64,000 nt of DNA, from positions 2,232,001-2,296,000 of the forward strand of contig NZ_VFOX01000001.1 in NCBI RefSeq assembly GCF_006716345.1, written 5' to 3'. Source of the stretch: Microbacterium saperdae. GTDB taxonomy: Bacteria > Actinomycetota > Actinomycetes > Actinomycetales > Microbacteriaceae. This document shows, in pieces, positions 1-64,000 of this stretch (position 1 is its first letter; the number at the start of each line of letters is the position of its first letter). Made by a program: the position numbers and the translations under genes. The notes under the pieces were generated by a model. The model did not search any database. It saw only the letters and a program-made list of their open reading frames with translations, and was not told where the DNA came from.

Positions 1-186
1 CTCGTCGGTTCCACGATCGAAGCGACGGTGATCGAGCTGCGTGGCGAGCGGGCCACGATCCAGATCGCGGAGCCGGCTGTGACGGCTTCCGCTCCGGTGC
101 CCGTCGGGGCGAACCCGGGAGAGGTGGTCCGCCTCCGAGTCGCCCGCGCCGACATCAGTCGTGGCGAGGTCGAGTTCGAGATCTGA
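1..186 (+). CDS. C-terminus of probable RNB-domain exoribonuclease (partial)
   Basis: The reading frame is open from base 1 to the TGA at 184 and encodes the last 61 residues of a protein that begins outside the window. The fragment is rich in beta-forming residues, with short valine-rich strands (ATVIEL, VVRLRVARAD) and an ending EVEFEI. This resembles the C-terminal S1-like or OB-fold tail of actinobacterial RNB (RNase II/R family) ribonucleases. No catalytic motif lies in the visible part, so the family assignment is an inference from the tail alone and could be wrong. The gene is followed by a spacer with a palindromic operator belonging to the next operon. Confidence 0.45.
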   Translation, partial: LVGSTIEATVIELRGERATIQIAEPAVTASAPVPVGANPGEVVRLRVARADISRGEVEFEI

Positions 187-225
187 TCCGGCTCGGTATG
201 GAGCGGACGCGCACTAGCCATATGT

Positions 226-252
226 GTTGATCAACTGATACATTTTGTATCA
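226..252. promoter_or_regulatory. Double palindrome, probable operator of the GntR regulator
   Basis: Two adjacent dyads lie just upstream of the membrane-protein/GntR operon. GTTGATCAAC (226-235) is a perfect 10-bp palindrome. It is followed at once by TGATAC-ATTTT-GTATCA (236-252), two perfect 6-bp arms. The stretch is strikingly AT-rich for this genome. The ribosome binding site GGAGGAG begins near 269. A YtrA-type GntR protein encoded second in the operon would be expected to bind here and repress its own operon (inference). Confidence 0.6.
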
Positions 253-277
253 ATGAACTAAGACATTTGGAGGAGCG

Positions 278-1186
278 ATGCTCACCATCCTGCTGCTCGC
301 CTCCGCTCCGATCGCGGTCGCCGTGATCGTGGCCATCGGCATCCGCCTGATCAATCTGCCTCCGCTCCCCCGACTCGGCGCACCGGCCTCCTGGCTCACG
401 GTCGCGGCAGGCGGCGTTCCTGCCGTGGCGACGGCCGCGCTGGTGTGGCTCCCGTTCGCCATCCCGCCGCTCGGCTTCTTCGACCTCGATGTTCGGGCGA
501 TGGCACCGCTGCTGCTCGGCATCGCCGCCGTGGTCCTCCTCGCCGTCCCTCCGGCATCGCGGCGCCGCGGGGCGGTGGCGCAGATCTCCCGGCGGACGGT
601 CATGTCCTTCGTCTCGCCGCGCTGGATCATCACGGCGCTGGCGGTCACGGCGATCATCACGATCCTCTCGGTCGCTGCCGGCAACGCGTCGACACTCGAC
701 GAGCAAGGACGCTTCACGACCTACACCATCTCGATCGGGACCACCGGCACCGAGATGGGCACGGGCATCTACGGCTGGCACTACTCCGTCCCCGCGCTCA
801 CGGGCGTCGCCGCCCTGCTGGTCGTGACCGCCGGAGCCTGGGCGCTCATCCCCCGCCCGGCATGGGGCGAAGACCCGCAGCAGGATGCCGCCATGCGGCG
901 TCTCCGCGCAGCGAACATCGGCCGCGCCGCCTGCGGTGCGCTGCTCATCCACCTCTCGGTCGTGCTCCGGTCGCTGGGGGGCACCGCCTCGCTGCTCGGC
1001 AGCACGACGACCACGGAACTGGGCGCGGTCTCGGTCACCCCGCCGTTCGCGGCTCTCGGTCCGACATTGGACTGGTGCGGCGTCCTCGCCCTGGTCGCCG
1101 GCCTCACGATGTGGATCGTCATCGCGCTCACCGCGATCCCCAGCCCCGCTCGGCAGCCGGCTCCCCTCACCGCATCCGCCTCATGA
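278..1186 (+). CDS. Multi-pass membrane protein of unknown function, GntR-linked
   Basis: A 302-residue integral membrane protein that I do not recognise as a named family. Hydrophobic segments are visible near residues 3-25, 42-64, 75-93, 108-130, 170-193, 215-240 and 262-285, so about seven helices. A soluble Thr/Gly-rich loop (about 131-165) probably lies outside the membrane. The ATG at 278 is preceded by a strong GGAGGAG. Its stop overlaps the start of the following GntR gene (ATGA), so the two are translationally coupled. YtrA-type regulators are commonly paired with membrane or ABC transport genes responding to cell-envelope stress; a similar role here is inference only. Confidence 0.75.
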   Translation: MLTILLLASAPIAVAVIVAIGIRLINLPPLPRLGAPASWLTVAAGGVPAVATAALVWLPFAIPPLGFFDLDVRAMAPLLLGIAAVVLLAVPPASRRRGAVAQISRRTVMSFVSPRWIITALAVTAIITILSVAAGNASTLDEQGRFTTYTISIGTTGTEMGTGIYGWHYSVPALTGVAALLVVTAGAWALIPRPAWGEDPQQDAAMRRLRAANIGRAACGALLIHLSVVLRSLGGTASLLGSTTTTELGAVSVTPPFAALGPTLDWCGVLALVAGLTMWIVIALTAIPSPARQPAPLTASAS

Positions 1187-1530
1187 TCATCGCGCTCACG
1201 CCGACCGGCGGCACGCCGGCGGAACAGGTGCACAGCCAGCTCCGCGGCCTTATCACGACAGGACGACTCGCGGCGGATGAACGCCTGCCTTCGGTCCGCC
1301 AGCTCGCCTCCGATCTCGGAATCGCCCCCGGAACAGTGGCGAAGGCCTATCGCCAGCTCGAGGAGGACGGACTCGTCGTCTCACGGACCGGTGCGGGCAC
1401 GCGCGTGAGCCGCGCGGCCACGGCCGTGTCACAGGAGGTCGCGGATGCGGCCCGCGCGCTGGCCGATGCCGCCAGCCGCAACGGCCTGACGGTGGCCGAT
1501 GCCGAACGCGTCCTGCGCGCGATGTGGTGA
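1183..1530 (+). CDS. GntR-family transcriptional regulator (YtrA-like)
   Basis: A 115-residue protein made almost entirely of a winged helix-turn-helix. The GntR signature spans about residues 12-75 (EQVHSQLRGLI, LPSVRQLASDLGIAPGTVAK, AYRQLEEDGLV). Only a short helical tail follows, without the large effector domain of FadR or HutC types, which is typical of the YtrA subfamily. The start is set by the ATGA overlap with the upstream membrane protein gene. It probably autoregulates the operon through the palindromes at 226-252. The ligand or stimulus is not visible from the sequence. Confidence 0.88.
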   Translation: MIIALTPTGGTPAEQVHSQLRGLITTGRLAADERLPSVRQLASDLGIAPGTVAKAYRQLEEDGLVVSRTGAGTRVSRAATAVSQEVADAARALADAASRNGLTVADAERVLRAMW

Positions 1531-1542
1531 CTCTCCGGAGGA

Positions 1543-2406
1543 TCAGGCCGCGGGGGTGGCCGTGGTCGTCATCACGAGGAGTTGCGGGTCGCTGAGATCG
1601 AGAGCCACGGAGATCGAGTGGAACTCGGCGAGCGAGGCGACATGCGTTCCTCCGCACAGGATGACGGCTTCCCCGTCGGGCAGCGCGCAGTGCCAGCGGC
1701 GGCGATCCACGATCGTGGGGCCTTCGGTCACGATCCGACTGGTCGCGGCCGAAGCCACCCACGCCGAGAGCTGCGCGTTGATGGTGGCCTCTCGCTCCGC
1801 CAGGGTCGCGGCGAACGTCTCGGTGTCGAACCCCGCGCGTCGCAGACTCTTGCCGAGACGGTACTCATCGACACTGCCGTCTTCGTGGATGCGGCTGGAC
1901 TGGTTCGCGCGCGCCTCGAAGTCAGGGTTTCCGAGCGCATCGGCTCCGGGGTCCTTGCGCCACAGGTCGGCGACGGCGAGATCGAGCGCGAGTGAAGCCA
2001 GGTGGCACGCCGTGTGCCCCCGGCTCAGGCCGGCGCGGTGCGCGGCATCCACCTCGAGTCGCACGGCCGTGCCTGCGGCCAGCGTCGAGGGGACGTCGCC
2101 GTCCACCCGATGTCCGACGAGCCAGGTCCATCCCTCGGCGCCGCGCTTCACCGGGATGTCGGCGCCGACGGCGAAGTCGCCCTCGTCGCTGATGGCAGCC
2201 ATGAGCGCCTCGGCGACCGCCACCTGCGCGCCTCCGACCACGAGAGCGCCGGAATCCCCGGGTTGATCCGGCCACGTGTGGTCAACCGGGTGGAAGGGCG
2301 TCGCATCGACCACGACGATCATCCCCTCGGAGGAGGATTCGACACGGGTGACGATGCCTTCCCCGATGACGGATCCGTCGGCGAAGGTCACGAGAGTGGC
2401 AGGCAT
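1543..2406 (-). CDS. AlaX-like alanyl-tRNA editing (trans-editing) hydrolase
   Basis: A 287-residue protein with the two zinc-binding motifs of the AlaRS/ThrRS editing fold. HTACH (inside RGHTACHL, about residue 148) supplies the first His pair, and CGGTH (about 251) supplies Cys and His. This family removes wrongly attached amino acid, classically serine or glycine, from tRNA-Ala in trans. The N-terminal part (about 1-120) resembles the small beta-barrel domain preceding the editing domain in AlaX-M/L proteins. It is the last gene of the minus-strand ispG unit, with nine bases between the two. The exact amino acid specificity cannot be read from the sequence. Confidence 0.82.
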   Translation of the reverse strand: MPATLVTFADGSVIGEGIVTRVESSSEGMIVVVDATPFHPVDHTWPDQPGDSGALVVGGAQVAVAEALMAAISDEGDFAVGADIPVKRGAEGWTWLVGHRVDGDVPSTLAAGTAVRLEVDAAHRAGLSRGHTACHLASLALDLAVADLWRKDPGADALGNPDFEARANQSSRIHEDGSVDEYRLGKSLRRAGFDTETFAATLAEREATINAQLSAWVASAATSRIVTEGPTIVDRRRWHCALPDGEAVILCGGTHVASLAEFHSISVALDLSDPQLLVMTTTATPAA

Positions 2407-2415
2407 GGAACTCGC

Positions 2416-3567
2416 TCAGACCGTGATGACCTGGGCGGTGCCGACCGTGGCGTCGGGACCCATCTCCGCCGCGATGCGGTTCGCCTCTTCGATCAGCGTG
2501 GCGACGATCTCGGCCTCGGGGACGGTCTTGATGACCTCGCCCTTGACGAAGATCTGCCCCTTGCCGTTGCCGGAGGCGACGCCGAGGTCGGCCTCACGAG
2601 CCTCGCCCGGGCCGTTCACCACGCATCCCATCACGGCGACGCGCAGCGGGACGGTCATGTCCTTGAGACCCTCGGTGACGTCTTCCGCGAGCGTGTAGAC
2701 ATCGACCTGGGCACGCCCGCACGACGGGCAGGACACGATCTCGAGCTTGCGTTCGCGCAGGTTGAGCGACTGCAGGATCTGGTGTCCGACCTTCACCTCT
2801 TCCGCGGGAGGCGCGGAGAGGGAGACGCGGATCGTGTCGCCGATGCCCTCGCCGAGCAGGATGCCGAACGCCGTAGCGCTCTTGATCGTGCCCTGGAAGG
2901 CGGGCCCCGCCTCGGTGACACCGAGGTGCAGCGGCCAGTCGCCCCGCTCGGCGAGCTGGCGGTAGGCCTTCACCATGACGATCGGGTCGTTGTGCTTGAC
3001 CGAGATCTTGAAGTCGTGGAAATCGTGCTCCTCGAACAGCGACGCCTCCCAGACCGCACTCTCCACGAGGGCCTCGGCGGTGGCCTTGCCGTACTTCTCG
3101 AGAATGCGACGGTCGAGGGAGCCGGCGTTCACGCCGATGCGCAGCGAGACGCCGGCGGCTTTGGCCGCCTCGGCGATCTTGCCGACGTTGCCGTCGAACT
3201 CGCGGATGTTGCCCGGGTTCACCCGGACCGCGCCGCACCCGGCATCGATCGCGGTGTAGATGTACCGCGGCTGGAAGTGGATGTCGGCGATCACGGGGAT
3301 CTGACTCTTCATCGCGATGATCTTGAGGGCGTCCGCGTCATCCTGATGCGGCACGGCGACACGGACGATCTCGCAGCCGGACGCCGTGAGCTCGGCGATC
3401 TGCTGCAGAGTGCCGTTGATGTCGGTCGTCTTCGTGGTCGTCATGGACTGCACGCTCACGGGCGCGTTACCGCCCACGAGCACCTTGCCCACCTTGATCT
3501 GGCGAGTCTTACGGCGAGGGGCGAGGACTTCGGGGATCTTCGGCATCCCAAGATTCACTGCTGGCAC
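2416..3567 (-). CDS. ispG: 4-hydroxy-3-methylbut-2-enyl diphosphate synthase (flavodoxin)
   Basis: A 383-residue IspG/GcpE enzyme that converts MEcPP to HMBPP in the MEP isoprenoid pathway. The N-terminal TIM barrel shows the family pattern [10 protein letters not shown] and [11 protein letters not shown]. The C-terminal [4Fe-4S] domain keeps all ligands: SCPSCGR gives two cysteines, and [10 protein letters not shown] gives the third cysteine and the conserved Glu. The length is normal. It lies near rseP and dxr, the usual actinobacterial dxr-rseP-ispG order, but here plus-strand genes separate the three. Start ATG at 3567; a second possible Met lies seven residues in. Confidence 0.98.
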
Positions 3568-3659
3568 CCCTCCAGACTACGCCGCCCGGATGCACACAGG
3601 CTGGATGTCGGGTGCAGTCGTGCGACGTCACGCGCCCGGGAAGGCCGTGCCCCATGTGG

Positions 3660-3671
3660 TAGTTTCGGCCC
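3660..3671 (+). promoter_or_regulatory. -10 hexamer for a leaderless trp leader transcript
   Basis: TAGTTT (3660-3665) is followed by exactly six bases and then the ATG of the Trp-Trp leader peptide. No ribosome binding site precedes that ATG, so transcription probably begins at the A of the ATG. The same spacing recurs at eight other genes in this window. No convincing -35 was seen. Confidence 0.6.
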
Positions 3672-3707
3672 ATGCTCGCGAACCAGACCTGGTGGCCCGC
3701 CTCCTAG
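3672..3707 (+). CDS. trpL: trp operon leader peptide with tandem Trp codons
   Basis: An 11-codon reading frame, MLANQTWWPAS then TAG, has two consecutive TGG codons. Its position and layout are those of an attenuator leader peptide. The Trp codons lie just before segment 1 of a four-segment set of alternative hairpins, and the downstream gene encodes anthranilate synthase. When charged tRNA-Trp is scarce, a ribosome stalled on the Trp codons would mask segment 1 and let the antiterminator form. Translation is probably leaderless. Too short for ordinary gene callers. Confidence 0.85.
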   Translation: MLANQTWWPAS

Positions 3708-3758
3708 GCGGTGTGTTCGCGTTCCCACGAATCCAGACCGCCTCCGGGGCGGTCTTTT
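3697..3758 (+). promoter_or_regulatory. Tryptophan transcription attenuator
   Basis: Four mutually exclusive segments can be read directly. Segment 1 is CCGCC (3697-3701), overlapping the end of the leader peptide. Segment 2 is GGCGGT (3707-3712). Segment 3 is GACCGCC (3736-3742). Segment 4 is GGCGGTC (3748-3754), followed by TTTT. Pairing 1:2 plus 3:4 gives the terminator, with a 7-bp G+C-rich 3:4 stem and a 5-base loop. Pairing 2:3 gives the antiterminator. This is the classical trp design and predicts that expression of the downstream anthranilate synthase rises when tryptophan is short. Confidence 0.88.
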
Positions 3759-3795
3759 CGTTGAGCCGAGCCGGAGCCCTGCACAGGAGACATCG

Positions 3796-5679
3796 ATGAC
3801 CCTCTCACGACTCGCCGAGCTCAGCGCCGACCCGAGCGCTTCCTTCGTGCTGATCGCACGCGACGGCGCCGACTCCGTCGAGCTGCTCTCCGGAGAGGTC
3901 GTCGATGTCGATCTCCTCGCCGACATCCCGTTGACGATCGACGGCACGCCCCGCGAGGTCTTCGCGCTCGTCCCGTACCGCCAGGTCCGCGAGCGCGGCT
4001 TCGTGGCACAGGATGACGGCGCTCCCCTGCGCTGCATCGTCGTCGACGAGCATCTGACCCTTCCGACGCCCGCGCTGATCGACGCGCTGCCTGCCACCCC
4101 CGTGCCGCTGCAGGACGCCGGCTTCGACATCGCCGATGAGGAGTACGCCGCGATCGTCGAGAGGGTCATCGCCGACGAGATCGGCCGTGGCGAGGGCGCC
4201 AACTTCGTGATCCGACGCGACTTCACCGCGCGGATCGACGTCGATGATCGCACCGCGGCGCTGACCTGGTTCCGTGCACTGCTCACTCACGAGCGCGGCG
4301 CGTACTGGACCTTCGCGGTCTTCACGCCCGACCACATCGCGGTCGGCGCGAGCCCGGAGGCGCACGTCGTCGCACGCGGCGGCGTCGTCACCATGAACCC
4401 CATCTCGGGCACCTTCCGCCACCCTGCCGGCGGCTCGACACGCGAGACGCTCGTCGAGTTCCTCTCCTCCACCAAGGAGACCGAGGAGCTGTTCATGGTG
4501 GTCGACGAGGAACTCAAGATGATGAGCGCGGTCTGCTCGGACGGCGGACGGATCACGGGCCCGCACCTCAAGGAGATGTCGCGACTCACTCACACCGAGT
4601 ACATGCTGCGTGGCCGCAGCAAGCTCGATCCGCGGGACATTCTGCGCGAGACGATGTTCGCCCCCACGGTCACCGGATCGCCCATGCAGAACGCCTGTGC
4701 CGTCATCCGTCGGCACGAGCGTCAGCCCCGCGGCTACTACTCGGGCGTGGCGGCTCTCTTCACGCCGAACGCGGACGGGGGGCACGACCTCGACGCGCCG
4801 ATCCTCATCCGGACCGTCTATGTGCAGGGTGGCGCACTGCGCGTGCCGGTCGGCGCGACGTTGGTGCGTCACTCGGATCCGCTGGGTGAGGTCAGCGAGA
4901 CCCATGGGAAGGCCGCCGGCGTGCTCGGCGCCATCGGCGCCATCGACCGCGACCGTGCGGCCGAGGCGCGCAGCGATGCGGATGCTCCCGCCGCCGAGGT
5001 CGCCTTGGCCGATGACCCGACGATCGCCGCGCTGCTGTCATCACGCAACTCGCGCCTCGCGGACTTCTGGTTGAACCCGCAGGGTGAGGACGCGGACGGA
5101 CCGTTCCAGGGGCGCACCGCCGTCGTCGTGGATGCCGAAGACCGCTTCACCACCATGCTCGCGCATCAATTGCGCCATCTCGGGCTCGATGTCACGATCG
5201 CCCCCTGGAGCGATGTGACGGATGCCGAACTCGATGCCGCCGATCTCGTCGTCGCGGGACCGGGCCCCGGTGACCCGCGCGACACCGAGAACCCCCGGAT
5301 CGCCCGGATGCGCGCCGTCGTCGCACGCCGAGCGGACGCGCACCGGCCGCTGCTCGCGGTGTGCCTGAGCCACCAGATCCTCAGCGACCGGCTCGGCATC
5401 TCCCTGACGCCTCTGGACGCCCCGCACCAGGGACTCCAGAAGTCGGTTCCGGTGTTCGGCGAAGACGCATCGATCGGTTTCTACAACACCTTCACCGCAC
5501 GCGTCGCCCCCGGGACGACCGCGGTGGCGGGCGCCGAGGTTTCAGCCGACGCCGCGACAGGAGACGTGTACGCCCTCCGCGGCGATAGCTTCGCCTCGGT
5601 GCAGGGCCACCTGGAGTCGATCCTGTCGCGCGACGGCATCCGCACGCTGAAGCGTCTGGTCTCGCACGCGTTCGCCTGA
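3796..5679 (+). CDS. Fused anthranilate synthase (TrpE-TrpG / PhzE-like)
   Basis: A 627-residue fusion of both anthranilate synthase components. The chorismate-binding part (about 1-410) has PISGTFRHP, the TKETEELFMVVDEELKMM stretch and a Gly-Tyr-Tyr-Ser motif. The glutamine amidotransferase part (about 430-627) has the nucleophile Cys in AVCLSHQ and the His-Glu pair in VQGHLES. The fused order and motifs match the PhzE-type anthranilate/ADIC synthase family. The Trp-Trp attenuator just upstream argues for a role in tryptophan supply rather than phenazine synthesis. The ATG at 3796 has GGAGA upstream. No other trp genes are adjacent. Confidence 0.93.
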   Translation: MTLSRLAELSADPSASFVLIARDGADSVELLSGEVVDVDLLADIPLTIDGTPREVFALVPYRQVRERGFVAQDDGAPLRCIVVDEHLTLPTPALIDALPATPVPLQDAGFDIADEEYAAIVERVIADEIGRGEGANFVIRRDFTARIDVDDRTAALTWFRALLTHERGAYWTFAVFTPDHIAVGASPEAHVVARGGVVTMNPISGTFRHPAGGSTRETLVEFLSSTKETEELFMVVDEELKMMSAVCSDGGRITGPHLKEMSRLTHTEYMLRGRSKLDPRDILRETMFAPTVTGSPMQNACAVIRRHERQPRGYYSGVAALFTPNADGGHDLDAPILIRTVYVQGGALRVPVGATLVRHSDPLGEVSETHGKAAGVLGAIGAIDRDRAAEARSDADAPAAEVALADDPTIAALLSSRNSRLADFWLNPQGEDADGPFQGRTAVVVDAEDRFTTMLAHQLRHLGLDVTIAPWSDVTDAELDAADLVVAGPGPGDPRDTENPRIARMRAVVARRADAHRPLLAVCLSHQILSDRLGISLTPLDAPHQGLQKSVPVFGEDASIGFYNTFTARVAPGTTAVAGAEVSADAATGDVYALRGDSFASVQGHLESILSRDGIRTLKRLVSHAFA

Positions 5680-5705
5680 GCGCCCGCTGCCTCCCGCGGC
5701 GACGA

Positions 5706-7019
5706 TCAGCCGAGGATGTCGACCGGTCGGAACAGGTCGGCGACGATCAGCAACGCGCCCATCGCGATGAGCAGTGTCGCGACGATCACGGTGAGCGGCA
5801 CCAGCTTGGTGGCGTCGACGGGAGCGGGCGGGGGGCGACGGAAGAGCTTCGCCCAGGCCCTCTTGATCCCCTCCCACAGCGCGACCACGATGTGACCTCC
5901 ATCGAGCGGCAGCAGCGGGATCAGGTTGAACACGAACAGCGCGACGTTGAGGGACCCGAGCAGCCCCAGCAGCCCGAACATCCGGTTCAGCACCGGAGCT
6001 TCCGTGGCGGCGACCTCACCGGCGAGACGACCGACGCCGACGACGCTGAGCGGCCCGTTCGGGTCGCGCTCCCCGCCGGTGACGAGTGCCACTCCGACGT
6101 CCCAGAGGCGGACGGGGAGCGTGACGATCAGCGAGCCGACGCGCGCGACGGTGTCCCCCGTCATCTCCACGCCCGCAGTCAAAGGCTGCGGCACGAAACC
6201 CATCTGGGCGCCCATTCCGACATAGCCGACCTTCTTGACGACCGGTGCGCCCTGGTCATCCAGGAGGGGCTGGCCACTCGCGTCCGTGAGGGTGCGATCG
6301 GCGGCGACCGGGGTGATGCGCAGGGTTTGCTGCGCGCCGTCGCGCTCGACGACGAGGTCGAGCGTCTTCCCCGGCGCGGCCTGCACGATCGCGGTCGCTT
6401 CGGAGAACGTCGAGACCGGAGTGCCGTCGATCGACACCAGGACGTCGCCGGGCATGATGCCGGCCTCGGCCGCGGGCGTGGCGGGATCATCGGGTCCACA
6501 TTCGGTCTGGGTGGAGCCCGAAGGCACGACGCACTCGCTGACGGAGGCGATCGTGGTCGTGCCCTGCTGAAGCCCGATGCCGGAGAGCATCACCGTGAAG
6601 ATCACGACCGCGAGGATCAGGTTCATCAGCGGGCCGCCCAGCATCACGATCACGCGCTTCCAGACGGGGAGGCGGTAGAAGACGCGGTCCTCTGCACCTT
6701 CCGCGATCGTCTCGTCGTTCGCGGAACGCGCGTCCTGGATCAGGGCTCGGAACACGCCCTTGGCCGGCCCCGTTCCGCTGGAGGCCGGGTACATGCCCGA
6801 CATCGAGATGAAACCGCCCACTGGGAGCAGCTTGAAACCGTACTCCGTCTCCCCGATACGCTTCGACCACAGGCGCGGCCCGAAGCCGATCATGTACTGG
6901 CCGACGCGCACGCCGAAGAGCTTCGCGGGGACGAGATGGCCGACCTCGTGCAGACCGATCGAAAGGCCGAGGCCGATCAGCATGAACAGGATGCCACCCA
7001 CATAGAGCAGGATTTCCAC
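5706..7019 (-). CDS. rseP: Site-2 intramembrane zinc metalloprotease (RseP/Rip1 family)
   Basis: A 437-residue M50 protease that cleaves transmembrane substrates such as anti-sigma factors inside the membrane. HEVGH at residues 24-28, in the first helix, gives the zinc ligands and catalytic Glu. The C-terminal membrane motif FNLIPLLPLDGGH supplies the third ligand region. A PDZ domain lies between (about 190-290; GIMPGDVLVSIDG, VVERDG). A long, acidic periplasm-side loop is normal for actinobacterial Rip1. It belongs to the dxr-rseP-ispG neighbourhood. Its substrate is not apparent here. Confidence 0.95.
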   Translation of the reverse strand: MEILLYVGGILFMLIGLGLSIGLHEVGHLVPAKLFGVRVGQYMIGFGPRLWSKRIGETEYGFKLLPVGGFISMSGMYPASSGTGPAKGVFRALIQDARSANDETIAEGAEDRVFYRLPVWKRVIVMLGGPLMNLILAVVIFTVMLSGIGLQQGTTTIASVSECVVPSGSTQTECGPDDPATPAAEAGIMPGDVLVSIDGTPVSTFSEATAIVQAAPGKTLDLVVERDGAQQTLRITPVAADRTLTDASGQPLLDDQGAPVVKKVGYVGMGAQMGFVPQPLTAGVEMTGDTVARVGSLIVTLPVRLWDVGVALVTGGERDPNGPLSVVGVGRLAGEVAATEAPVLNRMFGLLGLLGSLNVALFVFNLIPLLPLDGGHIVVALWEGIKRAWAKLFRRPPPAPVDATKLVPLTVIVATLLIAMGALLIVADLFRPVDILG

Positions 7020-7076
7020 CTGCTCACGCTACAGCGCCGCGTCTAGGAATCCGCCCGGCACCCGTAGTGTTGTTCC

Positions 7077-7661
7077 GTGACCTCTCGGCAGCTGCGACTG
7101 ATGCGTGCCATCGTCGTCTCCGCCGCCGCCACACTGATCGCCGCCGTCTCGCACACGATCGGCGGTGGCGATGCTCCGCATCCGCTGCTCATCCTCGCCG
7201 TGTCGGCTCTGATCACCCCGCTGTCGGCAGTGCTGATCGGGGTGCGGCGCTCTCGGATCCGGACGGCCGCGACCGTCCTGGTCACGCAGGCGGCGTTCCA
7301 CGTCGTGTTCCAGGTGCTCGGCGCGCCGACCGTCGGCGGAGTGACCGCGTCGGGTGCGTACTCGCATCATCTGGATCTCTCACAACTGGGCGCCCTGTCC
7401 TCTCTTCCGGCTCCGAGTGCCGCGATGCTGGGCGCGCACGTGGTCGCCGCAGCACTCACCCTGTTCCTGCTCTGGCACGGCGAATCGTTGCTCCAGACGG
7501 TCGCTGACTGGGTGCAGGCCCTCCTGGGCTCCGTGCCGCTCGTCACCCCGCCCGAACATCGCCGACCGTCTCGCCTCGTCTCGACGCTCGTCGCCCTCAC
7601 CGACACCGCTCTCACCGCCGCCGTCTCTCGGCGCGGTCCCCCCGCTCTCCTGCGCGGCTGA
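7077..7661 (+). CDS. Small membrane protein upstream of ycnI, function unknown
   Basis: A 194-residue protein with hydrophobic segments near residues 8-26, 38-57, 65-84 and 117-137, and a basic C-terminus. I do not recognise the family. The GTG at 7077 lies exactly six bases after TAGTGT (7065-7070), so translation is probably leaderless. It precedes ycnI on the same strand with a 95-base gap and may be cotranscribed. It stands where copper-transport genes (copC/copD) often accompany ycnI, but it shows no evident copper motif beyond scattered His residues (SHTIGGG, SHHLDLS). Confidence 0.7.
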   Translation: MTSRQLRLMRAIVVSAAATLIAAVSHTIGGGDAPHPLLILAVSALITPLSAVLIGVRRSRIRTAATVLVTQAAFHVVFQVLGAPTVGGVTASGAYSHHLDLSQLGALSSLPAPSAAMLGAHVVAAALTLFLLWHGESLLQTVADWVQALLGSVPLVTPPEHRRPSRLVSTLVALTDTALTAAVSRRGPPALLRG

Positions 7662-7756
7662 TCCGCCGCACGAGCGGCGTCCTCATCCCGAGGACGCCTT
7701 CCCCGCGGAAGCGTGCCCTCGGCGCGCCCGCCACCCCTGACGCAGGAGAGAAGCAC

Positions 7757-8452
7757 ATGTCCCGTTCCACCTTTTCCCCCACCCCCGCACGCTCGCACAG
7801 GTTCGCCCGCGTGGCGGCCGCCATCGCCGGAGGAGCACTGCTCGCCGTCGCCGTACCGACCATGGCGAGTGCTCATGTCACCGTCTCCCCCGACCAGCTC
7901 GTCGCCGGGGACCACGGCGTTCTGACGTTCGCGTTCTCGCACGGGTGCGAGAATTCGCCCACGACCGCCCTGCGCATCACGATGCCCGAAGGGCTCGCCT
8001 CTGTGTCGCCGACCCTCGACGGAGACTGGACGATCGACGTCGAACGCGGCGAAGACGGCCTGGTGTCCGCAGTGACCTACACCGCGCTCTCCCCGGTTCC
8101 CACCGATCTCCGCGGTGCCGTGAGCATGGGCGTCGGGCTGGATGAGGACACCCCGGACTCGCTGGCGTTCCCCGTCGAGCAGAAGTGCGTCGACGGCACC
8201 ACCGAATGGACCCAGATCGCGGAGAACGGCGAGGATCCGCACAGTCTGGATGCGCCCGCTCCCGTGGTGACGGTGGCCGCGGCGACGGGGACCGGCCATG
8301 GTGATGACGCGACCCACGGTGCGGACGCCGCCGCCGAGTATCCCGCGGCCGCTGCGGAGAGCCCCTGGGGGATGATCCTCGGCGCCGGTGGCCTCGTCGC
8401 CGGCCTCGCGGCACTGGTGGTGTCCGTCCTCGCCTACCGACGCAGGTCGTGA
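7757..8452 (+). CDS. ycnI: YcnI-family copper-binding protein (DUF1775)
   Basis: A 231-residue exported, membrane-anchored protein. An N-terminal signal peptide ends with ASA before His, so the mature protein starts HVTVSP. An N-terminal His is the copper ligand known for YcnI proteins. The conserved Trp in GDWTIDV fits the DUF1775 fold. A linker containing His, Asp and Ala residues (HGDDATHGAD) precedes a C-terminal transmembrane helix (about 202-225) and a basic tail. The ATG at 7757 has AGGAG upstream. It would act at the outer face of the membrane in copper handling (family knowledge). Confidence 0.92.
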   Translation: MSRSTFSPTPARSHRFARVAAAIAGGALLAVAVPTMASAHVTVSPDQLVAGDHGVLTFAFSHGCENSPTTALRITMPEGLASVSPTLDGDWTIDVERGEDGLVSAVTYTALSPVPTDLRGAVSMGVGLDEDTPDSLAFPVEQKCVDGTTEWTQIAENGEDPHSLDAPAPVVTVAAATGTGHGDDATHGADAAAEYPAAAAESPWGMILGAGGLVAGLAALVVSVLAYRRRS

Positions 8453-8458
8453 CCGTCC

Positions 8459-8501
8459 GGCACGTCCCCTCTCCGGTCGTGTCCGGGTGAGGGGACGTGC
8501 C
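8459..8501 (+). terminator. Terminator-like hairpin after ycnI
   Basis: A perfect 13-bp stem is formed by 8459-8471 (GGCACGTCCCCTC) and 8489-8501, with a 17-base loop. It starts seven bases after the ycnI stop codon. There is no T-run, as is common for actinobacterial terminators. Confidence 0.7.
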
Positions 8502-8542
8502 GCACCGGGATCTCGGCGTCGACATGAGATCATGGATGCGAC

Positions 8543-10165
8543 ATGTCGATTGAACAACAACCGAGCCTGCCTCCCGTGCTCCGCCCCGCGAACCCGCCCC
8601 GGCGTGAGCTGTCCGAACTCGTCTCCCGATTCGCCCGCGACGTGCGCGGCGATGTGACGGGTATCACCGTCTCCGGCATCACGCTCGCCACCGCGGATCT
8701 CCGCGCCGGCGAGGCGTTCGTCGCGATCCAGGGCGTCAACCGCCATGGAGCGGATTTCGCCCCGGCAGCAGCCGAGAAGGGCGCCGTCGCGATCATCACG
8801 GATGACGCAGGTGCCGCGATCGCCCAGGACGCCGGGCTGCCGATCATCGTCGTGGACGACCCCCGCGGTGTGCTCGGCGATCTCAGCGCCTGGGTGTACG
8901 GCACAGGTTCCGACGACCCGCTGCCGTTGCTGTTCGCGACCACCGGGACGAACGGCAAGACGAGCGTCTCGCATCTGCTCGAAGGCATCCTCGACCAGAT
9001 CGGTGTCGTCACCGGGCTCTCCTCGACCGCCGAGCGTCACATCGCCGGCGAGGTGATCGTCTCGCGCCTCACCACGCCGGAGGCATCCGAGTTCCACGCG
9101 CTCCTCGCTCTCATGCGCGAGCGCGCCGTCGAGGCCGTGGCTGTCGAGGTGAGCGCGCAGGCACTGTCCCGTCATCGTGTGGACGGCATGCACTTCGATG
9201 TCGCCGGATTCACGAACCTCAGTCACGACCACCTCGACGACTACGCCGACATGGAGGAGTACTTCGAGGCGAAGCTGCCCCTGTTCCGTCCGGATCTCTC
9301 CACGCGCGGCGTCATCTGCCTCGACTCGCCGTCGGGCACGATCGTGGTGGATCGCGCCGAGATCCCCGTGGTCACCGTGGGCACGCCGTCGATCGCCGCC
9401 GACCCCGCCGTCGCGGAGAGCGCGGACTGGGTCGTCGTGATCGACGAGGAACGCGCAGCCGGCACGACCTTCACCATGACCGGACCGCTCGGATCCCTCA
9501 CCACGACCGTTCCCGTGATCGGGCCGCACATGGCGGCCAATGCGGCACTCGCGATCGTGATGCTGCTCGAAGGCGGGTATACCTGGGAGCGCATCGCCGA
9601 GGCTCTCGATCGCGACGGAGGCATCCGCGCCTATCTGCCCGGTCGCACGCAGCTCGTCTCGGGTGACACCGGCCCCGCGGTCTTCGTGGACTTCGGCCAC
9701 TCCCCGGACGCTTTCGAGAAGACTCTCGCCGCCGTCCGCCGCGTCACCCCTGGCCGCGTGCTGATGCTGTTCGGCGCCGACGGCGACCGTGATGCCAGCA
9801 AGCGCTTCGACATGGCCCGCACGGCCGTGGAGGGAAGCGACATCCTCGTCGTCACCGACCACCACCCCCGCTTCGAAGATCCCGAGTCAATCAGGGCCAC
9901 CCTCATCTCCGGCGCCCGCACGGCACGCCCCGACGCGGAGATCCACGAGTACTCACCGCCGGAGCGCGCGATCGTCGCCGCGGTCGGACTCGTCGGCGAT
10001 GGCGACGCGATCCTGTGGGCAGGACCCGGACACCAGGACTACCGCGACATCCGTGGCGTGCGCACCCCGTACTCCGCGCGAGAGCTCGCGCGCCGCGCAC
10101 TGCGCGCAGCGGGATGGCCGGTGCCGGATTCGCGCTGGCCCGTCCCCTACCCCGACGAGGACTGA
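8543..10165 (+). CDS. Mur ligase family protein, MurE-like
   Basis: A 540-residue ATP-dependent amide ligase of the MurE type (UDP-MurNAc-tripeptide synthetase). The P-loop TGTNGKTS is at residues 134-141, preceded by the N-terminal UDP-substrate domain. Central-domain Mur motifs SAQALSRHR and NLSHDHLDDY and the C-terminal domain (about 355-540) are all present. The amino-acid-selecting loop reads DHHPRFEDP (about 439-447) where DAP-adding enzymes have DNPR. It stands alone, outside a division/cell-wall gene cluster, so it may be a paralogue of the main MurE. The added amino acid cannot be stated with confidence. Confidence 0.85.
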   Translation: MSIEQQPSLPPVLRPANPPRRELSELVSRFARDVRGDVTGITVSGITLATADLRAGEAFVAIQGVNRHGADFAPAAAEKGAVAIITDDAGAAIAQDAGLPIIVVDDPRGVLGDLSAWVYGTGSDDPLPLLFATTGTNGKTSVSHLLEGILDQIGVVTGLSSTAERHIAGEVIVSRLTTPEASEFHALLALMRERAVEAVAVEVSAQALSRHRVDGMHFDVAGFTNLSHDHLDDYADMEEYFEAKLPLFRPDLSTRGVICLDSPSGTIVVDRAEIPVVTVGTPSIAADPAVAESADWVVVIDEERAAGTTFTMTGPLGSLTTTVPVIGPHMAANAALAIVMLLEGGYTWERIAEALDRDGGIRAYLPGRTQLVSGDTGPAVFVDFGHSPDAFEKTLAAVRRVTPGRVLMLFGADGDRDASKRFDMARTAVEGSDILVVTDHHPRFEDPESIRATLISGARTARPDAEIHEYSPPERAIVAAVGLVGDGDAILWAGPGHQDYRDIRGVRTPYSARELARRALRAAGWPVPDSRWPVPYPDED

Positions 10166-10172
10166 GCCGGCC

Positions 10173-11258
10173 TCAGGCCCCGGCAGCGATCAGCCGGTCC
10201 GCCTTCTGGCGCGCCCAGATCTCGGCTGCGGCCAATGACTCGACCGTGAGCGCGTCGGGAGGCTCATGGGCATCCACCACGCGAGCGATCGTGTCGACGA
10301 TGCCGAGGAACGAGAGCCGTCCCTCGTGGAACGCGTCGACGGCCTGTTCGTTCGCGGCGTTGTACACCGCAGGGAATGTCGCGCCGGCACGCCCGACCGC
10401 CTTCGCGAGCGCGACCGAGGGGAAGGCCTCGTTGTCCAGCGGCTCGAAGTTCCAGGACGTCGCGGTGGTCCAGTCGAGCGGTCGCCCGACGCCCCCGACG
10501 CGGTTCGGCCAGTCGAGGCCGAGTGAGATCGGCAGGCGCATGTCCGGCGGGGAGGCCTGCGCGATGGTGGACCCGTCGATGAACTCGACCATGGAGTGCA
10601 CGACCGACTGCGGGTGCACGACGACGTCGATGTCCTCATAAGGGATGTCGAAGAGCAGATGCGCCTCGATGACCTCGAGGCCCTTGTTGACCAGTGTCGA
10701 GGAGTTCGTGGTGACCATGCGGCCCATGTCCCACGTCGGATGCGCCAGCGCCTCGGCAGGAGTCACCGACTCCATATCGGCCCTCGAGCGCCCGCGGAAC
10801 GGGCCGCCTGACGCGGTGACGACCAGTCGCCGGACCTCCGCATGGGTGCCGCTGCGCAGCGCCTGAGCCAGCGCGGAGTGCTCGGAATCGACGGGCACGA
10901 TCTGGTCCGGTGCGGCCGCCGCGAGCACCAGCTGGCCACCGACGATCAGTGACTCCTTGTTCGCCAGCGCCAATGTGCGACCGGCCTTCAGCGCTGCCAA
11001 TGTGGAGCCGAGACCGATCGAACCCGTGATCGCGTTGAGCACGACGTCGGCTTCGACGTCACGAACCAGCTGCTCGGCCTCATCGGCGCCGAGCGCCGTG
11101 TTCTCGACTCCGAACTGCGTCGCCTGCTCGTCGAGCATCTGGCGGTTGCTCCCGGCAGCGAGCCCCACGAGTTCGAATCGTCGGGGATTGGCTCGGATGA
11201 CGTCGAGCGCCTGTGTGCCGATGGAGCCGGTGGAACCGAGGACGATGATGCGACGCAT
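10173..11258 (-). CDS. dxr: 1-deoxy-D-xylulose 5-phosphate reductoisomerase
   Basis: A 361-residue Dxr (IspC), the second MEP-pathway enzyme, converting DXP to MEP with NADPH. The nucleotide-binding loop is GSTGSIGTQ at the N-terminus. The active-site and metal motifs NKESL and DSEHSAL and the flexible loop TASGGPF are present. Length is slightly short but complete. The ATG lies exactly six bases after TAGGCT (minus strand, 11270-11265), so translation is probably leaderless. It runs convergently toward the MurE-like gene with only seven bases between the stops. Confidence 0.98.
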
Positions 11259-11295
11259 GCCGCCAGCCTATGGCACGCCCTCGGTCCCGCCGCTG

Positions 11296-12252
11296 CTACT
11301 GCGAGACGGGAGTCGTGGCGAGGATGTCGACCACGAACACGAGGCTCTCCTTCTGGAGCTCGTGGCCCTCGGTCGCTCCATAGCCATCGGACGGGGGCAT
11401 CACGACGATGACCTGCGAGCCGACCTTCTGGCCCTCGAGCGCGAGGCGGAAGCCTGTCACGACGCCACTGGTCTGGAACTGCGAGGGGGTCGCGTCCCGG
11501 CTCCAGCTGGAGTCGAACTCCTCGCCGTCCGACCACTTGACACCGCGGTACTGCACGACGACGAGGTCGCCGGCACCGACGGTCGCGCCGTCGCCCTGCT
11601 TGAGGATCGCGATCTCCGTCTTCGCGGGGGCGTCGCCGTCGGGGATGGTGATGGTCGGGGCACCGTCATCGTCGAGCTCAACGGTGGGGAACCCGGGAGT
11701 CGGGTCGACCGGGGTGCCGGTGGCGACCTCGGGAAGGTGCTCGATCGCTTCGGCGTAGACGACGACGTTGCTGGCGCCCTCGCCGAGAACGCTGCCGGGC
11801 AGAGCGAGCACGACCTGGGAGCCGACCGGTTCGCACTCGAGCGCTGCGACGAACAGCGACGACTGGTTCGTGTCGAGCAGGACGGGGATAAGTCCCTCTT
11901 CGCCGCGTGCGGAGGAATCCAGTACTTCACCGGAGGTCGCGTCCACGATCTGGTACTGCACCGAGACCAGGTCGCCGACGCCGATGTCGTCGCCGTCACC
12001 CGCGGCGACGATCGTGCGCTCGACACCCGCGAACGGCGCGTCGGCGGGCACGGTCACCTTCGCGTCGGCACCTTCACCGTCGACGACGACAGCGTCGGAG
12101 GTCGCGCCGGGCTGCGCGTCGAGGGCGCAGCTGCTCGACGCCGTCGGCTCGGGAGTGCTCGAGCTCTCGGGCGAGGAGGTGCCGGAGCATCCTGCCAGCA
12201 GAAGGGTCGCCGCAGCGACGGTGGACAGGACGATGAGCGGACGCTTGCGCAC
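11296..12252 (-). CDS. FKBP-type peptidyl-prolyl isomerase lipoprotein
   Basis: A 318-residue exported lipoprotein. The basic N-terminus and hydrophobic stretch end in LLAGC, a lipobox with the lipidated Cys near residue 22. After a Ser/Pro/Thr linker there are two FKBP-like domains. The first (about 80-185) is degenerate. The second (about 215-315) is canonical, with VVVQYRG, EFDSSW and a VMPPSDGYG motif. The GTG at 12252 is chosen because it puts the signal sequence at the N-terminus and has AGAGG upstream. It would help protein folding outside the membrane. Confidence 0.92.
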   Translation of the reverse strand: MRKRPLIVLSTVAAATLLLAGCSGTSSPESSSTPEPTASSSCALDAQPGATSDAVVVDGEGADAKVTVPADAPFAGVERTIVAAGDGDDIGVGDLVSVQYQIVDATSGEVLDSSARGEEGLIPVLLDTNQSSLFVAALECEPVGSQVVLALPGSVLGEGASNVVVYAEAIEHLPEVATGTPVDPTPGFPTVELDDDGAPTITIPDGDAPAKTEIAILKQGDGATVGAGDLVVVQYRGVKWSDGEEFDSSWSRDATPSQFQTSGVVTGFRLALEGQKVGSQVIVVMPPSDGYGATEGHELQKESLVFVVDILATTPVSQ

Positions 12253-12375
12253 AGTGAGACCTCTGGATCGCGATCGGGACACTCCATCCTCCCCTATTCC
12301 CCTTTGGCCGCGCTGGGAGACGCGGCGCGATTCTTCATTCCAGCGAAGGCATGAATCCCGGAGTAACCTGCTCTG

Positions 12376-13155
12376 ATGACCTCTGAGCAGTCCGTCGAGC
12401 CCGAATCCTCGCCTGAAGAGACTGCGAAGCCTCGTCACGCCGGATTCACGTACACGCTCGGACGCAGTCTAATCACTCCCCTCGCCCGGATCGTCTACCG
12501 GCCACGGATCGAAGGCCGGGAGAACGTTCCCCCCACCGGCCCGGTGATCTTCGCGAGCAACCATCTCTCGTTCATCGACTCGATCGCGATCCCCGTGGCG
12601 GCACCACGTCCCGTGCACTTCCTCGCGAAGTCGAGCTACTTCGAGGGCACCGGCTTCCGCGGCTGGATGAGCAAGACCTTCTTCGAGTCGATCGGGGCGA
12701 TCCCCGTGCGACGGGGCGCCGGTCAGGCGGCTCTCGACGCGCTGGATCTGCAGCGCCAGCTCCTCGACGAGGGGCTGACAGTGGCTCTGTATCCCGAGGG
12801 CACCCGCTCGACGGACGGTCGACTCTACAAGGGACGCACCGGCGTCGCGTTCCTCGCGCTCCAGACCGGGGCCCCCGTCGTCCCGGTGGGTCTCGTCGGC
12901 ACCGACAAGGTCATGCCCGTCGGAGCGAAGATGCCGACGCTCAAAGAGCGCATCACGGTGCGGTTCGGTGAACCGCTCGACCTCTCCCCCCACGGTCCGG
13001 CGACCAGTGGACGGGCTCGACGCCTCGCCACCGACGAGATCATGGCGGCGATCCATGGCCTCTCCGGTCAGGAGCTCGCCGGCGCGTACAACGAAGCACC
13101 GGCGCAGGGCACGATCGAGAAGATCATCCAGGCGCTCCCGCACGAGCGCCGCTGA
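12376..13155 (+). CDS. 1-acyl-sn-glycerol-3-phosphate acyltransferase family (PlsC-like)
   Basis: A 259-residue acyltransferase with the catalytic NHLSFID box (NHxxxxD) near residue 56 and the substrate-binding motif YPEGTRS. This matches lysophosphatidic acid acyltransferases, which add the second acyl chain during phospholipid synthesis at the inner membrane face. A charged N-terminal tail of about 20 residues precedes the domain. The ATG lies exactly six bases after TAACCT (12364-12369), so it is probably leaderless. The gene is divergent from the FKBP lipoprotein gene. Confidence 0.92.
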   Translation: MTSEQSVEPESSPEETAKPRHAGFTYTLGRSLITPLARIVYRPRIEGRENVPPTGPVIFASNHLSFIDSIAIPVAAPRPVHFLAKSSYFEGTGFRGWMSKTFFESIGAIPVRRGAGQAALDALDLQRQLLDEGLTVALYPEGTRSTDGRLYKGRTGVAFLALQTGAPVVPVGLVGTDKVMPVGAKMPTLKERITVRFGEPLDLSPHGPATSGRARRLATDEIMAAIHGLSGQELAGAYNEAPAQGTIEKIIQALPHERR

Positions 13156-13185
13156 TCGAGCCGTCCGCCCGGCTCGGCGGCACGC

Positions 13186-13683
13186 TCACGCCTGGGCGGT
13201 GACCGTCGCCTCGTGACGCACGGGGAAGTTCATCGAATTGGCGATGAAGCACCACTCGTTCGCCTGCGCGTGGGCGCGCTCTGCAGCCTCCACCATCGAC
13301 GCATCGGCGACCACCACTTCGGGACGCAGCATCACCTCGACGAAGGCGCCACCGCCTGCACCGTTCTCGCGCATGAGCCCGGTCGCCTGATCGCGATACG
13401 ACACGACGACGACGCCGGCGGTGACGCACGCGTGCAGATACGAGAGCAGATGGCACTCCGAGAGCGATGCGAGCAGGAGGTCTTCCGGGTTCCACCGTGC
13501 AGAGTCGCCCCGGAACGGCTTGTCTGCCGACGCGAGCAGATCGGGCTTACCCTGCACCTCGATCGTCACATCCCGCCGATAGTCCCGATACCCGCTGGTT
13601 CCCGAGCCGGCATTGCCCGTCCAGGTGGACGTGAGTGCATAGTGGTGCTCGCCGAGGACGTGAGGTGTGGGGTGTGCAGCCAT
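13186..13683 (-). CDS. OsmC/Ohr family peroxiredoxin-like protein
   Basis: A 165-residue OsmC-type protein. The expected reactive cysteines are Cys77 (LSECHLL) and Cys145 (NEWCFIAN), which form the thiol pair used to reduce organic hydroperoxides. An additional Cys86 sits in the same helix as Cys77. The GFRGDSARWNPEDLLLASL-like region preceding the first Cys matches the family. The ATG at 13683 gives the usual length. It lies tail to tail with plsC and divergent from the asparaginase gene. Cytoplasmic; a role in peroxide stress is inferred from the family. Confidence 0.9.
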   Translation of the reverse strand: MAAHPTPHVLGEHHYALTSTWTGNAGSGTSGYRDYRRDVTIEVQGKPDLLASADKPFRGDSARWNPEDLLLASLSECHLLSYLHACVTAGVVVVSYRDQATGLMRENGAGGGAFVEVMLRPEVVVADASMVEAAERAHAQANEWCFIANSMNFPVRHEATVTAQA

Positions 13684-13767
13684 CTGCCCAGTCTGCCACC
13701 GGTGTGCGACAGCGGCACGCGCCGGCGCGGAGGGGGTCGCGGCGAGCACCGACGGTAGGCTGGTCCG

Positions 13768-14763
13768 GTGCTGGAGACTCTCACCGTTCAGGAATCCGTC
13801 GAACTCGCCGTCGTGGAGCGCAGCGGCTTCATCGAGTCCCGCCATGCGGGCGCGGCCGTCGTGCTGTCCGCTGACGGCGAGGTGATCGCGCGTCACGGCA
13901 ACGCCGACGCGCTGATCCTTCCGCGCTCCAGTCTCAAGCCTCTGCAGGCCGTGGCCTGCATCACTGCCGGCGCCGTGCTGGAGGGCGAGCAGTTGGCACT
14001 CTCGACGGCGAGCCACGTCGGAACGGATCGTCACGCGAACACGGTGCGCGACATGCTCACCGAGGGCGGTCTCACCGAGGATCACCTCGGCTGCCCGCCC
14101 GCATGGCCGAGTGACACCGCCACCCGGGACGAGATGGTGCGAGAGCACGGCGAACCAGCTCGCGTGCGGATGAACTGCTCCGGCAAGCACGCGGCGATGC
14201 TGCGCGCCTGCGTCGCGACCGGGTGGGCGACGGACGGCTACCTCGATGCGGCGCACCCCCTTCAGGCACACATCCGCGACGTGATCGAGCGCCTGACCGG
14301 CGAGAAGGTCGCCCACACGGCCATCGACGGCTGCGGCGCCCCCGTGTACGCGTTGACCCTCACCGGGCTCACCCGCTCGATCCACCGCATCGGCACCGCA
14401 TCCGACCGCTCGCCGTTCGCCCTGCACCGTGTGGCCGGATCCCTCGTGCGCGCGGTCCGCGAGAACCCGTGGACCATCGAGGGCCCCGGTCGTCCTGACA
14501 CCGTCGCGATCGAGAAGCTCGGAGTGTTCACCAAGGGCGGAGCCGAAGGCGTCATGGTGATGGTCGCACCGAACGGCACGACCGTCGGCCTCAAGATGCT
14601 CGATGGTGCGTCGCGGGCGTCCACGATCGTCGCCGCGACCCTGCTCGCTCGCGCGGGTGCCGTCAGCGAGGCCGATGTCGCCGACCTGTCCGCCGCTCTT
14701 CCGCTCTTGGTGCTCGGTGGCGGTACCGAAGTGGGCGTCATCCGCCCCGGCGCCGGGCTTTGA
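13768..14763 (+). CDS. Asparaginase II-type amidohydrolase
   Basis: A 331-residue protein of the thermolabile/class 3 (ReAV-like) L-asparaginase family. Conserved features include the SSLKPLQA motif near residue 54, the MNCSGKHAAMLRAC block near 133, and DGCGAPVYALTL near 188, which hold the catalytic Ser-Lys pairs and metal-binding Cys and Lys. It would hydrolyse L-asparagine to aspartate and ammonia. No signal peptide, so cytoplasmic. GTG at 13768 lies exactly six bases after TAGGCT (13756-13761), indicating leaderless translation. Confidence 0.92.
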   Translation: MLETLTVQESVELAVVERSGFIESRHAGAAVVLSADGEVIARHGNADALILPRSSLKPLQAVACITAGAVLEGEQLALSTASHVGTDRHANTVRDMLTEGGLTEDHLGCPPAWPSDTATRDEMVREHGEPARVRMNCSGKHAAMLRACVATGWATDGYLDAAHPLQAHIRDVIERLTGEKVAHTAIDGCGAPVYALTLTGLTRSIHRIGTASDRSPFALHRVAGSLVRAVRENPWTIEGPGRPDTVAIEKLGVFTKGGAEGVMVMVAPNGTTVGLKMLDGASRASTIVAATLLARAGAVSEADVADLSAALPLLVLGGGTEVGVIRPGAGL

Positions 14764-14795
14764 TCGTCTGATCCCACCCAGCCGGCGGAGGTCGA

Positions 14796-17624
14796 TCACG
14801 ACCCGGATCCCCCGCCCGAACGGTCGGCACGCCTCTGCCTTCGGGTGAGGTGCGCTGCCTGTTGCCCGACGCGCTGCCCGGCCATCGGAGCGAAAGCAGG
14901 GACGATCACACGTCGGGCGGGCCCCTCGGCCCGCATCGACCATGCCCTGCCGGCATGCGCGCGTGCGTACGGGGGCAGATCACGCACGCCGGTGAGCTGC
15001 CGCAGGTCCACAGGGTTCTCGGCACGGAACAGCACCTCGCCTTCCGCGCGCACACGTCTCCACTCTGCCGGATGGCGCTGCCAGGTCTCGGCGTCGGCCA
15101 CCAGGAGAGCTCCGCTTCGCTCCGTGCGTCCGCCGGGCTGGACCATCATGACCTCTCGCTCGGGATACTCCGTCCGCAGACGTGCGACCACCTGCGAGGC
15201 GGCGGGACTCACGATTCCGGAGTCCGCCTGCCCTGGACTCCATCGCGGAACCGGCGGCGGCGACAGCGCCGAGTCAATGTCCTCCACCCAGGCGAACTGC
15301 ACCTCCCTTTCCCCGATGCGCGCACGGCCCGCCGGACGGTCCGCGAGGAACCCCGCTGACTCTCCCCCGGCAGCCAGATGCTCCACACGACTCGACATCC
15401 TCAGAAGCGCTCGTCGAGGCATCGACTCCAGGAGACGCCCGATGCCACCGGCGGAGCGCGTCGCGGTGATCACGAAGGTCGTCTCGCGGCCGCTCCTGAC
15501 GAGCGCCTCCACCCGGCGCAGCCACTCCTGCGCGTACTCCGGCGGCAGCTCGGCCGTTCTCCGATCGATGTCATCGCAGAGGACCAGTCGCGGGAGACGG
15601 GCGTGTCCCTCTGACCAGGAGCTGACAGCGTCCCACGCCGCCTCCAGATCATCCGGCATCCAGATCGCCTGCGGATCCTGTGCGGCCAGCATCCGCAGCG
15701 CCGAGGTGCGACCGGCCCCCGACGCCCCGAGGATCGCCAGACCACGATCCACCCCCGGCCGCAGCACCTCCACCGGCTGAGACTGTTGCGCGGGAACATC
15801 CGCCCGGCCGAGGACGAGCAGATCGCTGGGCGTCGCCGTGCCCGCTCGCACCTCATCGAGCGGCAGGAGTGCGGGAAGCGCCGGCTGCCAAGGGCTGGGC
15901 GGTCGTCGTGCAGAGGCCCACTCGCTGGAGACGCGGTTCACATCCGCCTCCGCCGTGCGCGCCACTCGCACGATCTGCGGCTCGAGGTCCTGCGGGCGCC
16001 GCACGAAGCCCAGGCCCCGTGATTCCGCTCCCCCGGGGAGCTCCGCCGCCTCCGCCGTACCGATCACGAGTCTGCTGTCGGCGGCGTCGGCCACGCGCAG
16101 ACTGAAACGCAACGGACAGTTCGCCGCCAGGGCGTCTCGGACGACCCCCGACGCACGCTGCGTGCCCAGGATCAGATGCATGCCGAGCGCGCGGCCCCGC
16201 GCCGCGACGTCGGTGAACACCTGGCCGAGGTCGGGATGCTCCTGCAACAGGGCGGCGAACTCGTCGATCACGATCACGAGTCGCGGGATCGCGATCTCGC
16301 TGACGTCCCGCGCGCCAGCGCCGGCGAGCAGGGACTCGCGCCGACGGATCTCGGCCGTCAGACTCGTCACTCCTCGCCGCGCACCGTCCTGGTCGAGATC
16401 GGTGATCACCGCCGCCACCTGGCGGAGCGCGCGCAACGGTTCGAAGGCCGTCCCGCCTTTGAAGTCCGCGAGGACGAAGGACACGCGATCCGGCCCGTGT
16501 GCCTGGGCCATCGCCGTCACCCAGGTGACGAGCAACTCGCTCTTGCCCGTGCCAGTTGTTCCGGTGACGATCGCATGAGGACCGTCCGCGACGATGTCGA
16601 GCACGACATCCCCCTGTCCGGAGCGACCGACCGCGGCCGGCAAGCCCGGCTCCCCGCTCGGCTGCGCGAGCTCCTGCAGCGCGACGGAGGCGGGGACATC
16701 GTCGGGCGCTTCGGCGTCATCCCCGCTGTCGCGTCCGATCTGCATGATCTGATCGACCGAGAACGCCTCGAGAGCGACCTCCTGCGAACCCGACGGTGTA
16801 CGAACCGTCGCACAGCGCAGTTCGGTGACGTCGATGACCGTGGTGAGCCCTTCCGGGACGTCGGAGCCGGGCGGCACCACCCACACCGCGGCATCCACGG
16901 CGATACGCGCGTCGCCGGGAGCGAGGAGACCGAGCCGGTACCCTCCGCGTCGTGCCGACCGCGCATGGGGCAAGGTCGTGAGACCATGCTCCTGGAGACG
17001 GTCACCCACGAGCACGAGCTGCGCAGGACTGAAACGAAGGCAGAGCTGCACCACGAGGGCTCGAGCGACCGCGGCGCTCTGCGGTGCAGGGCCGCGCACG
17101 CAGACACCCTGCCCCAGGGGCACCCGGAGCGGCGACCGTTCGAGGATCCCGCAGCGCCTCTGGAACTCGCGTGCCCGTTCGCCCTCCCCGCCGGTGCTGC
17201 GAATCCCACTCGGTGCCGCCCCGCGTCCGACCACCAGCGCCGTGCTGCCGTCCGGAGCGTCCGTCCCGCGCAGAGGGGGCTGCATGAGGCATCCCGCCGC
17301 GTCGGGATGGCGATGCCACTGCGCGTCGTGTTCCGCCTGCTGTCGCGTGCGGAGCTCGTTCTCGGCCGACTGCCATGCCGCGTCCGCCTCCGCTTCGTCT
17401 CTGCGCCGATCACGCCGTCGCGTGCGTGCGCCGTCCAGAACCGACGCCGCGATCATGAGCGGACCGAGCGCGGCGAAACACAGCGCGTACAGCGAGCCGG
17501 AGACCAGCCACAGCACGATGCCGGTCGCGACCGGGACGACAGCGGCCACGAACGGCAGGGGCGCACGCCGGGCAGGAGACGGCGCGGAAGGAAGCACGAT
17601 CGGCGAGGGATCCATGCCCACCAT
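14796..17624 (-). CDS. FtsK/SpoIIIE-family ATPase, EccC-like
   Basis: A 942-residue membrane-anchored ATPase. Two hydrophobic segments lie near residues 24-42 and 44-62, followed by a charged coiled stretch. The first ATPase domain has an intact Walker A, GTTGTGKS (355-362), and a Walker B-like VIVIDEF. A second domain (from about 635) has a degenerate loop, GASGAGRT, with Arg in place of the Walker Lys. This tandem arrangement resembles the EccC motor of type VII secretion. No WXG100, EccB or EccD gene is in the window. Start could be the Met at 17624 or 17615. The PP2C gene lies just upstream on the same strand. Confidence 0.88.
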   Translation of the reverse strand: MVGMDPSPIVLPSAPSPARRAPLPFVAAVVPVATGIVLWLVSGSLYALCFAALGPLMIAASVLDGARTRRRDRRRDEAEADAAWQSAENELRTRQQAEHDAQWHRHPDAAGCLMQPPLRGTDAPDGSTALVVGRGAAPSGIRSTGGEGERAREFQRRCGILERSPLRVPLGQGVCVRGPAPQSAAVARALVVQLCLRFSPAQLVLVGDRLQEHGLTTLPHARSARRGGYRLGLLAPGDARIAVDAAVWVVPPGSDVPEGLTTVIDVTELRCATVRTPSGSQEVALEAFSVDQIMQIGRDSGDDAEAPDDVPASVALQELAQPSGEPGLPAAVGRSGQGDVVLDIVADGPHAIVTGTTGTGKSELLVTWVTAMAQAHGPDRVSFVLADFKGGTAFEPLRALRQVAAVITDLDQDGARRGVTSLTAEIRRRESLLAGAGARDVSEIAIPRLVIVIDEFAALLQEHPDLGQVFTDVAARGRALGMHLILGTQRASGVVRDALAANCPLRFSLRVADAADSRLVIGTAEAAELPGGAESRGLGFVRRPQDLEPQIVRVARTAEADVNRVSSEWASARRPPSPWQPALPALLPLDEVRAGTATPSDLLVLGRADVPAQQSQPVEVLRPGVDRGLAILGASGAGRTSALRMLAAQDPQAIWMPDDLEAAWDAVSSWSEGHARLPRLVLCDDIDRRTAELPPEYAQEWLRRVEALVRSGRETTFVITATRSAGGIGRLLESMPRRALLRMSSRVEHLAAGGESAGFLADRPAGRARIGEREVQFAWVEDIDSALSPPPVPRWSPGQADSGIVSPAASQVVARLRTEYPEREVMMVQPGGRTERSGALLVADAETWQRHPAEWRRVRAEGEVLFRAENPVDLRQLTGVRDLPPYARAHAGRAWSMRAEGPARRVIVPAFAPMAGQRVGQQAAHLTRRQRRADRSGGGSGS

Positions 17625-17673
17625 TCGATCCCGGGAACCACCTCGATTCCCGGCCCTCCACAGGGATCCGGGG

Positions 17674-18477
17674 CTACTCGACCGTATCGGTGATGGTGGA
17701 GGACGAGTGCTCGGGATCGTCCACCTGGACGATGATGAGCGTCACGTTGTCACGACCGCCGTTCTCCAACGCAGCGGCCAGCATCGCGTCGACCGCCGGC
17801 CCCGGCGTCGCGTTCTCGCGCAGGAAGTGCTGAATGCCGTAGTCGGTGAGCTCCTTGGTGAGCCCGTCCGAGCAGATCACGAACCGATCACCTGCTCGGA
17901 CGTCGATCGTGATGTAGTCCGGAGCAGTCAGCTCGCTGGCGCCGACGGCGCGGGTGATCACGTTGCTGTACGGATGCCCCTCGGCCTCTTCCGGGCTGAG
18001 CTTGCCCGCCGCGATCAGCTCCTGCACGACCGAGTGGTCGGTCGTGACCTGGATCAGCCGATCATCGCGCAGCAGGTATACGCGCGAGTCGCCGATGTTG
18101 AGCGCGACCCACTGCGGCTCCTCCACAGCAAGATCGAGGAAGACTCCGGTGAGCGTCGTGCCGGTGCCCTCGTCCGTCGTCTCGGGGTGATCGGCGATAT
18201 CGCCGACGGCCCGCTCGAGCGCGGTCTCGATGGCCGGACGCGTCACCGGCCCGTCGGACACCACGGCCTGCAGACGGGAGACGGTGCTCTGGCTGGCGAT
18301 CTCGCCACCCGCGTGTCCGCCCATGCCGTCGGCGACGATGAACAGGGGGAAGTCCGCGAGGAACGCATCCTGATTGTTGTCGCGACGGCGCCCCTGATCG
18401 GTGACTCCCGCCCAGGAAAGCAGCAGACGGCGCTGCGCAACCGTGACGCTGCGCGTCGTCGTCGTCGTCTCAGCCAC
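17674..18477 (-). CDS. PP2C-family Ser/Thr protein phosphatase
   Basis: A 267-residue PPM phosphatase with all metal-binding motifs: RDNNQDAF, VADGMGGHAGG, GDSRVYLL, SDGLTKEL and GGRDNVTL. These coordinate the two Mn/Mg ions used to dephosphorylate Ser/Thr. It resembles PstP-type phosphatases but lacks their transmembrane extracellular part. I chose the GTG at 18477 because GGAGG sits six bases upstream. A longer frame opens at 18528 but has no ribosome binding site. It precedes the FtsK-like gene on the same strand with a 49-base gap and may be cotranscribed. Confidence 0.93.
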   Translation of the reverse strand: MAETTTTTRSVTVAQRRLLLSWAGVTDQGRRRDNNQDAFLADFPLFIVADGMGGHAGGEIASQSTVSRLQAVVSDGPVTRPAIETALERAVGDIADHPETTDEGTGTTLTGVFLDLAVEEPQWVALNIGDSRVYLLRDDRLIQVTTDHSVVQELIAAGKLSPEEAEGHPYSNVITRAVGASELTAPDYITIDVRAGDRFVICSDGLTKELTDYGIQHFLRENATPGPAVDAMLAAALENGGRDNVTLIIVQVDDPEHSSSTITDTVE

Positions 18478-18556
18478 GTGCTGCCTCCGATGGATCTGCG
18501 ACCAGTCGGGCGGTCGCAGCGTACTCACACATCGTAGTGGAACTCACCCATCGCGC

Positions 18557-19540
18557 TCATACTCGGGCCCCCGGGTCCTCCGGGAGCGGGAACAGCCGAT
18601 CGATCGTCGCACGCTCGTCGGCATCCGGCCGCCACGCCTCTCCGGCCTGCGCATTGGCCTCGATCTGAGCGGCGGATGTGGCACCGGCGATGACACTCGA
18701 CACCAGCGGATTGGACAGAAGCCACCCGAAGGACGCCTGCACCATCGTGATGTCGCGATCGGCGCAGAACACGCGGAACTCCTCCAGCGCATCCCAGGGC
18801 GCGTTCTCCCAGACATGTCGCCGGCTCGACATGATCCGGCTCTCGGCGGGGCCGCCCTCACGGGTGAACTTGCCCGTGAGGAGTCCGTTGTGCAGAGGGA
18901 AGAACGGGAAGAATCCGAGATCGTAGCGCGCGACGGCGGGGAGAACCTCGCGTTCGGCGGCGCGGGCGAGCAACGAGTAGTGGTTCTGCGCGGAGATGAA
19001 ACGGCCGCTCGACCGTTGGCGCGAGGTGAACTCGGCTTCGGCGATCTGCCAGCCCGTGAAGTTGGAATGGCCGTAGTAGCGGATCTTCCCCTCCCTGACC
19101 AGCTCGTCCAGCGCATCGGTCGTCTCGGCGATCGGCGTCTCGGGGTCAGGCAGATGGAGCTGGTAGAGATCGATCCAGTCCGTACGCAGTCGGCGCAAGG
19201 ACTCCTCGACAGCCCGGCGTACATAGCGCCGGGAGCCGCGTCCGGCCAGGAAGTCGTAGCCCATGTCGCGTTCGTGACCGAACTTCGTGGCGAGCACGAT
19301 GCGGTCGCGACGCCCCTCGAGGGCCTCACCCATGAGCGTCTCGCTCATTCCTGCTTCGGCACCGTACATGTCCGCCGTGTCGAGCAACGTGATGCCGTTG
19401 GCGATCGCCGCGTCGATGACCTCTCTGGTTCCGGAGAGCGTCTCTGTGGCGGTTCCGGCCCGGCCGAAGTTGTTGCAGCCGAGGCCGGTGGGTGACACGA
19501 CGAGACCGGATGCGCCGACACGGCGCTGCGACATGACCAT
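18557..19540 (-). CDS. Aldo/keto reductase
   Basis: A 327-residue NADPH-dependent oxidoreductase of the AKR superfamily. The catalytic tetrad is visible as Asp54 and Tyr59 (LDTADMYG), Lys86 (LATKFG) and His129 (LYQLHL). The C-terminal cofactor region (SSVIAGATSAAQIEAN) is intact. It most resembles the voltage-channel beta-subunit-like/YghZ group acting on small aldehydes or ketones. The start is the first ATG of ATG-GTC-ATG, seven bases after TAACGT, so a leaderless or near-leaderless transcript is likely. The true substrate is unknown. Confidence 0.92.
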   Translation of the reverse strand: MVMSQRRVGASGLVVSPTGLGCNNFGRAGTATETLSGTREVIDAAIANGITLLDTADMYGAEAGMSETLMGEALEGRRDRIVLATKFGHERDMGYDFLAGRGSRRYVRRAVEESLRRLRTDWIDLYQLHLPDPETPIAETTDALDELVREGKIRYYGHSNFTGWQIAEAEFTSRQRSSGRFISAQNHYSLLARAAEREVLPAVARYDLGFFPFFPLHNGLLTGKFTREGGPAESRIMSSRRHVWENAPWDALEEFRVFCADRDITMVQASFGWLLSNPLVSSVIAGATSAAQIEANAQAGEAWRPDADERATIDRLFPLPEDPGARV

Positions 19541-19588
19541 GCCTTCCACGTTAGCCGAGGCCGGCCGCTGTCATCCCGCGCGCAACGC

Positions 19589-19620
19589 AGAGAGCCCCCG
19601 ACCGAAGTCGAGGGCTCTCT
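19589..19620 (-). terminator. Terminator hairpin after the Pro-rich membrane protein gene
   Basis: AGAGAGCCC (19589-19597) pairs with GGGCTCTCT (19612-19620), and an inner CGAC/GTCG extends the stem around a CGAA loop. It begins eleven bases after the stop of the minus-strand gene ending at 19631 and lies before the aldo/keto reductase start. No clear T-run. Confidence 0.75.
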
Positions 19621-19630
19621 GTCACATCTC

Positions 19631-20392
19631 TCAGGCCGGAGGCTGAGTGGGGTCTGCCGGCGGCGCAGGCGGCGCGGCGGGCGGAGCCGACGGAGCGGCC
19701 GGCGGTGCTGCGGGCGGAGCCGGGGGCGTGGTGGGCGGGACCGGAGGCACGGGTGCTCCGGTTGCCGGTGCGGCAGGAGCCGCGTATCCGGGCTGGGCCG
19801 GAGGCGCATAGCCCTGCGGAGCCGGAGGTGCGTAGCCCTGCGGTGCCGGAGGTGCGTAGCCCTGCGGTGCAGCACCGTACGCCTGCGGAGCGGCCGAAGC
19901 GGACGGCTGCACCGGCACGCCCTGCCACACGGTCGCGTCGGCGAAGAAGCTGTTTCCGGCCCACGGGGCGGGAACGATGTTCGGGTTCCAGCGCGACTTG
20001 TCGAAGGCGTTGATACCGAGCCAGACGATGCCGAGGAGCACCCAGAGGATGACCCACACGGCGTCCTTCTGCAGCTTCAGGCCGATGCGCCATGCGGCAA
20101 GAGCCATCACGACCGCGAGTGCGATGCCGGTGAGGAAGTTCAGGTACGGGATGAGCGACAGCGCCATGGCGATCAGCACGACCCACGGCGAGACGTCACC
20201 GAGCTTCGCGAAGATCAGGTAGTTGTACACCGGCACCCACGCGCGCCACTTGCCCTGCACGCCGGCTTTGTCGAAGATCTTCATCAGGAAGAGCGACACG
20301 AGTACGTATCCGGCGATCGCGAAGATGAAACCGATCACGAACAGGATGCCGAGAACTGCCGCGGCACCTGTGTCGTAGTAGTAAGAATCCAT
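19631..20392 (-). CDS. DUF5684-like membrane protein with Pro-rich repeat tail
   Basis: A 253-residue protein. The N-terminal half has hydrophobic segments near residues 10-37, 68-85, 86-105 and 111-130. The intervening GKWRAWVPVYNYLIFAKLG-like motif is typical of the DUF5684 family, sometimes annotated as signal peptidase I-like. The C-terminal half (about 150-253) is a low-complexity Pro/Ala/Gly/Tyr tail with QGYAPPAP repeats, encoded by 24-bp tandem repeats. GGAGGGG precedes the ATG, and TAGTGT (minus strand, 20446-20441) may be its -10. Function unknown. Confidence 0.82.
   Translation of the reverse strand: MDSYYYDTGAAAVLGILFVIGFIFAIAGYVLVSLFLMKIFDKAGVQGKWRAWVPVYNYLIFAKLGDVSPWVVLIAMALSLIPYLNFLTGIALAVVMALAAWRIGLKLQKDAVWVILWVLLGIVWLGINAFDKSRWNPNIVPAPWAGNSFFADATVWQGVPVQPSASAAPQAYGAAPQGYAPPAPQGYAPPAPQGYAPPAQPGYAAPAAPATGAPVPPVPPTTPPAPPAAPPAAPSAPPAAPPAPPADPTQPPA
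19809..19872. repeat. 24-bp tandem repeat inside the Pro-rich tail
   Basis: The unit begins TAGCCCTGCGG and repeats at 19809, 19833 and, partially, 19857, with single-base differences. It encodes the QGYAPPAP octapeptide repeat of the membrane protein. Copy number may vary between strains because the units are nearly identical. Confidence 0.8.
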
Positions 20393-20505
20393 GATCCCCT
20401 CCGGATCTGAACGAGCCGGCGCGATGCGCGCCGCGACACAACACTAGCGGCGAGACCCCTGACGGGCAACGGCCCACGCGGGCAGCGGCCCACGCCGGAC
20501 CCGCG

Positions 20506-21261
20506 TCATTCGGCGACCACGAGCTCCCAGACGCCGGGCGTCTCCGCATCGCGCAGGACGACATCGTTCTTCTGGGCCCACGCGCGCAAGGACCGCAGCG
20601 ACCCGATCCGGGGGCGATCCTCCGCGAGCGCACGGACGAGGAGCCCTTTGGACTTCTTGTTGAAGTGATTGAGCGCGCGTGATCCGCCGTCGTCATCCGT
20701 CACCACCCGGACGTACACCGACGGCACGGATGCGGGCACCGGCCCGAGCGCGACGTACGCCTCGCTGCGCAGGTCGAGCACGAACGACGGCGCCTCCTGC
20801 GCGATCGCGCGCTGCGTGGCCTCTGCCCAGTGCCGACGGAGCGCCGGCATCCCCGGCAGGGACGTGCCGGCAGCGAGTCGGTAGGCCGGAATCTCGTCCA
20901 GCGCCCCGAGCGGGCCGAGAGGCGCACTGTGGATCCAGACGTGCGCGCCCAGCCAGCGTCGCGACGCGGTCGACAGAGTGGCCGCATCCAAGGCGTCGAA
21001 GAGCACGCCGGTGTAGCGATCGACCGCAGGCATGGTCGCCGCATCCCGCAGCATCCGATTGTGCGCGATGTCGCCCAGCTGCCGGGCGCTCAGCTTCAGC
21101 ACGGACCGTGCGGCCTCTTCGTCTCCGGCGAGATCGATCAGCGCGTCCACGACGGCGGATCTCTCGTCGTGCAGGCCGGGCAGCGCCAGACCCCTCAGGT
21201 CCAGAGGAGTGCCGGTACCACCAGGACGCTTGGTCTCCGAGGGCGGGAGCAGGATCTTCAT
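20506..21261 (-). CDS. yaaA: Peroxide stress protein YaaA
   Basis: A 251-residue member of the YaaA/DUF328 family, which lowers free intracellular iron and limits oxidative DNA damage under peroxide stress. It opens with MKILLPPSETK and has the two signature motifs: LDLRSEAYVAL near residue 163 and NHFNKKSKG near 197. The latter lies in the DNA-binding-like HhH region known for the family. Length is normal. It follows the ATP synthase terminator on the same strand and is probably an independent unit. Confidence 0.95.
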   Translation of the reverse strand: MKILLPPSETKRPGGTGTPLDLRGLALPGLHDERSAVVDALIDLAGDEEAARSVLKLSARQLGDIAHNRMLRDAATMPAVDRYTGVLFDALDAATLSTASRRWLGAHVWIHSAPLGPLGALDEIPAYRLAAGTSLPGMPALRRHWAEATQRAIAQEAPSFVLDLRSEAYVALGPVPASVPSVYVRVVTDDDGGSRALNHFNKKSKGLLVRALAEDRPRIGSLRSLRAWAQKNDVVLRDAETPGVWELVVAE

Positions 21262-21279
21262 GATGCCTCGATGCAGACA

Positions 21280-21328
21280 GACGCGTCCGCCTCGGGACCC
21301 GGTGAAGGGAACCCGAGGCGGACGCGTC
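21280..21328 (-). terminator. ATP synthase operon terminator
   Basis: A perfect 17-bp G+C-rich stem is formed by 21280-21296 and 21312-21328 with a 15-base loop. It begins 12 bases after the atpC stop codon. This is the strongest hairpin seen in the window and marks the end of the atp operon. The tail is only modestly T-rich. Confidence 0.88.
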
Positions 21329-21340
21329 GAGGTGAACTAC

Positions 21341-21601
21341 TCAGGCGATGAGGGCCGCGTTGCCGGCAACGATCGTCAGGGTGTCGCCTTCCATGGAGAG
21401 GAAGCCGTCCTGCGCGTTGGCGAGCACCTTCGTGCCGTCCGTCTGGGTGATCCGGACCTGGCCCTCGGCGAGGATGGCCAGCACCGGCTCGTGGCCGGTC
21501 ATGAAGCCGATCTCACCCTCGACGGTCTTGGCGACCACGAGGCTCGCCTCTCCCGTCCAGACCTCCGCATCCGCGGAGACGAGGCTGACGTGCAGCGCCA
21601 T
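21341..21601 (-). CDS. atpC: F1Fo ATP synthase epsilon subunit
   Basis: An 86-residue epsilon subunit limited to the N-terminal beta-sandwich domain (MALHVSLVSAD, EGEIGFMTGHEPVLAIL). The C-terminal helical hairpin that inhibits ATP hydrolysis in longer homologues is absent, a common situation in actinobacteria. The ATG at 21601 follows the atpD stop by two bases, which fixes the start; the longer upstream frame overlaps atpD. Last gene of the operon. It sits in the central stalk with gamma. Confidence 0.95.
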   Translation of the reverse strand: MALHVSLVSADAEVWTGEASLVVAKTVEGEIGFMTGHEPVLAILAEGQVRITQTDGTKVLANAQDGFLSMEGDTLTIVAGNAALIA

Positions 21602-21603
21602 GG

Positions 21604-23079
<1,476 letters not shown>

Positions 23080-23979
23080 CTATTTGCTCGACGAGAGCGC
23101 GTCGGCGCCGCCGACGATCTCTGCGATCTGCTGCGTGATCTCCGCCTGGCGCGCGTTGTTGCGCAGACGGGTGTAGTCGGTGATGAGCTTGTCGGCGTTG
23201 TCGCTGGCCGACTTCATCGCCTTCTGCGTCGCGGCCTGCTTGGCGGCGGACGACTGCAGGAGTGCGTTGAAGACGCGGCTCTGGATGTACACCGGCAGGA
23301 TCGCGTCCAGCACGGTCTCGGCATCCGGCTCGAACTCGTACAGCGGGTAGATGGTGTTCCCCGCCTCCGACTCGTCGGCTTCCGAGATCTCCAGCGGGAG
23401 CAGACGCACGGATTCCGGCGACTGCGTCATCATGCTGACGAAACGGTTGTACACGAGGTGGATCTCGTCCACGCCGCCCTCGACGCCACCGCGGGAGAAG
23501 TCCTCGAGAAGCTTCTGCGAGATCTCCTCCGCCGTGTGGAACGACGGGGTGTCGGTGTCGCCGGTCCACTCCGCTGCCGCCGCGATGCGACGGAACTGGA
23601 AGTAGCCGACGGCCTTGCGACCGACGAGGTAGAACACCGGCTCCTTGCCCTGCCCCCGCAGGAGCTCCGCCACCTCGAGACCCTCACGGAGGATCTGCGA
23701 GTTGAAGGCTCCGGCGAGACCGCGGTCCGAGGAGAAGATCACGACCGCAGAGCGGTGGATCGTCTCGGGCTCACGGGTGAGCGGATGATCGACGTTCGAG
23801 TGCGTCGCGACGGCAGACACGGCCCTCGTCACGGCTCGCGCGAAGGGGCTGGACGCTTTGACGCGTGCCATCGCCTTCTGGATGCGCGAAGCCGCGATGA
23901 GTTCCATCGCCTTCGTGATCTTCTTGGTCGTCTGAGCAGAAGAGATCTTCTGCTTGTAGACCCTGAGTTGAGCGCCCAT
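23080..23979 (-). CDS. atpG: F1Fo ATP synthase gamma subunit
   Basis: A 299-residue rotor subunit. The N-terminal helix ([33 protein letters not shown]) and C-terminal helix ([26 protein letters not shown]) form the coiled coil that turns within alpha3beta3. The [10 protein letters not shown] motif of the Rossmann-like domain is present. It lies 20 bases after atpA. Confidence 0.98.
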
Positions 23980-23999
23980 GAATTCAGTTCCTCACGCGA

Positions 24000-25640
24000 T
24001 TACGCGCGACGGCCCTTGACGATCTTCTCCTGGTTGACGTCGTCCGCCTCCGCAGCCGCGTGCTCCTCGTGGCCCGGAGCGCCGATGCTGGCGCCCTTGC
24101 CACCCTGGAACTCCAGGATGAAAGCGTCGGTGTGCTTCTCGAGCTCTGCGACCGTGTCGTCATCGAGGACGTTGGTCTCGCGCAGGGTGTCGAGCACCTG
24201 GGTGTTGCGACGCAGGTAGTCCAGCAGCTCGCGCTCGAAGCGCAGCACGTCGGAGACCTCGATCGTGTCGAGCTTGCCCTTCGTACCGGCCCAGATCGAG
24301 ACGACCTGCTCCTCGACGGGGTACGGCGAGTACTGAGGCTGCTTGAGCAGCTCGGTGAGACGCGCACCACGGGAGAGCTGACGACGCGATGCCTGGTCGA
24401 GGTCGGACGCGAACATCGCGAAGGCCTCGAGCGAGCGGTACTGAGCCAGCTCGAGCTTCAACGTACCCGAGACCTTCTTGATCGACTTGACCTGAGCGTC
24501 ACCACCGACTCGCGAGACCGAGATACCCACGTCGACCGCCGGACGCTGGTTGGCGTTGAAGAGGTCGGACTGCAGGAAGATCTGGCCGTCGGTGATCGAG
24601 ATGACGTTGGTCGGGATGTAGGCCGAGACGTCGTTGGCCTTGGTCTCGATGATCGGGAGACCCGTCATGGAACCGGCACCGAGCTCGTCGGACAGCTTCG
24701 CGCAACGCTCCAGCAGACGGGAGTGCAGGTAGAAGACGTCACCCGGGTAGGCCTCGCGGCCCGGCGGACGACGCAGGAGGAGCGACACGGCGCGGTAGGC
24801 CTCAGCCTGCTTCGACAGGTCGTCGAAGATGATGAGGACGTGCTTGCCGCCGTACATCCAGTGCTGGCCGATGGCCGAACCGGTGTAGGGAGCCAGGTAC
24901 TTGAAGCCGGCAGGGTCGGATGCCGGAGCGGCCACGATCGTGGTGTACTCCAGGGCGCCGGCCTCTTCGAGCGCGCCCTTCACCGAAGCGATGGTCGAAC
25001 CCTTCTGACCGATGGCGACGTAGATGCAGCGGACCTGCTTGTTGACGTCGCCGGACTCCCAGTTGTCCTTCTGGTTGATGATCGTGTCGATCGCGATCGC
25101 CGTCTTACCGGTCTGGCGGTCACCGATGATCAGCTGACGCTGGCCACGGCCGACCGGGATCATCGCGTCGATGGCCTTGATGCCGGTCTGCATCGGCTCG
25201 TGGACCGACTTGCGCTGCATGACGCCGGGCGCCTGCAGCTCGAGCTCGCGGCTTCCCTCGGTCGCGATCGAGCCGAGGCCGTCGATCGGGTTGCCGAGCG
25301 GGTCGACGACGCGGCCCAGGTAGCCATCGCCGACGGGAACCGAGAGGACCTCACCCGTGCGGGTGACTTCCTGGCCGGCCTCGACGCCGGTGAAGTCGCC
25401 GAGGACGACGACACCGATCTGGTTCTGGTCGAGGCTCAAGGCGAGGCCCTTGGTGCCGTCGCCGAAGGTCACGAGCTCGTTGGCCATGACGCCGGGCAGG
25501 CCCTCGACATGCGCGATTCCATCCGCGGCGTCGATGACGGTGCCGACCTCGGTCGCCGCGGCCCCAGTGGGCTCGTAGGCGGCGGCGAAGTCCTTCAGCG
25601 CGTCACGGATGACGTCGGGGCTGATCGATAGTTCTGCCAT
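24000..25640 (-). CDS. atpA: F1Fo ATP synthase alpha subunit
   Basis: A 546-residue non-catalytic nucleotide-binding subunit with Walker A GDRQTGKT at 173-180 and the alpha signature [20 protein letters not shown]. The C-terminal tail beyond about residue 515 ([20 protein letters not shown]) is an acidic/polar extension seen in related actinobacteria. It follows atpH with a 47-base gap that contains the ribosome binding site AAAGGGAAG. Confidence 0.99.
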
Positions 25641-25687
25641 TGTCTTCCCTTTGTATCTGGGTGCGCGGTTCCCCGCGCGAAGTCGTG

Positions 25688-26476
25688 TTAGCCCGCGAGC
25701 TTCTGGCGAAGGTCTGCGAGTCGAGCGGAGATGCTGCCGTCGATGACGTCATCGGCGATCTGCACGCGCAGGCCTCCGAGAACGGCAGGGTCGATGACGA
25801 CGTTGAGCGAGACCTTGCCGTCGTAGCGGCGCGAGAGTGCGTCGCTGAGACGAGTGCGCTGAGCTTCGTTCAGCTCGGACGCCGTGTGGACCGTGGCGAC
25901 GACCCGACCGTTCTGGCTCGAGACGATGCGCATGGCGCGGCTCAGCAGCTGGCGGATGCGACGATCGCGCGGCTGGCGCACGAGCGAGGACACGATCAGC
26001 GCCGCGGGGGCGCTGACGGAACCGGCGAGCAGGCGCTCGACGAGCTCGACCTTGGCCGCTGATCCCCCGAGGCGGGTGCCCAGGGCGAGTTCGAGCTCCG
26101 AGTTCGCCGCGATGACCCGGGAGAAGCCGAAGAGCTCCGCCTCGATGTCGGCGCCGCTGTCGGAGATCGCCGCCGCACGGATCGCGAGCTCCTCGATACC
26201 GTCGACGAGCTCGTCCGCGTCGGACCAACGCTCGGAGACGACGGCCTTGAGCACGTCCCGCGTGTTCTGCGAGAACCCGCCGAAGACCGAGGCGACGACG
26301 TTCTGCCGTGCCTCGGCCGGAGCCGAGGCGTCAGCAAGCGCGCCGCTCAGATGCGACGATTCGCCCACGGCATGCGCCGCGGCGAAGAGCTCCCGCGAGG
26401 TGTCGAGGGTCACGCCGGATGCCGCGGCAAGCGCCTGAACGGATGCCGCAAGCGCCTGAGTGGTCGCGCTGCCCAT
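25688..26476 (-). CDS. atpH: F1Fo ATP synthase delta subunit
   Basis: A 262-residue OSCP-type delta subunit that links F1 to the peripheral stalk. The N-terminal helical domain and the C-terminal region, with the [20 protein letters not shown] block and the ending [27 protein letters not shown], are typical. It is longer than the roughly 180-residue E. coli protein, as usual in actinobacteria. Its ATG overlaps the atpF stop by one base (TAATG), giving translational coupling. Confidence 0.96.
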
Positions 26477-27033
26477 TACTGGGCCGCCTTCTCGGATGCT
26501 TCGAGGTCGGCGAGGAAGCGGTCCACCACAGCCGTCGCACGTGCGTCATCGGACAGCGTCTCCCCGACCACGCCACCGGCGAGGTCGATGGCGAGCGTTC
26601 CGACCTCGCTGCGGAGCGACACGAGAGCGGTCTGACGCTCGGCCTCGATCTGCGTGTGCGCGGTGGCGGTGATGCGGGCAGCTTCGCTGCTCGCTGCTTC
26701 CTTGGCCTCGGCGACGATCTTCTTGCCATCCTCACGGGCGGCCTCACGGATCTCACCGGCTTCGGTGCGTGCCTCAGCCAGCTGACGCGTGTACTCCTCG
26801 AGCGCGGCCTCGGCCTGCTTCTGAGCCTCGTCAGCCTTGGCGATGTTCCCCTCGATGGCGGCGGACCGCTCGTCGAGCATCTTCGTCAGCTTGGGAAGGG
26901 CGACCTTCCACACGACGATGAGAATGATGAGGAACCACAGGCCAGACCAGATGATGTCGTACCACGCGGGGAGAAGCGGGTTGTTGACCGCCTCACCCTC
27001 AGCCGCGAGGTTCGTGACAAGAGCGTTGAGCAT
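26476..27033 (-). CDS. atpF: F1Fo ATP synthase b subunit
   Basis: A 185-residue peripheral stalk subunit. A single transmembrane helix lies near residues 29-48 (WSGLWFLIILIVVWKVALP). It is followed by a long charged, Ala-rich helix that forms the dimeric right-handed coiled coil. The gene overlaps atpH by one base and lies 27 bases after atpE. Confidence 0.97.
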   Translation of the reverse strand: MLNALVTNLAAEGEAVNNPLLPAWYDIIWSGLWFLIILIVVWKVALPKLTKMLDERSAAIEGNIAKADEAQKQAEAALEEYTRQLAEARTEAGEIREAAREDGKKIVAEAKEAASSEAARITATAHTQIEAERQTALVSLRSEVGTLAIDLAGGVVGETLSDDARATAVVDRFLADLEASEKAAQ

Positions 27034-27060
27034 CCTGTCTCCTTCTGAAGTCGGTGTGGA

Positions 27061-28150
<1,090 letters not shown>

Positions 28151-28261
28151 CGCGGGCTCCAGCTTCGGGGCACCGGTCAGAACCGGGGCGACGATGGTCG
28201 GTGTGCTTCACTGCGCAAGCGCTCGCGGGAGAGCGGCGGGCACATGTCAACACTATCAGAG

Positions 28262-28834
28262 TCAGATGGTCCGCGAGTCCGCCGGGCCCTCGTCCACAGG
28301 CTTCTCCGGCACGATGTGGTGCCGTCCCGGTGCGCGGTCCTCCGGCACCTCGGTGGGCAGGGACACGCCGGGGGCACGGTCCTCCGGAACCTCGGTGGGG
28401 AGCGAGGCGTCGCTGACGTTGGGCAGTCGCATCTTCGTGAGCACGAGCACGTCGATCACGAGCGACATGATGACGCCGGCGACGATCGAGAGGAAGAACA
28501 CCATGGGGTGGATCCACGGCTGACCGCTCAGCACGATCATCACGACCACGAAGACGCCGAGCTTGAGGAGCCAGCCTCCGAGCACGATCGCGAAGAACAG
28601 CTGCACGTACAGCGGGTCGCCGAACCAGCGGTTCGCGATCAGGATGCTGATGCCGGTGATGGCGAGGAAGAGCATGGCGAGCAGCACGCCGAGCAGCCCG
28701 CTCACGAGCCCCTCCGCTCCGCCGACCAGGAAGCCGACACCGCCGGCCACCACCGCGAGGATCACGGTCGCGATCGCGGACCAGATCAGGGTGCGCCGCA
28801 GGATGGGATTGCTGGACACGGGGTTCGGGCTCAT
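28262..28834 (-). CDS. atpI: ATP synthase protein I-like membrane protein
   Basis: A 190-residue protein first in the atp operon. Four hydrophobic segments are visible near residues 14-36, 38-62, 72-96 and 106-130. AtpI proteins assist c-ring assembly or ion supply (family knowledge). The C-terminal 50 residues are soluble and hold a duplicated 14-residue unit beginning SLPTEVPEDRAPG, encoded by a 42-bp tandem duplication. Its ATG overlaps the wecA stop by one base, so the atp genes are linked to the upstream wecA-tsaC unit. Confidence 0.8.
   Translation of the reverse strand: MSPNPVSSNPILRRTLIWSAIATVILAVVAGGVGFLVGGAEGLVSGLLGVLLAMLFLAITGISILIANRWFGDPLYVQLFFAIVLGGWLLKLGVFVVVMIVLSGQPWIHPMVFFLSIVAGVIMSLVIDVLVLTKMRLPNVSDASLPTEVPEDRAPGVSLPTEVPEDRAPGRHHIVPEKPVDEGPADSRTI
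28332..28415. repeat. 42-bp tandem duplication in the atpI tail
   Basis: Two adjacent 42-base units, each containing CGGTCCTCCGG (at 28335 and 28377), encode the repeated 14-residue motif SLPTEVPEDRAPG plus one variable residue. The copies differ at a few bases, so the duplication is not brand new. Confidence 0.85.
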
Positions 28835-30003
28835 CAGGACTCCAGGGATGTCGGGTCGGGCTCGGGTGCCGTCGCCGGCTTCTTACGACGGGAGGGCATG
28901 AGGGTGATCAGCAGACAGGCCACGATGCCCACCACGCCGAAGCCGACGCCGGGAAGGTACTGGCCGGGCCAGTCCTCGCGTGCGCCGACGTACATGAGCA
29001 GCACCGCGAGCGAGATCACGGCCGACCATGCGTAGAAGATGAGGACCGCGTCGCGGTCACGGTGCCCGAGGTCGAGCATCCGGTGGTGCAGGTGCTTCCG
29101 GTCAGGCGAGAACGGCGAACGCCCGGCGCTCATCCGCCGCAGCACCGCCAATCCGAAGTCCAGCAGTGGAAGCAGCACGACGAGCAGCGGCAGCAGGATC
29201 GGCAGGAACGCACCGACCAGCTGCGAGCGTCCCAGACGCTCCGGGTCGAGCGAGGACGGGTCCATCTGCCCGGTGATCGAGATCGCGGACGTCGCCATCA
29301 GCAGACCGATGACGAGTGCGCCGGAGTCGCCCATGAAGAGCTTAGCGGGGCTCCAGTTCAGCGGCAGGAATCCGATGCAGGCTCCGATCAGCACCGCGGC
29401 GATGAACGTCGAGAGATTGAAGTAGCTGGACGCGCCGGAGTCGCGCGTGAAGATGTACGAGTAGGCGAAGAAGACGCCGTTCGAGATGAGGCACACGCCC
29501 GCGACGAGCCCGTCCAGTCCGTCGATGAAGTTGACGGCGTTCATCACGATCACGATCGCGAACATGGTGATGGTGATGCTCAGCCAGCTCGAGACGACGA
29601 TCAGGTCCCCGAAGGGCAGGGACAGGATCTGCAACCCGCCGCCGACCGTGATGACGCCGGCCGCCAGGAACTGGGCTCCGAGCTTGATCATCCAGTCGAT
29701 GTCCCAGAGGTCGTCCACGACCCCGATGACGGCGATCAGCAGCGAGGCGGCGAGGATCGACCAGATGGTCTGCGGCGGCGTCCAGATGCTCTGGAAGAAC
29801 GGGTTCATCGCGGAGAACCCGAACGCGGCGACGATGCCGAGGAAGATCGCGACGCCGCCGAGACGCGGAGTCGGCGTCGTGTGCACGTCGCGCTCGCGGA
29901 TGCCCGGGTAGAGCTTGTACCGCAGGCTCAGTCGCCAGACCGCCCAGGTCAGCGCGAACGTGATCGCGGCAGTGATGAGGATCGTGAAGAGATACTGCTT
30001 CAC
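28834..30003 (-). CDS. wecA: Undecaprenyl-phosphate GlcNAc-1-phosphate transferase (WecA/TagO family)
   Basis: A 389-residue polytopic enzyme that attaches sugar-1-phosphate to undecaprenyl phosphate and so starts teichoic acid or other glycopolymer synthesis. Family motifs are present: PTPRLGG, the Asp pair VVDDLWDID, NAVNFIDGLDGL, MGDSGAL and the C-terminal KHLHHRML, with about eleven transmembrane helices. Its ATG overlaps the tsaC stop (ATGA). The position between tsaC and atpI is standard for actinobacteria. A short polar tail ends the protein. Confidence 0.96.
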   Translation of the reverse strand: MKQYLFTILITAAITFALTWAVWRLSLRYKLYPGIRERDVHTTPTPRLGGVAIFLGIVAAFGFSAMNPFFQSIWTPPQTIWSILAASLLIAVIGVVDDLWDIDWMIKLGAQFLAAGVITVGGGLQILSLPFGDLIVVSSWLSITITMFAIVIVMNAVNFIDGLDGLVAGVCLISNGVFFAYSYIFTRDSGASSYFNLSTFIAAVLIGACIGFLPLNWSPAKLFMGDSGALVIGLLMATSAISITGQMDPSSLDPERLGRSQLVGAFLPILLPLLVVLLPLLDFGLAVLRRMSAGRSPFSPDRKHLHHRMLDLGHRDRDAVLIFYAWSAVISLAVLLMYVGAREDWPGQYLPGVGFGVVGIVACLLITLMPSRRKKPATAPEPDPTSLES

Positions 30004-30734
30004 GAATCCCCGTCCTGGTGCTCCTCCTGCGCGGCATCCACCGGCTGCTCCTCCTGCTGCTCCGGTTCGAGCAGGTCGCCGAGCACTTCGTGCAGTTGCT
30101 CACGGCTGACCGCGCCGTCCCGCAGGATCCGGACGAGGGCGTCTCCATCGTCCGCGCCGCGGCGCACGAGCGATGTCGCGTCCACGATCGTCGACGCGAT
30201 GCCGTCCTTGCTGAGACCGTCAGCCAGGTAGACCGCGACGCTGTCGCCCAGCATCTTCTCGGCGTCGAGGGCGGAGATCGCGGCGTCGTGACCGGTGAGG
30301 TTCGCGCTCGACACCGCGAGCGGCCCCGTCTCGGCGAGCAGTTCGAGAGCCACTCGCCCTTGGGGCATGCGCACGGCCACGGTCCCGAGGGTCTCCCCCA
30401 GGTCCCACACCAGCGACGGCTGCGCGGGAAGCACGATGGTCAGTCCCCCCGGCCAGAACGCGTCGACGAGGCGCTGCACCGGCTCGGGGACGGACTCCGC
30501 GAGAGCGGCGAGCGTGTCGACCGAACCGATCAGCACGGGCGGCGGCTGGTTGCGCCCTCTCCCCTTCGCGTCGAGCAGACGCTGCACCGCGGTGGGCGAG
30601 AACGCGTCGGCGGCGACGCCGTAGACGGTGTCGGTGGGCATGACGATGAGTTCGCCGCGGCCGATGGCCTGGCGTGCGTGCCGCATTCCGGCGAGCAGCT
30701 GCGCTTCGTCGTGGCAGTCGAAGATGGAGGACAT
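30000..30734 (-). CDS. tsaC: L-threonylcarbamoyladenylate synthase
   Basis: A 244-residue YrdC/Sua5-fold enzyme that makes threonylcarbamoyl-AMP from Thr, bicarbonate and ATP for the t6A modification of tRNA. The signature MPTDTVYGVAADAF, the KGRGRNQPPPVLI loop and the SSANLTG motif are intact. It lacks the Sua5 C-terminal domain; instead there is a Gln/Glu-rich tail (last 25 residues). The gene lies 52 bases after prmC and overlaps wecA. Confidence 0.96.
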   Translation of the reverse strand: MSSIFDCHDEAQLLAGMRHARQAIGRGELIVMPTDTVYGVAADAFSPTAVQRLLDAKGRGRNQPPPVLIGSVDTLAALAESVPEPVQRLVDAFWPGGLTIVLPAQPSLVWDLGETLGTVAVRMPQGRVALELLAETGPLAVSSANLTGHDAAISALDAEKMLGDSVAVYLADGLSKDGIASTIVDATSLVRRGADDGDALVRILRDGAVSREQLHEVLGDLLEPEQQEEQPVDAAQEEHQDGDS

Positions 30735-30786
30735 GACGGTTCGATTCTATCCGGGGACGACGGGGCTGATGCTCGGAGTGCCGTGA

Positions 30787-31647
30787 TCAGGCGCGCACGG
30801 CCGTGGTGGCACGATCGCGGAGGGTCAGATCGCGGTGCGTGGCAGCCGCACGCCACCCTTCCGCGACGAGGATCTCTCGGATCGACGCCCCCTGCAGCTC
30901 CCCGTGCTCGATCACCAGCAGGCCGCCGGGACGGAGCAGTTCCGCCGCCCTCGTGCTCAGCACCCGCACGAGGTCGAGACCGTCGGCCCCGCCGTACAGC
31001 GCCATCGCCGGGTCGAACAGCCGGACCTCCGGATCGCGCGGGATCGCCTCATCCGGCACGTACGGCGGGTTGGAGATCACCACGGATGCGGTGCCGTCGA
31101 GCTCGGGGAACGCCTCCGCCATGTGCGCGAGGACCAGGGTGAGGTTCTCGACTCCGCTCGTGTTGCGGCTCGCCCAGACGTGCGCCTCGGGTGACAGCTC
31201 GGCGGCGAAGATCCTCGCGTGAGGCACCTCTGTCGCCATCGCCAGCGCGATCGCGCCGCTCCCCGTTCCGAGGTCGATCCCGATCGGGGCGGGCTCCGGC
31301 GCGTTCAACAGCGCATCGATCGCGAACTGCACGACCGTCTCCGTCTCGGGGCGCGGGACGAACACCCCGGGCCCGACCTGCAGTTCGAGATGCCGGAACG
31401 GCGCCGTCCCGGTGATGTGCTGGAGCGGCTCCCGCACGGATCGGCGCACCACGAGCGCGTCGATCCGCTCGGCGTCCGCTGGGGCCACCTCGTCACCGCG
31501 GATCAGGGCGGCCTGCACCTCTCCTCTGCGGAGGCCGAGCACGTGACCGGCGAGGAGTTCGGCGTCGACCAGCGGATCGGGGACGCCGGCGTCGGCGAGA
31601 CGCTGCGCCGCGCCGCGCACGAGGGCGGCGAGAGTGTTCACGGACAT
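30787..31647 (-). CDS. prmC: Release factor glutamine methyltransferase
   Basis: A 286-residue SAM-dependent methyltransferase that methylates the GGQ glutamine of release factors RF1/RF2. The SAM motif [14 protein letters not shown] and the catalytic NPPY (SNPPYVP) are present. The ATG at 31647 was chosen over an upstream frame because it matches the family N-terminus and lies seven bases after TACGCT (31660-31655), consistent with a near-leaderless transcript. It is normally next to prfA; here cysK-cysE and a small membrane gene intervene. Confidence 0.96.
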
Positions 31648-31747
31648 GGCTTCCAGCGTAGAGCGCCGGAGGGTGTCACAATGCCGACCCCTGATCCGAC
31701 CTCGAATAGGCTGGTGCCGCACTGACCCGCATCAGGAAGGCTCTCCC

Positions 31748-32686
31748 ATGCCCGGCATCCATTCCGACATCACGACCGCATTCGGCAACACTCCGCTCGT
31801 CCGGCTGAACAATGTGACGGAAGGCCTGGGGGCGACTGTGCTCGCCAAGCTCGAGTACTACAACCCCGCATCGAGCGTGAAGGATCGCATCGGCATCGCG
31901 ATGATCAACGCGGCCGAGGCGTCCGGCGAGCTGAAGCCCGGCGGCACGATCGTGGAGTCCACGAGCGGCAACACGGGCATCGCCCTGGCCATGGTGGGGG
32001 CGGCCCGCGGCTACAAGGTCATCCTGACCATGCCGGCATCCATGTCGAAGGAGCGGCGGGTGCTGCTCAAGGCGTTCGGCGCCGAGATCGTCCTGACCGA
32101 CCCCACCAAGGGCATGAGCGGCGCGATCGAGGTCACGAAGCAGATCGTCGCCGACACCCCCGGCGCCATCTGGATCCGGCAGTTCGAGAACGCCGCGAAC
32201 CCGCAGATCCACCGGGAGACCACCGCACCGGAGATCCTGCGCGACACCGACGGAGACGTCGACATCTTCGTCGCCGGCGTCGGTACCGGTGGCACCGTGA
32301 CCGGCACCGGTCAGGCGCTGAAGGCAGCGAAGCCCGATGTGCAGGTCATCGCCGTCGAGCCGAAGGACTCCCCCGTCCTGAGCGAGGGCCACCCCGGCCC
32401 TCACAAGATCCAGGGCATCGGACCCAACTTCGTCCCGGCCATTCTCGACCGCGACGTGCTCGACGAGGTCATCCCCGTCGAGTTCGCGGATTCGCTGCGC
32501 GTCGCCCGTGAGCTCGCAGCGAAAGAGGGCCTGCTCGTCGGCATGTCCGCGGGCGCCGCCGTCTGGGCAGCGCTGCAGGTCGCCGCACGACCCGAGAACG
32601 CCGGCAAGACCATCGTCGTCATCATCCCCGACACCGGAGAGCGCTACCTCTCGACCGCGCTGTTCGAAGACCTGCGCGAGGAGTGA
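31748..32686 (+). CDS. cysK: Cysteine synthase A (O-acetylserine sulfhydrylase)
   Basis: A 312-residue PLP enzyme making cysteine from O-acetylserine and sulfide. The PLP Lys is in ASSVKDR (about residue 44). The substrate loop STSGNTG and the phosphate-binding loop GTGGTVTG are conserved. AGGAAGG lies before the ATG at 31748; TAGGCT (31707-31712) is a likely -10. Its stop overlaps the cysE start (GTGA), so the two enzymes of the pathway are translationally coupled. Confidence 0.98.
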
Positions 32687-33264
32687 CGGAGCTGAACGGC
32701 ATGATCGGCCGAATGCGCGAAGACATCGTGGCGGCGAAGCTGCGCGACCCCGCCGCACGCAGCACCGTGGAGGTGGCCCTGCTCTATCCCGGACTGCACG
32801 CCATCTGGGCGCACCGCGTCTCCCACGCGCTCTGGCGGCGGGGATTCCGGCTGCCGGCCAGGGCTGGGTCGCAGATCTCGCGCTGGCTCACCGGCATCGA
32901 GATCCACCCGGGAGCGCAGATCGGCCGGCGGTTCTTCATCGATCACGGCATGGGCGTCGTGATCGGCGAGACCGCCGAGATCGGTGACGACGTCATGCTG
33001 TACCACGGTGTGACGCTCGGTGGCCGCACACGTGAATCGGGCAAGCGGCACCCGACGCTGGGAGACGGCGTCGCGGTGGGTGCGGGTGCGAAGATCCTCG
33101 GCCCAATCACGATCGGCGCCGGCTCCGTGGTGGGCGCGAACGCGGTCGTCACACGGGATGCTCCGGATGACAGCATCCTGATCGGGATTCCCGCGAAGCC
33201 CCGCCACCGCCTCGTCGGCGAGGACACGCGCGCGCTGCTCACCGCACCCGACTACTCGATCTGA
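32683..33264 (+). CDS. cysE: Serine O-acetyltransferase
   Basis: A 193-residue acetyltransferase making O-acetylserine, the CysK substrate. The C-terminal left-handed beta-helix is visible as hexapeptide repeats ([24 protein letters not shown]) with the catalytic His in DHGMG and HGVTLGG. The C-terminal end in ..PDYSI supplies a terminal Ile that typically docks into CysK, so the two can form the cysteine synthase complex. GTG start at 32683 overlaps cysK; a later ATG at 32701 is possible. Confidence 0.96.
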
Positions 33265-33279
33265 CGCCGAGAGGTCGTC

Positions 33280-33684
33280 TCAGCGACGACCGCGCGCTTC
33301 CTTCACCTTGCGCTTGACGAAGATCATCGGCAGCAGCACGCTGCCCAGTGCCGTCACGAGCCAGACGATCACGGAGCCGAGGATCCACCCGGCAGCGTCG
33401 GTGATGCGCAGGCCGCCGATCGGCAGCAGCACGACGATCACCAGAGCGATGAGGGTGGAGAAGATCCCGATCCCGCCCAGCAGCACCGGCGCGTAACGAT
33501 CGGCGATCTTGGTGATCCAGGGCGAGAGGATGCTCTGCAGCAGCGCGAAGATCAGGATGCAGACCACGAAGCCCCACCATTTCGACCAGACGATCTCGAA
33601 TCCGTCGAGGACGAGGTCGGCGACGATGAGTCCGATGGCAGCCGACAGGAGGTAGATGCCTGTGCGGAAGAGAAGTGTGATCAC
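33280..33684 (-). CDS. Small four-helix membrane protein, phage-holin-like family
   Basis: A 134-residue integral membrane protein with four hydrophobic segments (about 5-25, 34-55, 67-90 and 99-122) and a basic C-terminus (KRKVKEARGRR). This resembles small actinobacterial proteins annotated as phage holin family or DUF membrane proteins; there is no phage gene nearby, so a holin role is unlikely. The GTG at 33684 lies exactly six bases after TAGGCT (minus strand, 33696-33691), a leaderless arrangement. It is inserted between prfA and prmC. Confidence 0.78.
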   Translation of the reverse strand: MITLLFRTGIYLLSAAIGLIVADLVLDGFEIVWSKWWGFVVCILIFALLQSILSPWITKIADRYAPVLLGGIGIFSTLIALVIVVLLPIGGLRITDAAGWILGSVIVWLVTALGSVLLPMIFVKRKVKEARGRR

Positions 33685-33716
33685 GCGCTGAGCCTATCGC
33701 TCCGCGCGAGCCCCCG

Positions 33717-34796
33717 TCAGGAGTCGGAGCCGACGGCAGCCAGGCGCGCTTCCTCGTCAGCCGAGATCGCCGAGGCGATGAGAGGCTCGAGAGCGCCGTC
33801 CATGACCTGGTCGAGGTTGTACGCCTTGAACCCCGTGCGGTGATCCGCGATGCGGTTCTCCGGGAAGTTGTAGGTGCGGATGCGCTCGGAACGGTCCATG
33901 CCGCGGATCTGCGACTTGCGGGCATCGGATGCCGCCGCGTCGAGCTCCTCCTGCTGCTTGGCGAGGAGCCGCGCACGCAGCACGCGCATTCCGGCCTCAC
34001 GGTTCTGCAGCTGCGACTTCTCGTTCTGCATCGACACCACGATCCCGCTGGGCAGGTGGGTGATGCGCACGGCGGAGTCGGTCGTGTTGACCGACTGCCC
34101 GCCCGGACCGGACGAGCGGAACACGTCGATCTTGAGGTCGTTCTGGTTGATGGCGATCTCGTCGGGCTCGTCGACCTCGGGGAACACCAGGACGCCGGTG
34201 GTCGAGGTGTGGATACGCCCCTGGGACTCGGTCGCCGGCACCCGCTGCACGCGATGCACACCGCCTTCGTACTTCAGATGCGCCCAGACACCCTGCGCCG
34301 GGTCGGAGGACGACCCCTTGATCGCGACCTGCACGTCCTTGTAGCCACCGAGATCGGACTCGTTGCGTTCGAGGAGCTCGGTCTTCCAACCCTTCGACGC
34401 GGCGTACTGGATGTACATGCGCAGCAGGTCGGCGGCGAACAGCGCCGACTCGGCGCCGCCCTCCCCCGCCTTGATCTCCATGATCACGTCGCGCGCGTCA
34501 TCGGGGTCTCGAGGGATCAGCAGTCGACGCAGCTTCTCCTGCGCGGCCTGCAGCCCCTCTTCGAGCACGGGGACCTCGGCGGCGAACGCCTCGTCCTCAC
34601 GGGCGAACTCGCGCGCGGCGTCGAGGTCGTCGGATGCGGCGACCCACGCCTCGTGCGCCGCGACGATTCGTGACAACTCGGCGTAGCGGCGGTTGACGCG
34701 CTTCGCCCGCGCGGCGTCGGCGTGCACCGCCGGGTCGGAGAGTTCCTCCTGCACCCGGCGATGCTCGTCGATCAACGCCTGGACGGACTCGAACAC
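33717..34796 (-). CDS. prfA: Peptide chain release factor 1
   Basis: A 359-residue RF1 that ends translation at UAA and UAG. The GGQ motif is in [17 protein letters not shown], the target of PrmC methylation. The stop-codon recognition region and the [18 protein letters not shown] block are typical. The GTG at 34796 lies 11 bases after the rho stop, which together with homology fixes the start. Rho and RF1 are probably cotranscribed. Confidence 0.98.
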
Positions 34797-34807
34797 AGCG
34801 GCTCCGC

Positions 34808-36712
34808 TCAGCGGATGTTGTTGTCGTGCCCGTGAGCGCCGGACGGCAGCGTCGGGATCGACTTCTGCATCTGCACGAGGAACTCGACGTTGGAGTTGGT
34901 CTCCTTGAGCTTGCCGAGTACGACCTCGAGGGCCTGCTGCTGGTCGAGGCCGGCGAGGGCGCGACGCAGCTTCCACGTGATCTTGACCTCGTCGGCCGAG
35001 AGCAGCATCTCTTCGCGGCGGGTGCTCGACGCGTTGACGTCGACCGCCGGGAAGATGCGCTTGTCGGCGAGCGAGCGCGAGAGACGCAGTTCGCTGTTGC
35101 CGGTGCCCTTGAACTCCTCGAAGATGACCTCGTCCATCTTGGAACCGGTCTCGACGAGCGCGGTCGCGAGGATGGTGAGCGAGCCACCGTTCTCGATGTT
35201 GCGCGCGGCACCGAAGAAGCGCTTGGGCGGGTACAGTGCGGAGGCGTCGACGCCACCGGTCAGCACACGGCCGGACGCGGGGGCGGCGAGGTTGTACGCG
35301 CGGCCGAGGCGGGTGATCGAGTCGAGCAGCACGACGACGTCGCGGCCGAGCTCGACCAGACGCTTGGCACGCTCGATCGCGAGCTCGGCGACCGTGGTGT
35401 GGTCCTCAGCGGGGCGGTCGAAGGTCGAGGCGATGACCTCGCCCTTCACCGTGCGCTCCATGTCGGTGACCTCTTCGGGGCGCTCGTCGACGAGCACGAC
35501 CATGAGGTGGACCTCGGGGTTGTTCTGCGCGATCGCGTTCGCGATCTGCTGCAGCACGATCGTCTTGCCGGCCTTGGGCGGCGCGACGATGAGTCCGCGC
35601 TGGCCCTTGCCGATCGGGGCGACCAGGTCGATGATGCGCTGCGTGAGCTTCTCGGGCGCCGTCTCCAGACGCAGACGCTCCTGCGGGTAGAGAGGAGTGA
35701 GCTTGCCGAACTCGACGCGGGTCGCGGCGTCGTCGATCGACAGACCGTTGATCGAGTCGACCTTGACCAGGGCGTTGTACTTCTGGCGCCCGGGCTGGTC
35801 ACCCTCGCGCGGCTGCTTGATCGAGCCGACGATCGCATCGCCCTTGCGCAGGTTGTACTTCTTGACCTGTCCGAGCGAGACGTAGACGTCGCTGGGGCCG
35901 GCGAGGTAGCCGGTGGTGCGCACGAACGCGTAGTTGTCGAGCACGTCGAGGATGCCGGCGATCGGGATCAGGACGTCGTCCTCGCCGATCTCGGTGTCGA
36001 ACTCGTCGGTCGGGGCACCGCTGCGGCGCTTGTTGCGCTGACGGTTGCGACCGTTTCCGGCCTGGTCGTCGTCAGCGGCCGGCTGCGCCTGCTGCTGGTC
36101 CTGCGCGGTGCCGCTCTGGCCACGGCCACGGTTGCGGCTGCGGTTGCGGTTGCGGCTGCGGCCGCCCTGCTCATCACCTTCGCCGGAGTCGGATGCGCCG
36201 TCGGAGGTGGGCTGCGCGTCAGCGGGCGCCGACTCGGCGGGCTGCTCGGCCGCGGGGGCCTCTGCGGCGGGCTTCTGCGCGCCGCGGCGGCCACGGCCGC
36301 TGGTCTTGGGGGCGGCCTCGGCCGGAGCCTCGGTCGTGGTGCTCTCGGCCGGCTTCTCGGCGGCAGGAGCCTCAGCCGGAGCGGCGGGCGCCTCGGCGGC
36401 AGCGGCAGGCGCCTCGGAGGCGTCGGCCTTCTTGGCGCGGCTGCGGCGCGGCGCCTTCGCCTTCGGAGCCGCCTCGGCAGCGTCGCCGTCGGCCGCGGGA
36501 GCGGCTGCGGGTGCGTCTGCGGCGGGCGCCGACTCCGCCTGTGCGGCGGCAGCCTTCTCGGCCTTCGCAGCCGCGGTGGCGCTGGTGGCGCGGCGGGGCG
36601 CACGCTTGCGCGCCGGAGCGGCCTCCGTGGCCGCATCGGCGTTCACGGCAGCAGCCGGCGCATCGGCGACCGGTGCGGACTGGTCGTTCTGGGTCTCGGA
36701 GAAATTCTCCAC
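34808..36712 (-). CDS. rho: Transcription termination factor Rho
   Basis: A 634-residue hexameric RNA helicase/ATPase. The C-terminal motor has Walker A APPKAGKT and the [13 protein letters not shown] and [14 protein letters not shown] motifs; the primary RNA-binding OB fold starts near residue 245. The first 240 residues are a low-complexity Ala/Pro/Glu region followed by an Arg/Asn-rich block ([14 protein letters not shown]), the actinobacterial insertion thought to add RNA contacts. I chose the GTG at 36712 because GAGGGAG is five bases upstream. An ATG 21 bases earlier has no such site. Confidence 0.98.
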
Positions 36713-36866
36713 GAGTACTCCCTCATGTGTCATGGGAAAAGAGCGTTGTACGCGCACAACGGGTGCTGCGCGCGATCGCACGGGCTGACGCTCGGCGTCA
36801 GCCGGCCTGGGCACGTGTGCCAAGGGGTTCGCGTGCGGGTCTTGCAGAGTTGCAATGGGGCCAGAT
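36713..36866 (-). promoter_or_regulatory. rho leader region with a perfect hairpin
   Basis: The 154 bases between thrB and rho contain a perfect 9-bp stem, GGCTGACGC (36783-36791) with GCGTCAGCC (36795-36803), around a three-base loop. It lies about 70 bases before the rho start. No T-run follows on either strand, so it is probably not a simple terminator. It may be a 5'-UTR element for rho autoregulation or a boundary after thrB (inference). Confidence 0.5.
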
Positions 36867-37811
36867 TCACGAAGCTTCGTGGAAGCCCTCCGCTCGATCC
36901 CCCACTGTACCACCACGGACGTCGACGGCGAGCAGCAGCGCCTCCCACGGGGTGTCGGTCACTTCGTCGGCCAGTTCGACCGCGTCCTGACGGCTGCCGG
37001 GGCCGTCCGCGAGCACCAGCACGCTGGGTCCCGCCCCGGAGACGACCGCCGCGAATCCGGCACCGCGCAGAGCCTGGACCAGGCGCTGCGTCTCGGGCAT
37101 CGCCTCGGCACGGTAGTCCTGATGCAGCCGGTCGGCAGTCGCGTCCAGCAGCAGCTCCGGACTCTGCATCAGCGCCGCGATGAGCAGCGCCGAGCGCGAG
37201 ACGTTGAACACGGCATCCGCTGTGGACACCTGGGGCGGCTGCAGCGAACGGGCCTGCGAGGTCGACATCGTGTACGCCGGCACGAGCACGAGCGGCGACA
37301 CCCCGCGGTGAACCAGGAGCTTCTTGTGCTGCGGGCCGCGCTCGCCCATCCACGCGATGGTGAGACCGCCGAACAGCGCCGGAGCGACGTTGTCGGGGTG
37401 GCCTTCGATCTCGGTCGCCAGCCGCAGCAGGTCACCGTCGCCGATCTCGACGTCTCCCGCCAGCAGCCCCTTGGCCGCCAGCACGCCGGCGGCCACTGCG
37501 GCACCGGAGGAACCGAGCCCGCGGCCGTGCGGGACACCGTTCTCCGCGACGATGCGCAGGCCCGGCAGGGGGCGTCCGGCGTCCGCGTAGACGTGTGCGA
37601 TCGTGCGGACGATGAGATTGGTCTCGTCGCGCGGGATCTCCGCGGCACCCGACCCGGAGACCTCGACCTCGAGGGTGCCGGCCGGGAGCTCGGTGATCTG
37701 CAGCGTGTCGTAGACGCTGAGCGCCAGACCCAGGGTGTCGAAGCCGGGTCCGAGGTTCGCGCTGGTGGCGGGGACGCGCACCTCGACGGTGCGGCCCTGC
37801 GCCATCGTCAC
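36867..37811 (-). CDS. thrB: Homoserine kinase
   Basis: A 314-residue GHMP kinase that phosphorylates homoserine for threonine synthesis. The ATP-binding motif PHGRGLGSSGAA (about 94-105) and the N-terminal PATSANLGPGFD are present, and the C-terminal VSGAGPSVL motif is intact. The GTG at 37811 overlaps the hom stop (GTGA); an ATG at 37805 is the alternative start. thrC, often between hom and thrB in actinobacteria, is absent here. Confidence 0.97.
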   Translation of the reverse strand: MTMAQGRTVEVRVPATSANLGPGFDTLGLALSVYDTLQITELPAGTLEVEVSGSGAAEIPRDETNLIVRTIAHVYADAGRPLPGLRIVAENGVPHGRGLGSSGAAVAAGVLAAKGLLAGDVEIGDGDLLRLATEIEGHPDNVAPALFGGLTIAWMGERGPQHKKLLVHRGVSPLVLVPAYTMSTSQARSLQPPQVSTADAVFNVSRSALLIAALMQSPELLLDATADRLHQDYRAEAMPETQRLVQALRGAGFAAVVSGAGPSVLVLADGPGSRQDAVELADEVTDTPWEALLLAVDVRGGTVGDRAEGFHEAS

Positions 37812-39112
37812 TCGCCTTCCACGCGCAGCACGGAGACCACGCGCTCGACCACGGAGCTGCCGGCCAGCGCATCGACGGTCGCGCTGAGCGCGCTCTCGGC
37901 AGCGCGGTGCGTGCCGATGATCAGACGTGCCGTCGGCTCCGCCTCGCCCTCGACGGTCTGCACGACGGTCGCGACGGAGACTCCCCCGTCGCTGAGGATG
38001 CCGGCGACGGTGGCGAGCACACCGGGTGCGTCCGCGACTTCGAGCGTGATCTGGTAGCGGGTGGTGACGTGCCCGATCGGGACGATCGGCATGTTGGCCC
38101 TGGTCGACTCCCCCACCCCGACACCGCCGGCGATGTGGCGACGCGCGGCGGACACGACATCGCCGAGCACAGCGGAGGCGGTCTGCACTCCCCCGGCACC
38201 TGCGCCGTAGAACATGAGCGATCCCGCGGCCTCGGCCTCGACGAACACGGCGTTGTTCGCGCCGTGCACGGAGGCGAGCGGGTGCGACTGCGGCACGAGT
38301 GCCGGGTAGACGCGCACCGAGATGGACTCGTCGCCGTTGGCCTCGATGCGCTCGCAGACCGCGAGCAGCTTGATGACGAAGCCTGCGGAGCGAGCCTCTT
38401 CGATCATCGAGGCCGTGATGGAGGAGATGCCCTCGCGGTGCACGGCGTCGAGCGGCACAGCGGTGTGGAAGGCCAGGCTCGCGAGGATCGCTGCCTTCTG
38501 CGCCGCGTCGTAGCCCTCGACATCCGCGGTGGGGTCCGCTTCGGCGTACCCCAGACGCTGAGCGTCCGCGAGCACGTCCGCGAAGTCCGCACCCTCGGTG
38601 TCCATCCGGTCGAGGATGTAGTTCGTGGTGCCGTTGACGATCCCCATGATCCGAACCACGCGGTCGCCAGCGAGCGAGTCGCGCAGCGGACGGATGATCG
38701 GGATCGCGCCGGCAGCGGCGGCCTCGTAGTACACGGACGCCCCGACACGGTCGGCTGCTTCGAAGAGCTCGGGCCCGTGGGTGGCGAGAAGGGCCTTGTT
38801 GGCCGTCACCACGTCGGCGCCCGAGCCGATCGCCTGCAGGATGTTCGTGCGGGCAGGCTCGATACCGCCGATCAGCTCGATCACGATGTCGGCCCCGAGG
38901 ATCAGGGACTCGGCGTCGGTGGTGAACAGCTCCTGGGGCAGGTCGACGTCGCGAGGCGCGTCGAGGTTGCGCACGGCGATGCCTGCCAGCTCCAGGGAGG
39001 CTCCGGCGCGATCGGCGAGCTCGTCTCCGTGGCGCAGCAGGAGTGCTGCGACCTGGGAGCCGACAGCCCCGGCGCCGAGAAGCGCCACACGAAGTCGTCG
39101 GTACTCTGTCAT
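37808..39112 (-). CDS. hom: Homoserine dehydrogenase
   Basis: A 434-residue NAD(P)H-dependent enzyme reducing aspartate semialdehyde to homoserine. The Rossmann motif GAGAVGSQV, the NKALL segment, the GIVNGTTNYIL signature and the catalytic Lys region (YDAAQKAAILASLAF) are visible. A C-terminal ACT domain (about 350-434) implies feedback control by threonine. The ATG at 39112 has AGAAGGAG upstream and overlaps the lysA stop by four bases. Confidence 0.98.
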   Translation of the reverse strand: MTEYRRLRVALLGAGAVGSQVAALLLRHGDELADRAGASLELAGIAVRNLDAPRDVDLPQELFTTDAESLILGADIVIELIGGIEPARTNILQAIGSGADVVTANKALLATHGPELFEAADRVGASVYYEAAAAGAIPIIRPLRDSLAGDRVVRIMGIVNGTTNYILDRMDTEGADFADVLADAQRLGYAEADPTADVEGYDAAQKAAILASLAFHTAVPLDAVHREGISSITASMIEEARSAGFVIKLLAVCERIEANGDESISVRVYPALVPQSHPLASVHGANNAVFVEAEAAGSLMFYGAGAGGVQTASAVLGDVVSAARRHIAGGVGVGESTRANMPIVPIGHVTTRYQITLEVADAPGVLATVAGILSDGGVSVATVVQTVEGEAEPTARLIIGTHRAAESALSATVDALAGSSVVERVVSVLRVEGE

Positions 39113-40551
39113 CTTGCTCCTTCTGAGGTGGACGGACGCGATCGGTCGGACTCGCGTCCGCCGTCGATGCCCGCGTCCCGCGCGAGCAGATCGTCGATGG
39201 TCTCGCCTCGAACGATCACTCGGGACTTCCCGTCGCGCACGGCGATCACGGGAGGACGCGGAACATGGTTGTAGTTGCTCGCCAGGGAGACGCAATAGGC
39301 GCCCGTGGCGGGAACGGCGAGCAGGTCACCCGGGACGAGATCGCCCGGGAGGTATTCGTGGTCGACGACGATGTCGCCGGATTCGCAGTGCTTGCCGACG
39401 ACGCGGCTGAGCTGCGGAGAGCCATCACCGACACGCGAGGCCAGACGCGCGGAGAACTGCGCGCCGTACAGGGCGGGGCGGGCGTTGTCGCTCATGCCCC
39501 CGTCGACGCTGATGTAGCGACGGACGGCACCCGACTCGACGGTGACGTCCTTGGTGGTGCCGACTTCGTACAGCGTGACCCCGGCGGTGCCGACGATCGC
39601 CCTGCCCGGTTCGAACGAGAGCGCCGGGATCGCGATCCCCCTGGCGTCGCACCCCTGCGCGACGGCGGCGACGATCTCGGCCGCGAGCTCCTCGATCGGG
39701 GTCGGGTCATCGACCCGCGTGTAGGCGATGCCGAAGCCGCCTCCGAGGTTGAGCTGCGGAACGGGGCCGCCTTCGAGAAGCGTGGCGTGCAGTTCCAGGA
39801 CGCGGGATGCCGATTCCCGGAACCCGGCGACGCCGAAGATCTGGGAGCCGATGTGGCAGTGGAGTCCGGCGAAGTCCAGCCCGGGGATCTCACGGATCCG
39901 CGCGACGGCCTTCTCCGCCTCCGGCAGTGGGAATCCGAACTTCTGGTCCTCGTGGGCCGTGGCGAGGAAGTCGTGCGTCTCTGCGTGGACGCCGCTGATC
40001 ACACGGACGAAGACCCGCTGGACGGCGCCGGTACGCGCGGTGATGGCCGACAGCCGTTCGATCTCGATCTCGCTGTCGACGATGATCGAGCCCACGCCGA
40101 CGTCGACGGCTCGCTGCAGTTCCGCAGTGGACTTGTTGTTGCCGTGGAAGCCGATCGCGGCGGGGGCGACGCCCGCGGCGAGCGCGACCTCGAGTTCCCC
40201 GCCCGTGCACACGTCGACACGGAGGCCTTCGTCGACGACCCACCGGGCGATCGTGGTGCACAGGAACGCCTTGCCCGCGTAGTACACCTGTGCGGTGGTC
40301 CCGTGCTCGGCGGCCGCCCGGTCGAAGGCGCTGCGGAATGCCCGCGCGCGCGTGCGCACCTCGTCCTCGTCGATGACGAGGAGGGGCGTGCCGTAGGTCT
40401 GGACGAGAGCGGTCGCGCTGAGGCCGGCGAGCACGAGCGCGCCATCGACATCGCGGATGGCGGAGGCCGGCCAGACGCCGTCGGCGAGGTCGTTCGCGTC
40501 ATCGGGCTCGACGAGCCATTCCGGGGCGAGCGAGTCGGCAGGGGAAAGCAA
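39109..40551 (-). CDS. lysA: Diaminopimelate decarboxylase
   Basis: A 480-residue PLP enzyme that decarboxylates meso-DAP to lysine. The PLP Lys is in VYYAGKAFL, the HCHIGSQ and GGGFGIAY motifs bind cofactor, and the GAYC(V)SLASNYN region holds the second-subunit Cys. The TTG at 40551 is taken as start; no ATG or GTG precedes it in frame at a suitable distance. It heads a lysA-hom-thrB operon whose likely -10 is TAGAAT (minus strand, 40613-40608). It is usually preceded by argS, which here lies about 4 kb away. Confidence 0.96.
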   Translation of the reverse strand: MLSPADSLAPEWLVEPDDANDLADGVWPASAIRDVDGALVLAGLSATALVQTYGTPLLVIDEDEVRTRARAFRSAFDRAAAEHGTTAQVYYAGKAFLCTTIARWVVDEGLRVDVCTGGELEVALAAGVAPAAIGFHGNNKSTAELQRAVDVGVGSIIVDSEIEIERLSAITARTGAVQRVFVRVISGVHAETHDFLATAHEDQKFGFPLPEAEKAVARIREIPGLDFAGLHCHIGSQIFGVAGFRESASRVLELHATLLEGGPVPQLNLGGGFGIAYTRVDDPTPIEELAAEIVAAVAQGCDARGIAIPALSFEPGRAIVGTAGVTLYEVGTTKDVTVESGAVRRYISVDGGMSDNARPALYGAQFSARLASRVGDGSPQLSRVVGKHCESGDIVVDHEYLPGDLVPGDLLAVPATGAYCVSLASNYNHVPRPPVIAVRDGKSRVIVRGETIDDLLARDAGIDGGRESDRSRPSTSEGAR

Positions 40552-40607
40552 TGAGCACCAATCGTGGGACGGATCTCGGGCTGAACGCGCACTTCGAGGT
40601 TGACCCG

Positions 40608-40613
40608 ATTCTA
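40608..40613 (-). promoter_or_regulatory. -10 hexamer of the lysA-hom-thrB operon
   Basis: TAGAAT on the minus strand matches the actinobacterial TAnnnT -10 consensus. It would start transcription about 50 bases before the lysA TTG. No good -35 was recognised in the GC-rich upstream bases. Confidence 0.5.
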
Positions 40614-40698
40614 GGGCACCGTCCCCCGCCCCTCCGTCATGGTGACGCGCGGCGTCAAGCCCCTGTGGCGGTTCCGCGCAGGCTCATAGGGTGGAGTG

Positions 40699-41748
40699 GT
40701 GGTGAACTCAGAATCGCGATCCGAACCTCCCGCCCGTCCCGGCCTCGTCGAGCGCATCACCGGCCCGATCATCGCCTGGGCGCTCGCTCGTCGCCTCGTG
40801 CGCGCCGCCCTGCTCTACTCGGAGCGCCGCGGACCGATGTTGGCCGACAGCGTCACCTACCGCGCGCTGTTCAGCGTCTTCGCCGGGGTGCTGCTGGGCT
40901 TCTCGATCGCGGCACTGTGGCTGGCCGGGAACCCGGTGGCCTGGCAGGCGATCATCGATGCCGTGCAGTCCGTCGTGCCTGGACTCATCGGCGAGGAGGG
41001 CGTGATCAAGACGGAGGATCTCAAGGCACCGGCCACCCTGTCGATCGCCGGAGTGATCTCGCTCGTCGCCCTCCTCGGTTCCGCTCTGGGGGCGATCGGC
41101 TCACTGCGCACGGCCGTGCGGATCCTCGCCGGGACCGCGCACGATGACATCCTCTGGATCTGGGTGCTGTTGCGCAACCTCGGCCTGGCGCTCGCAATCG
41201 GTCTCTCGTTCGTCGCCGCGGCCTTCCTCACGTTCGCCGGGCAGCTGGGAGTCACCTGGCTCAGCGGACTGCTCGGTCTGCCCGAGAATTCGCCTCTCGT
41301 GCTCTGGGGTGTGCGCCTGCTGTCGCTCCTGGTGGTCTTCGCGCTCGACGCCGCTCTCATCGCCGGGATCTTCCGCGTGCTGTCCGGTGTGCGCGCGTCG
41401 GCACGTTCGCTCTGGGTCGGCGCCCTGTTCGGTGCCGTCGGGCTGCTCGTGCTCCAGGAGCTCTCGGGGCTGTTCATCGGAGGTGCGACGAGCAATCCGC
41501 TCCTCGCCTCGTTCGCGTCGCTGCTCGCTCTGCTGATCTGGCTGAACTTCTCGGCGCAGGTGATGCTGATCGCGTGCGCCTATGTGGTGACCGCCGAGGA
41601 GGAGACGAAGGACCGCGTGCACGCCCGATTCGGTGCCACGACGTTCCCGCAGCGCCGCCTCCAGCGCGCGGAGGTCGACGTCCGCGTCGCGACCGCCGAG
41701 CTGCGCGCGGCGCAGCGGGCACTGTCGGGCGAGAAGCCGGACGCCTGA
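40699..41748 (+). CDS. YihY/BrkB family membrane protein
   Basis: A 349-residue polytopic protein of the YihY (virulence factor BrkB-like) family. Six hydrophobic segments are visible near residues 50-75, 110-130, 155-182, 205-228, 238-262 and 268-292, and the Tyr-Arg pattern VTYRALFSVFAG is typical. The C-terminal tail is charged and soluble. The start is ambiguous because three GTG codons stand in a row (40696, 40699, 40702). The second lies exactly six bases after TAGGGT (40687-40692) and was chosen. Function is unknown in the family. Confidence 0.9.
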   Translation: MVNSESRSEPPARPGLVERITGPIIAWALARRLVRAALLYSERRGPMLADSVTYRALFSVFAGVLLGFSIAALWLAGNPVAWQAIIDAVQSVVPGLIGEEGVIKTEDLKAPATLSIAGVISLVALLGSALGAIGSLRTAVRILAGTAHDDILWIWVLLRNLGLALAIGLSFVAAAFLTFAGQLGVTWLSGLLGLPENSPLVLWGVRLLSLLVVFALDAALIAGIFRVLSGVRASARSLWVGALFGAVGLLVLQELSGLFIGGATSNPLLASFASLLALLIWLNFSAQVMLIACAYVVTAEEETKDRVHARFGATTFPQRRLQRAEVDVRVATAELRAAQRALSGEKPDA

Positions 41749-41767
41749 ATCGCCTCTCGCCGACCCC

Positions 41768-41799
41768 GTTGTGACCGATCCAGGTATTCTGGTCACAAC
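41768..41799. promoter_or_regulatory. Probable TetR operator over the -10 of the hydrolase operon
   Basis: GTTGTGACC (41768-41776) and GGTCACAAC (41791-41799) form a perfect 9-bp inverted repeat with a 14-base spacer. TATTCT (41785-41790), a likely -10, lies in the spacer just before the right arm. Protein bound here would block the promoter. The TetR gene two frames downstream in the same operon is the natural candidate (inference). Confidence 0.75.
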
Positions 41800-41811
41800 G
41801 GAGGGACGCGC

Positions 41812-42723
41812 ATGGCGGAGCACCGCAGGCACATCGCACTGTCGATGGGCATGATCTCTTACGTCGAGTGGACCCCCGTGGTTGAGACCGGATCCCCCGT
41901 GCTCCTCCTGCACGGCGGCGGAACCGACAGCGCGACGCTCTCGTGGGGCGAACTCGCGCCGGCGCTGACAGCCGCCGGCCACCGAGTCGTCGCCCCGGAC
42001 CATCCGGGGTTCGGTCGGAGCCCTCGCCTGCACGACCCGCTCACTCAAGAGAGACTCGCCGAGTACCTGGCGGAGTTCATCGATGCCCTCGCACTCGACG
42101 ACTATGTCATCGCCGGGCTCTCGATGGGCGGCGGCCTCACCATCAGCCATCTGCTCACCCAGCCGAGACGAGCCCGTGGCGCCGTTCTCCTCGGAACGTA
42201 TGGGGTGATGCCCCGCGTGACCGACGGACGCTTCAGCGCACTCACGCACTACCTGACCTTCCTCCTGTTGCGCACGGGTCTGCTGAGCGCGGTGACCGCG
42301 GCGTACTCCCGCAGTCCCGCCTCGATGGAACGAGGGCTGAAGGACATCGTGCGCACGGAGAGGGCGCGCACACCCGCTCTCCTCGCCGCGGTGATGGCCG
42401 AGGCGAAGACGGGAACAGGGCTGGCCGCCTTCGGCGAGTGGCAACGGGATCAGGTGCTCTGGAATCGCTTGCGCTCGGTCTACATCGACCGTCTGCCGAC
42501 GATCACCGTCCCTGTGCTGCTCGTGCATGGCGAACAGGATCGTGGCGTCCCTCTTGCACGCGTCGAGAGCGCCGCCGCCGCCATCCCGCACGCCACGCTG
42601 ACGGTCGTACCCGGTGCGGGGCACTGGGTTCAGCGCGATCGGCCGGACATCGTCATCCCCGCCGTCCTCGGCCTTCTGAGGAGGATCGACCGTGCCACGC
42701 CCCCTGGTTCCGAATCGACGTGA
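41812..42723 (+). CDS. Alpha/beta hydrolase
   Basis: A 303-residue alpha/beta-fold hydrolase. The oxyanion region HGGG is at about residue 34. The nucleophile Ser is in the elbow GLSMGGG (about 105). An acidic residue is in HGEQDRGV, and the catalytic His is in GAGHWVQ. A cap region of about 90 residues follows the nucleophile. GGAGGG precedes the ATG. It is the first gene of a hydrolase-TetR-hydrolase operon under the inverted-repeat operator. The substrate is unknown. Confidence 0.9.
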   Translation: MAEHRRHIALSMGMISYVEWTPVVETGSPVLLLHGGGTDSATLSWGELAPALTAAGHRVVAPDHPGFGRSPRLHDPLTQERLAEYLAEFIDALALDDYVIAGLSMGGGLTISHLLTQPRRARGAVLLGTYGVMPRVTDGRFSALTHYLTFLLLRTGLLSAVTAAYSRSPASMERGLKDIVRTERARTPALLAAVMAEAKTGTGLAAFGEWQRDQVLWNRLRSVYIDRLPTITVPVLLVHGEQDRGVPLARVESAAAAIPHATLTVVPGAGHWVQRDRPDIVIPAVLGLLRRIDRATPPGSEST

Positions 42724-43273
42724 CCGCATCCTCGATGCCGCCGAGGCCCTGATCCTCGCCCACGGGTTCGATGCGGTGAGCGTCGCCACGATCGCGGCGC
42801 AGAGCGGAATCGGGAAGGGCGCCGTGTACCTCGAGTTCGCCGGCAAGCGCGAGATCCTCGATGACCTGCTGCGCCGAGCGGTCAACCAGGTGAGGATCCG
42901 CGTGCAGGAGGAGGTCGGCGACGATGCTCGCCTGAGCACCGCGTATCGGGCTGCGGCCCGTGCGGTGATCTCCGATCGACTGATGACAGCCGCCTTCCTC
43001 GACGACCAGGGCGTGCTCGGGCGACATGTGGATACCGTCTCCGACGCGCGCTACCGTGTGCGGCACCGCGCTGTGGTCGAGTGGCTGCACGTGCTGCAGC
43101 GGCAAGGTCGCATCGCCGAGGAGGTCACGCCGGAGCACCTGGCGCTCGCGCTGTCGAGCGCCACCATCGGGCTGCTCTCTGCGGCTCGACTCCTCGGTCC
43201 GATCGGATCGCGGGAGCTGGAAGGCGCGATCGACGCACTGGGCGCGATGGCCGCGACATTCGAGAGAGGCTGA
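42692..43273 (+). CDS. TetR-family transcriptional regulator
   Basis: A 193-residue regulator with an N-terminal helix-turn-helix (RDRILDAAEALILAHGFDAVSVATIAAQSGIGKGAVYLEF, residues about 9-48; quoted parts are the recognisable TetR pattern) and an all-helical ligand-binding domain. Its GTG lies inside the end of the preceding hydrolase gene (32-base overlap), and a second hydrolase follows after two bases, so the three are one operon. It most likely represses this operon through the dyad at 41768-41799, released by a substrate or product of the hydrolases. Confidence 0.9.
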   Translation: MPRPLVPNRRDRILDAAEALILAHGFDAVSVATIAAQSGIGKGAVYLEFAGKREILDDLLRRAVNQVRIRVQEEVGDDARLSTAYRAAARAVISDRLMTAAFLDDQGVLGRHVDTVSDARYRVRHRAVVEWLHVLQRQGRIAEEVTPEHLALALSSATIGLLSAARLLGPIGSRELEGAIDALGAMAATFERG

Positions 43274-43275
43274 CC

Positions 43276-44007
43276 ATGCACGTATCGACATCCGGTGATG
43301 CGCGGAGCACGCCCCTGCTGCTCCTGCATGGAGGCGGCGTCGCCGGATGGATGTGGGAACCGACGCGTCGGCATCTCGCCGATGGACGCCGTCTCCTCAT
43401 CCCCGATCTCCCCGGCCACGGACGCAGCTCCGACCAGGACTACGTCTCCCACGACGAGACGGTCGCCCAGCTGGTGACCGTCCTCGAGCGCGAGGAGCGT
43501 CCGGCAGCGGTCGCAGGCTTCTCGCTGGGCGCGCAGCTCGCCGTGCTGTTGGCCGCGCGGCGGCCCGATCTCGTGGATCGCGTGGCTGTCGTCAGCGCCC
43601 AGGCCGTGCCGCTCCGTGCACCCGGACCAATGCTCGCCCTGCTCCGCGCCACCGCCGGCCTCGCGAAGATGGAGTGGTTCGCGAAGCTGCAGGCCTCAGC
43701 GCTGTTCGTGCCGGAAGACCTGCTGCCCCTCTACGTGCAGACGTCAGCGGGCATCTCGCGCGAGACCCTGCTGCACGCCGTGGGCGACAACATCGCCTTC
43801 CGTGTGCCGGACGGGTGGAGCGGGTTCCCCGGCCCCGCGCTCATCCTCGCCGGCGCACGCGAGAAGCCCCTCATGAAGAAATCGGCCGCGCTCCTGCACT
43901 CGGAGGTCCCGCACAGCATCCTGGAGCTCGTCGAGGGCTGCGGTCATGGCATCCCCCTGCAGCAGCCCGCATGGTTCGCGCGCCGGATCGAGACCTGGCT
44001 CGGCTGA
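43276..44007 (+). CDS. Alpha/beta hydrolase, second in the TetR operon
   Basis: A 243-residue hydrolase with HGGGVAGWMW near residue 19, the nucleophile Ser in GFSLGAQ (about 86), an acid residue in the strand before GAREKP, and the catalytic His in GCGHGIP (about 224). It is shorter than its neighbour, with a smaller cap. The ATG starts two bases after the TetR stop. Co-occurrence of two such hydrolases with one regulator suggests a catabolic or detoxifying role for an ester or lactone (inference). Confidence 0.88.
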   Translation: MHVSTSGDARSTPLLLLHGGGVAGWMWEPTRRHLADGRRLLIPDLPGHGRSSDQDYVSHDETVAQLVTVLEREERPAAVAGFSLGAQLAVLLAARRPDLVDRVAVVSAQAVPLRAPGPMLALLRATAGLAKMEWFAKLQASALFVPEDLLPLYVQTSAGISRETLLHAVGDNIAFRVPDGWSGFPGPALILAGAREKPLMKKSAALLHSEVPHSILELVEGCGHGIPLQQPAWFARRIETWLG

Positions 44008-44031
44008 CCGGCCGGACAGCCGCTCCGCTTC

Positions 44032-44883
44032 TCAGGACGTCGGGCAGACGCCTTTCTCCAGCAGCGTCTCGTCCGTGACGATCGCTCCGTTCACATCGAT
44101 GTCGATGACCGCCTCGCTGCCGACGATCTCCAGACCCGTCAACGTCAGACCGGCGGGCAGCTGGTCGGCGATGCAGATCTGCTGCGTCTGGGTGAGGTTC
44201 TCCCCGAGCGAACCCAGCGTCGACCCGACCTGGCCGGCATCGATGACCAGGCCTCCCACGCTCAGCTCGACCGGAGTGAGTTCGAGGTCGCCGTCCGCCG
44301 CACCGGGCGTCACGGTCAGCGCGACCGGGATGTCGATGCCGAGGACGGACACCGTGCCGGACACCGTGGCGTTCGGAGCCTCGAACGCGACCGTGTCGAC
44401 CGGGAGATCGGTGTCGGCGAGGAGCGCGGTGAACTGGGTCTGATCGATGCGGATCGTGCCGGATGCGCCGCCGAGGTCACCGCCGCGCAGCGGGATGCCC
44501 GTGGCCGTCACATCCGCGGCACCCGTGATCCCTTCCAGAGTCACGGAATCCGTGGACAGGTGCAGGCTGTCGAGCGTTCCGCCGATCAACTGCGGCAACA
44601 GGATGCCGTCCGCCTCGACGTCGAGCTGCTGATCGGCAGGCAGGTCCAGTTCGTCGATCACGAGCGAGCGGACGACGCCGGGCAGCACCGCACGCGCGAT
44701 GAACTCCGCGGCCACCACCAACAGGCCGAGCACCACCACCACGATGAGCAGGACCCAGGGCCAGCGGCGCCGCTTCGCGCGCACCGATGACTCCGGTGCC
44801 TCCGTGATCTGCCCCGGGATGACGAGCGTCTCGTGCTCGGCGGCGGCGTCCGGGTACGGGAGGGTGTGGTTGTCGTCGCTCAT
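44032..44883 (-). CDS. LmeA-like phospholipid-binding protein (DUF2993)
   Basis: A 283-residue protein with a cytoplasmic polar N-terminus, one transmembrane helix (about 41-64, after KRRRWPW) and a long extracytoplasmic beta-rich domain. The repeating pattern of short strands (VTLEGITGAADVTATGIPL, LTLTGLEIVGSEAVIDIDV) is typical of DUF2993, which includes mycobacterial LmeA, a lipid-binding protein in glycolipid maturation. Cys residues in QICIAD and KGVCPTS may form a disulfide. Convergent with the hydrolase operon. Confidence 0.85.
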   Translation of the reverse strand: MSDDNHTLPYPDAAAEHETLVIPGQITEAPESSVRAKRRRWPWVLLIVVVVLGLLVVAAEFIARAVLPGVVRSLVIDELDLPADQQLDVEADGILLPQLIGGTLDSLHLSTDSVTLEGITGAADVTATGIPLRGGDLGGASGTIRIDQTQFTALLADTDLPVDTVAFEAPNATVSGTVSVLGIDIPVALTVTPGAADGDLELTPVELSVGGLVIDAGQVGSTLGSLGENLTQTQQICIADQLPAGLTLTGLEIVGSEAVIDIDVNGAIVTDETLLEKGVCPTS

Positions 44884-44923
44884 GCTGACATCCTGCCCTA
44901 CCGCGCCTGGTCGCCCCGGCGCG

Positions 44924-46588
44924 TCACATGCGTTCGGGTGCCGACACGCCCAGCAGATCGAGCCCGTTGCGGAAGACCTGACCCGCGGCGTCGTTCAGCC
45001 AGAGACGCGTGCGGTGCACGCTCTCGATCGGGTCGTCGCCCTGCGGGATGACACGGCAGTTGTCGTACCAGCGGTGGTACAGCCCGGCCAGCTCCTCCAG
45101 GTAGCGGGCGACCCGATGCGGCTCGCGCACCTCCGCGGCGAACGCCACGATGCGGGGGAACTCCTGCAGCGCGCCGAGCAGCGCGGCCTCGGACTCGTGC
45201 GTGAGCGTCTCGGGGGCGAACTCGGAGCGTTCGACGCCCGAGTCACCGGCGTTGCGGGCCACGTTGTGCGTGCGCGCGTGGGCGTACTGCACGTAGAAGA
45301 CCGGGTTGTCGTTGGTGCGCTTCTGCAGCAGCTCGGGGTCGAGATCGAGCGGCGAGTCGGCCGGCGAACGCTCCAACGAGTAGCGCAGCGCATCGGTGCC
45401 CAGCCAGTCGAGCAGGTCGTCCATCTCGATGATGTTGCCTGCGCGCTTGCTGAGGCGTGCGCCGTTGATCGACACCATCTGACCGATCAGCACCTGGATG
45501 TTCTTCTCCGGGTCCTCTCCTGCGGCTCCCGCGACGGCCTTGAGACGATGCACGTAGCCGTGGTGGTCGGCGCCCAGCAGGTAGATCTTGTTCTGGAAGC
45601 CCCGGTCGCCCTTGTTGAGGTAGTAGGCCGCGTCGGCGGCGAAGTAGGTGTACTCGCCGTTCGAGCGGCGGATGACGCGATCCTTGTCGTCGCCGAAGTC
45701 GGTGGTGCGCACCCACACCGCGCCGTCCAGGTCGAAGACGTGGCCCTGCTCGCGCAGACGGTCGACGGCCTGGTCGATCAGGCTCGTGCCCGAGGCGTCC
45801 TTCTCGTGCAGCGTGCGCTCCGAGAACCAGACGTCGAAGGGCACGTTGAAGCGGTCGAGCGAGTGCTTGATCTCGGCCAGCTGGTACTCGTACGCCTGGT
45901 CGCGGGCGACGACGAGCTGTTCGTCATCGGGGAGGTCGAGCAGGTCGGGGTGCGCGGCGAGCACGCGCTGCGCGAGCGTGGTGACGTACTCCCCCGGGTA
46001 TCCGCCTTCCGGCGTCGGCTCCCCCTTGGCAGCGGCCAGCACCGAGCTCGCGAAACGCTCCATCTGCGCGCCGGCATCGTTGATGTAGTACTCGCGGACG
46101 GCATGGGCGCCGCTGGCGAGCAGCAGCCGGACGATCGAGTCGCCGAGCGCCGCCCACCGGGTGTGGGCGATGTGCAGCGGGCCCGTGGGGTTCGCCGAGA
46201 CGAACTCCAGGTTCACGGTCACACCCTGCTGGGAGTCGTTCGTGCCGTAGGCGGCACCGGCATCGACGATCGTCTTCGCGAGCGCGCCGGCAGCAGCCGC
46301 GTCGAGACGGATGTTGATGAACCCGGGGCCGGCGACCTCGGCGCTCGCGACACCGTCGACCGCGGCGAGCCCGTCGGCGATCTGCTGCGCGAGCTCACGC
46401 GGGTTCGTGCCGAACTGCTTGGCCAGACGCATGGCGATGTTCGATGCCCAATCGCCGTGGTCGCGGTTGCGCGGACGCTCGAAGACGAGGTCGGCGGCGG
46501 TGAGTCCGAGCGGCTCGCCCGGGCGTCGCTCGTCTGCGAGGGGCGTCAGGACGGCGAGGAGGGCGTGGGCGAGCGTTTCAGGGTTCAT
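44924..46588 (-). CDS. argS: Arginyl-tRNA synthetase
   Basis: A 554-residue class I synthetase. The HIGH-type motif is HIAHTRWA, after NPTGPL. The KMSKS position reads RLSKRAGN, an ArgRS variant. The N-terminal Add-1 domain and the C-terminal anticodon-binding domain with the terminal Met are present. GGGGAG precedes the ATG, and TAAACT (minus strand) lies nine bases upstream of it as a possible -10. In related genomes it adjoins lysA; here four accessory units separate them. Confidence 0.98.
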
Positions 46589-46658
46589 AGGCTCCCCAGT
46601 TTACGGCGCGTCGCGGGCCGGAATTTGCGCCCGCGGATTCCTGATCTACTCTCATCCC

Positions 46659-47474
46659 ATGAAGGCCCGTGTCACCCGCCACCCCCTGCGATCCGCCGGG
46701 GTCGCCGTCGCCCTGCTCCTGGTGGTCGCGGCAGTCGCTCTCGGCATGTGGCGACCGTGGGCTCCGCTGCCCTCTGCCGCCCCGATCGGCGCGGCAGCAC
46801 AGGGTGAGGGAGCGGCACCGGCGGCCATCGCCCCGGCGCCTCTCGTCCTCCCCGAGCACCCCACCGTCCTGGTGTTCGGCGACTCCTGGACCTACGGGTC
46901 CGCGGCGACAGTCCCGACCGAGGGATATGCCTATCGACTGGCCGGCCTCCTCGACGGCCAGACCATCGTCGACGGCGTGCGCGGCAGCGGATACCTCAAG
47001 CCCGGACTCGACGGTCCCGCCTTCGGAGAGCGCATCGCCGCGCTCGACCCGACGCTGACTCCGGACCTCATCATCATCCAGGGATCGATCAACGATCGCG
47101 CCCAGGGCGAGGCCGGCTACCGCGAGGCCGTCACCGCCGCCTGGGACGCGCTGTCGGCGAAGTACCCCGAGGCGACGATCGTCGTGCTCGGTCCGGCGCC
47201 GCACGAGCTCCCGGTGGGGGCCGCCACGGGGCGCATCGACACCGACCTGGGCGAGCTCGCCGCCGCACGGGGCTGGTGGTACATCTCCCCCATCGCGCAG
47301 GACTGGATCACCGAACAGAACTACCTCGACGTGATCGACGTGGATCTCGGACGTCAGCATCCCTCCACCGCCGGCCACCGCTACCTGGCCGAAAGGGTCG
47401 CCGCCGCGCTGACCGAGCTGACCGGCGCGCCGGTCAGCGAGGCCGGCGGGTCGGAGACCACCCCCGAGCAGTGA
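46659..47474 (+). CDS. Secreted or membrane-anchored SGNH hydrolase
   Basis: A 271-residue protein. An N-terminal hydrophobic segment (about 13-31) acts as a signal anchor or signal peptide and is followed by an Ala/Pro linker. The SGNH domain has the nucleophile in GDSWTYG (Ser76), a Gly and Asn in IIIQGSINDR, and the catalytic His near RQHPSTAGH. It is a likely extracytoplasmic esterase of unknown substrate. The ATG lies exactly six bases after TACTCT (46647-46652), so translation is leaderless. Confidence 0.9.
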   Translation: MKARVTRHPLRSAGVAVALLLVVAAVALGMWRPWAPLPSAAPIGAAAQGEGAAPAAIAPAPLVLPEHPTVLVFGDSWTYGSAATVPTEGYAYRLAGLLDGQTIVDGVRGSGYLKPGLDGPAFGERIAALDPTLTPDLIIIQGSINDRAQGEAGYREAVTAAWDALSAKYPEATIVVLGPAPHELPVGAATGRIDTDLGELAAARGWWYISPIAQDWITEQNYLDVIDVDLGRQHPSTAGHRYLAERVAAALTELTGAPVSEAGGSETTPEQ

Positions 47475-47490
47475 TATTGTCGATCGGTAC

Positions 47491-47563
47491 GCCTCCGTAG
47501 CTCAGTGGATAGAGCGCCGGTTTCCGGTACCGTAGGTCGCAGGTTCGACTCCTGTCGGGGGCA
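47491..47563 (+). tRNA. tRNA-Arg (anticodon CCG)
   Basis: A full cloverleaf can be drawn: acceptor GCCTCCG/CGGGGGC (one G-U), D arm GCTC/GAGC, an anticodon loop TTCCGGT with anticodon CCG at positions 34-36, and a T arm with loop TTCGACT. U33 and a purine at 37 are present. The first anticodon-stem pair (C27-U43) is a mismatch. CCA is not encoded. It reads the CGG codon, which is used often in this GC-rich sequence. Confidence 0.95.
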
Positions 47564-47578
47564 CAACATAAACGTATA

Positions 47579-47610
47579 AGAAAGGCCGCCTGATTCCAGG
47601 CGGCCTTTCT
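47579..47610 (+). terminator. Terminator after tRNA-Arg
   Basis: A perfect 14-bp stem joins 47579-47592 (AGAAAGGCCGCCTG) and 47597-47610, with an ATTC loop. The right arm ends CTTTCT, supplying a weak T-rich tail. It ends tRNA transcription and may also serve the convergent corA gene. Confidence 0.9.
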
Positions 47611-47647
47611 CGTATCTGGGCGCTGCCTGTGGCGTGAGCACCTCGCC

Positions 47648-48751
47648 TCACATCCACTTCTGTCGCTTGAAGATGACGTACAGAACGACCGCGAACGCAA
47701 CCATGCCGCCGACGGCGAGCGGATAGCCGAATGCCCAGTGGAGCTCAGGCATGTTGTCGAAGTTCATCCCATAGATCGCGCCGATGAGCGTCGGAGCGAA
47801 GAGGATCGCTGCCCAGCCGGAGATCTTCTTCATGTCTTCGTTCTGCCGCTGAGCGACCAGGGTGCCATTGACCGTGAGAATCTGCGAGAGGGAATCACGG
47901 AGCTCGCTGACCTGCGTCTCGACGCGGCTCAGGTGGTCGGCGACGTCCTGCAGATACGACTGCAGCGGCTCTGGGATGTCGTAGCGACGGAACCCCTTCC
48001 GGAGTGCCGCGAGCACCTCGGCGAGACCGGAGGTGGCTTGCTGAAGGTCGATGACCTCCTGACTCAGGCGGTAGATGCGTTCGGTGACCGTCGCATCGCC
48101 GCGAAACACCTGGCGTTCGATCTGTTCGCGGTCTATGGCGAGACCGCGAAGTACGGGCGCGTAGCCGTCGACGATGGCGTCGAGGAGGCGGTAGACGATG
48201 GCTTCGGGGCCGTGGTGCAACAGCTGCTCGTCGTCAAGCAGGGTGCGATCGCCGCGGTCGGCGGCGCCGGATGCGTCGTCGGCGTCGAGACCGTCGATCC
48301 ACCGGCCGTCCTGGCAGAAGACCGCGACAGCCTGTGGGCGCACGAGGATGTGAAACTCGGCGAAGTCGACGTCTTCCTTCGCGTCGATGTACCACGCGGA
48401 CCGGACGACGAGGAAGAGGGTGTCGTCGTAGCGTTCCAGCTTCGGACGCTGCCTGGCATGGAGGAGGTCCTCGACAAGCAGCGGGTGCAGGTTCCAGGTG
48501 TTGGCGAGCTCGGCGACATCCTCCGGCGTCGGCTTCGGGTAAAGCAGGAGTGCGGTGCGGTGTTCGTCCTCGTCAGTGAACGTCTGCGCGCTGAGCACCG
48601 TGGTGTCGCGCGGCGCACGGACGAGGTGGCCATCATCGACGTAACGCGTGCGTCGGGTCGTCCCCTCGGTGGGCGACGGCACGCCAGGTGTGCGGCGGCG
48701 GAACACCCCGCCGCGGGGACGATTTGTGCCGTCACTCGTCGACTGTGTCAT
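47648..48751 (-). CDS. corA: CorA-family magnesium/cobalt transporter
   Basis: A 367-residue pentameric channel-type transporter. Two C-terminal transmembrane helices are linked by the signature YGMNFDNMPEL, and the protein ends in a basic KRQKWM tail. The large N-terminal cytoplasmic domain contains the long stalk helix region (residues about 200-300). The first 35 residues are a Thr/Arg-rich extension. The ATG at 48751 has AGAGGACA upstream; a longer frame lacks a ribosome binding site. Confidence 0.94.
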   Translation of the reverse strand: MTQSTSDGTNRPRGGVFRRRTPGVPSPTEGTTRRTRYVDDGHLVRAPRDTTVLSAQTFTDEDEHRTALLLYPKPTPEDVAELANTWNLHPLLVEDLLHARQRPKLERYDDTLFLVVRSAWYIDAKEDVDFAEFHILVRPQAVAVFCQDGRWIDGLDADDASGAADRGDRTLLDDEQLLHHGPEAIVYRLLDAIVDGYAPVLRGLAIDREQIERQVFRGDATVTERIYRLSQEVIDLQQATSGLAEVLAALRKGFRRYDIPEPLQSYLQDVADHLSRVETQVSELRDSLSQILTVNGTLVAQRQNEDMKKISGWAAILFAPTLIGAIYGMNFDNMPELHWAFGYPLAVGGMVAFAVVLYVIFKRQKWM

Positions 48752-48800
48752 GTCGTGTCCTCTCGCTCTGTTCGGAGTATGCCGCAGATATCGACGCGGT

Positions 48801-49415
48801 TCAGTCGTGGCGCGGCGCGAGCACGTCTTGGAGAGCCGGTGCGACGACCCGGACGAGGTCGTCGATGTCGGCGTCGACAAGGGTTGGTACGCCGATGATG
48901 CGGCGAGCGGTGATGATGCCCACCAGCATGGCGGACGCCACGCCGGTACGGAGCGCAGCATCCCTATCGTCGCTGCCTCGCGTGCCCTCTCGCAGGCGGG
49001 ATTGAATGAAGTCGCGGAGCTGGTCGCTGGCGTGCTGGTTCACGATGGCGCCGCGGAGCATCGCCATGAGCGGCTCGGATTCCTCTTCGGACCCTTCCCA
49101 GGCGTGCAGGTACGCTCGGACGACCCGCTCGCCGAGGTGGTCGTCCGGTCCTTCGAACGCGATGTTGAAGCGTTCGAGTGCGGATGCCGGCACGGCCATT
49201 ACGGCAGCGAACAGCTCGTCCTTCGAGCGGAAGAACTGCATCACCTGCGAGGCATCGACACCGGCGTCGGCCGCGACGCGTCGAATCGTAGTCCCGGCAA
49301 AGCCGTCGGAGGCGAAGCGGGCTCGGGCGGCCTCTAGGACGGCCACTCGAGTGTTGCCGGGGCCCGGTCGCCGGCCTGGGCGCCGAACTGTCGCTGATTC
49401 CGTCTGAGTGCTCAC
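48801..49415 (-). CDS. TetR-family regulator, divergent from the CocE-type hydrolase
   Basis: A 204-residue regulator with a TetR helix-turn-helix in residues about 22-68 (AVLEAARARFASDGFAGTTI, VDASQVMQFFRSKDELF) and a helical C-terminal domain (TetR_C_33-like ASALERF and DFIQSRL). The GTG lies exactly six bases after TAGATT (49427-49422), so translation is leaderless. That -10 has a 17-base spacer to TTGAGA (49450-49445). The operator palindrome overlaps this -35, indicating autorepression. Confidence 0.92.
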   Translation of the reverse strand: MSTQTESATVRRPGRRPGPGNTRVAVLEAARARFASDGFAGTTIRRVAADAGVDASQVMQFFRSKDELFAAVMAVPASALERFNIAFEGPDDHLGERVVRAYLHAWEGSEEESEPLMAMLRGAIVNQHASDQLRDFIQSRLREGTRGSDDRDAALRTGVASAMLVGIITARRIIGVPTLVDADIDDLVRVVAPALQDVLAPRHD

Positions 49416-49444
49416 ACCTTGAATCTACGCCCCACTCGATATTT

Positions 49445-49485
49445 TCTCAACAGTTGTTGAGTTTTAGGCGATCTGAGCGTACGCT
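49445..49485. promoter_or_regulatory. Shared TetR operator and overlapping divergent promoters
   Basis: CTCAACA-GT-TGTTGAG (49446-49461) is a 7-bp dyad. On the minus strand TTGAGA (49450-49445), 17 bases, TAGATT (49427-49422) drives the tetR gene. On the plus strand TTGAGT (49457-49462), 17 bases, TACGCT (49480-49485) drives the hydrolase gene. The two -35 elements lie in opposite arms of the dyad, so one bound TetR dimer could shut both promoters. Confidence 0.8.
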
Positions 49486-49535
49486 CGCAGCGACCCGGGA
49501 TCCTGGGCCGTCTCCCACGTGATGAAGGAACCGCC

Positions 49536-51275
49536 ATGTCCACCGAACAGAAGATCTTCACGCCGTCCTCCTCGCTCCCGGCAGGCCGCACCGGGCTCCT
49601 CACGAATTTCGCTCCCGGAACCCGCACGCTGGAAGCCGGTTTCCAGGTCGCACCTCCGTTTCGCCCGCTCCCGGTGGACATGATCTTCGAGAAGGACGTC
49701 GCGGTAGAGCTTCGCGACGGTGTGACGATCTATGTCGATGTTTTCCGCCCCGTCGGCGCAGAGAAGGTCCCGGTGATCCTGGGGTGGAGCCCGTACGGCA
49801 AAGCACAGGGCACCTCGCTGAGCGTCATGGGCGTTTTCGGGCTCGTCGGACTCTCCAACTCCACCGTCTCCGGTCTCGAGAAGTTCGAGGGACCTGACCC
49901 CGCCTACTGGTGCGCCCGGGGATACGCGGTCTGCAACCCCGACATCCGCGGCGTCGTCGACTCTGAGGGCGACAGCGTGCTCTGGGACCGCCAGGACGGG
50001 CGCGACGCCTACGACCTCATCGAGTGGCTCGCTGAGCAGGACTGGTGCAGCGGCAAGGTCGGAATGACCGGCACTTCCTACCTGGCCGTCTCCCAGTGGT
50101 TCACCGCCGCGGAGCAGCCGCCCCACCTCGCCGCCATCAACCCGTGGGAAGGCGTCAGCGACGTGTACCGCGATCTGGTGCTGCGTGGCGGCATGCCCGA
50201 CACCGGTTTCGCTCGCCAGCTGCAGGAAGGGAGCTTCTTCGGCAAGAACCTCAAGGAGGACATCCTCGCCGAAGTCGAGGCGCACCCCCTGTTCGACGAG
50301 CTCTGGACCGAGAAGGTCCCCGAGTTCGACGAGATCACCGTGCCCGCGTACATCGTCGCGAGCTACTCCAACACCCTTCACACGGCGGGCACGTTCCGCG
50401 CCTGGCGGCGCATCGCCTCTGAAGCGAAGTGGCTGCGCATTCACAACGGCCAGGAGTGGCCCGACTACTACGACCAGGGCAACGTCGAAGACCTCCGTCG
50501 CTTCTTCGACCACTACCTGAAGGGCATCGACAATGGATGGGAGACGACGCCGCGAGTGCGGTACTCCGTCCTCGACCTCGCCGGAGGAGACAAGGTCAAC
50601 GTGTCTGCAGACGAGTTTCCCCCGGCCGAGGCGATCTCGACGAAACTCTACCTCGACGGACGCACCCGCCGCCTAGTCCCGGATGCTCCCGCAGAGGCTG
50701 CTGTCGTCACATACGACGTCGACAAGAATCCGAACGCCGCATCCTTCCTGCTCCGGTTCGACTCGGCGACGGAACTCGTCGGATACCCGAAGGCCCACTT
50801 GTTCGTCGAAGCCCGTGGCGCCGACGACATGGATCTCTTCGTGCTCATCCAGAAGCTCGACGCCTACGGCACGCCTCTGCAGCAGTTCACCGTACCCAAC
50901 CAGTCCGCGATGGCCCACGACCTCACCGACCACGGCGCGACCATCCTCAAGTACAAGGGATCCGACGGACGGCTCCGCGTCTCCGCTCGCCACCTGGACA
51001 AGAACCTCACGACCGACGATGTGCCGGCACACTCTTTCGACCGCGTTGAGAAGCTCACCCCCGGCGAGATCGCCGAGATCGAGATCGACCTGCTCCCGCT
51101 CGGCCTCGCCTTCGCGGCAGGCGAGCAGCTCCGATTCATCGTCAGCGCCCGCAACCTGCTGGGAACCCTGATGCCAGGCATCGAGGAGTATGTCCCCGCC
51201 AACGAGGGCACACACATCATCCACACGGGCGCCGACCATGCCTCCTACCTCCAAGTGCCCATGCAGAACGGCTGA
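49536..51275 (+). CDS. CocE/NonD-family serine hydrolase
   Basis: A 579-residue protein of the X-Pro dipeptidyl-peptidase S15/CocE family of esterases and peptidases. The nucleophile elbow is GTSYLA (Ser181). The catalytic His candidate follows the cap region, near HNGQEWPDYY. The C-terminal third (about 360-579) is the jelly-roll domain found in CocE, with PKAHLFVEARGADDMDLFVLIQKLD. No signal peptide. It is controlled by the divergent TetR. The natural substrate is unknown; ester or acyl-peptide bonds are likely. Confidence 0.9.
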   Translation: MSTEQKIFTPSSSLPAGRTGLLTNFAPGTRTLEAGFQVAPPFRPLPVDMIFEKDVAVELRDGVTIYVDVFRPVGAEKVPVILGWSPYGKAQGTSLSVMGVFGLVGLSNSTVSGLEKFEGPDPAYWCARGYAVCNPDIRGVVDSEGDSVLWDRQDGRDAYDLIEWLAEQDWCSGKVGMTGTSYLAVSQWFTAAEQPPHLAAINPWEGVSDVYRDLVLRGGMPDTGFARQLQEGSFFGKNLKEDILAEVEAHPLFDELWTEKVPEFDEITVPAYIVASYSNTLHTAGTFRAWRRIASEAKWLRIHNGQEWPDYYDQGNVEDLRRFFDHYLKGIDNGWETTPRVRYSVLDLAGGDKVNVSADEFPPAEAISTKLYLDGRTRRLVPDAPAEAAVVTYDVDKNPNAASFLLRFDSATELVGYPKAHLFVEARGADDMDLFVLIQKLDAYGTPLQQFTVPNQSAMAHDLTDHGATILKYKGSDGRLRVSARHLDKNLTTDDVPAHSFDRVEKLTPGEIAEIEIDLLPLGLAFAAGEQLRFIVSARNLLGTLMPGIEEYVPANEGTHIIHTGADHASYLQVPMQNG

Positions 51276-51437
51276 AGGGCACAGTCCGTCTGACTAACCG
51301 TCGCTGCCCCCGAACAGGGCGGTGTCAGGCGAGTAGAGGATTACGTGCGCGTCCACGAAGGATCGACCTTAATGAGTGGCGCCAGATCCCCCGGAATCAC
51401 GCGGCAAGACACCTTCCGCGTACAACCCACAACGAGA

Positions 51438-51469
51438 AAGCGGGACCGTCCATCAGGACGGTCCCGCTT
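51438..51469. terminator. Bidirectional terminator between cocE-type gene and sulfatase 1
   Basis: A perfect 14-bp stem joins 51438-51451 (AAGCGGGACCGTCC) and 51456-51469 around an ATCA loop. On the minus strand a T-rich tail (TTTCTCGTT) follows, serving the sulfatase gene that stops at 51500; on the plus strand CTTCTGTTC follows. The rest of the 224-base gap (51276-51437) shows nothing recognisable. Confidence 0.85.
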
Positions 51470-51499
51470 CTGTTCTCCGGCCCTCTCTCCGACGCCCGG

Positions 51500-53854
51500 T
51501 TACTGGTGCCGCATCGCGGCCTCGAGCCAGGCCTCCGGGTCCACGAGGTGGTTGTGGTCATCGAGCCCGAGGTCGATCTGCGCCCAGTGGATCGTTCCCG
51601 AAAACGCACCCCCCTTGGTCGTGTACCCCTCGTACGCGGGCATCCCGGTGTCGCAGCCGACGTCGAGGCCCTCGTCGAACGAGAAGTACATCGGGTGCGT
51701 GCGCACGACCTCTGCGGTGCCGACCTGATCACCGTCGACGAAGAGGGTGACCGTTCCTCCTCGACCGATGCCTCCGCCCGCATACGCGAACTCGGATCGC
51801 ACCTGATGGACGCCGGGCGTCAGCGGGTCGGCGGAGAGCGCCGTGCTGCGGAGGAGCCCGCAGTAGTTGTAGTGGAAGCCCACCTTTCCGCCTTCACCGA
51901 AGAATGACCAGCCGCCGGTACGACCGCCCTGGGCGAGGATGGCGCCCTCCAGCGTCCCGTCGTCGGGCACGATGATCTCCGCCGTCGCCGACCAGGACCG
52001 GTTCTTCACATTGATCGCGACGTTCTCGTTGAGCCTCGTCATACCCGGATACAGCCGCAGCGTCTCCCCCTGCACGATCGTCGGGCGACCGGCGAACTCG
52101 GGATTCATCCGCTGGGCGGCGCGGTCGTCGAGCGGGATGACGTTGTAGCGCGTGGCCTCGATCAGGAAGAGCTGCTGCAACTCGGCCAGCTTCTCCGGCT
52201 GCTCCTTCGAGAGGTCGTTCGACTGCGTCCAGTCGACCGTGGTGTCGTAGAGCTCCCACACGTCCTCGGAGAAGTCCGGCGCAGCGCTGACGACGTCCCA
52301 GGGAGTGCGGTGACGGGTCTGCGCCGTCCATCCGCGGTGATAGATCCCGCGATTGCCCATGATCTCGAAGTACTGCGTGTGATGGCGCTCCGCAGCCGTC
52401 GCATCGTTGAACGAATAGGCGAAGGACGTCCCGTGCATCGGCACCTGCGTCACGCCGTTCACCGTGTGCGGCTGGGCCAGACCCGCGAGTTCGAGGATCG
52501 TCGGTGCGACATCGATGACGTGGTGCCACTGATCGCGCACCTCTCCCCTGCCGGTGATCTGTGCCGGCCAGTGGACGATGGTGCCGTTGCGCGTGCCGCC
52601 GTAGTGACTGGCGACCTGCTTCGTCCACTGGTAGGGCGTGCACATCGCATGCGCCCACCCGACCGCGTAGTGGTTGTAGGCCTCGGGGCCGCCCACCTTG
52701 TCGAGGTTCTCCTGCCAGAACTCCACGGTCTCGTACTCCGCGCCGCCGTTCGCGGCCGTCGAGAGCATGAACGCCCCCTCCAGCCCGCCCTCGGCGGACG
52801 CCCCGTTGTCTCCGATGATGAACAGCACGAGGGTGTCGTCCAGGAGATCCAGCTGCTCGATCGCGTCGATCACGCGCCCCGTGTGATGGTCGGCGTATTC
52901 GAGGAAGGCGCCGTAGACCTCCATCTGGTGTGCCAGGATGGGCCGCCGCTCCTCAGGGACCTCATCCCATGAGGGGATCCCCTGACTGCGCTCGGTGAGC
53001 ACGGCATCCGCCGGGATGACGCCGAGCGCCTTCTGCCGCTCGAAGGTCTCCGCACGCAGCGCGTCCCATCCCTGGTCGTACCTGCCCTTGTGCTTCGCGA
53101 TCCACTCCTTCGGGACATGGTGCGGAGCATGCGTCGCACCCGGTGCGAAGTAGATGAAGAACGGCTTGTCGGGGGTGAGCGACTTCTGCTGATTGATGTA
53201 GTCGATGGCCCGATCGGCCAGGTCGGGCATCAGGTGATAGTCCGGGTCGTCGGGTGCCTCCACGAAGCCGACGCCGTCGATGAGCGCGGGCGTCCACTGA
53301 TTCGTCTCGCCGCCGATGAAACCGTAGAACTTCTCGAATCCGCTGAACGCCGGCCAGTGGTCGAACGGTCCGGTCGGACCGGACTCCCACACCGGCACCT
53401 CGTGGCACTTGCCGAACTGGGCGGTGTTGTAGCCGGCCTGTCGCAGGATCTCCGGCAGCGGAACACACGAGTTCGGACGTGTCGAACGGTACCCCGGTGA
53501 TGGCGTGGCCGTCTCGGTGATCTGTCCCATGCCGACCTGGTGATGGTTGCGGCCGGACAGCATGGCCGCCCGTGTGGGAGAGCAGATCGCGGTGGTGTGG
53601 AACCGGCTGTACCGCAGTCCTCCGCCGGCGAGGCGTTCGGCCGTCGGCATCGGCACCGGTCCCCCGAACGCGCTCGATGCGCCGAATCCGACGTCGTCGA
53701 GGAGCACGAGCAGCACGTTCGGGGCCTGCTTCGGCGGGCGCTTCATCTCGATGGGCGGGAGCTTCTCCTCCATCTTCTTCGCGTCCATCACCATCGGACC
53801 GGTGTAGGTCTGGTCCGGGATCGGCAACACGCTGCCGGGGAGTTCCGTGGTCAT
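51500..53854 (-). CDS. Arylsulfatase, FGly type (sulfatase 1)
   Basis: A 784-residue type I sulfatase hydrolysing sulfate esters. The sulfatase signature is CSPTRAAMLSGRN with the formylglycine-precursor Cys at residue 91. Metal-site residues are in LLDDVGFG and IGDNGAS, and GKCHEVP and ATHAPHH match the active-site Lys/His motifs. The C-terminal 200 residues form a beta-rich (LamG-like) domain. There is no signal peptide, so it should act in the cytoplasm and needs the FGE at 59111. Promoter dyad 53967-53983 lies upstream, 30 bases before TAGGAC. Confidence 0.95.
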   Translation of the reverse strand: MTTELPGSVLPIPDQTYTGPMVMDAKKMEEKLPPIEMKRPPKQAPNVLLVLLDDVGFGASSAFGGPVPMPTAERLAGGGLRYSRFHTTAICSPTRAAMLSGRNHHQVGMGQITETATPSPGYRSTRPNSCVPLPEILRQAGYNTAQFGKCHEVPVWESGPTGPFDHWPAFSGFEKFYGFIGGETNQWTPALIDGVGFVEAPDDPDYHLMPDLADRAIDYINQQKSLTPDKPFFIYFAPGATHAPHHVPKEWIAKHKGRYDQGWDALRAETFERQKALGVIPADAVLTERSQGIPSWDEVPEERRPILAHQMEVYGAFLEYADHHTGRVIDAIEQLDLLDDTLVLFIIGDNGASAEGGLEGAFMLSTAANGGAEYETVEFWQENLDKVGGPEAYNHYAVGWAHAMCTPYQWTKQVASHYGGTRNGTIVHWPAQITGRGEVRDQWHHVIDVAPTILELAGLAQPHTVNGVTQVPMHGTSFAYSFNDATAAERHHTQYFEIMGNRGIYHRGWTAQTRHRTPWDVVSAAPDFSEDVWELYDTTVDWTQSNDLSKEQPEKLAELQQLFLIEATRYNVIPLDDRAAQRMNPEFAGRPTIVQGETLRLYPGMTRLNENVAINVKNRSWSATAEIIVPDDGTLEGAILAQGGRTGGWSFFGEGGKVGFHYNYCGLLRSTALSADPLTPGVHQVRSEFAYAGGGIGRGGTVTLFVDGDQVGTAEVVRTHPMYFSFDEGLDVGCDTGMPAYEGYTTKGGAFSGTIHWAQIDLGLDDHNHLVDPEAWLEAAMRHQ

Positions 53855-53966
53855 CTGCGTTCCCTTTCGATCGTGGTGCTGCGCGAAGAACCGCCGCGGT
53901 CACGCAGCTCCCCTCGTACTCCTGCTACCAGTCCTATCGAGTGCCGCACGCTCGCGGTGACGGCAC

Positions 53967-53983
53967 TCACCCGTCTCGGGTGA
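53967..53983. promoter_or_regulatory. 17-bp dyad, site A (sulfatase 1 / GAP-1)
   Basis: TCACCCG-TCT-CGGGTGA is a perfect inverted repeat. Exactly 30 bases away on the minus side is TAGGAC (53936-53931), toward sulfatase 1. Exactly 30 bases away on the plus side is TAGCTT (54014-54019), toward the GAP-family gene. The dyad would be centred near -51 of both promoters, a typical activator position. Same architecture as sites B, C and D. Confidence 0.72.
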
Positions 53984-54097
53984 CTCGCCCCGAGCGCTGA
54001 CGATTCCAGGGGCTAGCTTGTGGAAGTCGGCGTCCGGCATGCACGGACCCAGATGCACCGCGGAGCCGACCCGAGCGAGCAGTGAGGGCGTGGTCCG

Positions 54098-54820
54098 ATG
54101 ACCGATCTGGTGCTGTCTCTTCTTCCGCTGGTACTCGGAATCGTGATGAGCCCCCTCGCGATCATGGCTCTCGTCGCGGTCCTCGTCTCGCGGCGTGCGC
54201 GCGTGAACGGCGTGATGTTCTTCGTGGGATGGACAGCCGGCGTGTTCATCGGCCTGGGCGCGAGCTTCGCGCTGCTGGGGCTGCTCCAGGTCCATGAACG
54301 GCAGGAGCCGCCGCTCTGGGTGCCTCTGCTGCGCCTGCTGCTGGGCGTCCTGCTTCTGCTGGGTGCCGTGTGGATCTACCGCCGCGGAAGGGCGCATCGG
54401 CTGGCGATGGCCCAGGCATCCACACCCGGCGAGGTCACCGCGGCCGCGCCGCAGCTTCCCGGATGGTTGAAGTCGGTCGAGAGTTTCACTCCCGGACGAT
54501 CTCTGGCCCTCGGAGCGGGGATCTTCCTGCTGAACCCTGTCGATCTCTCGTGCGCGGTCCTGGCGGCGCTCGACGTCCGCCTCGCCGGGCTCGACACCGT
54601 GCCCAGCGTCGTCGTGCTCGTGGTCTTCGGGGCGATCGGAGTGCTGCCGATCGGCATCCCCGTGCTCCTGGTGCTCGTCAAGGGCGAGGAAGCTGCTCCC
54701 ACACTCACGCGCATCCGCACCTGGATCGCCGGGAACACGAGTGTTCTCAACGCCGCCCTGGTGCTCGTGATCGCGGTGCTCCAGCTGCAGAAGGCGATCT
54801 CCGCCCTGCTCGCCTACTGA
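54098..54820 (+). CDS. GAP-family (Sap-like) membrane protein 1
   Basis: A 240-residue six-helix membrane protein of the LysE-superfamily-related GAP group (sulfolipid-1-addressing protein, Sap family). It has two three-helix halves with short Pro-containing re-entrant motifs (MSPLAI in the first, LNPVDLS in the second) and a soluble loop at about 105-130. Family members help move lipids or small molecules across the membrane; the cargo here is unknown. It lies between the two sulfatase genes under site A, and a paralogue is at 60059. Confidence 0.88.
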   Translation: MTDLVLSLLPLVLGIVMSPLAIMALVAVLVSRRARVNGVMFFVGWTAGVFIGLGASFALLGLLQVHERQEPPLWVPLLRLLLGVLLLLGAVWIYRRGRAHRLAMAQASTPGEVTAAAPQLPGWLKSVESFTPGRSLALGAGIFLLNPVDLSCAVLAALDVRLAGLDTVPSVVVLVVFGAIGVLPIGIPVLLVLVKGEEAAPTLTRIRTWIAGNTSVLNAALVLVIAVLQLQKAISALLAY

Positions 54821-54860
54821 CCTCATCCGTTCTCGGCAGGCGAGCGCATGCGGCGGCGCG

Positions 54861-57218
54861 CTACTGCTTCAACATCGCCACCGCGAGCCGGTGCTCGTCG
54901 TCGATGAGATGGGAGTGATCGTCGTCACCGAGGTCGATGCGCACCCACTCGATGTCACCCGAGAACGCGTTCCCCGTCGGTCCGTAGTCCGGGGAGACGG
55001 GCGAGGCGAGATCAGCGCCGACGTCGACCGTCTCGTCGAACGTGAACTGGAACGGGATGGTCCTCTTCACCCGCCCCTCGCCGATGACGGAGCCGTCGGC
55101 CGACAGCGTCACTGTGCCGCCCTTCGCCAGCCCACCGCCGTCATAGGCGAAGTGCGCGCGGAGCTCCGTCGCATCCGCGGGTATCTGCGTCGAGGAGCGC
55201 ACGATGTCGACGTCGATGCCCAGCAGGTTGTACGCGAAGGCGAGCATTCCGTCGACCGCATAGAACGACCAACCGCCATAGGCACCGCCCTGCGCGAGCA
55301 GCACGCCTGAGGCCTCACCGTCAGGGATGCGGACCTGCGCAGTGACCGTCCAGGACTTGTTCTTGATATTGATCGACGTGTTCTCGCTGAGACGCTTCAT
55401 CCCCGGATAGAACTTCTGCGAGTCGCTGACCACGAGCTGCGGACGCCCGGCGATGTCGGGATTCATCCTCTCGGCGGAGCGGATGTCGAGGGGCAGCACG
55501 TTGAAGCGCGCCGCCTGGATGAGGAAGAGCCTCTGCAGATGCGCGAGTCTCTCCGGCTCTTCCGCGGCGAGATCGTGAGACTGCGTCCAGTCCTTCTCGA
55601 CGTCGTACAGTTCCCACACGTCGTCGTCCAGCCCGTGGGACGATCCCGCCCACGGGTCTTTGTGCTTCGCGACCGCCGTCCACCCCTTGTGGTAGATCGC
55701 GCGGTTGCCGAGCATCTCGAAGTACTGCGTCTCATGCTGCTCGTCCGCCTGTGCGTTCTCCGCGGCGAAACTGTAGTTCATCGCGGTCCCCTCGTACGGG
55801 CGCTGCGTCACGCCGTTCACGAGGGATGGTTCGGGGATCCCCGCAGCCTCGAGCACGGTGGGTGCGACATCGATGACGTGGCTGAACTGGTGACGGACGC
55901 CACCCTTCTCGACACCGCCATGAGGCCAGCTCACGATCGTCCCGTTGCGGGTGCCTCCCCAATGGCTGGCGACCTGCTTGGTCCACTGGTACGGCGTGTC
56001 CATCGCATGCGCCCATCCCACCGCGTAGTGGTTGTACGACCGTGGGGTGCCGATGTCGTCGATGTGATCGGCCACGTACTGCTCGGTCTCCAGGTCGTTC
56101 ATGTGGTTGATGGTGAAGCCCTCGTTCGTCGTTCCGTGCATCGACCCCTCGGCGCTGGCACCGTTGTCGCCGATGATCACATAGACGAGCGTGTCATCGA
56201 GGATGCCGAGCTCCTCGTAAGCGTCGAGGAGCCTCCCCACGTGATGATCTGCGTACTCCAGGAAGCCCGCGTATACCTCCATCTGACGGGCCAGTGCCGG
56301 TTTGATCAGATCGCTCATCTCGTCCCACGCGGGGATGCCGGCGCTTCGTTCGGTCAACACGGCGTCAGCCGGTATCACTCCGAGTTCGAGCTGGCGGGCG
56401 AAGGTCTCCTTGCGGATCTCATCCCATCCCTGATCGAACCGGCCCTTGTACCTGTCTGCCCATTCCTCCGGCACGTGGTGCGGGGCGTGGGTCGCCCCGG
56501 GGGCGAAATAGGTGAAGGACGGCACGTCCGGCGCGAGCGACTTCTGCTCGCGGGTCCACGCGATCGCGCGGTCGGTCATGTCGCCCATGAAGTGGTAGCC
56601 CTCTTCGGGCGTTCCCCACGGTTCGACGGGAGTGGTGTTCTCATAGATCGCCGGATACCACTGGTTGGTCTCGCCGCCGATGAAGCCGTAGAAGTACTCG
56701 AACCCGTTGCCCGGGGTGGGCCATCCCGAGAACGGCCCGATCGCGCTCGCCTGCCACACGGGAACCTCGTGGCACTTGCCGAACTGCGCGGTGTTGTAAC
56801 CGTTGAGCTTCAGGGTCTCCGCGAGCGGCGCACAGCTGTTCGGTCGCACCGAGCTGTACCCCGGCGCCGAGGTGGCGATCTCTGTGATGCCTCCCATCCC
56901 GACCGTGTGGTGGTTCCGCCCGCTGAGCAGGGCGGCACGCGTCGGCGAGCACAACGCGGTGGTGTGGAAGCGCGTATACTTCAGCCCGGCAGCGGCGACG
57001 CGTTCGAAGTTCGGCGTATGCACCGGTCCCCCGAACGCGCTCGATGCCCCGAAACCGGTGTCGTCGATGAGGACCACGAGCACGTTCGGAGAGCCTGCGG
57101 GCGGACGCACCGGCTCGATCGGAGGGAATCGGGTGTCCGGGTCGGTCGCGTCGTACGTGACCGTCCCGGTGTAGGCCAGATCTGGGATCGGAAGAACGGA
57201 ACGCTGCACATCGGTCAT
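54861..57218 (-). CDS. Arylsulfatase, FGly type (sulfatase 2)
   Basis: A 785-residue paralogue of sulfatase 1 with the same layout: LIDDTGFG, CSPTRAALLSGRN (FGly Cys90), GKCHEVP, ATHAPHH, IGDNGAS and a beta-rich C-terminal domain. Long stretches match sulfatase 1 almost residue for residue, so the pair arose by duplication. They differ most in the loops around residues 180-205 and 345-385, which line the substrate site in this family and suggest different substrates. No signal peptide. Its promoter reads TACGCT (57275-57270), 30 bases from site B. Confidence 0.95.
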   Translation of the reverse strand: MTDVQRSVLPIPDLAYTGTVTYDATDPDTRFPPIEPVRPPAGSPNVLVVLIDDTGFGASSAFGGPVHTPNFERVAAAGLKYTRFHTTALCSPTRAALLSGRNHHTVGMGGITEIATSAPGYSSVRPNSCAPLAETLKLNGYNTAQFGKCHEVPVWQASAIGPFSGWPTPGNGFEYFYGFIGGETNQWYPAIYENTTPVEPWGTPEEGYHFMGDMTDRAIAWTREQKSLAPDVPSFTYFAPGATHAPHHVPEEWADRYKGRFDQGWDEIRKETFARQLELGVIPADAVLTERSAGIPAWDEMSDLIKPALARQMEVYAGFLEYADHHVGRLLDAYEELGILDDTLVYVIIGDNGASAEGSMHGTTNEGFTINHMNDLETEQYVADHIDDIGTPRSYNHYAVGWAHAMDTPYQWTKQVASHWGGTRNGTIVSWPHGGVEKGGVRHQFSHVIDVAPTVLEAAGIPEPSLVNGVTQRPYEGTAMNYSFAAENAQADEQHETQYFEMLGNRAIYHKGWTAVAKHKDPWAGSSHGLDDDVWELYDVEKDWTQSHDLAAEEPERLAHLQRLFLIQAARFNVLPLDIRSAERMNPDIAGRPQLVVSDSQKFYPGMKRLSENTSINIKNKSWTVTAQVRIPDGEASGVLLAQGGAYGGWSFYAVDGMLAFAYNLLGIDVDIVRSSTQIPADATELRAHFAYDGGGLAKGGTVTLSADGSVIGEGRVKRTIPFQFTFDETVDVGADLASPVSPDYGPTGNAFSGDIEWVRIDLGDDDHSHLIDDEHRLAVAMLKQ

Positions 57219-57305
57219 CGCTACTCCTCGGGGTCACGACGGGCTGCGGAGCCCGCCTCCTGGCGCCCCAGCGTAAGGTCCTGCCTCCTCAGCCGGCGGA
57301 GGGCA

Positions 57306-57322
57306 TCGCCCGCAACGGGTGA
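57306..57322. promoter_or_regulatory. 17-bp dyad, site B (sulfatase 2 / SulP-1)
   Basis: TCGCCCG-CAA-CGGGTGA matches site A at 13 of 14 arm positions. Thirty bases to the minus side is TACGCT (57275-57270), a good -10 for sulfatase 2. Thirty bases to the plus side is CAGCAT (57353-57358), a weaker hexamer toward the SulP gene. An extra half-site TCACCCC lies at 57332-57338; its flanking decamer TTCTCACCCC recurs at site C. Confidence 0.7.
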
Positions 57323-57450
57323 CCCGCCTTCTCACCCCGGCAGCGGCGATGTCAGCATGAGAGGGCCGTTCGAGGTGTGGCTCTCACCGGCGCCGGATGC
57401 CCCGAGTCGCGTCCGGGACGACGCCGCCTGACCGAGACGCGAGGAGCCGG

Positions 57451-59100
57451 ATGACCGACACCGCTGCACCACGCTCGCGGCCACCGGCGGCCTGGCGCAC
57501 GCGCTGGTGGTTGCCGACCCTCGTCGGATATCGCCGCGCGTGGTTGTCGTCGGACATCATCGCCGGTCTCGCCGCCGGAGCCGTCGTCGTACCGCAGGCG
57601 ATGGCCTATGCGACGATCGCGAACCTCCCGGTGCAGGTCGGCCTCTACACGTGCATCATCCCGATGCTGGTGTACGCCCTGCTCGGCGGGTCCCGCGCCA
57701 TGAGCGTGTCGACTACCTCCACGGTCGCGACGCTGACGGCCACCACTCTCGTCACGGCGACCACCGCGTCGGGGTCGGACGACCCGATCGGCACCGTGAT
57801 GGCACTGGCCATGCTGGTCGGCACGCTCCTGATCATCGCGCGGCTGCTGCGTCTGGGGTCGCTCGTCGAGAACATCAGCGCGGCGACGGTCCTGGGCGTG
57901 AAGATCGGGGTCGGTGGCACGGTCGCGGTCGGCCAGCTCCCCAAGCTGCTCGGTGAGACCTCGAACGTGTCCGGCGAAGGGTTCTTCCGGTCCCTCCTCG
58001 CCGCGCTCGCGGCGTTCGACAGCATCAACTGGCCGACCGCGGCCCTGTCTGCCGCTTCGATCGTGATCATGCTGCTGTTCGCGCGGTTCGCGCCGAAGAT
58101 CCCCGGCACGCTGGTGGTCGTGGTGATGGGGATCGTGCTCGTGTGGCTCTGGAACCTCGACGACGCCGGGGTCGCGCTGATCAATCCGGTGCCGTCGGGG
58201 CTGCCGACGCCGGGCCTGCCGAATCTGACCGATCTGGGGGCGCTCATCCCCGGGGCGCTCGCGATAGCCGTCATGGTGTTCCTCGAGACGGCCGCGGTCG
58301 CGCGCGGAATCCGTCGCCCCACGGAGCCGGCCATCGACGCCGATCAGGAGCTCATCGCCGTGGGCGTCGCGAATCTCGCCGGCACGTTCTTCAGCGCGCT
58401 CCCCGCCGCCGGGGGATTCTCGCAGAGCGCTGTGAACCAGAACGCCGGGGCGCGCACGCAGCTCGCGACTCTGGTGACCGTCGCCCTCGCGGTGCTGGTC
58501 GCCCTGTTCCTCGGCCCCGTCGTCTCGCTGCTCCCCCAGGCCACCTTGGCAGCCATGGTGCTCGTCGCCGTGGCCGGTCTGATCGACATCCCCCTGCTGA
58601 TTCGGTGGGCGCGCATCAGCGCGATCGACTTCTGGGTGGCGCTCATGGTCGCCGTCATCGGCCTCACCGGGGGTCTGCTCGCGGCGGTCGCCGCCGGTGT
58701 CGCCGTCACCCTCATCCTGGTTCTGCGGGAGCTCAACATCCCGCGACTCGAAGTCGTCGGCGAACGCGATGGCCGAGTCGCCATCCGCACCCTCCGCGGC
58801 CTCTACACGGCGAACGCGCTGGCGAACGAGCGGGCGATCATCCAGCTGGCGACCACCCGCCCCGAGCCGGTGCGCTCCGTGGTGCTGGATGCGCGGAGGC
58901 TCGAGACCGTCACGATCACCGTGCTCGACACTCTCGCCGATCTCGATCGTGAGCTCGCGGCCCACGGCATCGCCCTGCACATCGCCGCGCTTCCCGAGAA
59001 GGCGACCGCGATCGCGACGAAGACCGAGTGGTATCAGGGCCTGATCGCCGCAGGCCGGGTGCACGCCCACGTCGCCGAGGGCCTTGCCGCACCACTCTGA
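57451..59100 (+). CDS. SulP-family anion (sulfate) transporter 1
   Basis: A 549-residue SLC26/SulP transporter. The first helices carry the family Q-A-M-A-Y-A motif (VVPQAMAYATIANLPVQVGLY), followed by about 12 further membrane segments, and the C-terminal 110 residues form a STAS domain (SVVLDARRLETVTITVLDTL). The ATG at 57451 follows GAGGAG; an earlier ATG at 57397 has no ribosome binding site. Sharing site B with sulfatase 2 suggests transport of sulfate or a related anion into or out of the cell. Confidence 0.93.
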   Translation: MTDTAAPRSRPPAAWRTRWWLPTLVGYRRAWLSSDIIAGLAAGAVVVPQAMAYATIANLPVQVGLYTCIIPMLVYALLGGSRAMSVSTTSTVATLTATTLVTATTASGSDDPIGTVMALAMLVGTLLIIARLLRLGSLVENISAATVLGVKIGVGGTVAVGQLPKLLGETSNVSGEGFFRSLLAALAAFDSINWPTAALSAASIVIMLLFARFAPKIPGTLVVVVMGIVLVWLWNLDDAGVALINPVPSGLPTPGLPNLTDLGALIPGALAIAVMVFLETAAVARGIRRPTEPAIDADQELIAVGVANLAGTFFSALPAAGGFSQSAVNQNAGARTQLATLVTVALAVLVALFLGPVVSLLPQATLAAMVLVAVAGLIDIPLLIRWARISAIDFWVALMVAVIGLTGGLLAAVAAGVAVTLILVLRELNIPRLEVVGERDGRVAIRTLRGLYTANALANERAIIQLATTRPEPVRSVVLDARRLETVTITVLDTLADLDRELAAHGIALHIAALPEKATAIATKTEWYQGLIAAGRVHAHVAEGLAAPL

Positions 59101-59110
59101 CCGGTGGCGA

Positions 59111-59995
59111 TCACCGCGCGCAGCGGAAGCCGATGTGCGTCATGGCGGTGTCCTCCGCCTGCGCGGAGCGTGCGGCCGGGCGGTAGCGCAGACAGTACTC
59201 CGGAGCACACAGGTGAGAGCCGCCCTTGAGCACCCGCCGAGGGATGCGCGACCCCGGCTCGGCGGAGAGCAGGCTCGGACGCGGTCCGGCATCGACGCCG
59301 ACGGCGCCCGGCGGGACGTGCCGATGCGTCCAGTAGTCATCCGTCCACTCCCACACGTTGCCGATCATGTCGTGCAGGCCGTAGCCGTTCTCCGGGAACG
59401 AGCCGACCGGCGCCGTCCCCACCCATCCCGCAGCACCGGCGTTCCGATAGGGGAACTCGCCCTGCCAGGTGTCGGCCATCACGGCACCGTCCGGTCGGAC
59501 GTCCGATCCCCATGCGAAGCGCGCACCCACGAGACCACCACGGGCTGCCCATTCCCACTCCGCCTCAGAGGGAAGCCTCTTCCCACTCCACTCGGCGTAG
59601 GCGGCGGCGTCCGGATACGCGATGTGCACGACCGGGTGATCCCCGCGATCGACCACGGCGTCCTCGGCACCGAACGGCCGACGCCAGTGCGCCCCGGGCT
59701 CCCATCTCCACCACTGCCGCCAGTCGCGCAGATCGACCGGACCGCTCGTGGGTGTGAACACCATCGCGCCGGGCACGAGATCCGCCGGATCCGCACCGGG
59801 GAAGTCAGCCGCGTTCAACGCGCGTTCCGCGATCGTGACGTAACCGGTCGCCGCGACGAAGGCGGCATAGGCCGCGTTCGTCACCGGATGCGCGTCGAGC
59901 TCGAAGGGAGCCACCGCGCGCTCGTGGACCGGCCCCTCCTCCGGATAGAACTCGTCGGAGCCCATCAGCAACGTCCCGCCGGGGATGCGGATCAT
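59111..59995 (-). CDS. Formylglycine-generating enzyme (sulfatase-activating)
   Basis: A 294-residue FGE that oxidises the CxPxR cysteine of sulfatases to formylglycine. The copper-binding active-site pair is Cys263 and Cys268 in GGSHLCAPEYC, and the calcium-site and fold motifs GKRLPSEAEWEWAARGG and IGNVWEWTDDYW are intact, as is the ending GFRCAR. It is the only FGE in the window and the obvious activator of sulfatases 1 and 2. It is the last gene of the sulP2 operon. Its ATG overlaps the stop of a 16-codon open frame that has its own strong ribosome binding site. Confidence 0.95.
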   Translation of the reverse strand: MIRIPGGTLLMGSDEFYPEEGPVHERAVAPFELDAHPVTNAAYAAFVAATGYVTIAERALNAADFPGADPADLVPGAMVFTPTSGPVDLRDWRQWWRWEPGAHWRRPFGAEDAVVDRGDHPVVHIAYPDAAAYAEWSGKRLPSEAEWEWAARGGLVGARFAWGSDVRPDGAVMADTWQGEFPYRNAGAAGWVGTAPVGSFPENGYGLHDMIGNVWEWTDDYWTHRHVPPGAVGVDAGPRPSLLSAEPGSRIPRRVLKGGSHLCAPEYCLRYRPAARSAQAEDTAMTHIGFRCAR

Positions 59996-60042
59996 CGCCG
60001 CCCCGACGCCGATCCCCGCAGGTCCGCACGCGATTCCGTCAT
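59992..60042 (-). CDS. Short coupled open frame before the FGE gene
   Basis: A 16-codon frame starts with ATG at 60042, five bases after GAGGAG (60053-60048), and stops with TGA overlapping the FGE start (ATGA). The FGE ATG itself has only a weak ribosome binding site, so ribosomes may reach it by reinitiation after this small frame. It could also be the remnant of a longer FGE N-terminus lost by a one-base shift. No recognisable peptide function. Confidence 0.4.
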   Translation of the reverse strand: MTESRADLRGSASGRR

Positions 60043-60058
60043 CGTCGCTCCTCGTCGG

Positions 60059-60733
60059 CTAGCCGAAGCTCGCCACGCCCTTGCCGATGATCACGACGCC
60101 GAGCACGAGCAGCAGAACCGTCATGATGACGGCGTTCTCGGCCTGCAGCCAGTCGCGCAGTCTGCTCAACGGTTGGCGAAGCGCGTCGGAGGCGAGCAGG
60201 AATCCGAGCACCGGCACCAGGACGGTGGACGCTGCCAGCACCGTGAAGATGATGATCACGAGAGTCACGTCGCCGCCGGCGAGACCGGCGGCACCCAAGG
60301 TCACGCCCGCGCTGGCGCCCAGGAGCAGGTTCTTGGGATTCGCCCCCGAGAGCAGGAGCCCGAGGCCCAGGGTCGCCACGAATGACATCCCGTCGATCTG
60401 CTGCATCCATGTGGGCATCGCCGGTTGCGCATCGCCGCGCGGACGACCGCGCCACTGCCGCACGGCCAGCAGGATCAGCAGAGCGCCCAGCACCAGCTGG
60501 ATCACCCCGAGAACCGGCTTCGACGTGTCCTCCGCAGCGGTGGGGATCACAGCGGACAGCAACGTGAAGACCGTCACCACGAGGGCGATTCCGCCGATCC
60601 ACCCGATCAGGAATCCCACGCTGGTCGATCGCGCGCGTGGCGACATCAGCATCAGGATGCCCGCCACGATGGGGAGCGGGCTGATCGCGATGCCGAGTGC
60701 GAGCGGCAGCAGCTGTCCGATGACCTGTCCCAT
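60059..60733 (-). CDS. GAP-family (Sap-like) membrane protein 2
   Basis: A 224-residue paralogue of the GAP protein at 54098. It has six hydrophobic segments, with the duplicated re-entrant motifs ISPLPI near residue 17 and SGANPKNLLLG near 128, typical of the LysE-like/Sap fold. GGGGAG precedes the ATG by six bases. It lies 23 bases after the SHOCT gene and before the FGE in the same operon. Cargo unknown. Confidence 0.88.
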   Translation of the reverse strand: MGQVIGQLLPLALGIAISPLPIVAGILMLMSPRARSTSVGFLIGWIGGIALVVTVFTLLSAVIPTAAEDTSKPVLGVIQLVLGALLILLAVRQWRGRPRGDAQPAMPTWMQQIDGMSFVATLGLGLLLSGANPKNLLLGASAGVTLGAAGLAGGDVTLVIIIFTVLAASTVLVPVLGFLLASDALRQPLSRLRDWLQAENAVIMTVLLLVLGVVIIGKGVASFG

Positions 60734-60756
60734 ATGCTTCTCCCCCGTCGTCCGCG

Positions 60757-61098
60757 CTAGCTCAGCAGCTTCTGCTTCGCGGCGGCGAACTCGGCGTCGG
60801 ACAGCACGCCGGAGTCCTTCAGCGACGCGAGCTGCTGCAACTTGGAGATCATGTCGTCCGCACCGGACGACGGTGCGGCCGCGGCCGGCGCGTACTGCGC
60901 CGCCGCGTTCTGCGCGGCGGCGTCGATCTGCGCCTGCTGCTGCGCGGCGGCGTACTGCTCCTGCTCATAGTCACCCTGTGCGCGCTGCTCGCGATGCCGC
61001 ATCGCGACGCCCTGCACGGCGGTCGCGGTCCCGGCCACCACCGCGGTTCTCGCCGCGAGGCCGATCAGCCCTGGGCGGCCGAATCTCCTGAATGGCAT
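60757..61098 (-). CDS. SHOCT-domain protein with Gln/Ala-rich linker
   Basis: A 113-residue protein. The N-terminus is basic and Gly-rich with a weakly hydrophobic segment (about 10-28). A Gln/Ala-rich linker (about 35-80) is probably helical or disordered. The C-terminal 30 residues are a SHOCT motif (MISKLQQLASLKDSGVLSDAEFAAAKQKLL), a short module for oligomerisation or nucleic-acid/membrane association. The ATG at 61098 follows the DUF6325 stop by one base and has GGAAGG upstream; a GTG at 61107 is an alternative. Confidence 0.85.
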   Translation of the reverse strand: MPFRRFGRPGLIGLAARTAVVAGTATAVQGVAMRHREQRAQGDYEQEQYAAAQQQAQIDAAAQNAAAQYAPAAAAPSSGADDMISKLQQLASLKDSGVLSDAEFAAAKQKLLS

Positions 61099-61099
61099 G

Positions 61100-61534
61100 T
61101 CATTCACCTTCCTGGTCGAGGATGTCCATCATGGCGTTCACCACAGGGGCGGGCACGCGCTCGCTGCGCAGCACCTGCCCGCCCGCTGCGGCGAGGTTCT
61201 GAGCGAGTTCCCGCGCGAAGGAGAGCTCGAGGACGACGATGGCCGCGGACTGCCCCGGCGGGATCGCCTCGGCGAGCGCTTCCATGTCCTCGTCGCCGGC
61301 GATACCCGCGGCGATGGGACTGATATCGCCCAGGCCGAGGGAATCGTCTTCCGAGTCCAACTCGAGGATGCTCAGCTCCCCCGTGTCGGACTTCGTCAGC
61401 ACGACGAAGTCGAGCAGAAGCACGACGCCGGTGTTGATCAGATCGGTCAGCGCGCGGAACGTCGCCGGGTCGGGCCTGTCGCCCTCGAACCCGACCAGAT
61501 AGAACTCTGCCGGTCCGAATCGGAAGTCATTCAT
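61100..61534 (-). CDS. DUF6325 family protein
   Basis: A 144-residue acidic protein. The pattern AEFYLVGFEGDRPDPATFRALTDLINTG followed by VVLLLDFVVLTK and a C-terminal AAIVVLELSFARELAQNLAAAGG matches DUF6325, an uncharacterised actinobacterial family often found beside SHOCT genes. It looks like an alpha/beta fold with a ferredoxin-like start. It overlaps the end of sulP2 by eight bases and precedes the SHOCT gene. A second member begins at 63865. Function unknown. Confidence 0.85.
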   Translation of the reverse strand: MNDFRFGPAEFYLVGFEGDRPDPATFRALTDLINTGVVLLLDFVVLTKSDTGELSILELDSEDDSLGLGDISPIAAGIAGDEDMEALAEAIPPGQSAAIVVLELSFARELAQNLAAAGGQVLRSERVPAPVVNAMMDILDQEGE

Positions 61535-63227
61535 GAAGCTGCCCTTCTTCTGCGTGGGATGACGGTGAGGGAACGTGGGCGCTCGAGGCGCTCAGCGCTG
61601 CGACCGCGGCGCGATTGGTCGCGAACACGCGTTGGTCGGTCAGCACTCCGAGCCGCTCGAGCCGGGGCCGAGCTCGCGTTCTGAGCCGGCTGAACGCCAG
61701 AGAGACGCCATGATCGTCGAGCCACTCGACGAGGCCGGCGAAAGACTCGGCGGCGGTGACGTCGGCATCGGTGACCGCCTCCATGTCGATCACGACGTGC
61801 TGCACCGCGTCGGCACCCGGGGCGGTGACAGCGGTGCGGATCGCCTGCCCGAAGACGTCGCCGTTCGCGAAGAACAGCGGCGCGGCCATGCGCACCACCA
61901 CGATGCCCGGTGCCGTCGTCGAACCCGCCGCCCCTTCCTCGAGCAGCGAGTCTCCTGGCTCTCCGTCGGCCGCGAGCACATCGATCGCGGGATTGGCCGC
62001 ACGCTTCGCGAGGTTGATGAGAGCGAGCACGAACGCGACGATGATCCCGGGGATCGATCCCACGAACAGCGTGACGAGGAAGCACACCGCACCGACGAAG
62101 AACTCGAACCGGTCCAGCTTCCACAGGGACGCGAGCTCACGGAATCCGAGCAGCGGCAGGATCGCCACGCCGACGATGGCCCCGATCGCCGGAGACGGGA
62201 TGTCCTCGAGGAGCGCGGTGCCGAAGAGGAGCAGCAGCAGCGTGCCGACGGCCAGGACGAGAGACGGGAGCTGCGTGCGCGAACCCGACTGGTCCATCGC
62301 CGCGGTGCGGCTGGTCGACGACCCCACGGCGAAGCTGCCCTGCGCGCCGGCGGCGATGTTCGCGACGCCGAAGGCCAGGAGGTCGCGATTGGGTTCTGTG
62401 CGATAGTGGCGCTTCTCACCGTACGAGCGCGAGACCAGCAGCCCCTCTGCGGTCGTCACCAGGGTGAGGGCCATCGCCGACGGGATCAGCAGGAGCCAGG
62501 TCTGCCAGTCGATGACCGGCCACGTGAGCGAGGGGGCTCCGGCAGGGACGGCCCCGAGCACGGCGACTCCGGCAGCGCCCAGGTCGGCCAGCACGACGAC
62601 CAGGGTGGCGACGACGAGCACGAGCAACGCCCACGGGATCATGCCGAAGAACCGTTTGCCGAGCATCAGCACGACGACGGACGCCGCCGCGATCAGCACC
62701 GACCAGCCGTTCATCGAGCCGAGCCCGCCGAGAAGGTCGCCCACCTTCTCGACGAACTCGCCCCCCGAATCGATCTTCACTCCGAGCATCTTGGCGATCT
62801 GTGACACCAGGATGTCGAGTGCGAGTCCTCCGACGAACCCGATCAGGATCGGCTTCGACAGGAAGTTCGCGAGAAAACCGAGCTTGAAGACCGCCAGCAG
62901 GATGAACATGACGCCACAGATGATCGCCTGCGCGAGAGCGAGCACGGCGTAGTCCGCGGAGCCGGCGACGGCCAGCCCTCCGATCGACGATGCGACGAGC
63001 GCCGCCGCGGCGGCATCCGGCGACGCGACGAGCTGACGGGACGAGACCACCAGTGCGTAGAGCACCGTGGGAACGACGAGCGCGTAGAGCCCGGCGGTCG
63101 CGGGGAGCCCGGCGATCTGCGCGTAGCCGATGTTGAGAGGGATCGCGATCGCGAGGAGTGTGACGCCCGCGAGGAGCTCGCGCACGACGTTGGCCCGCGT
63201 GAGCCCCGCCAGCGGCTTCTGCACCAC
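61527..63227 (-). CDS. SulP-family anion transporter 2 with STAS domain
   Basis: A 566-residue SulP transporter, only distantly related to SulP-1. The first helix carries VTLLAIAIPLNIGYAQIAGLP in the position of the family substrate motif, and the SSTSRTAAMDQSGSRTQ block is typical. The C-terminal STAS domain (about 430-545) contains VVIDMEAVTDADVTAAESF. The GTG at 63227 was chosen because GGAGGTGAT stands directly before it. First gene of the operon sulP2-DUF6325-SHOCT-GAP-FGE, with dyad C upstream. Confidence 0.92.
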   Translation of the reverse strand: MVQKPLAGLTRANVVRELLAGVTLLAIAIPLNIGYAQIAGLPATAGLYALVVPTVLYALVVSSRQLVASPDAAAAALVASSIGGLAVAGSADYAVLALAQAIICGVMFILLAVFKLGFLANFLSKPILIGFVGGLALDILVSQIAKMLGVKIDSGGEFVEKVGDLLGGLGSMNGWSVLIAAASVVVLMLGKRFFGMIPWALLVLVVATLVVVLADLGAAGVAVLGAVPAGAPSLTWPVIDWQTWLLLIPSAMALTLVTTAEGLLVSRSYGEKRHYRTEPNRDLLAFGVANIAAGAQGSFAVGSSTSRTAAMDQSGSRTQLPSLVLAVGTLLLLLFGTALLEDIPSPAIGAIVGVAILPLLGFRELASLWKLDRFEFFVGAVCFLVTLFVGSIPGIIVAFVLALINLAKRAANPAIDVLAADGEPGDSLLEEGAAGSTTAPGIVVVRMAAPLFFANGDVFGQAIRTAVTAPGADAVQHVVIDMEAVTDADVTAAESFAGLVEWLDDHGVSLAFSRLRTRARPRLERLGVLTDQRVFATNRAAVAALSASSAHVPSPSSHAEEGQLHE

Positions 63228-63307
63228 ATCACCTCCGCGCTGTCGCCACTGGTGCGGGCGATATGGCACTCATGCTCGCACCGGGTCTGCAGCGGAGCCG
63301 GGTCTTC

Positions 63308-63324
63308 TCACCCCAAGCGGGTGA
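63308..63324. promoter_or_regulatory. 17-bp dyad, site C (SulP-2 operon)
   Basis: TCACCCC-AAG-CGGGTGA has the same 7-3-7 layout as sites A, B and D. Exactly 30 bases to the minus side is GAGCAT (63277-63272), placed like the -10 of sites A and B, toward the sulP2 operon. On the other side no comparable hexamer is found at 30 bases, which fits site D serving the plus-strand gene. Confidence 0.68.
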
Positions 63325-63368
63325 GTACGAGGATGAGGCGGACCGGGACGAATGCCGGTCAGCGGGGC

Positions 63369-63385
63369 TCGCCCGCTCCGGGTGA
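63369..63385. promoter_or_regulatory. 17-bp dyad, site D (PLDc_N/SHOCT gene)
   Basis: TCGCCCG-CTC-CGGGTGA; the arms are identical to those of site B. Exactly 30 bases to the plus side is CAGGAT (63416-63421), a likely -10 for the small membrane protein gene starting at 63457. No comparable hexamer is found 30 bases to the minus side. Confidence 0.68.
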
Positions 63386-63456
63386 GGTGGTCGCGCTGCG
63401 CTCGAGAGGCGCTGTCAGGATCGCGGTACGCAATACTTCAACGAAAGGAGTCGATC

Positions 63457-63843
63457 GTGTCGATATGGGACAGCTTCTGGTCCATCATCTGGTGGTTCTT
63501 CTGGGCGTTCGTGTTCATCTCGTACCTCATGGTGCTCTTCAACATCGTCGCGGATCTGTTCCGCGACCACGCCCTCAACGGCTGGCTGAAAGCGATCTGG
63601 ATCATCTTCCTGGTCTTCGTACCGTTCCTGACGGCCCTCGTCTACCTGATCGCCCGCGGTCGGGGAATGGGTGAGAGGAGCGCCGCCGCGTATCGCGACC
63701 AGCAGCACGCGGCGGATTCCTACATCCGCAGCGTCGCATCGAGCAGTCCGAGCGATGAGATCGACAAGGCGTCGAAGCTCCTGGCAGCCGGGACGATCAC
63801 GAACGAGGAGTTCGCGTCGATCAAGTCCCGGGCTCTGAGCTGA
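63457..63843 (+). CDS. Small membrane protein with PLDc_N and SHOCT domains
   Basis: A 128-residue protein. Two aromatic-rich helices (about 4-28 and 42-66) with the intervening ADLFRDHALNGWLKAIWII match the PLDc_N membrane module. The C-terminal 35 residues (DEIDKASKLLAAGTITNEEFASIKSRAL) form a SHOCT motif like that of the protein at 60757. AAAGGAG lies before the GTG at 63457. Divergent from sulP2 and probably coregulated through sites C and D. Role unknown. Confidence 0.88.
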   Translation: MSIWDSFWSIIWWFFWAFVFISYLMVLFNIVADLFRDHALNGWLKAIWIIFLVFVPFLTALVYLIARGRGMGERSAAAYRDQQHAADSYIRSVASSSPSDEIDKASKLLAAGTITNEEFASIKSRALS

Positions 63844-63864
63844 CACGCTGTTGAGGTGGTCGAT

Positions 63865-64000
63865 GTGACGCTGCGCGCGCTCGGCGATGTCGAGTTCTTC
63901 GTCGTACGGTTGGACACCGACCACCTCAGCCCGCATGCGCTGGAGGCGCTGCTGCGGCAGGTGGAAGCCGGGGCCGTGCGCATCCTCGACCTCCTCCTCA
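63865..64000 (+). CDS. DUF6325 family protein, N-terminus only (runs off the window)
   Basis: The frame from GTG 63865 reads VTLRALGDVEFFVVRLDTDH and continues with ALEALLRQVEAGAVRILDLLL to the window edge. This aligns with the N-terminus of the DUF6325 protein at 61100 (AEFYLVGFEGD, LTDLINTGVVLLLDFVVL). AGGTGG lies six bases before the GTG; a GTG nine bases earlier is possible. It starts 21 bases after the PLDc_N/SHOCT gene and is probably cotranscribed, giving a second DUF6325-SHOCT pair in the locus. Confidence 0.8.
   Translation, partial: MTLRALGDVEFFVVRLDTDHLSPHALEALLRQVEAGAVRILDLLL

Follow-up and report, generated by a model that had tools for sequence, protein, structure and literature searches.

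In a 64,000-nucleotide stretch of Microbacterium saperdae DNA (the window), a 17-bp dyad occurs four times at a sulfatase gene cluster, and the same dyad recurs in related genomes at preferred distances from promoter-like hexamers. On the evidence of sequence comparison, we consider it highly probable that a neighbouring regulator, a LuxR-type ATPase (LAL), uses the dyad as its operator, in an activator regulon that is autoregulated and in which promoter geometry differs between two LAL clades. One MalT-like regulator very likely switches scattered sulfatase, transporter, and membrane genes through this dyad.

The earlier note had claimed copies of one pattern at 53967, 57306, 63308, and 63369, and all four 17-mers match that pattern with no mismatch. 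Specifically, dyad 1 (TCACCCGTCTCGGGTGA, 53967-53983) lies between SULF1 and GAP1, dyad 2 (TCGCCCGCAACGGGTGA, 57306-57322) lies between SULF2 and SulP1, dyad 3 (TCACCCCAAGCGGGTGA, 63308-63324) is assigned to the SulP2 side, and dyad 4 (TCGCCCGCTCCGGGTGA, 63369-63385) is assigned to SHOCT2/DUF6325b. The further claim that six −10-like hexamers each start exactly 30 bases from a dyad edge holds on direct reading: TAGGAC to SULF1 (53931-53936, minus strand), TAGCTT to GAP1 (54014-54019, plus), TACGCT to SULF2 (57270-57275, minus), and three extended −10-like elements, TGT-CAGCAT to SulP1 (57353-57358, plus), TGC-GAGCAT to SulP2 (63272-63277, minus), and TGT-CAGGAT to SHOCT2 (63416-63421, plus). 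The form xAnnnT fits five of the six hexamers, the exception being the SULF1-side TAGGAC, in which the final base is not T.

The cluster comprises two sulfatases, SULF1 (51500-53854, minus) and SULF2 (54861-57218, minus), both matching PF00884 and having a CSPTR motif (residues 91 and 90, respectively); a sulfatase-modifying (formylglycine-generating) enzyme family member, FGE (59111-59995, minus; PF03781); two anion permeases, SulP1 (57397-59100, plus; PF00916) and the STAS-containing SulP2 (61527-63269, minus; PF00916 and PF01740); two SfLAP family proteins, the membrane protein GAP1 (54098-54820, plus) and GAP2 (60059-60733, minus), both PF11139; SHOCT1 (60757-61107, minus; PF09851) and SHOCT2 (63457-63843, plus; PF09851 at 23.2 bits, under the cut-off of 27); DUF6325a (61100-61534, minus; PF19850); and the 5′ part of DUF6325b (63856-64000, plus), which continues beyond the window to the equivalent of position 64290 (L011:1857-2291). 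SulP1 is given from the first ATG of its open reading frame, and its real start may be downstream. The first GTG of the SulP2 open reading frame adjoins the hexamer, and the real start is probably further in.

The earlier note had proposed a pattern scan of the M. saperdae genome and of related genomes. In relatives, 80 SulP loci (1.65 Mb) contain 33 copies of the strict form TCACCC-N5-GGGTGA, as compared with 0-4 palindromes at any other gap and none for nine permuted palindromes; the gap comparison rules out chance palindromes for the near-perfect sites. In the M. saperdae genome, TCRCCCN5GGGYGA is present at nine sites and its reversed control at two. The nine are the four window dyads, two regulon-like sites (C2:214939, which has the same 17-mer as dyad 3 and a hexamer at 31, and C2:1091830, which has a hexamer at 30), and three sites within gene calls. 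The regulon-like promoters elsewhere in the genome would serve GAP and alkyl-sulfatase genes and an AI-2E gene. Sites C1:1686638 and C2:767679, within gene calls and lacking a hexamer at 29-31, were excluded from the regulon; C1:3001157, within a gene call yet with a hexamer at 31 on one side, was excluded as a matter of judgement. At three or fewer mismatches, the window contains 51 dyad-pattern matches versus 68 expected, and therefore only near-perfect dyads are informative. One-mismatch sites are common in the M. saperdae genome (102, versus 64 for the reversed control), as would be expected of a repeat family or of chance G+C-rich palindromes, but the gap and permutation counts, together with flanks that differ by eye (save for the similar promoters at 63308 and C2:214939), make such an origin exceedingly improbable. 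It is also very improbable that the dyad acts as an RNA hairpin or terminator: its 7-bp stem and 3-base loop could fold, but it lies upstream of putative promoters, in divergent regions, and its distance from the hexamer is fixed.

The earlier note had placed the regulator outside the window. A LAL gene indeed lies just past the window end, after DUF6325b (C1:2296320-2298866, minus; window equivalent 64320-66866; L011:2321-4867), its 3′ end about 320 bp past position 64000; its clade co-occurs with the dyad, and the spacing recurs. The sequences best support a single regulator that is encoded outside the window and controls this gene set. The LAL protein, P0001, is an 848-aa MalT-like LuxR-type ATPase. 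It matches AAA_22 at residues 44-168 (E 2.6e-6; 28.2 bits, cut-off 27), contains the sequences GFGKT and LVVDDAH, matches the MalT structure 8bob over residues 18-383 (E 2.4e-22), and has a C-terminal LuxR HTH (PF00196, residues 791-845, E 2.6e-12). No TPR, receiver, or autoinducer domain was matched in P0001, TPR_12 was under the cut-off in the homologue L066, and the MalT equivalog model NF003420 gave 151.2 bits for P0001, against a cut-off of 537.

The spacing between dyad and hexamer recurs at loci of the LAL-A type, LAL-A being one side of a tree branch (24 rows, SH-aLRT 100). Hexamers of the form xAnnnT are present at offset 30 in 33 of 108 non-redundant arms and at offset 31 in 22 of 108 (about 2.5 expected at each; binomial P of 1e-27 and 8e-15, respectively). 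With the M. saperdae genome left out, a −10-like hexamer lies at 30 or 31 in 50 of 98 non-redundant LAL-A-type arms, and 62 of 65 sites have an arm at 29-31; the genomes are related, and similarity-collapsing was applied to the arm counts only. Three loci (L067, L074, and L056) are counted in class A without a LAL-A shown beside them, and removing them gives 48 of 92 arms at 30 or 31. In relatives, the proposed fixed spacing of 30 bases recurs as a range of 29-31. Many of the hexamers are extended −10 elements (TGnCAGCAT-like).

Across 149 genomes of the genus, the strict dyad is present in 33 of 37 that have LAL-A or the far-removed clade LAL-B (14 of 15 with LAL-A, 19 of 22 with LAL-B) versus 27 of 112 that have neither (Fisher 1.6e-12, each close relative entering as its own genome), and the mean number of strict dyads is 2.07, 2.14, and 0.29, respectively. 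In LAL neighbourhoods of up to 20 kb each (12 LAL-A, 20 LAL-B), the strict dyad occurs 12 and 21 times at gap 5 versus 1 and 0 times over the other gaps from 0 to 11, and the relaxed dyad 26 and 31 times versus 2 and 14 times. Among dyad-bearing SulP loci that lack a LAL, LAL-A or LAL-B is present elsewhere in the genome for five of the six that could be searched; for Humibacter (L122), which has the dyad, the LAL search gave no match. The search covered 22 of 24 genomes, L067 and L074 being outside it.

It is unlikely, given these data, that a different, unlinked family-wide regulator binds the dyad and that LAL genes are merely frequent neighbours. Such a regulator would account for the 27 dyad-bearing genomes that have neither clade (five of which carry two strict dyads), for the other LuxR-type proteins encoded in some loci, and for LAL loci without dyads: the relaxed dyad is absent from 4 of the 20 LAL-B neighbourhoods, from 1 of the 12 LAL-A neighbourhoods, and from L057. 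Of 14 genomes first taken as controls, 10 contain the strict dyad, and an unlinked regulator would likewise account for the 6 of these in which neither LAL-A nor LAL-B was detected (LAL-B having been sought in 3 of the 6). One of the six, Agromyces fucosus, has four strict dyads, and in two of them the hexamer lies at 22 or 23 bases from a dyad. The 15 genomes picked as dyad-negative are poor controls, at least four having LAL-B (Leifsonia flava, M. jejuense, M. sp. Root166, and M. flavescens; adjoining dyad in three). Weak LAL relatives (L215-L217, 34-35% identity) have 0, 0, and 1 relaxed dyads, the single one with no hexamer at 22/23 or 29-31. Against an unlinked regulator, genomes with a LAL have on average about seven times as many dyads, and the spacing class tracks the LAL clade inside the same gene families.

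The latter point is seen on comparison of the two clades. LAL-B loci share this dyad, and in 33 of 61 arms the hexamer lies at 22 or 23; crosswise, only 7 of 98 LAL-A arms have it at 22 or 23 and 6 of 61 LAL-B arms at 30 or 31. The spacing changes with the LAL clade in the SHOCT, sulfatase, and AI-2E families: SHOCT2 arms are at 29-31 in 15 of 20 cases in A and at 22/23 in 12 of 12 in B, and SULF2 arms are at 29-31 in 3 of 3 in A and at 22/23 in 5 of 5 in B. Beyond the main sets, Leucobacter sp. L43, with a full-length LAL-A-like protein, has a spacing of 30, and in M. rhizomatis, M. sp. Root166, and M. flavescens, with LAL-B, about 320-380 bases separate the LAL from an upstream dyad that has a spacing of 22. 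A prediction written beforehand failed for Leifsonia flava: no relaxed dyad is present in the 19-kb LAL-B stretch, no spaced site at two or fewer mismatches is present in the upstream stretch, and the one strict dyad of the genome lies away from LAL-B. In L. poae, the search gave only one-mismatch sites, with a spacing of 22 and away from the predicted place. The existence of two spacings makes a shared unlinked regulator not an easy explanation. We favour, with moderate confidence, a scenario in which two distant LAL clades keep the 17-bp operator and overlapping gene sets while promoter placement differs by 8 bases, such that recognition is fixed and RNA polymerase geometry is rebuilt. The putative operator centre would be at about −51 in A and −43 in B, a difference of about three quarters of a helical turn.

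We infer that LAL binds the dyad, activates, and feeds back on itself. Each TCACCCG half-site would be occupied by one of two LuxR HTH domains of LAL. With the dyad centre at about −51, bound LAL would recruit RNA polymerase to promoters with a −10 element, often extended, and no evident −35 element; a single dyad could serve two divergent promoters. Predicted targets are the sulfatases, FGE, the SulP and GAP membrane proteins, SHOCT/DUF6325 proteins, the AI-2E gene, and the distant GAP and alkyl-sulfatase pair. The LAL operon is probably a further regulon promoter, with feedback through one-mismatch sites that were chosen by location from the 102 in the genome; 1 of 9 other one-mismatch sites examined has a hexamer at 29-31. 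That LAL instead binds the dyad as a repressor is quite unlikely. A precedent is SCO6993, a 606-aa LAL of Streptomyces coelicolor that is reported to bind palindromes, its own promoter region included, and to repress antibiotic regulators (PMC9628970). Here, the dyad falls outside the core promoter, with the hexamer 22-31 bases further downstream, and no strong −35-like consensus was found in the summarised parts of 59 arms, which fits activator-dependent promoters.

To our knowledge, few clean operators are known for LAL-type regulators. The present system would add one that is sharply defined, along with a candidate gene for its regulator and natural promoters by the dozen. Grouping the poorly characterised DUF6325, SHOCT, SfLAP, SulP, and AI-2E families in one regulon with sulfatases narrows their possible function, and the two spacings constitute a natural experiment on how the contact between an activator and RNA polymerase may shift at constant DNA specificity. 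Literature searches gave no match for DUF6325 or for SfLAP together with sulfatase, and the regulon is undescribed among the matches listed (titles and abstract starts, with subscription papers mostly outside the search).

NarL/LuxR-type dimeric activators place two HTHs on inverted half-sites and activate from upstream of the core promoter. P0001 differs from them in having no receiver or autoinducer domain match and in its proposed operator, TCACCC-N5-GGGTGA. The likeness to MalT and the maltose regulon of E. coli lies in the MalT-like N-terminal ATPase, the C-terminal LuxR HTH, and targets in several operons; the differences lie in a score far under the cut-off of the NCBIfam MalT model (151 versus 537 bits), in a gene set of sulfatases and membrane proteins, and in the 17-bp dyad, MalT being described with a short MalT box rather than a dyad (PMC9628970). 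SCO6993 is a repressor, whereas the LAL here is a proposed activator; the authors who described SCO6993 were unable to predict a consensus (PMC9628970), whereas the dyad described here has a strict consensus at a fixed promoter distance.

The four copies of the 17-bp dyad described in the earlier note (at 53967, 57306, 63308, and 63369) are present with 0 mismatches to its pattern, and each of the six −10-like hexamers, read directly in the sequence, begins 30 bases away from the edge of its dyad. The xAnnnT pattern fits five of the six, the exception being TAGGAC on the SULF1 side. Looser dyad matches in the window are not above chance (51 observed at ≤3 mismatches, 68 expected), so the claim depends on the near-perfect dyads.

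By Pfam, the window cluster comprises two sulfatases, both with a CSPTR motif, two SulP permeases, two SfLAP/GAP proteins, one FGE-family protein, and SHOCT and DUF6325 proteins; SHOCT2 scores under the Pfam cut-off, and the second DUF6325 gene ends beyond the window edge. Gene calls were made by a simple script, and some starts are wrong, probably those of SulP1 and SulP2. Outside the window, convergent with the second DUF6325 gene and 29 bases from it, lies a minus-strand gene (C1:2296320-2298866) for an 848-aa MalT-like LuxR-type ATPase (LAL). We consider it highly probable from sequence comparison that the dyad is the operator of this neighbouring LAL, a predicted activator, a confidence lowered slightly because dyad-bearing genomes without a detected LAL were recounted. 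A shorter LAL relative in the same genome (C1:1699320-1700783, L171; open frame 572 aa) matches residues 350-845 of the 848-aa protein only, and similar matches of ~490-570 codons occur in several other genus genomes.

The dyad is conserved in relatives. In 80 SulP loci (the best 80 of 211 relatives in a SulP2 scan; 1.65 Mb total), the strict form TCACCC-N5-GGGTGA occurs 33 times at gap 5, compared with 4, 0, 0, 0, and 1 times at control gaps 0-4 and 1, 1, 0, 1, 0, and 0 times at gaps 6-11, and nine permuted palindromes have 0 occurrences in the same 1.65 Mb. The relaxed form occurs 56 times at gap 5 versus 0-9 times at each other gap, and is present in 19 of the 20 loci having an annotated LAL of >500 aa and in 8 of the 60 loci lacking one. 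For six of these eight, the genome was searched for a LAL elsewhere: L115, L116, and L117 carry a full-length match resembling LAL-A, the clade of our LAL, L115 being by coordinates the G172 genome and hence not an independent case; L071 and L137 have a second clade, LAL-B; and in L122, a dyad-bearing locus, neither clade passed the applied cut-offs. Two recurrent regulon neighbours (L051:10356-11645, 429 aa; L051:5193-5822, 209 aa) have 0 Pfam or NCBIfam matches.

A regulator encoded outside the window, as proposed in the earlier note, is supported by the co-occurrence of LAL and dyad across 149 genus genomes: at least one strict dyad is present in 14 of 15 LAL-A genomes, 19 of 22 LAL-B genomes, and 27 of 112 others (both clades E <1e-180, with thresholds chosen after the lists were known and scoring restricted in each genome to a few top candidates). 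Kinship among genomes means that a Fisher test over the 149 overstates independence. The strict dyad is absent from G151 (LAL-A) and from G193, G195, and G215 (LAL-B). In fetched LAL neighbourhoods, which cover most class members (the others being L011, L051, L053, L054, and L057, the last dyad-free), a relaxed dyad lies near 11 of 12 LAL-A, 16 of 20 LAL-B, and 1 of 3 weak relatives, with gap 5 versus all other gaps 0-11 combined at 26 versus 2 (A) and 31 versus 14 (B). In a quick tree of 60 LALs, in which long branches meet, all 24 A rows fall on one side of a single branch (support 100), and the 21 B rows require two changes, owing to the long-branched L124. Ten loci (L078, L088, L093, L096, L098, L100, L104, L105, L114, and L120) have, ~4-10 kb away from LAL-A, a further LAL belonging to a third clade; in L206 and L209 this third-clade LAL follows a sulfatase. 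Seven LAL-B matches (G258, G289, G152, G265, G150, G276, and G292) contain one in-frame TGA, possibly because the query start is too far upstream.

The 30-base spacing was claimed as fixed; in relatives it held, at 30 or 31, with LAL-A (50 of 98 arms with our genome excluded; 48 of 92 with three loci of unproven class also excluded) and was replaced by 22 or 23 with LAL-B. Among non-redundant arms, none of which a recount showed to be counted twice, 55 of 108 A arms have the hexamer at 30 (33) or 31 (22; 2.5 expected each), and 33 of 61 B arms at 22 (19) or 23 (14; 1.6 expected each), the latter mostly TAnnnT (14 and 9); in 59 A arms, preselected for having a hexamer, a TGnCAGCAT-like form is frequent. 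Per site, with our genome excluded, an arm at 29-31 is present at 62 of 65 A sites and an arm at 22/23 at 40 of 42 B sites; 12 of the 65 and 7 of the 42 show the wrong-clade spacing. On a slightly different site list, 57 of 58 A and 36 of 38 B sites fit, with both arms fitting in 13 and 0. By gene family, assigned by best match to a reference set with orthology unproven, A arms at 29-31 and B arms at 22/23 number 15/20 and 12/12 (SHOCT2), 3/3 and 5/5 (SULF2), 7/11 and 1/2 (SulP2), and 3/12 and 10/10 (AI-2E, where three B arms also fit 29-31); the frequent A misses at AI-2E may reflect mis-called starts or arms on the side opposite to the promoter that is served.

If the hexamer is taken as −12 to −7, the dyad would be centred at −51/−52 (A) or −43/−44 (B), and an upstream operator with no evident −35 element would fit an activator. 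The two positions differ by 8 bases, roughly three quarters of a helical turn, so LAL-A and LAL-B would be predicted to contact polymerase from different faces.

A whole-genome scan for TCRCCCN5GGGYGA found nine sites versus two for the reversed control. Four are the window dyads, and two more resemble regulon sites: C2:214939, a 17-mer identical to that at 63308, upstream of a GAP gene and then an alkyl sulfatase (GAGCAT at 31), and C2:1091830, 34 bases ahead of an AI-2E family gene (CACGAT at 30). Three of the nine are inside gene calls, and one of these (C1:3001157-3001173; L015:5158-5174) is flanked on a single side by a hexamer at 31; the surrounding region appears phage-like from its translations. 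Upstream of the LAL-containing gene row, one-mismatch sites lie at C1:2300055 (xAnnnT at 30 toward DUF998-LAL) and C1:2300759 (xAnnnT at 31 to one side and at 30 to the other); LAL autoregulation is only suggested, because these sites were chosen by location.

Leucobacter sp. L43 has a full-length LAL match (826 bits) and CACGAT at 30, and a dyad with spacing 22 lies ~320-380 bases upstream of LAL-B in M. rhizomatis, M. sp. Root166, and M. flavescens. Leifsonia poae has LAL-B and five relaxed dyads, the two examined having spacing 22/23; of the spaced sites predicted for it beforehand, only one-mismatch versions were found, away from the predicted place, and a prediction written beforehand for Leifsonia flava failed. 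Among the initial control genomes, 10 of 14 have a strict dyad, and LAL-A or LAL-B was not found in six of these ten (LAL-B sought in three of the six), so some dyads are without an assigned regulator: Agromyces fucosus (4 strict dyads; L294), A. mediolanus, M. azadirachtae, Demequina aurantiaca, Microterricola pindariensis (L300), and Leifsonia sp. Root4 (L301; searched for LAL-A). Their first loci have a hexamer at 22 (L300), 23 (L301), 29 (one), or neither spacing (three).

The HTH recognition segment is similar in A and B (S-x-N-T-V/I-K-T-H in nearly all rows). Two dyad-free weak LAL relatives (L215 and L216), which lie near SulP2/GAP2/DUF6325-type genes, have N-T-I-R-T-H; this contrast with NTVKTH is small but suggestive, and these LALs may recognise a different operator. 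Our LAL (P0001) does not reach the curated cut-off for MalT proper; it has a LuxR HTH at residues 791-845, and its residues 18-383 align to MalT structure 8bob (E 2.4e-22).
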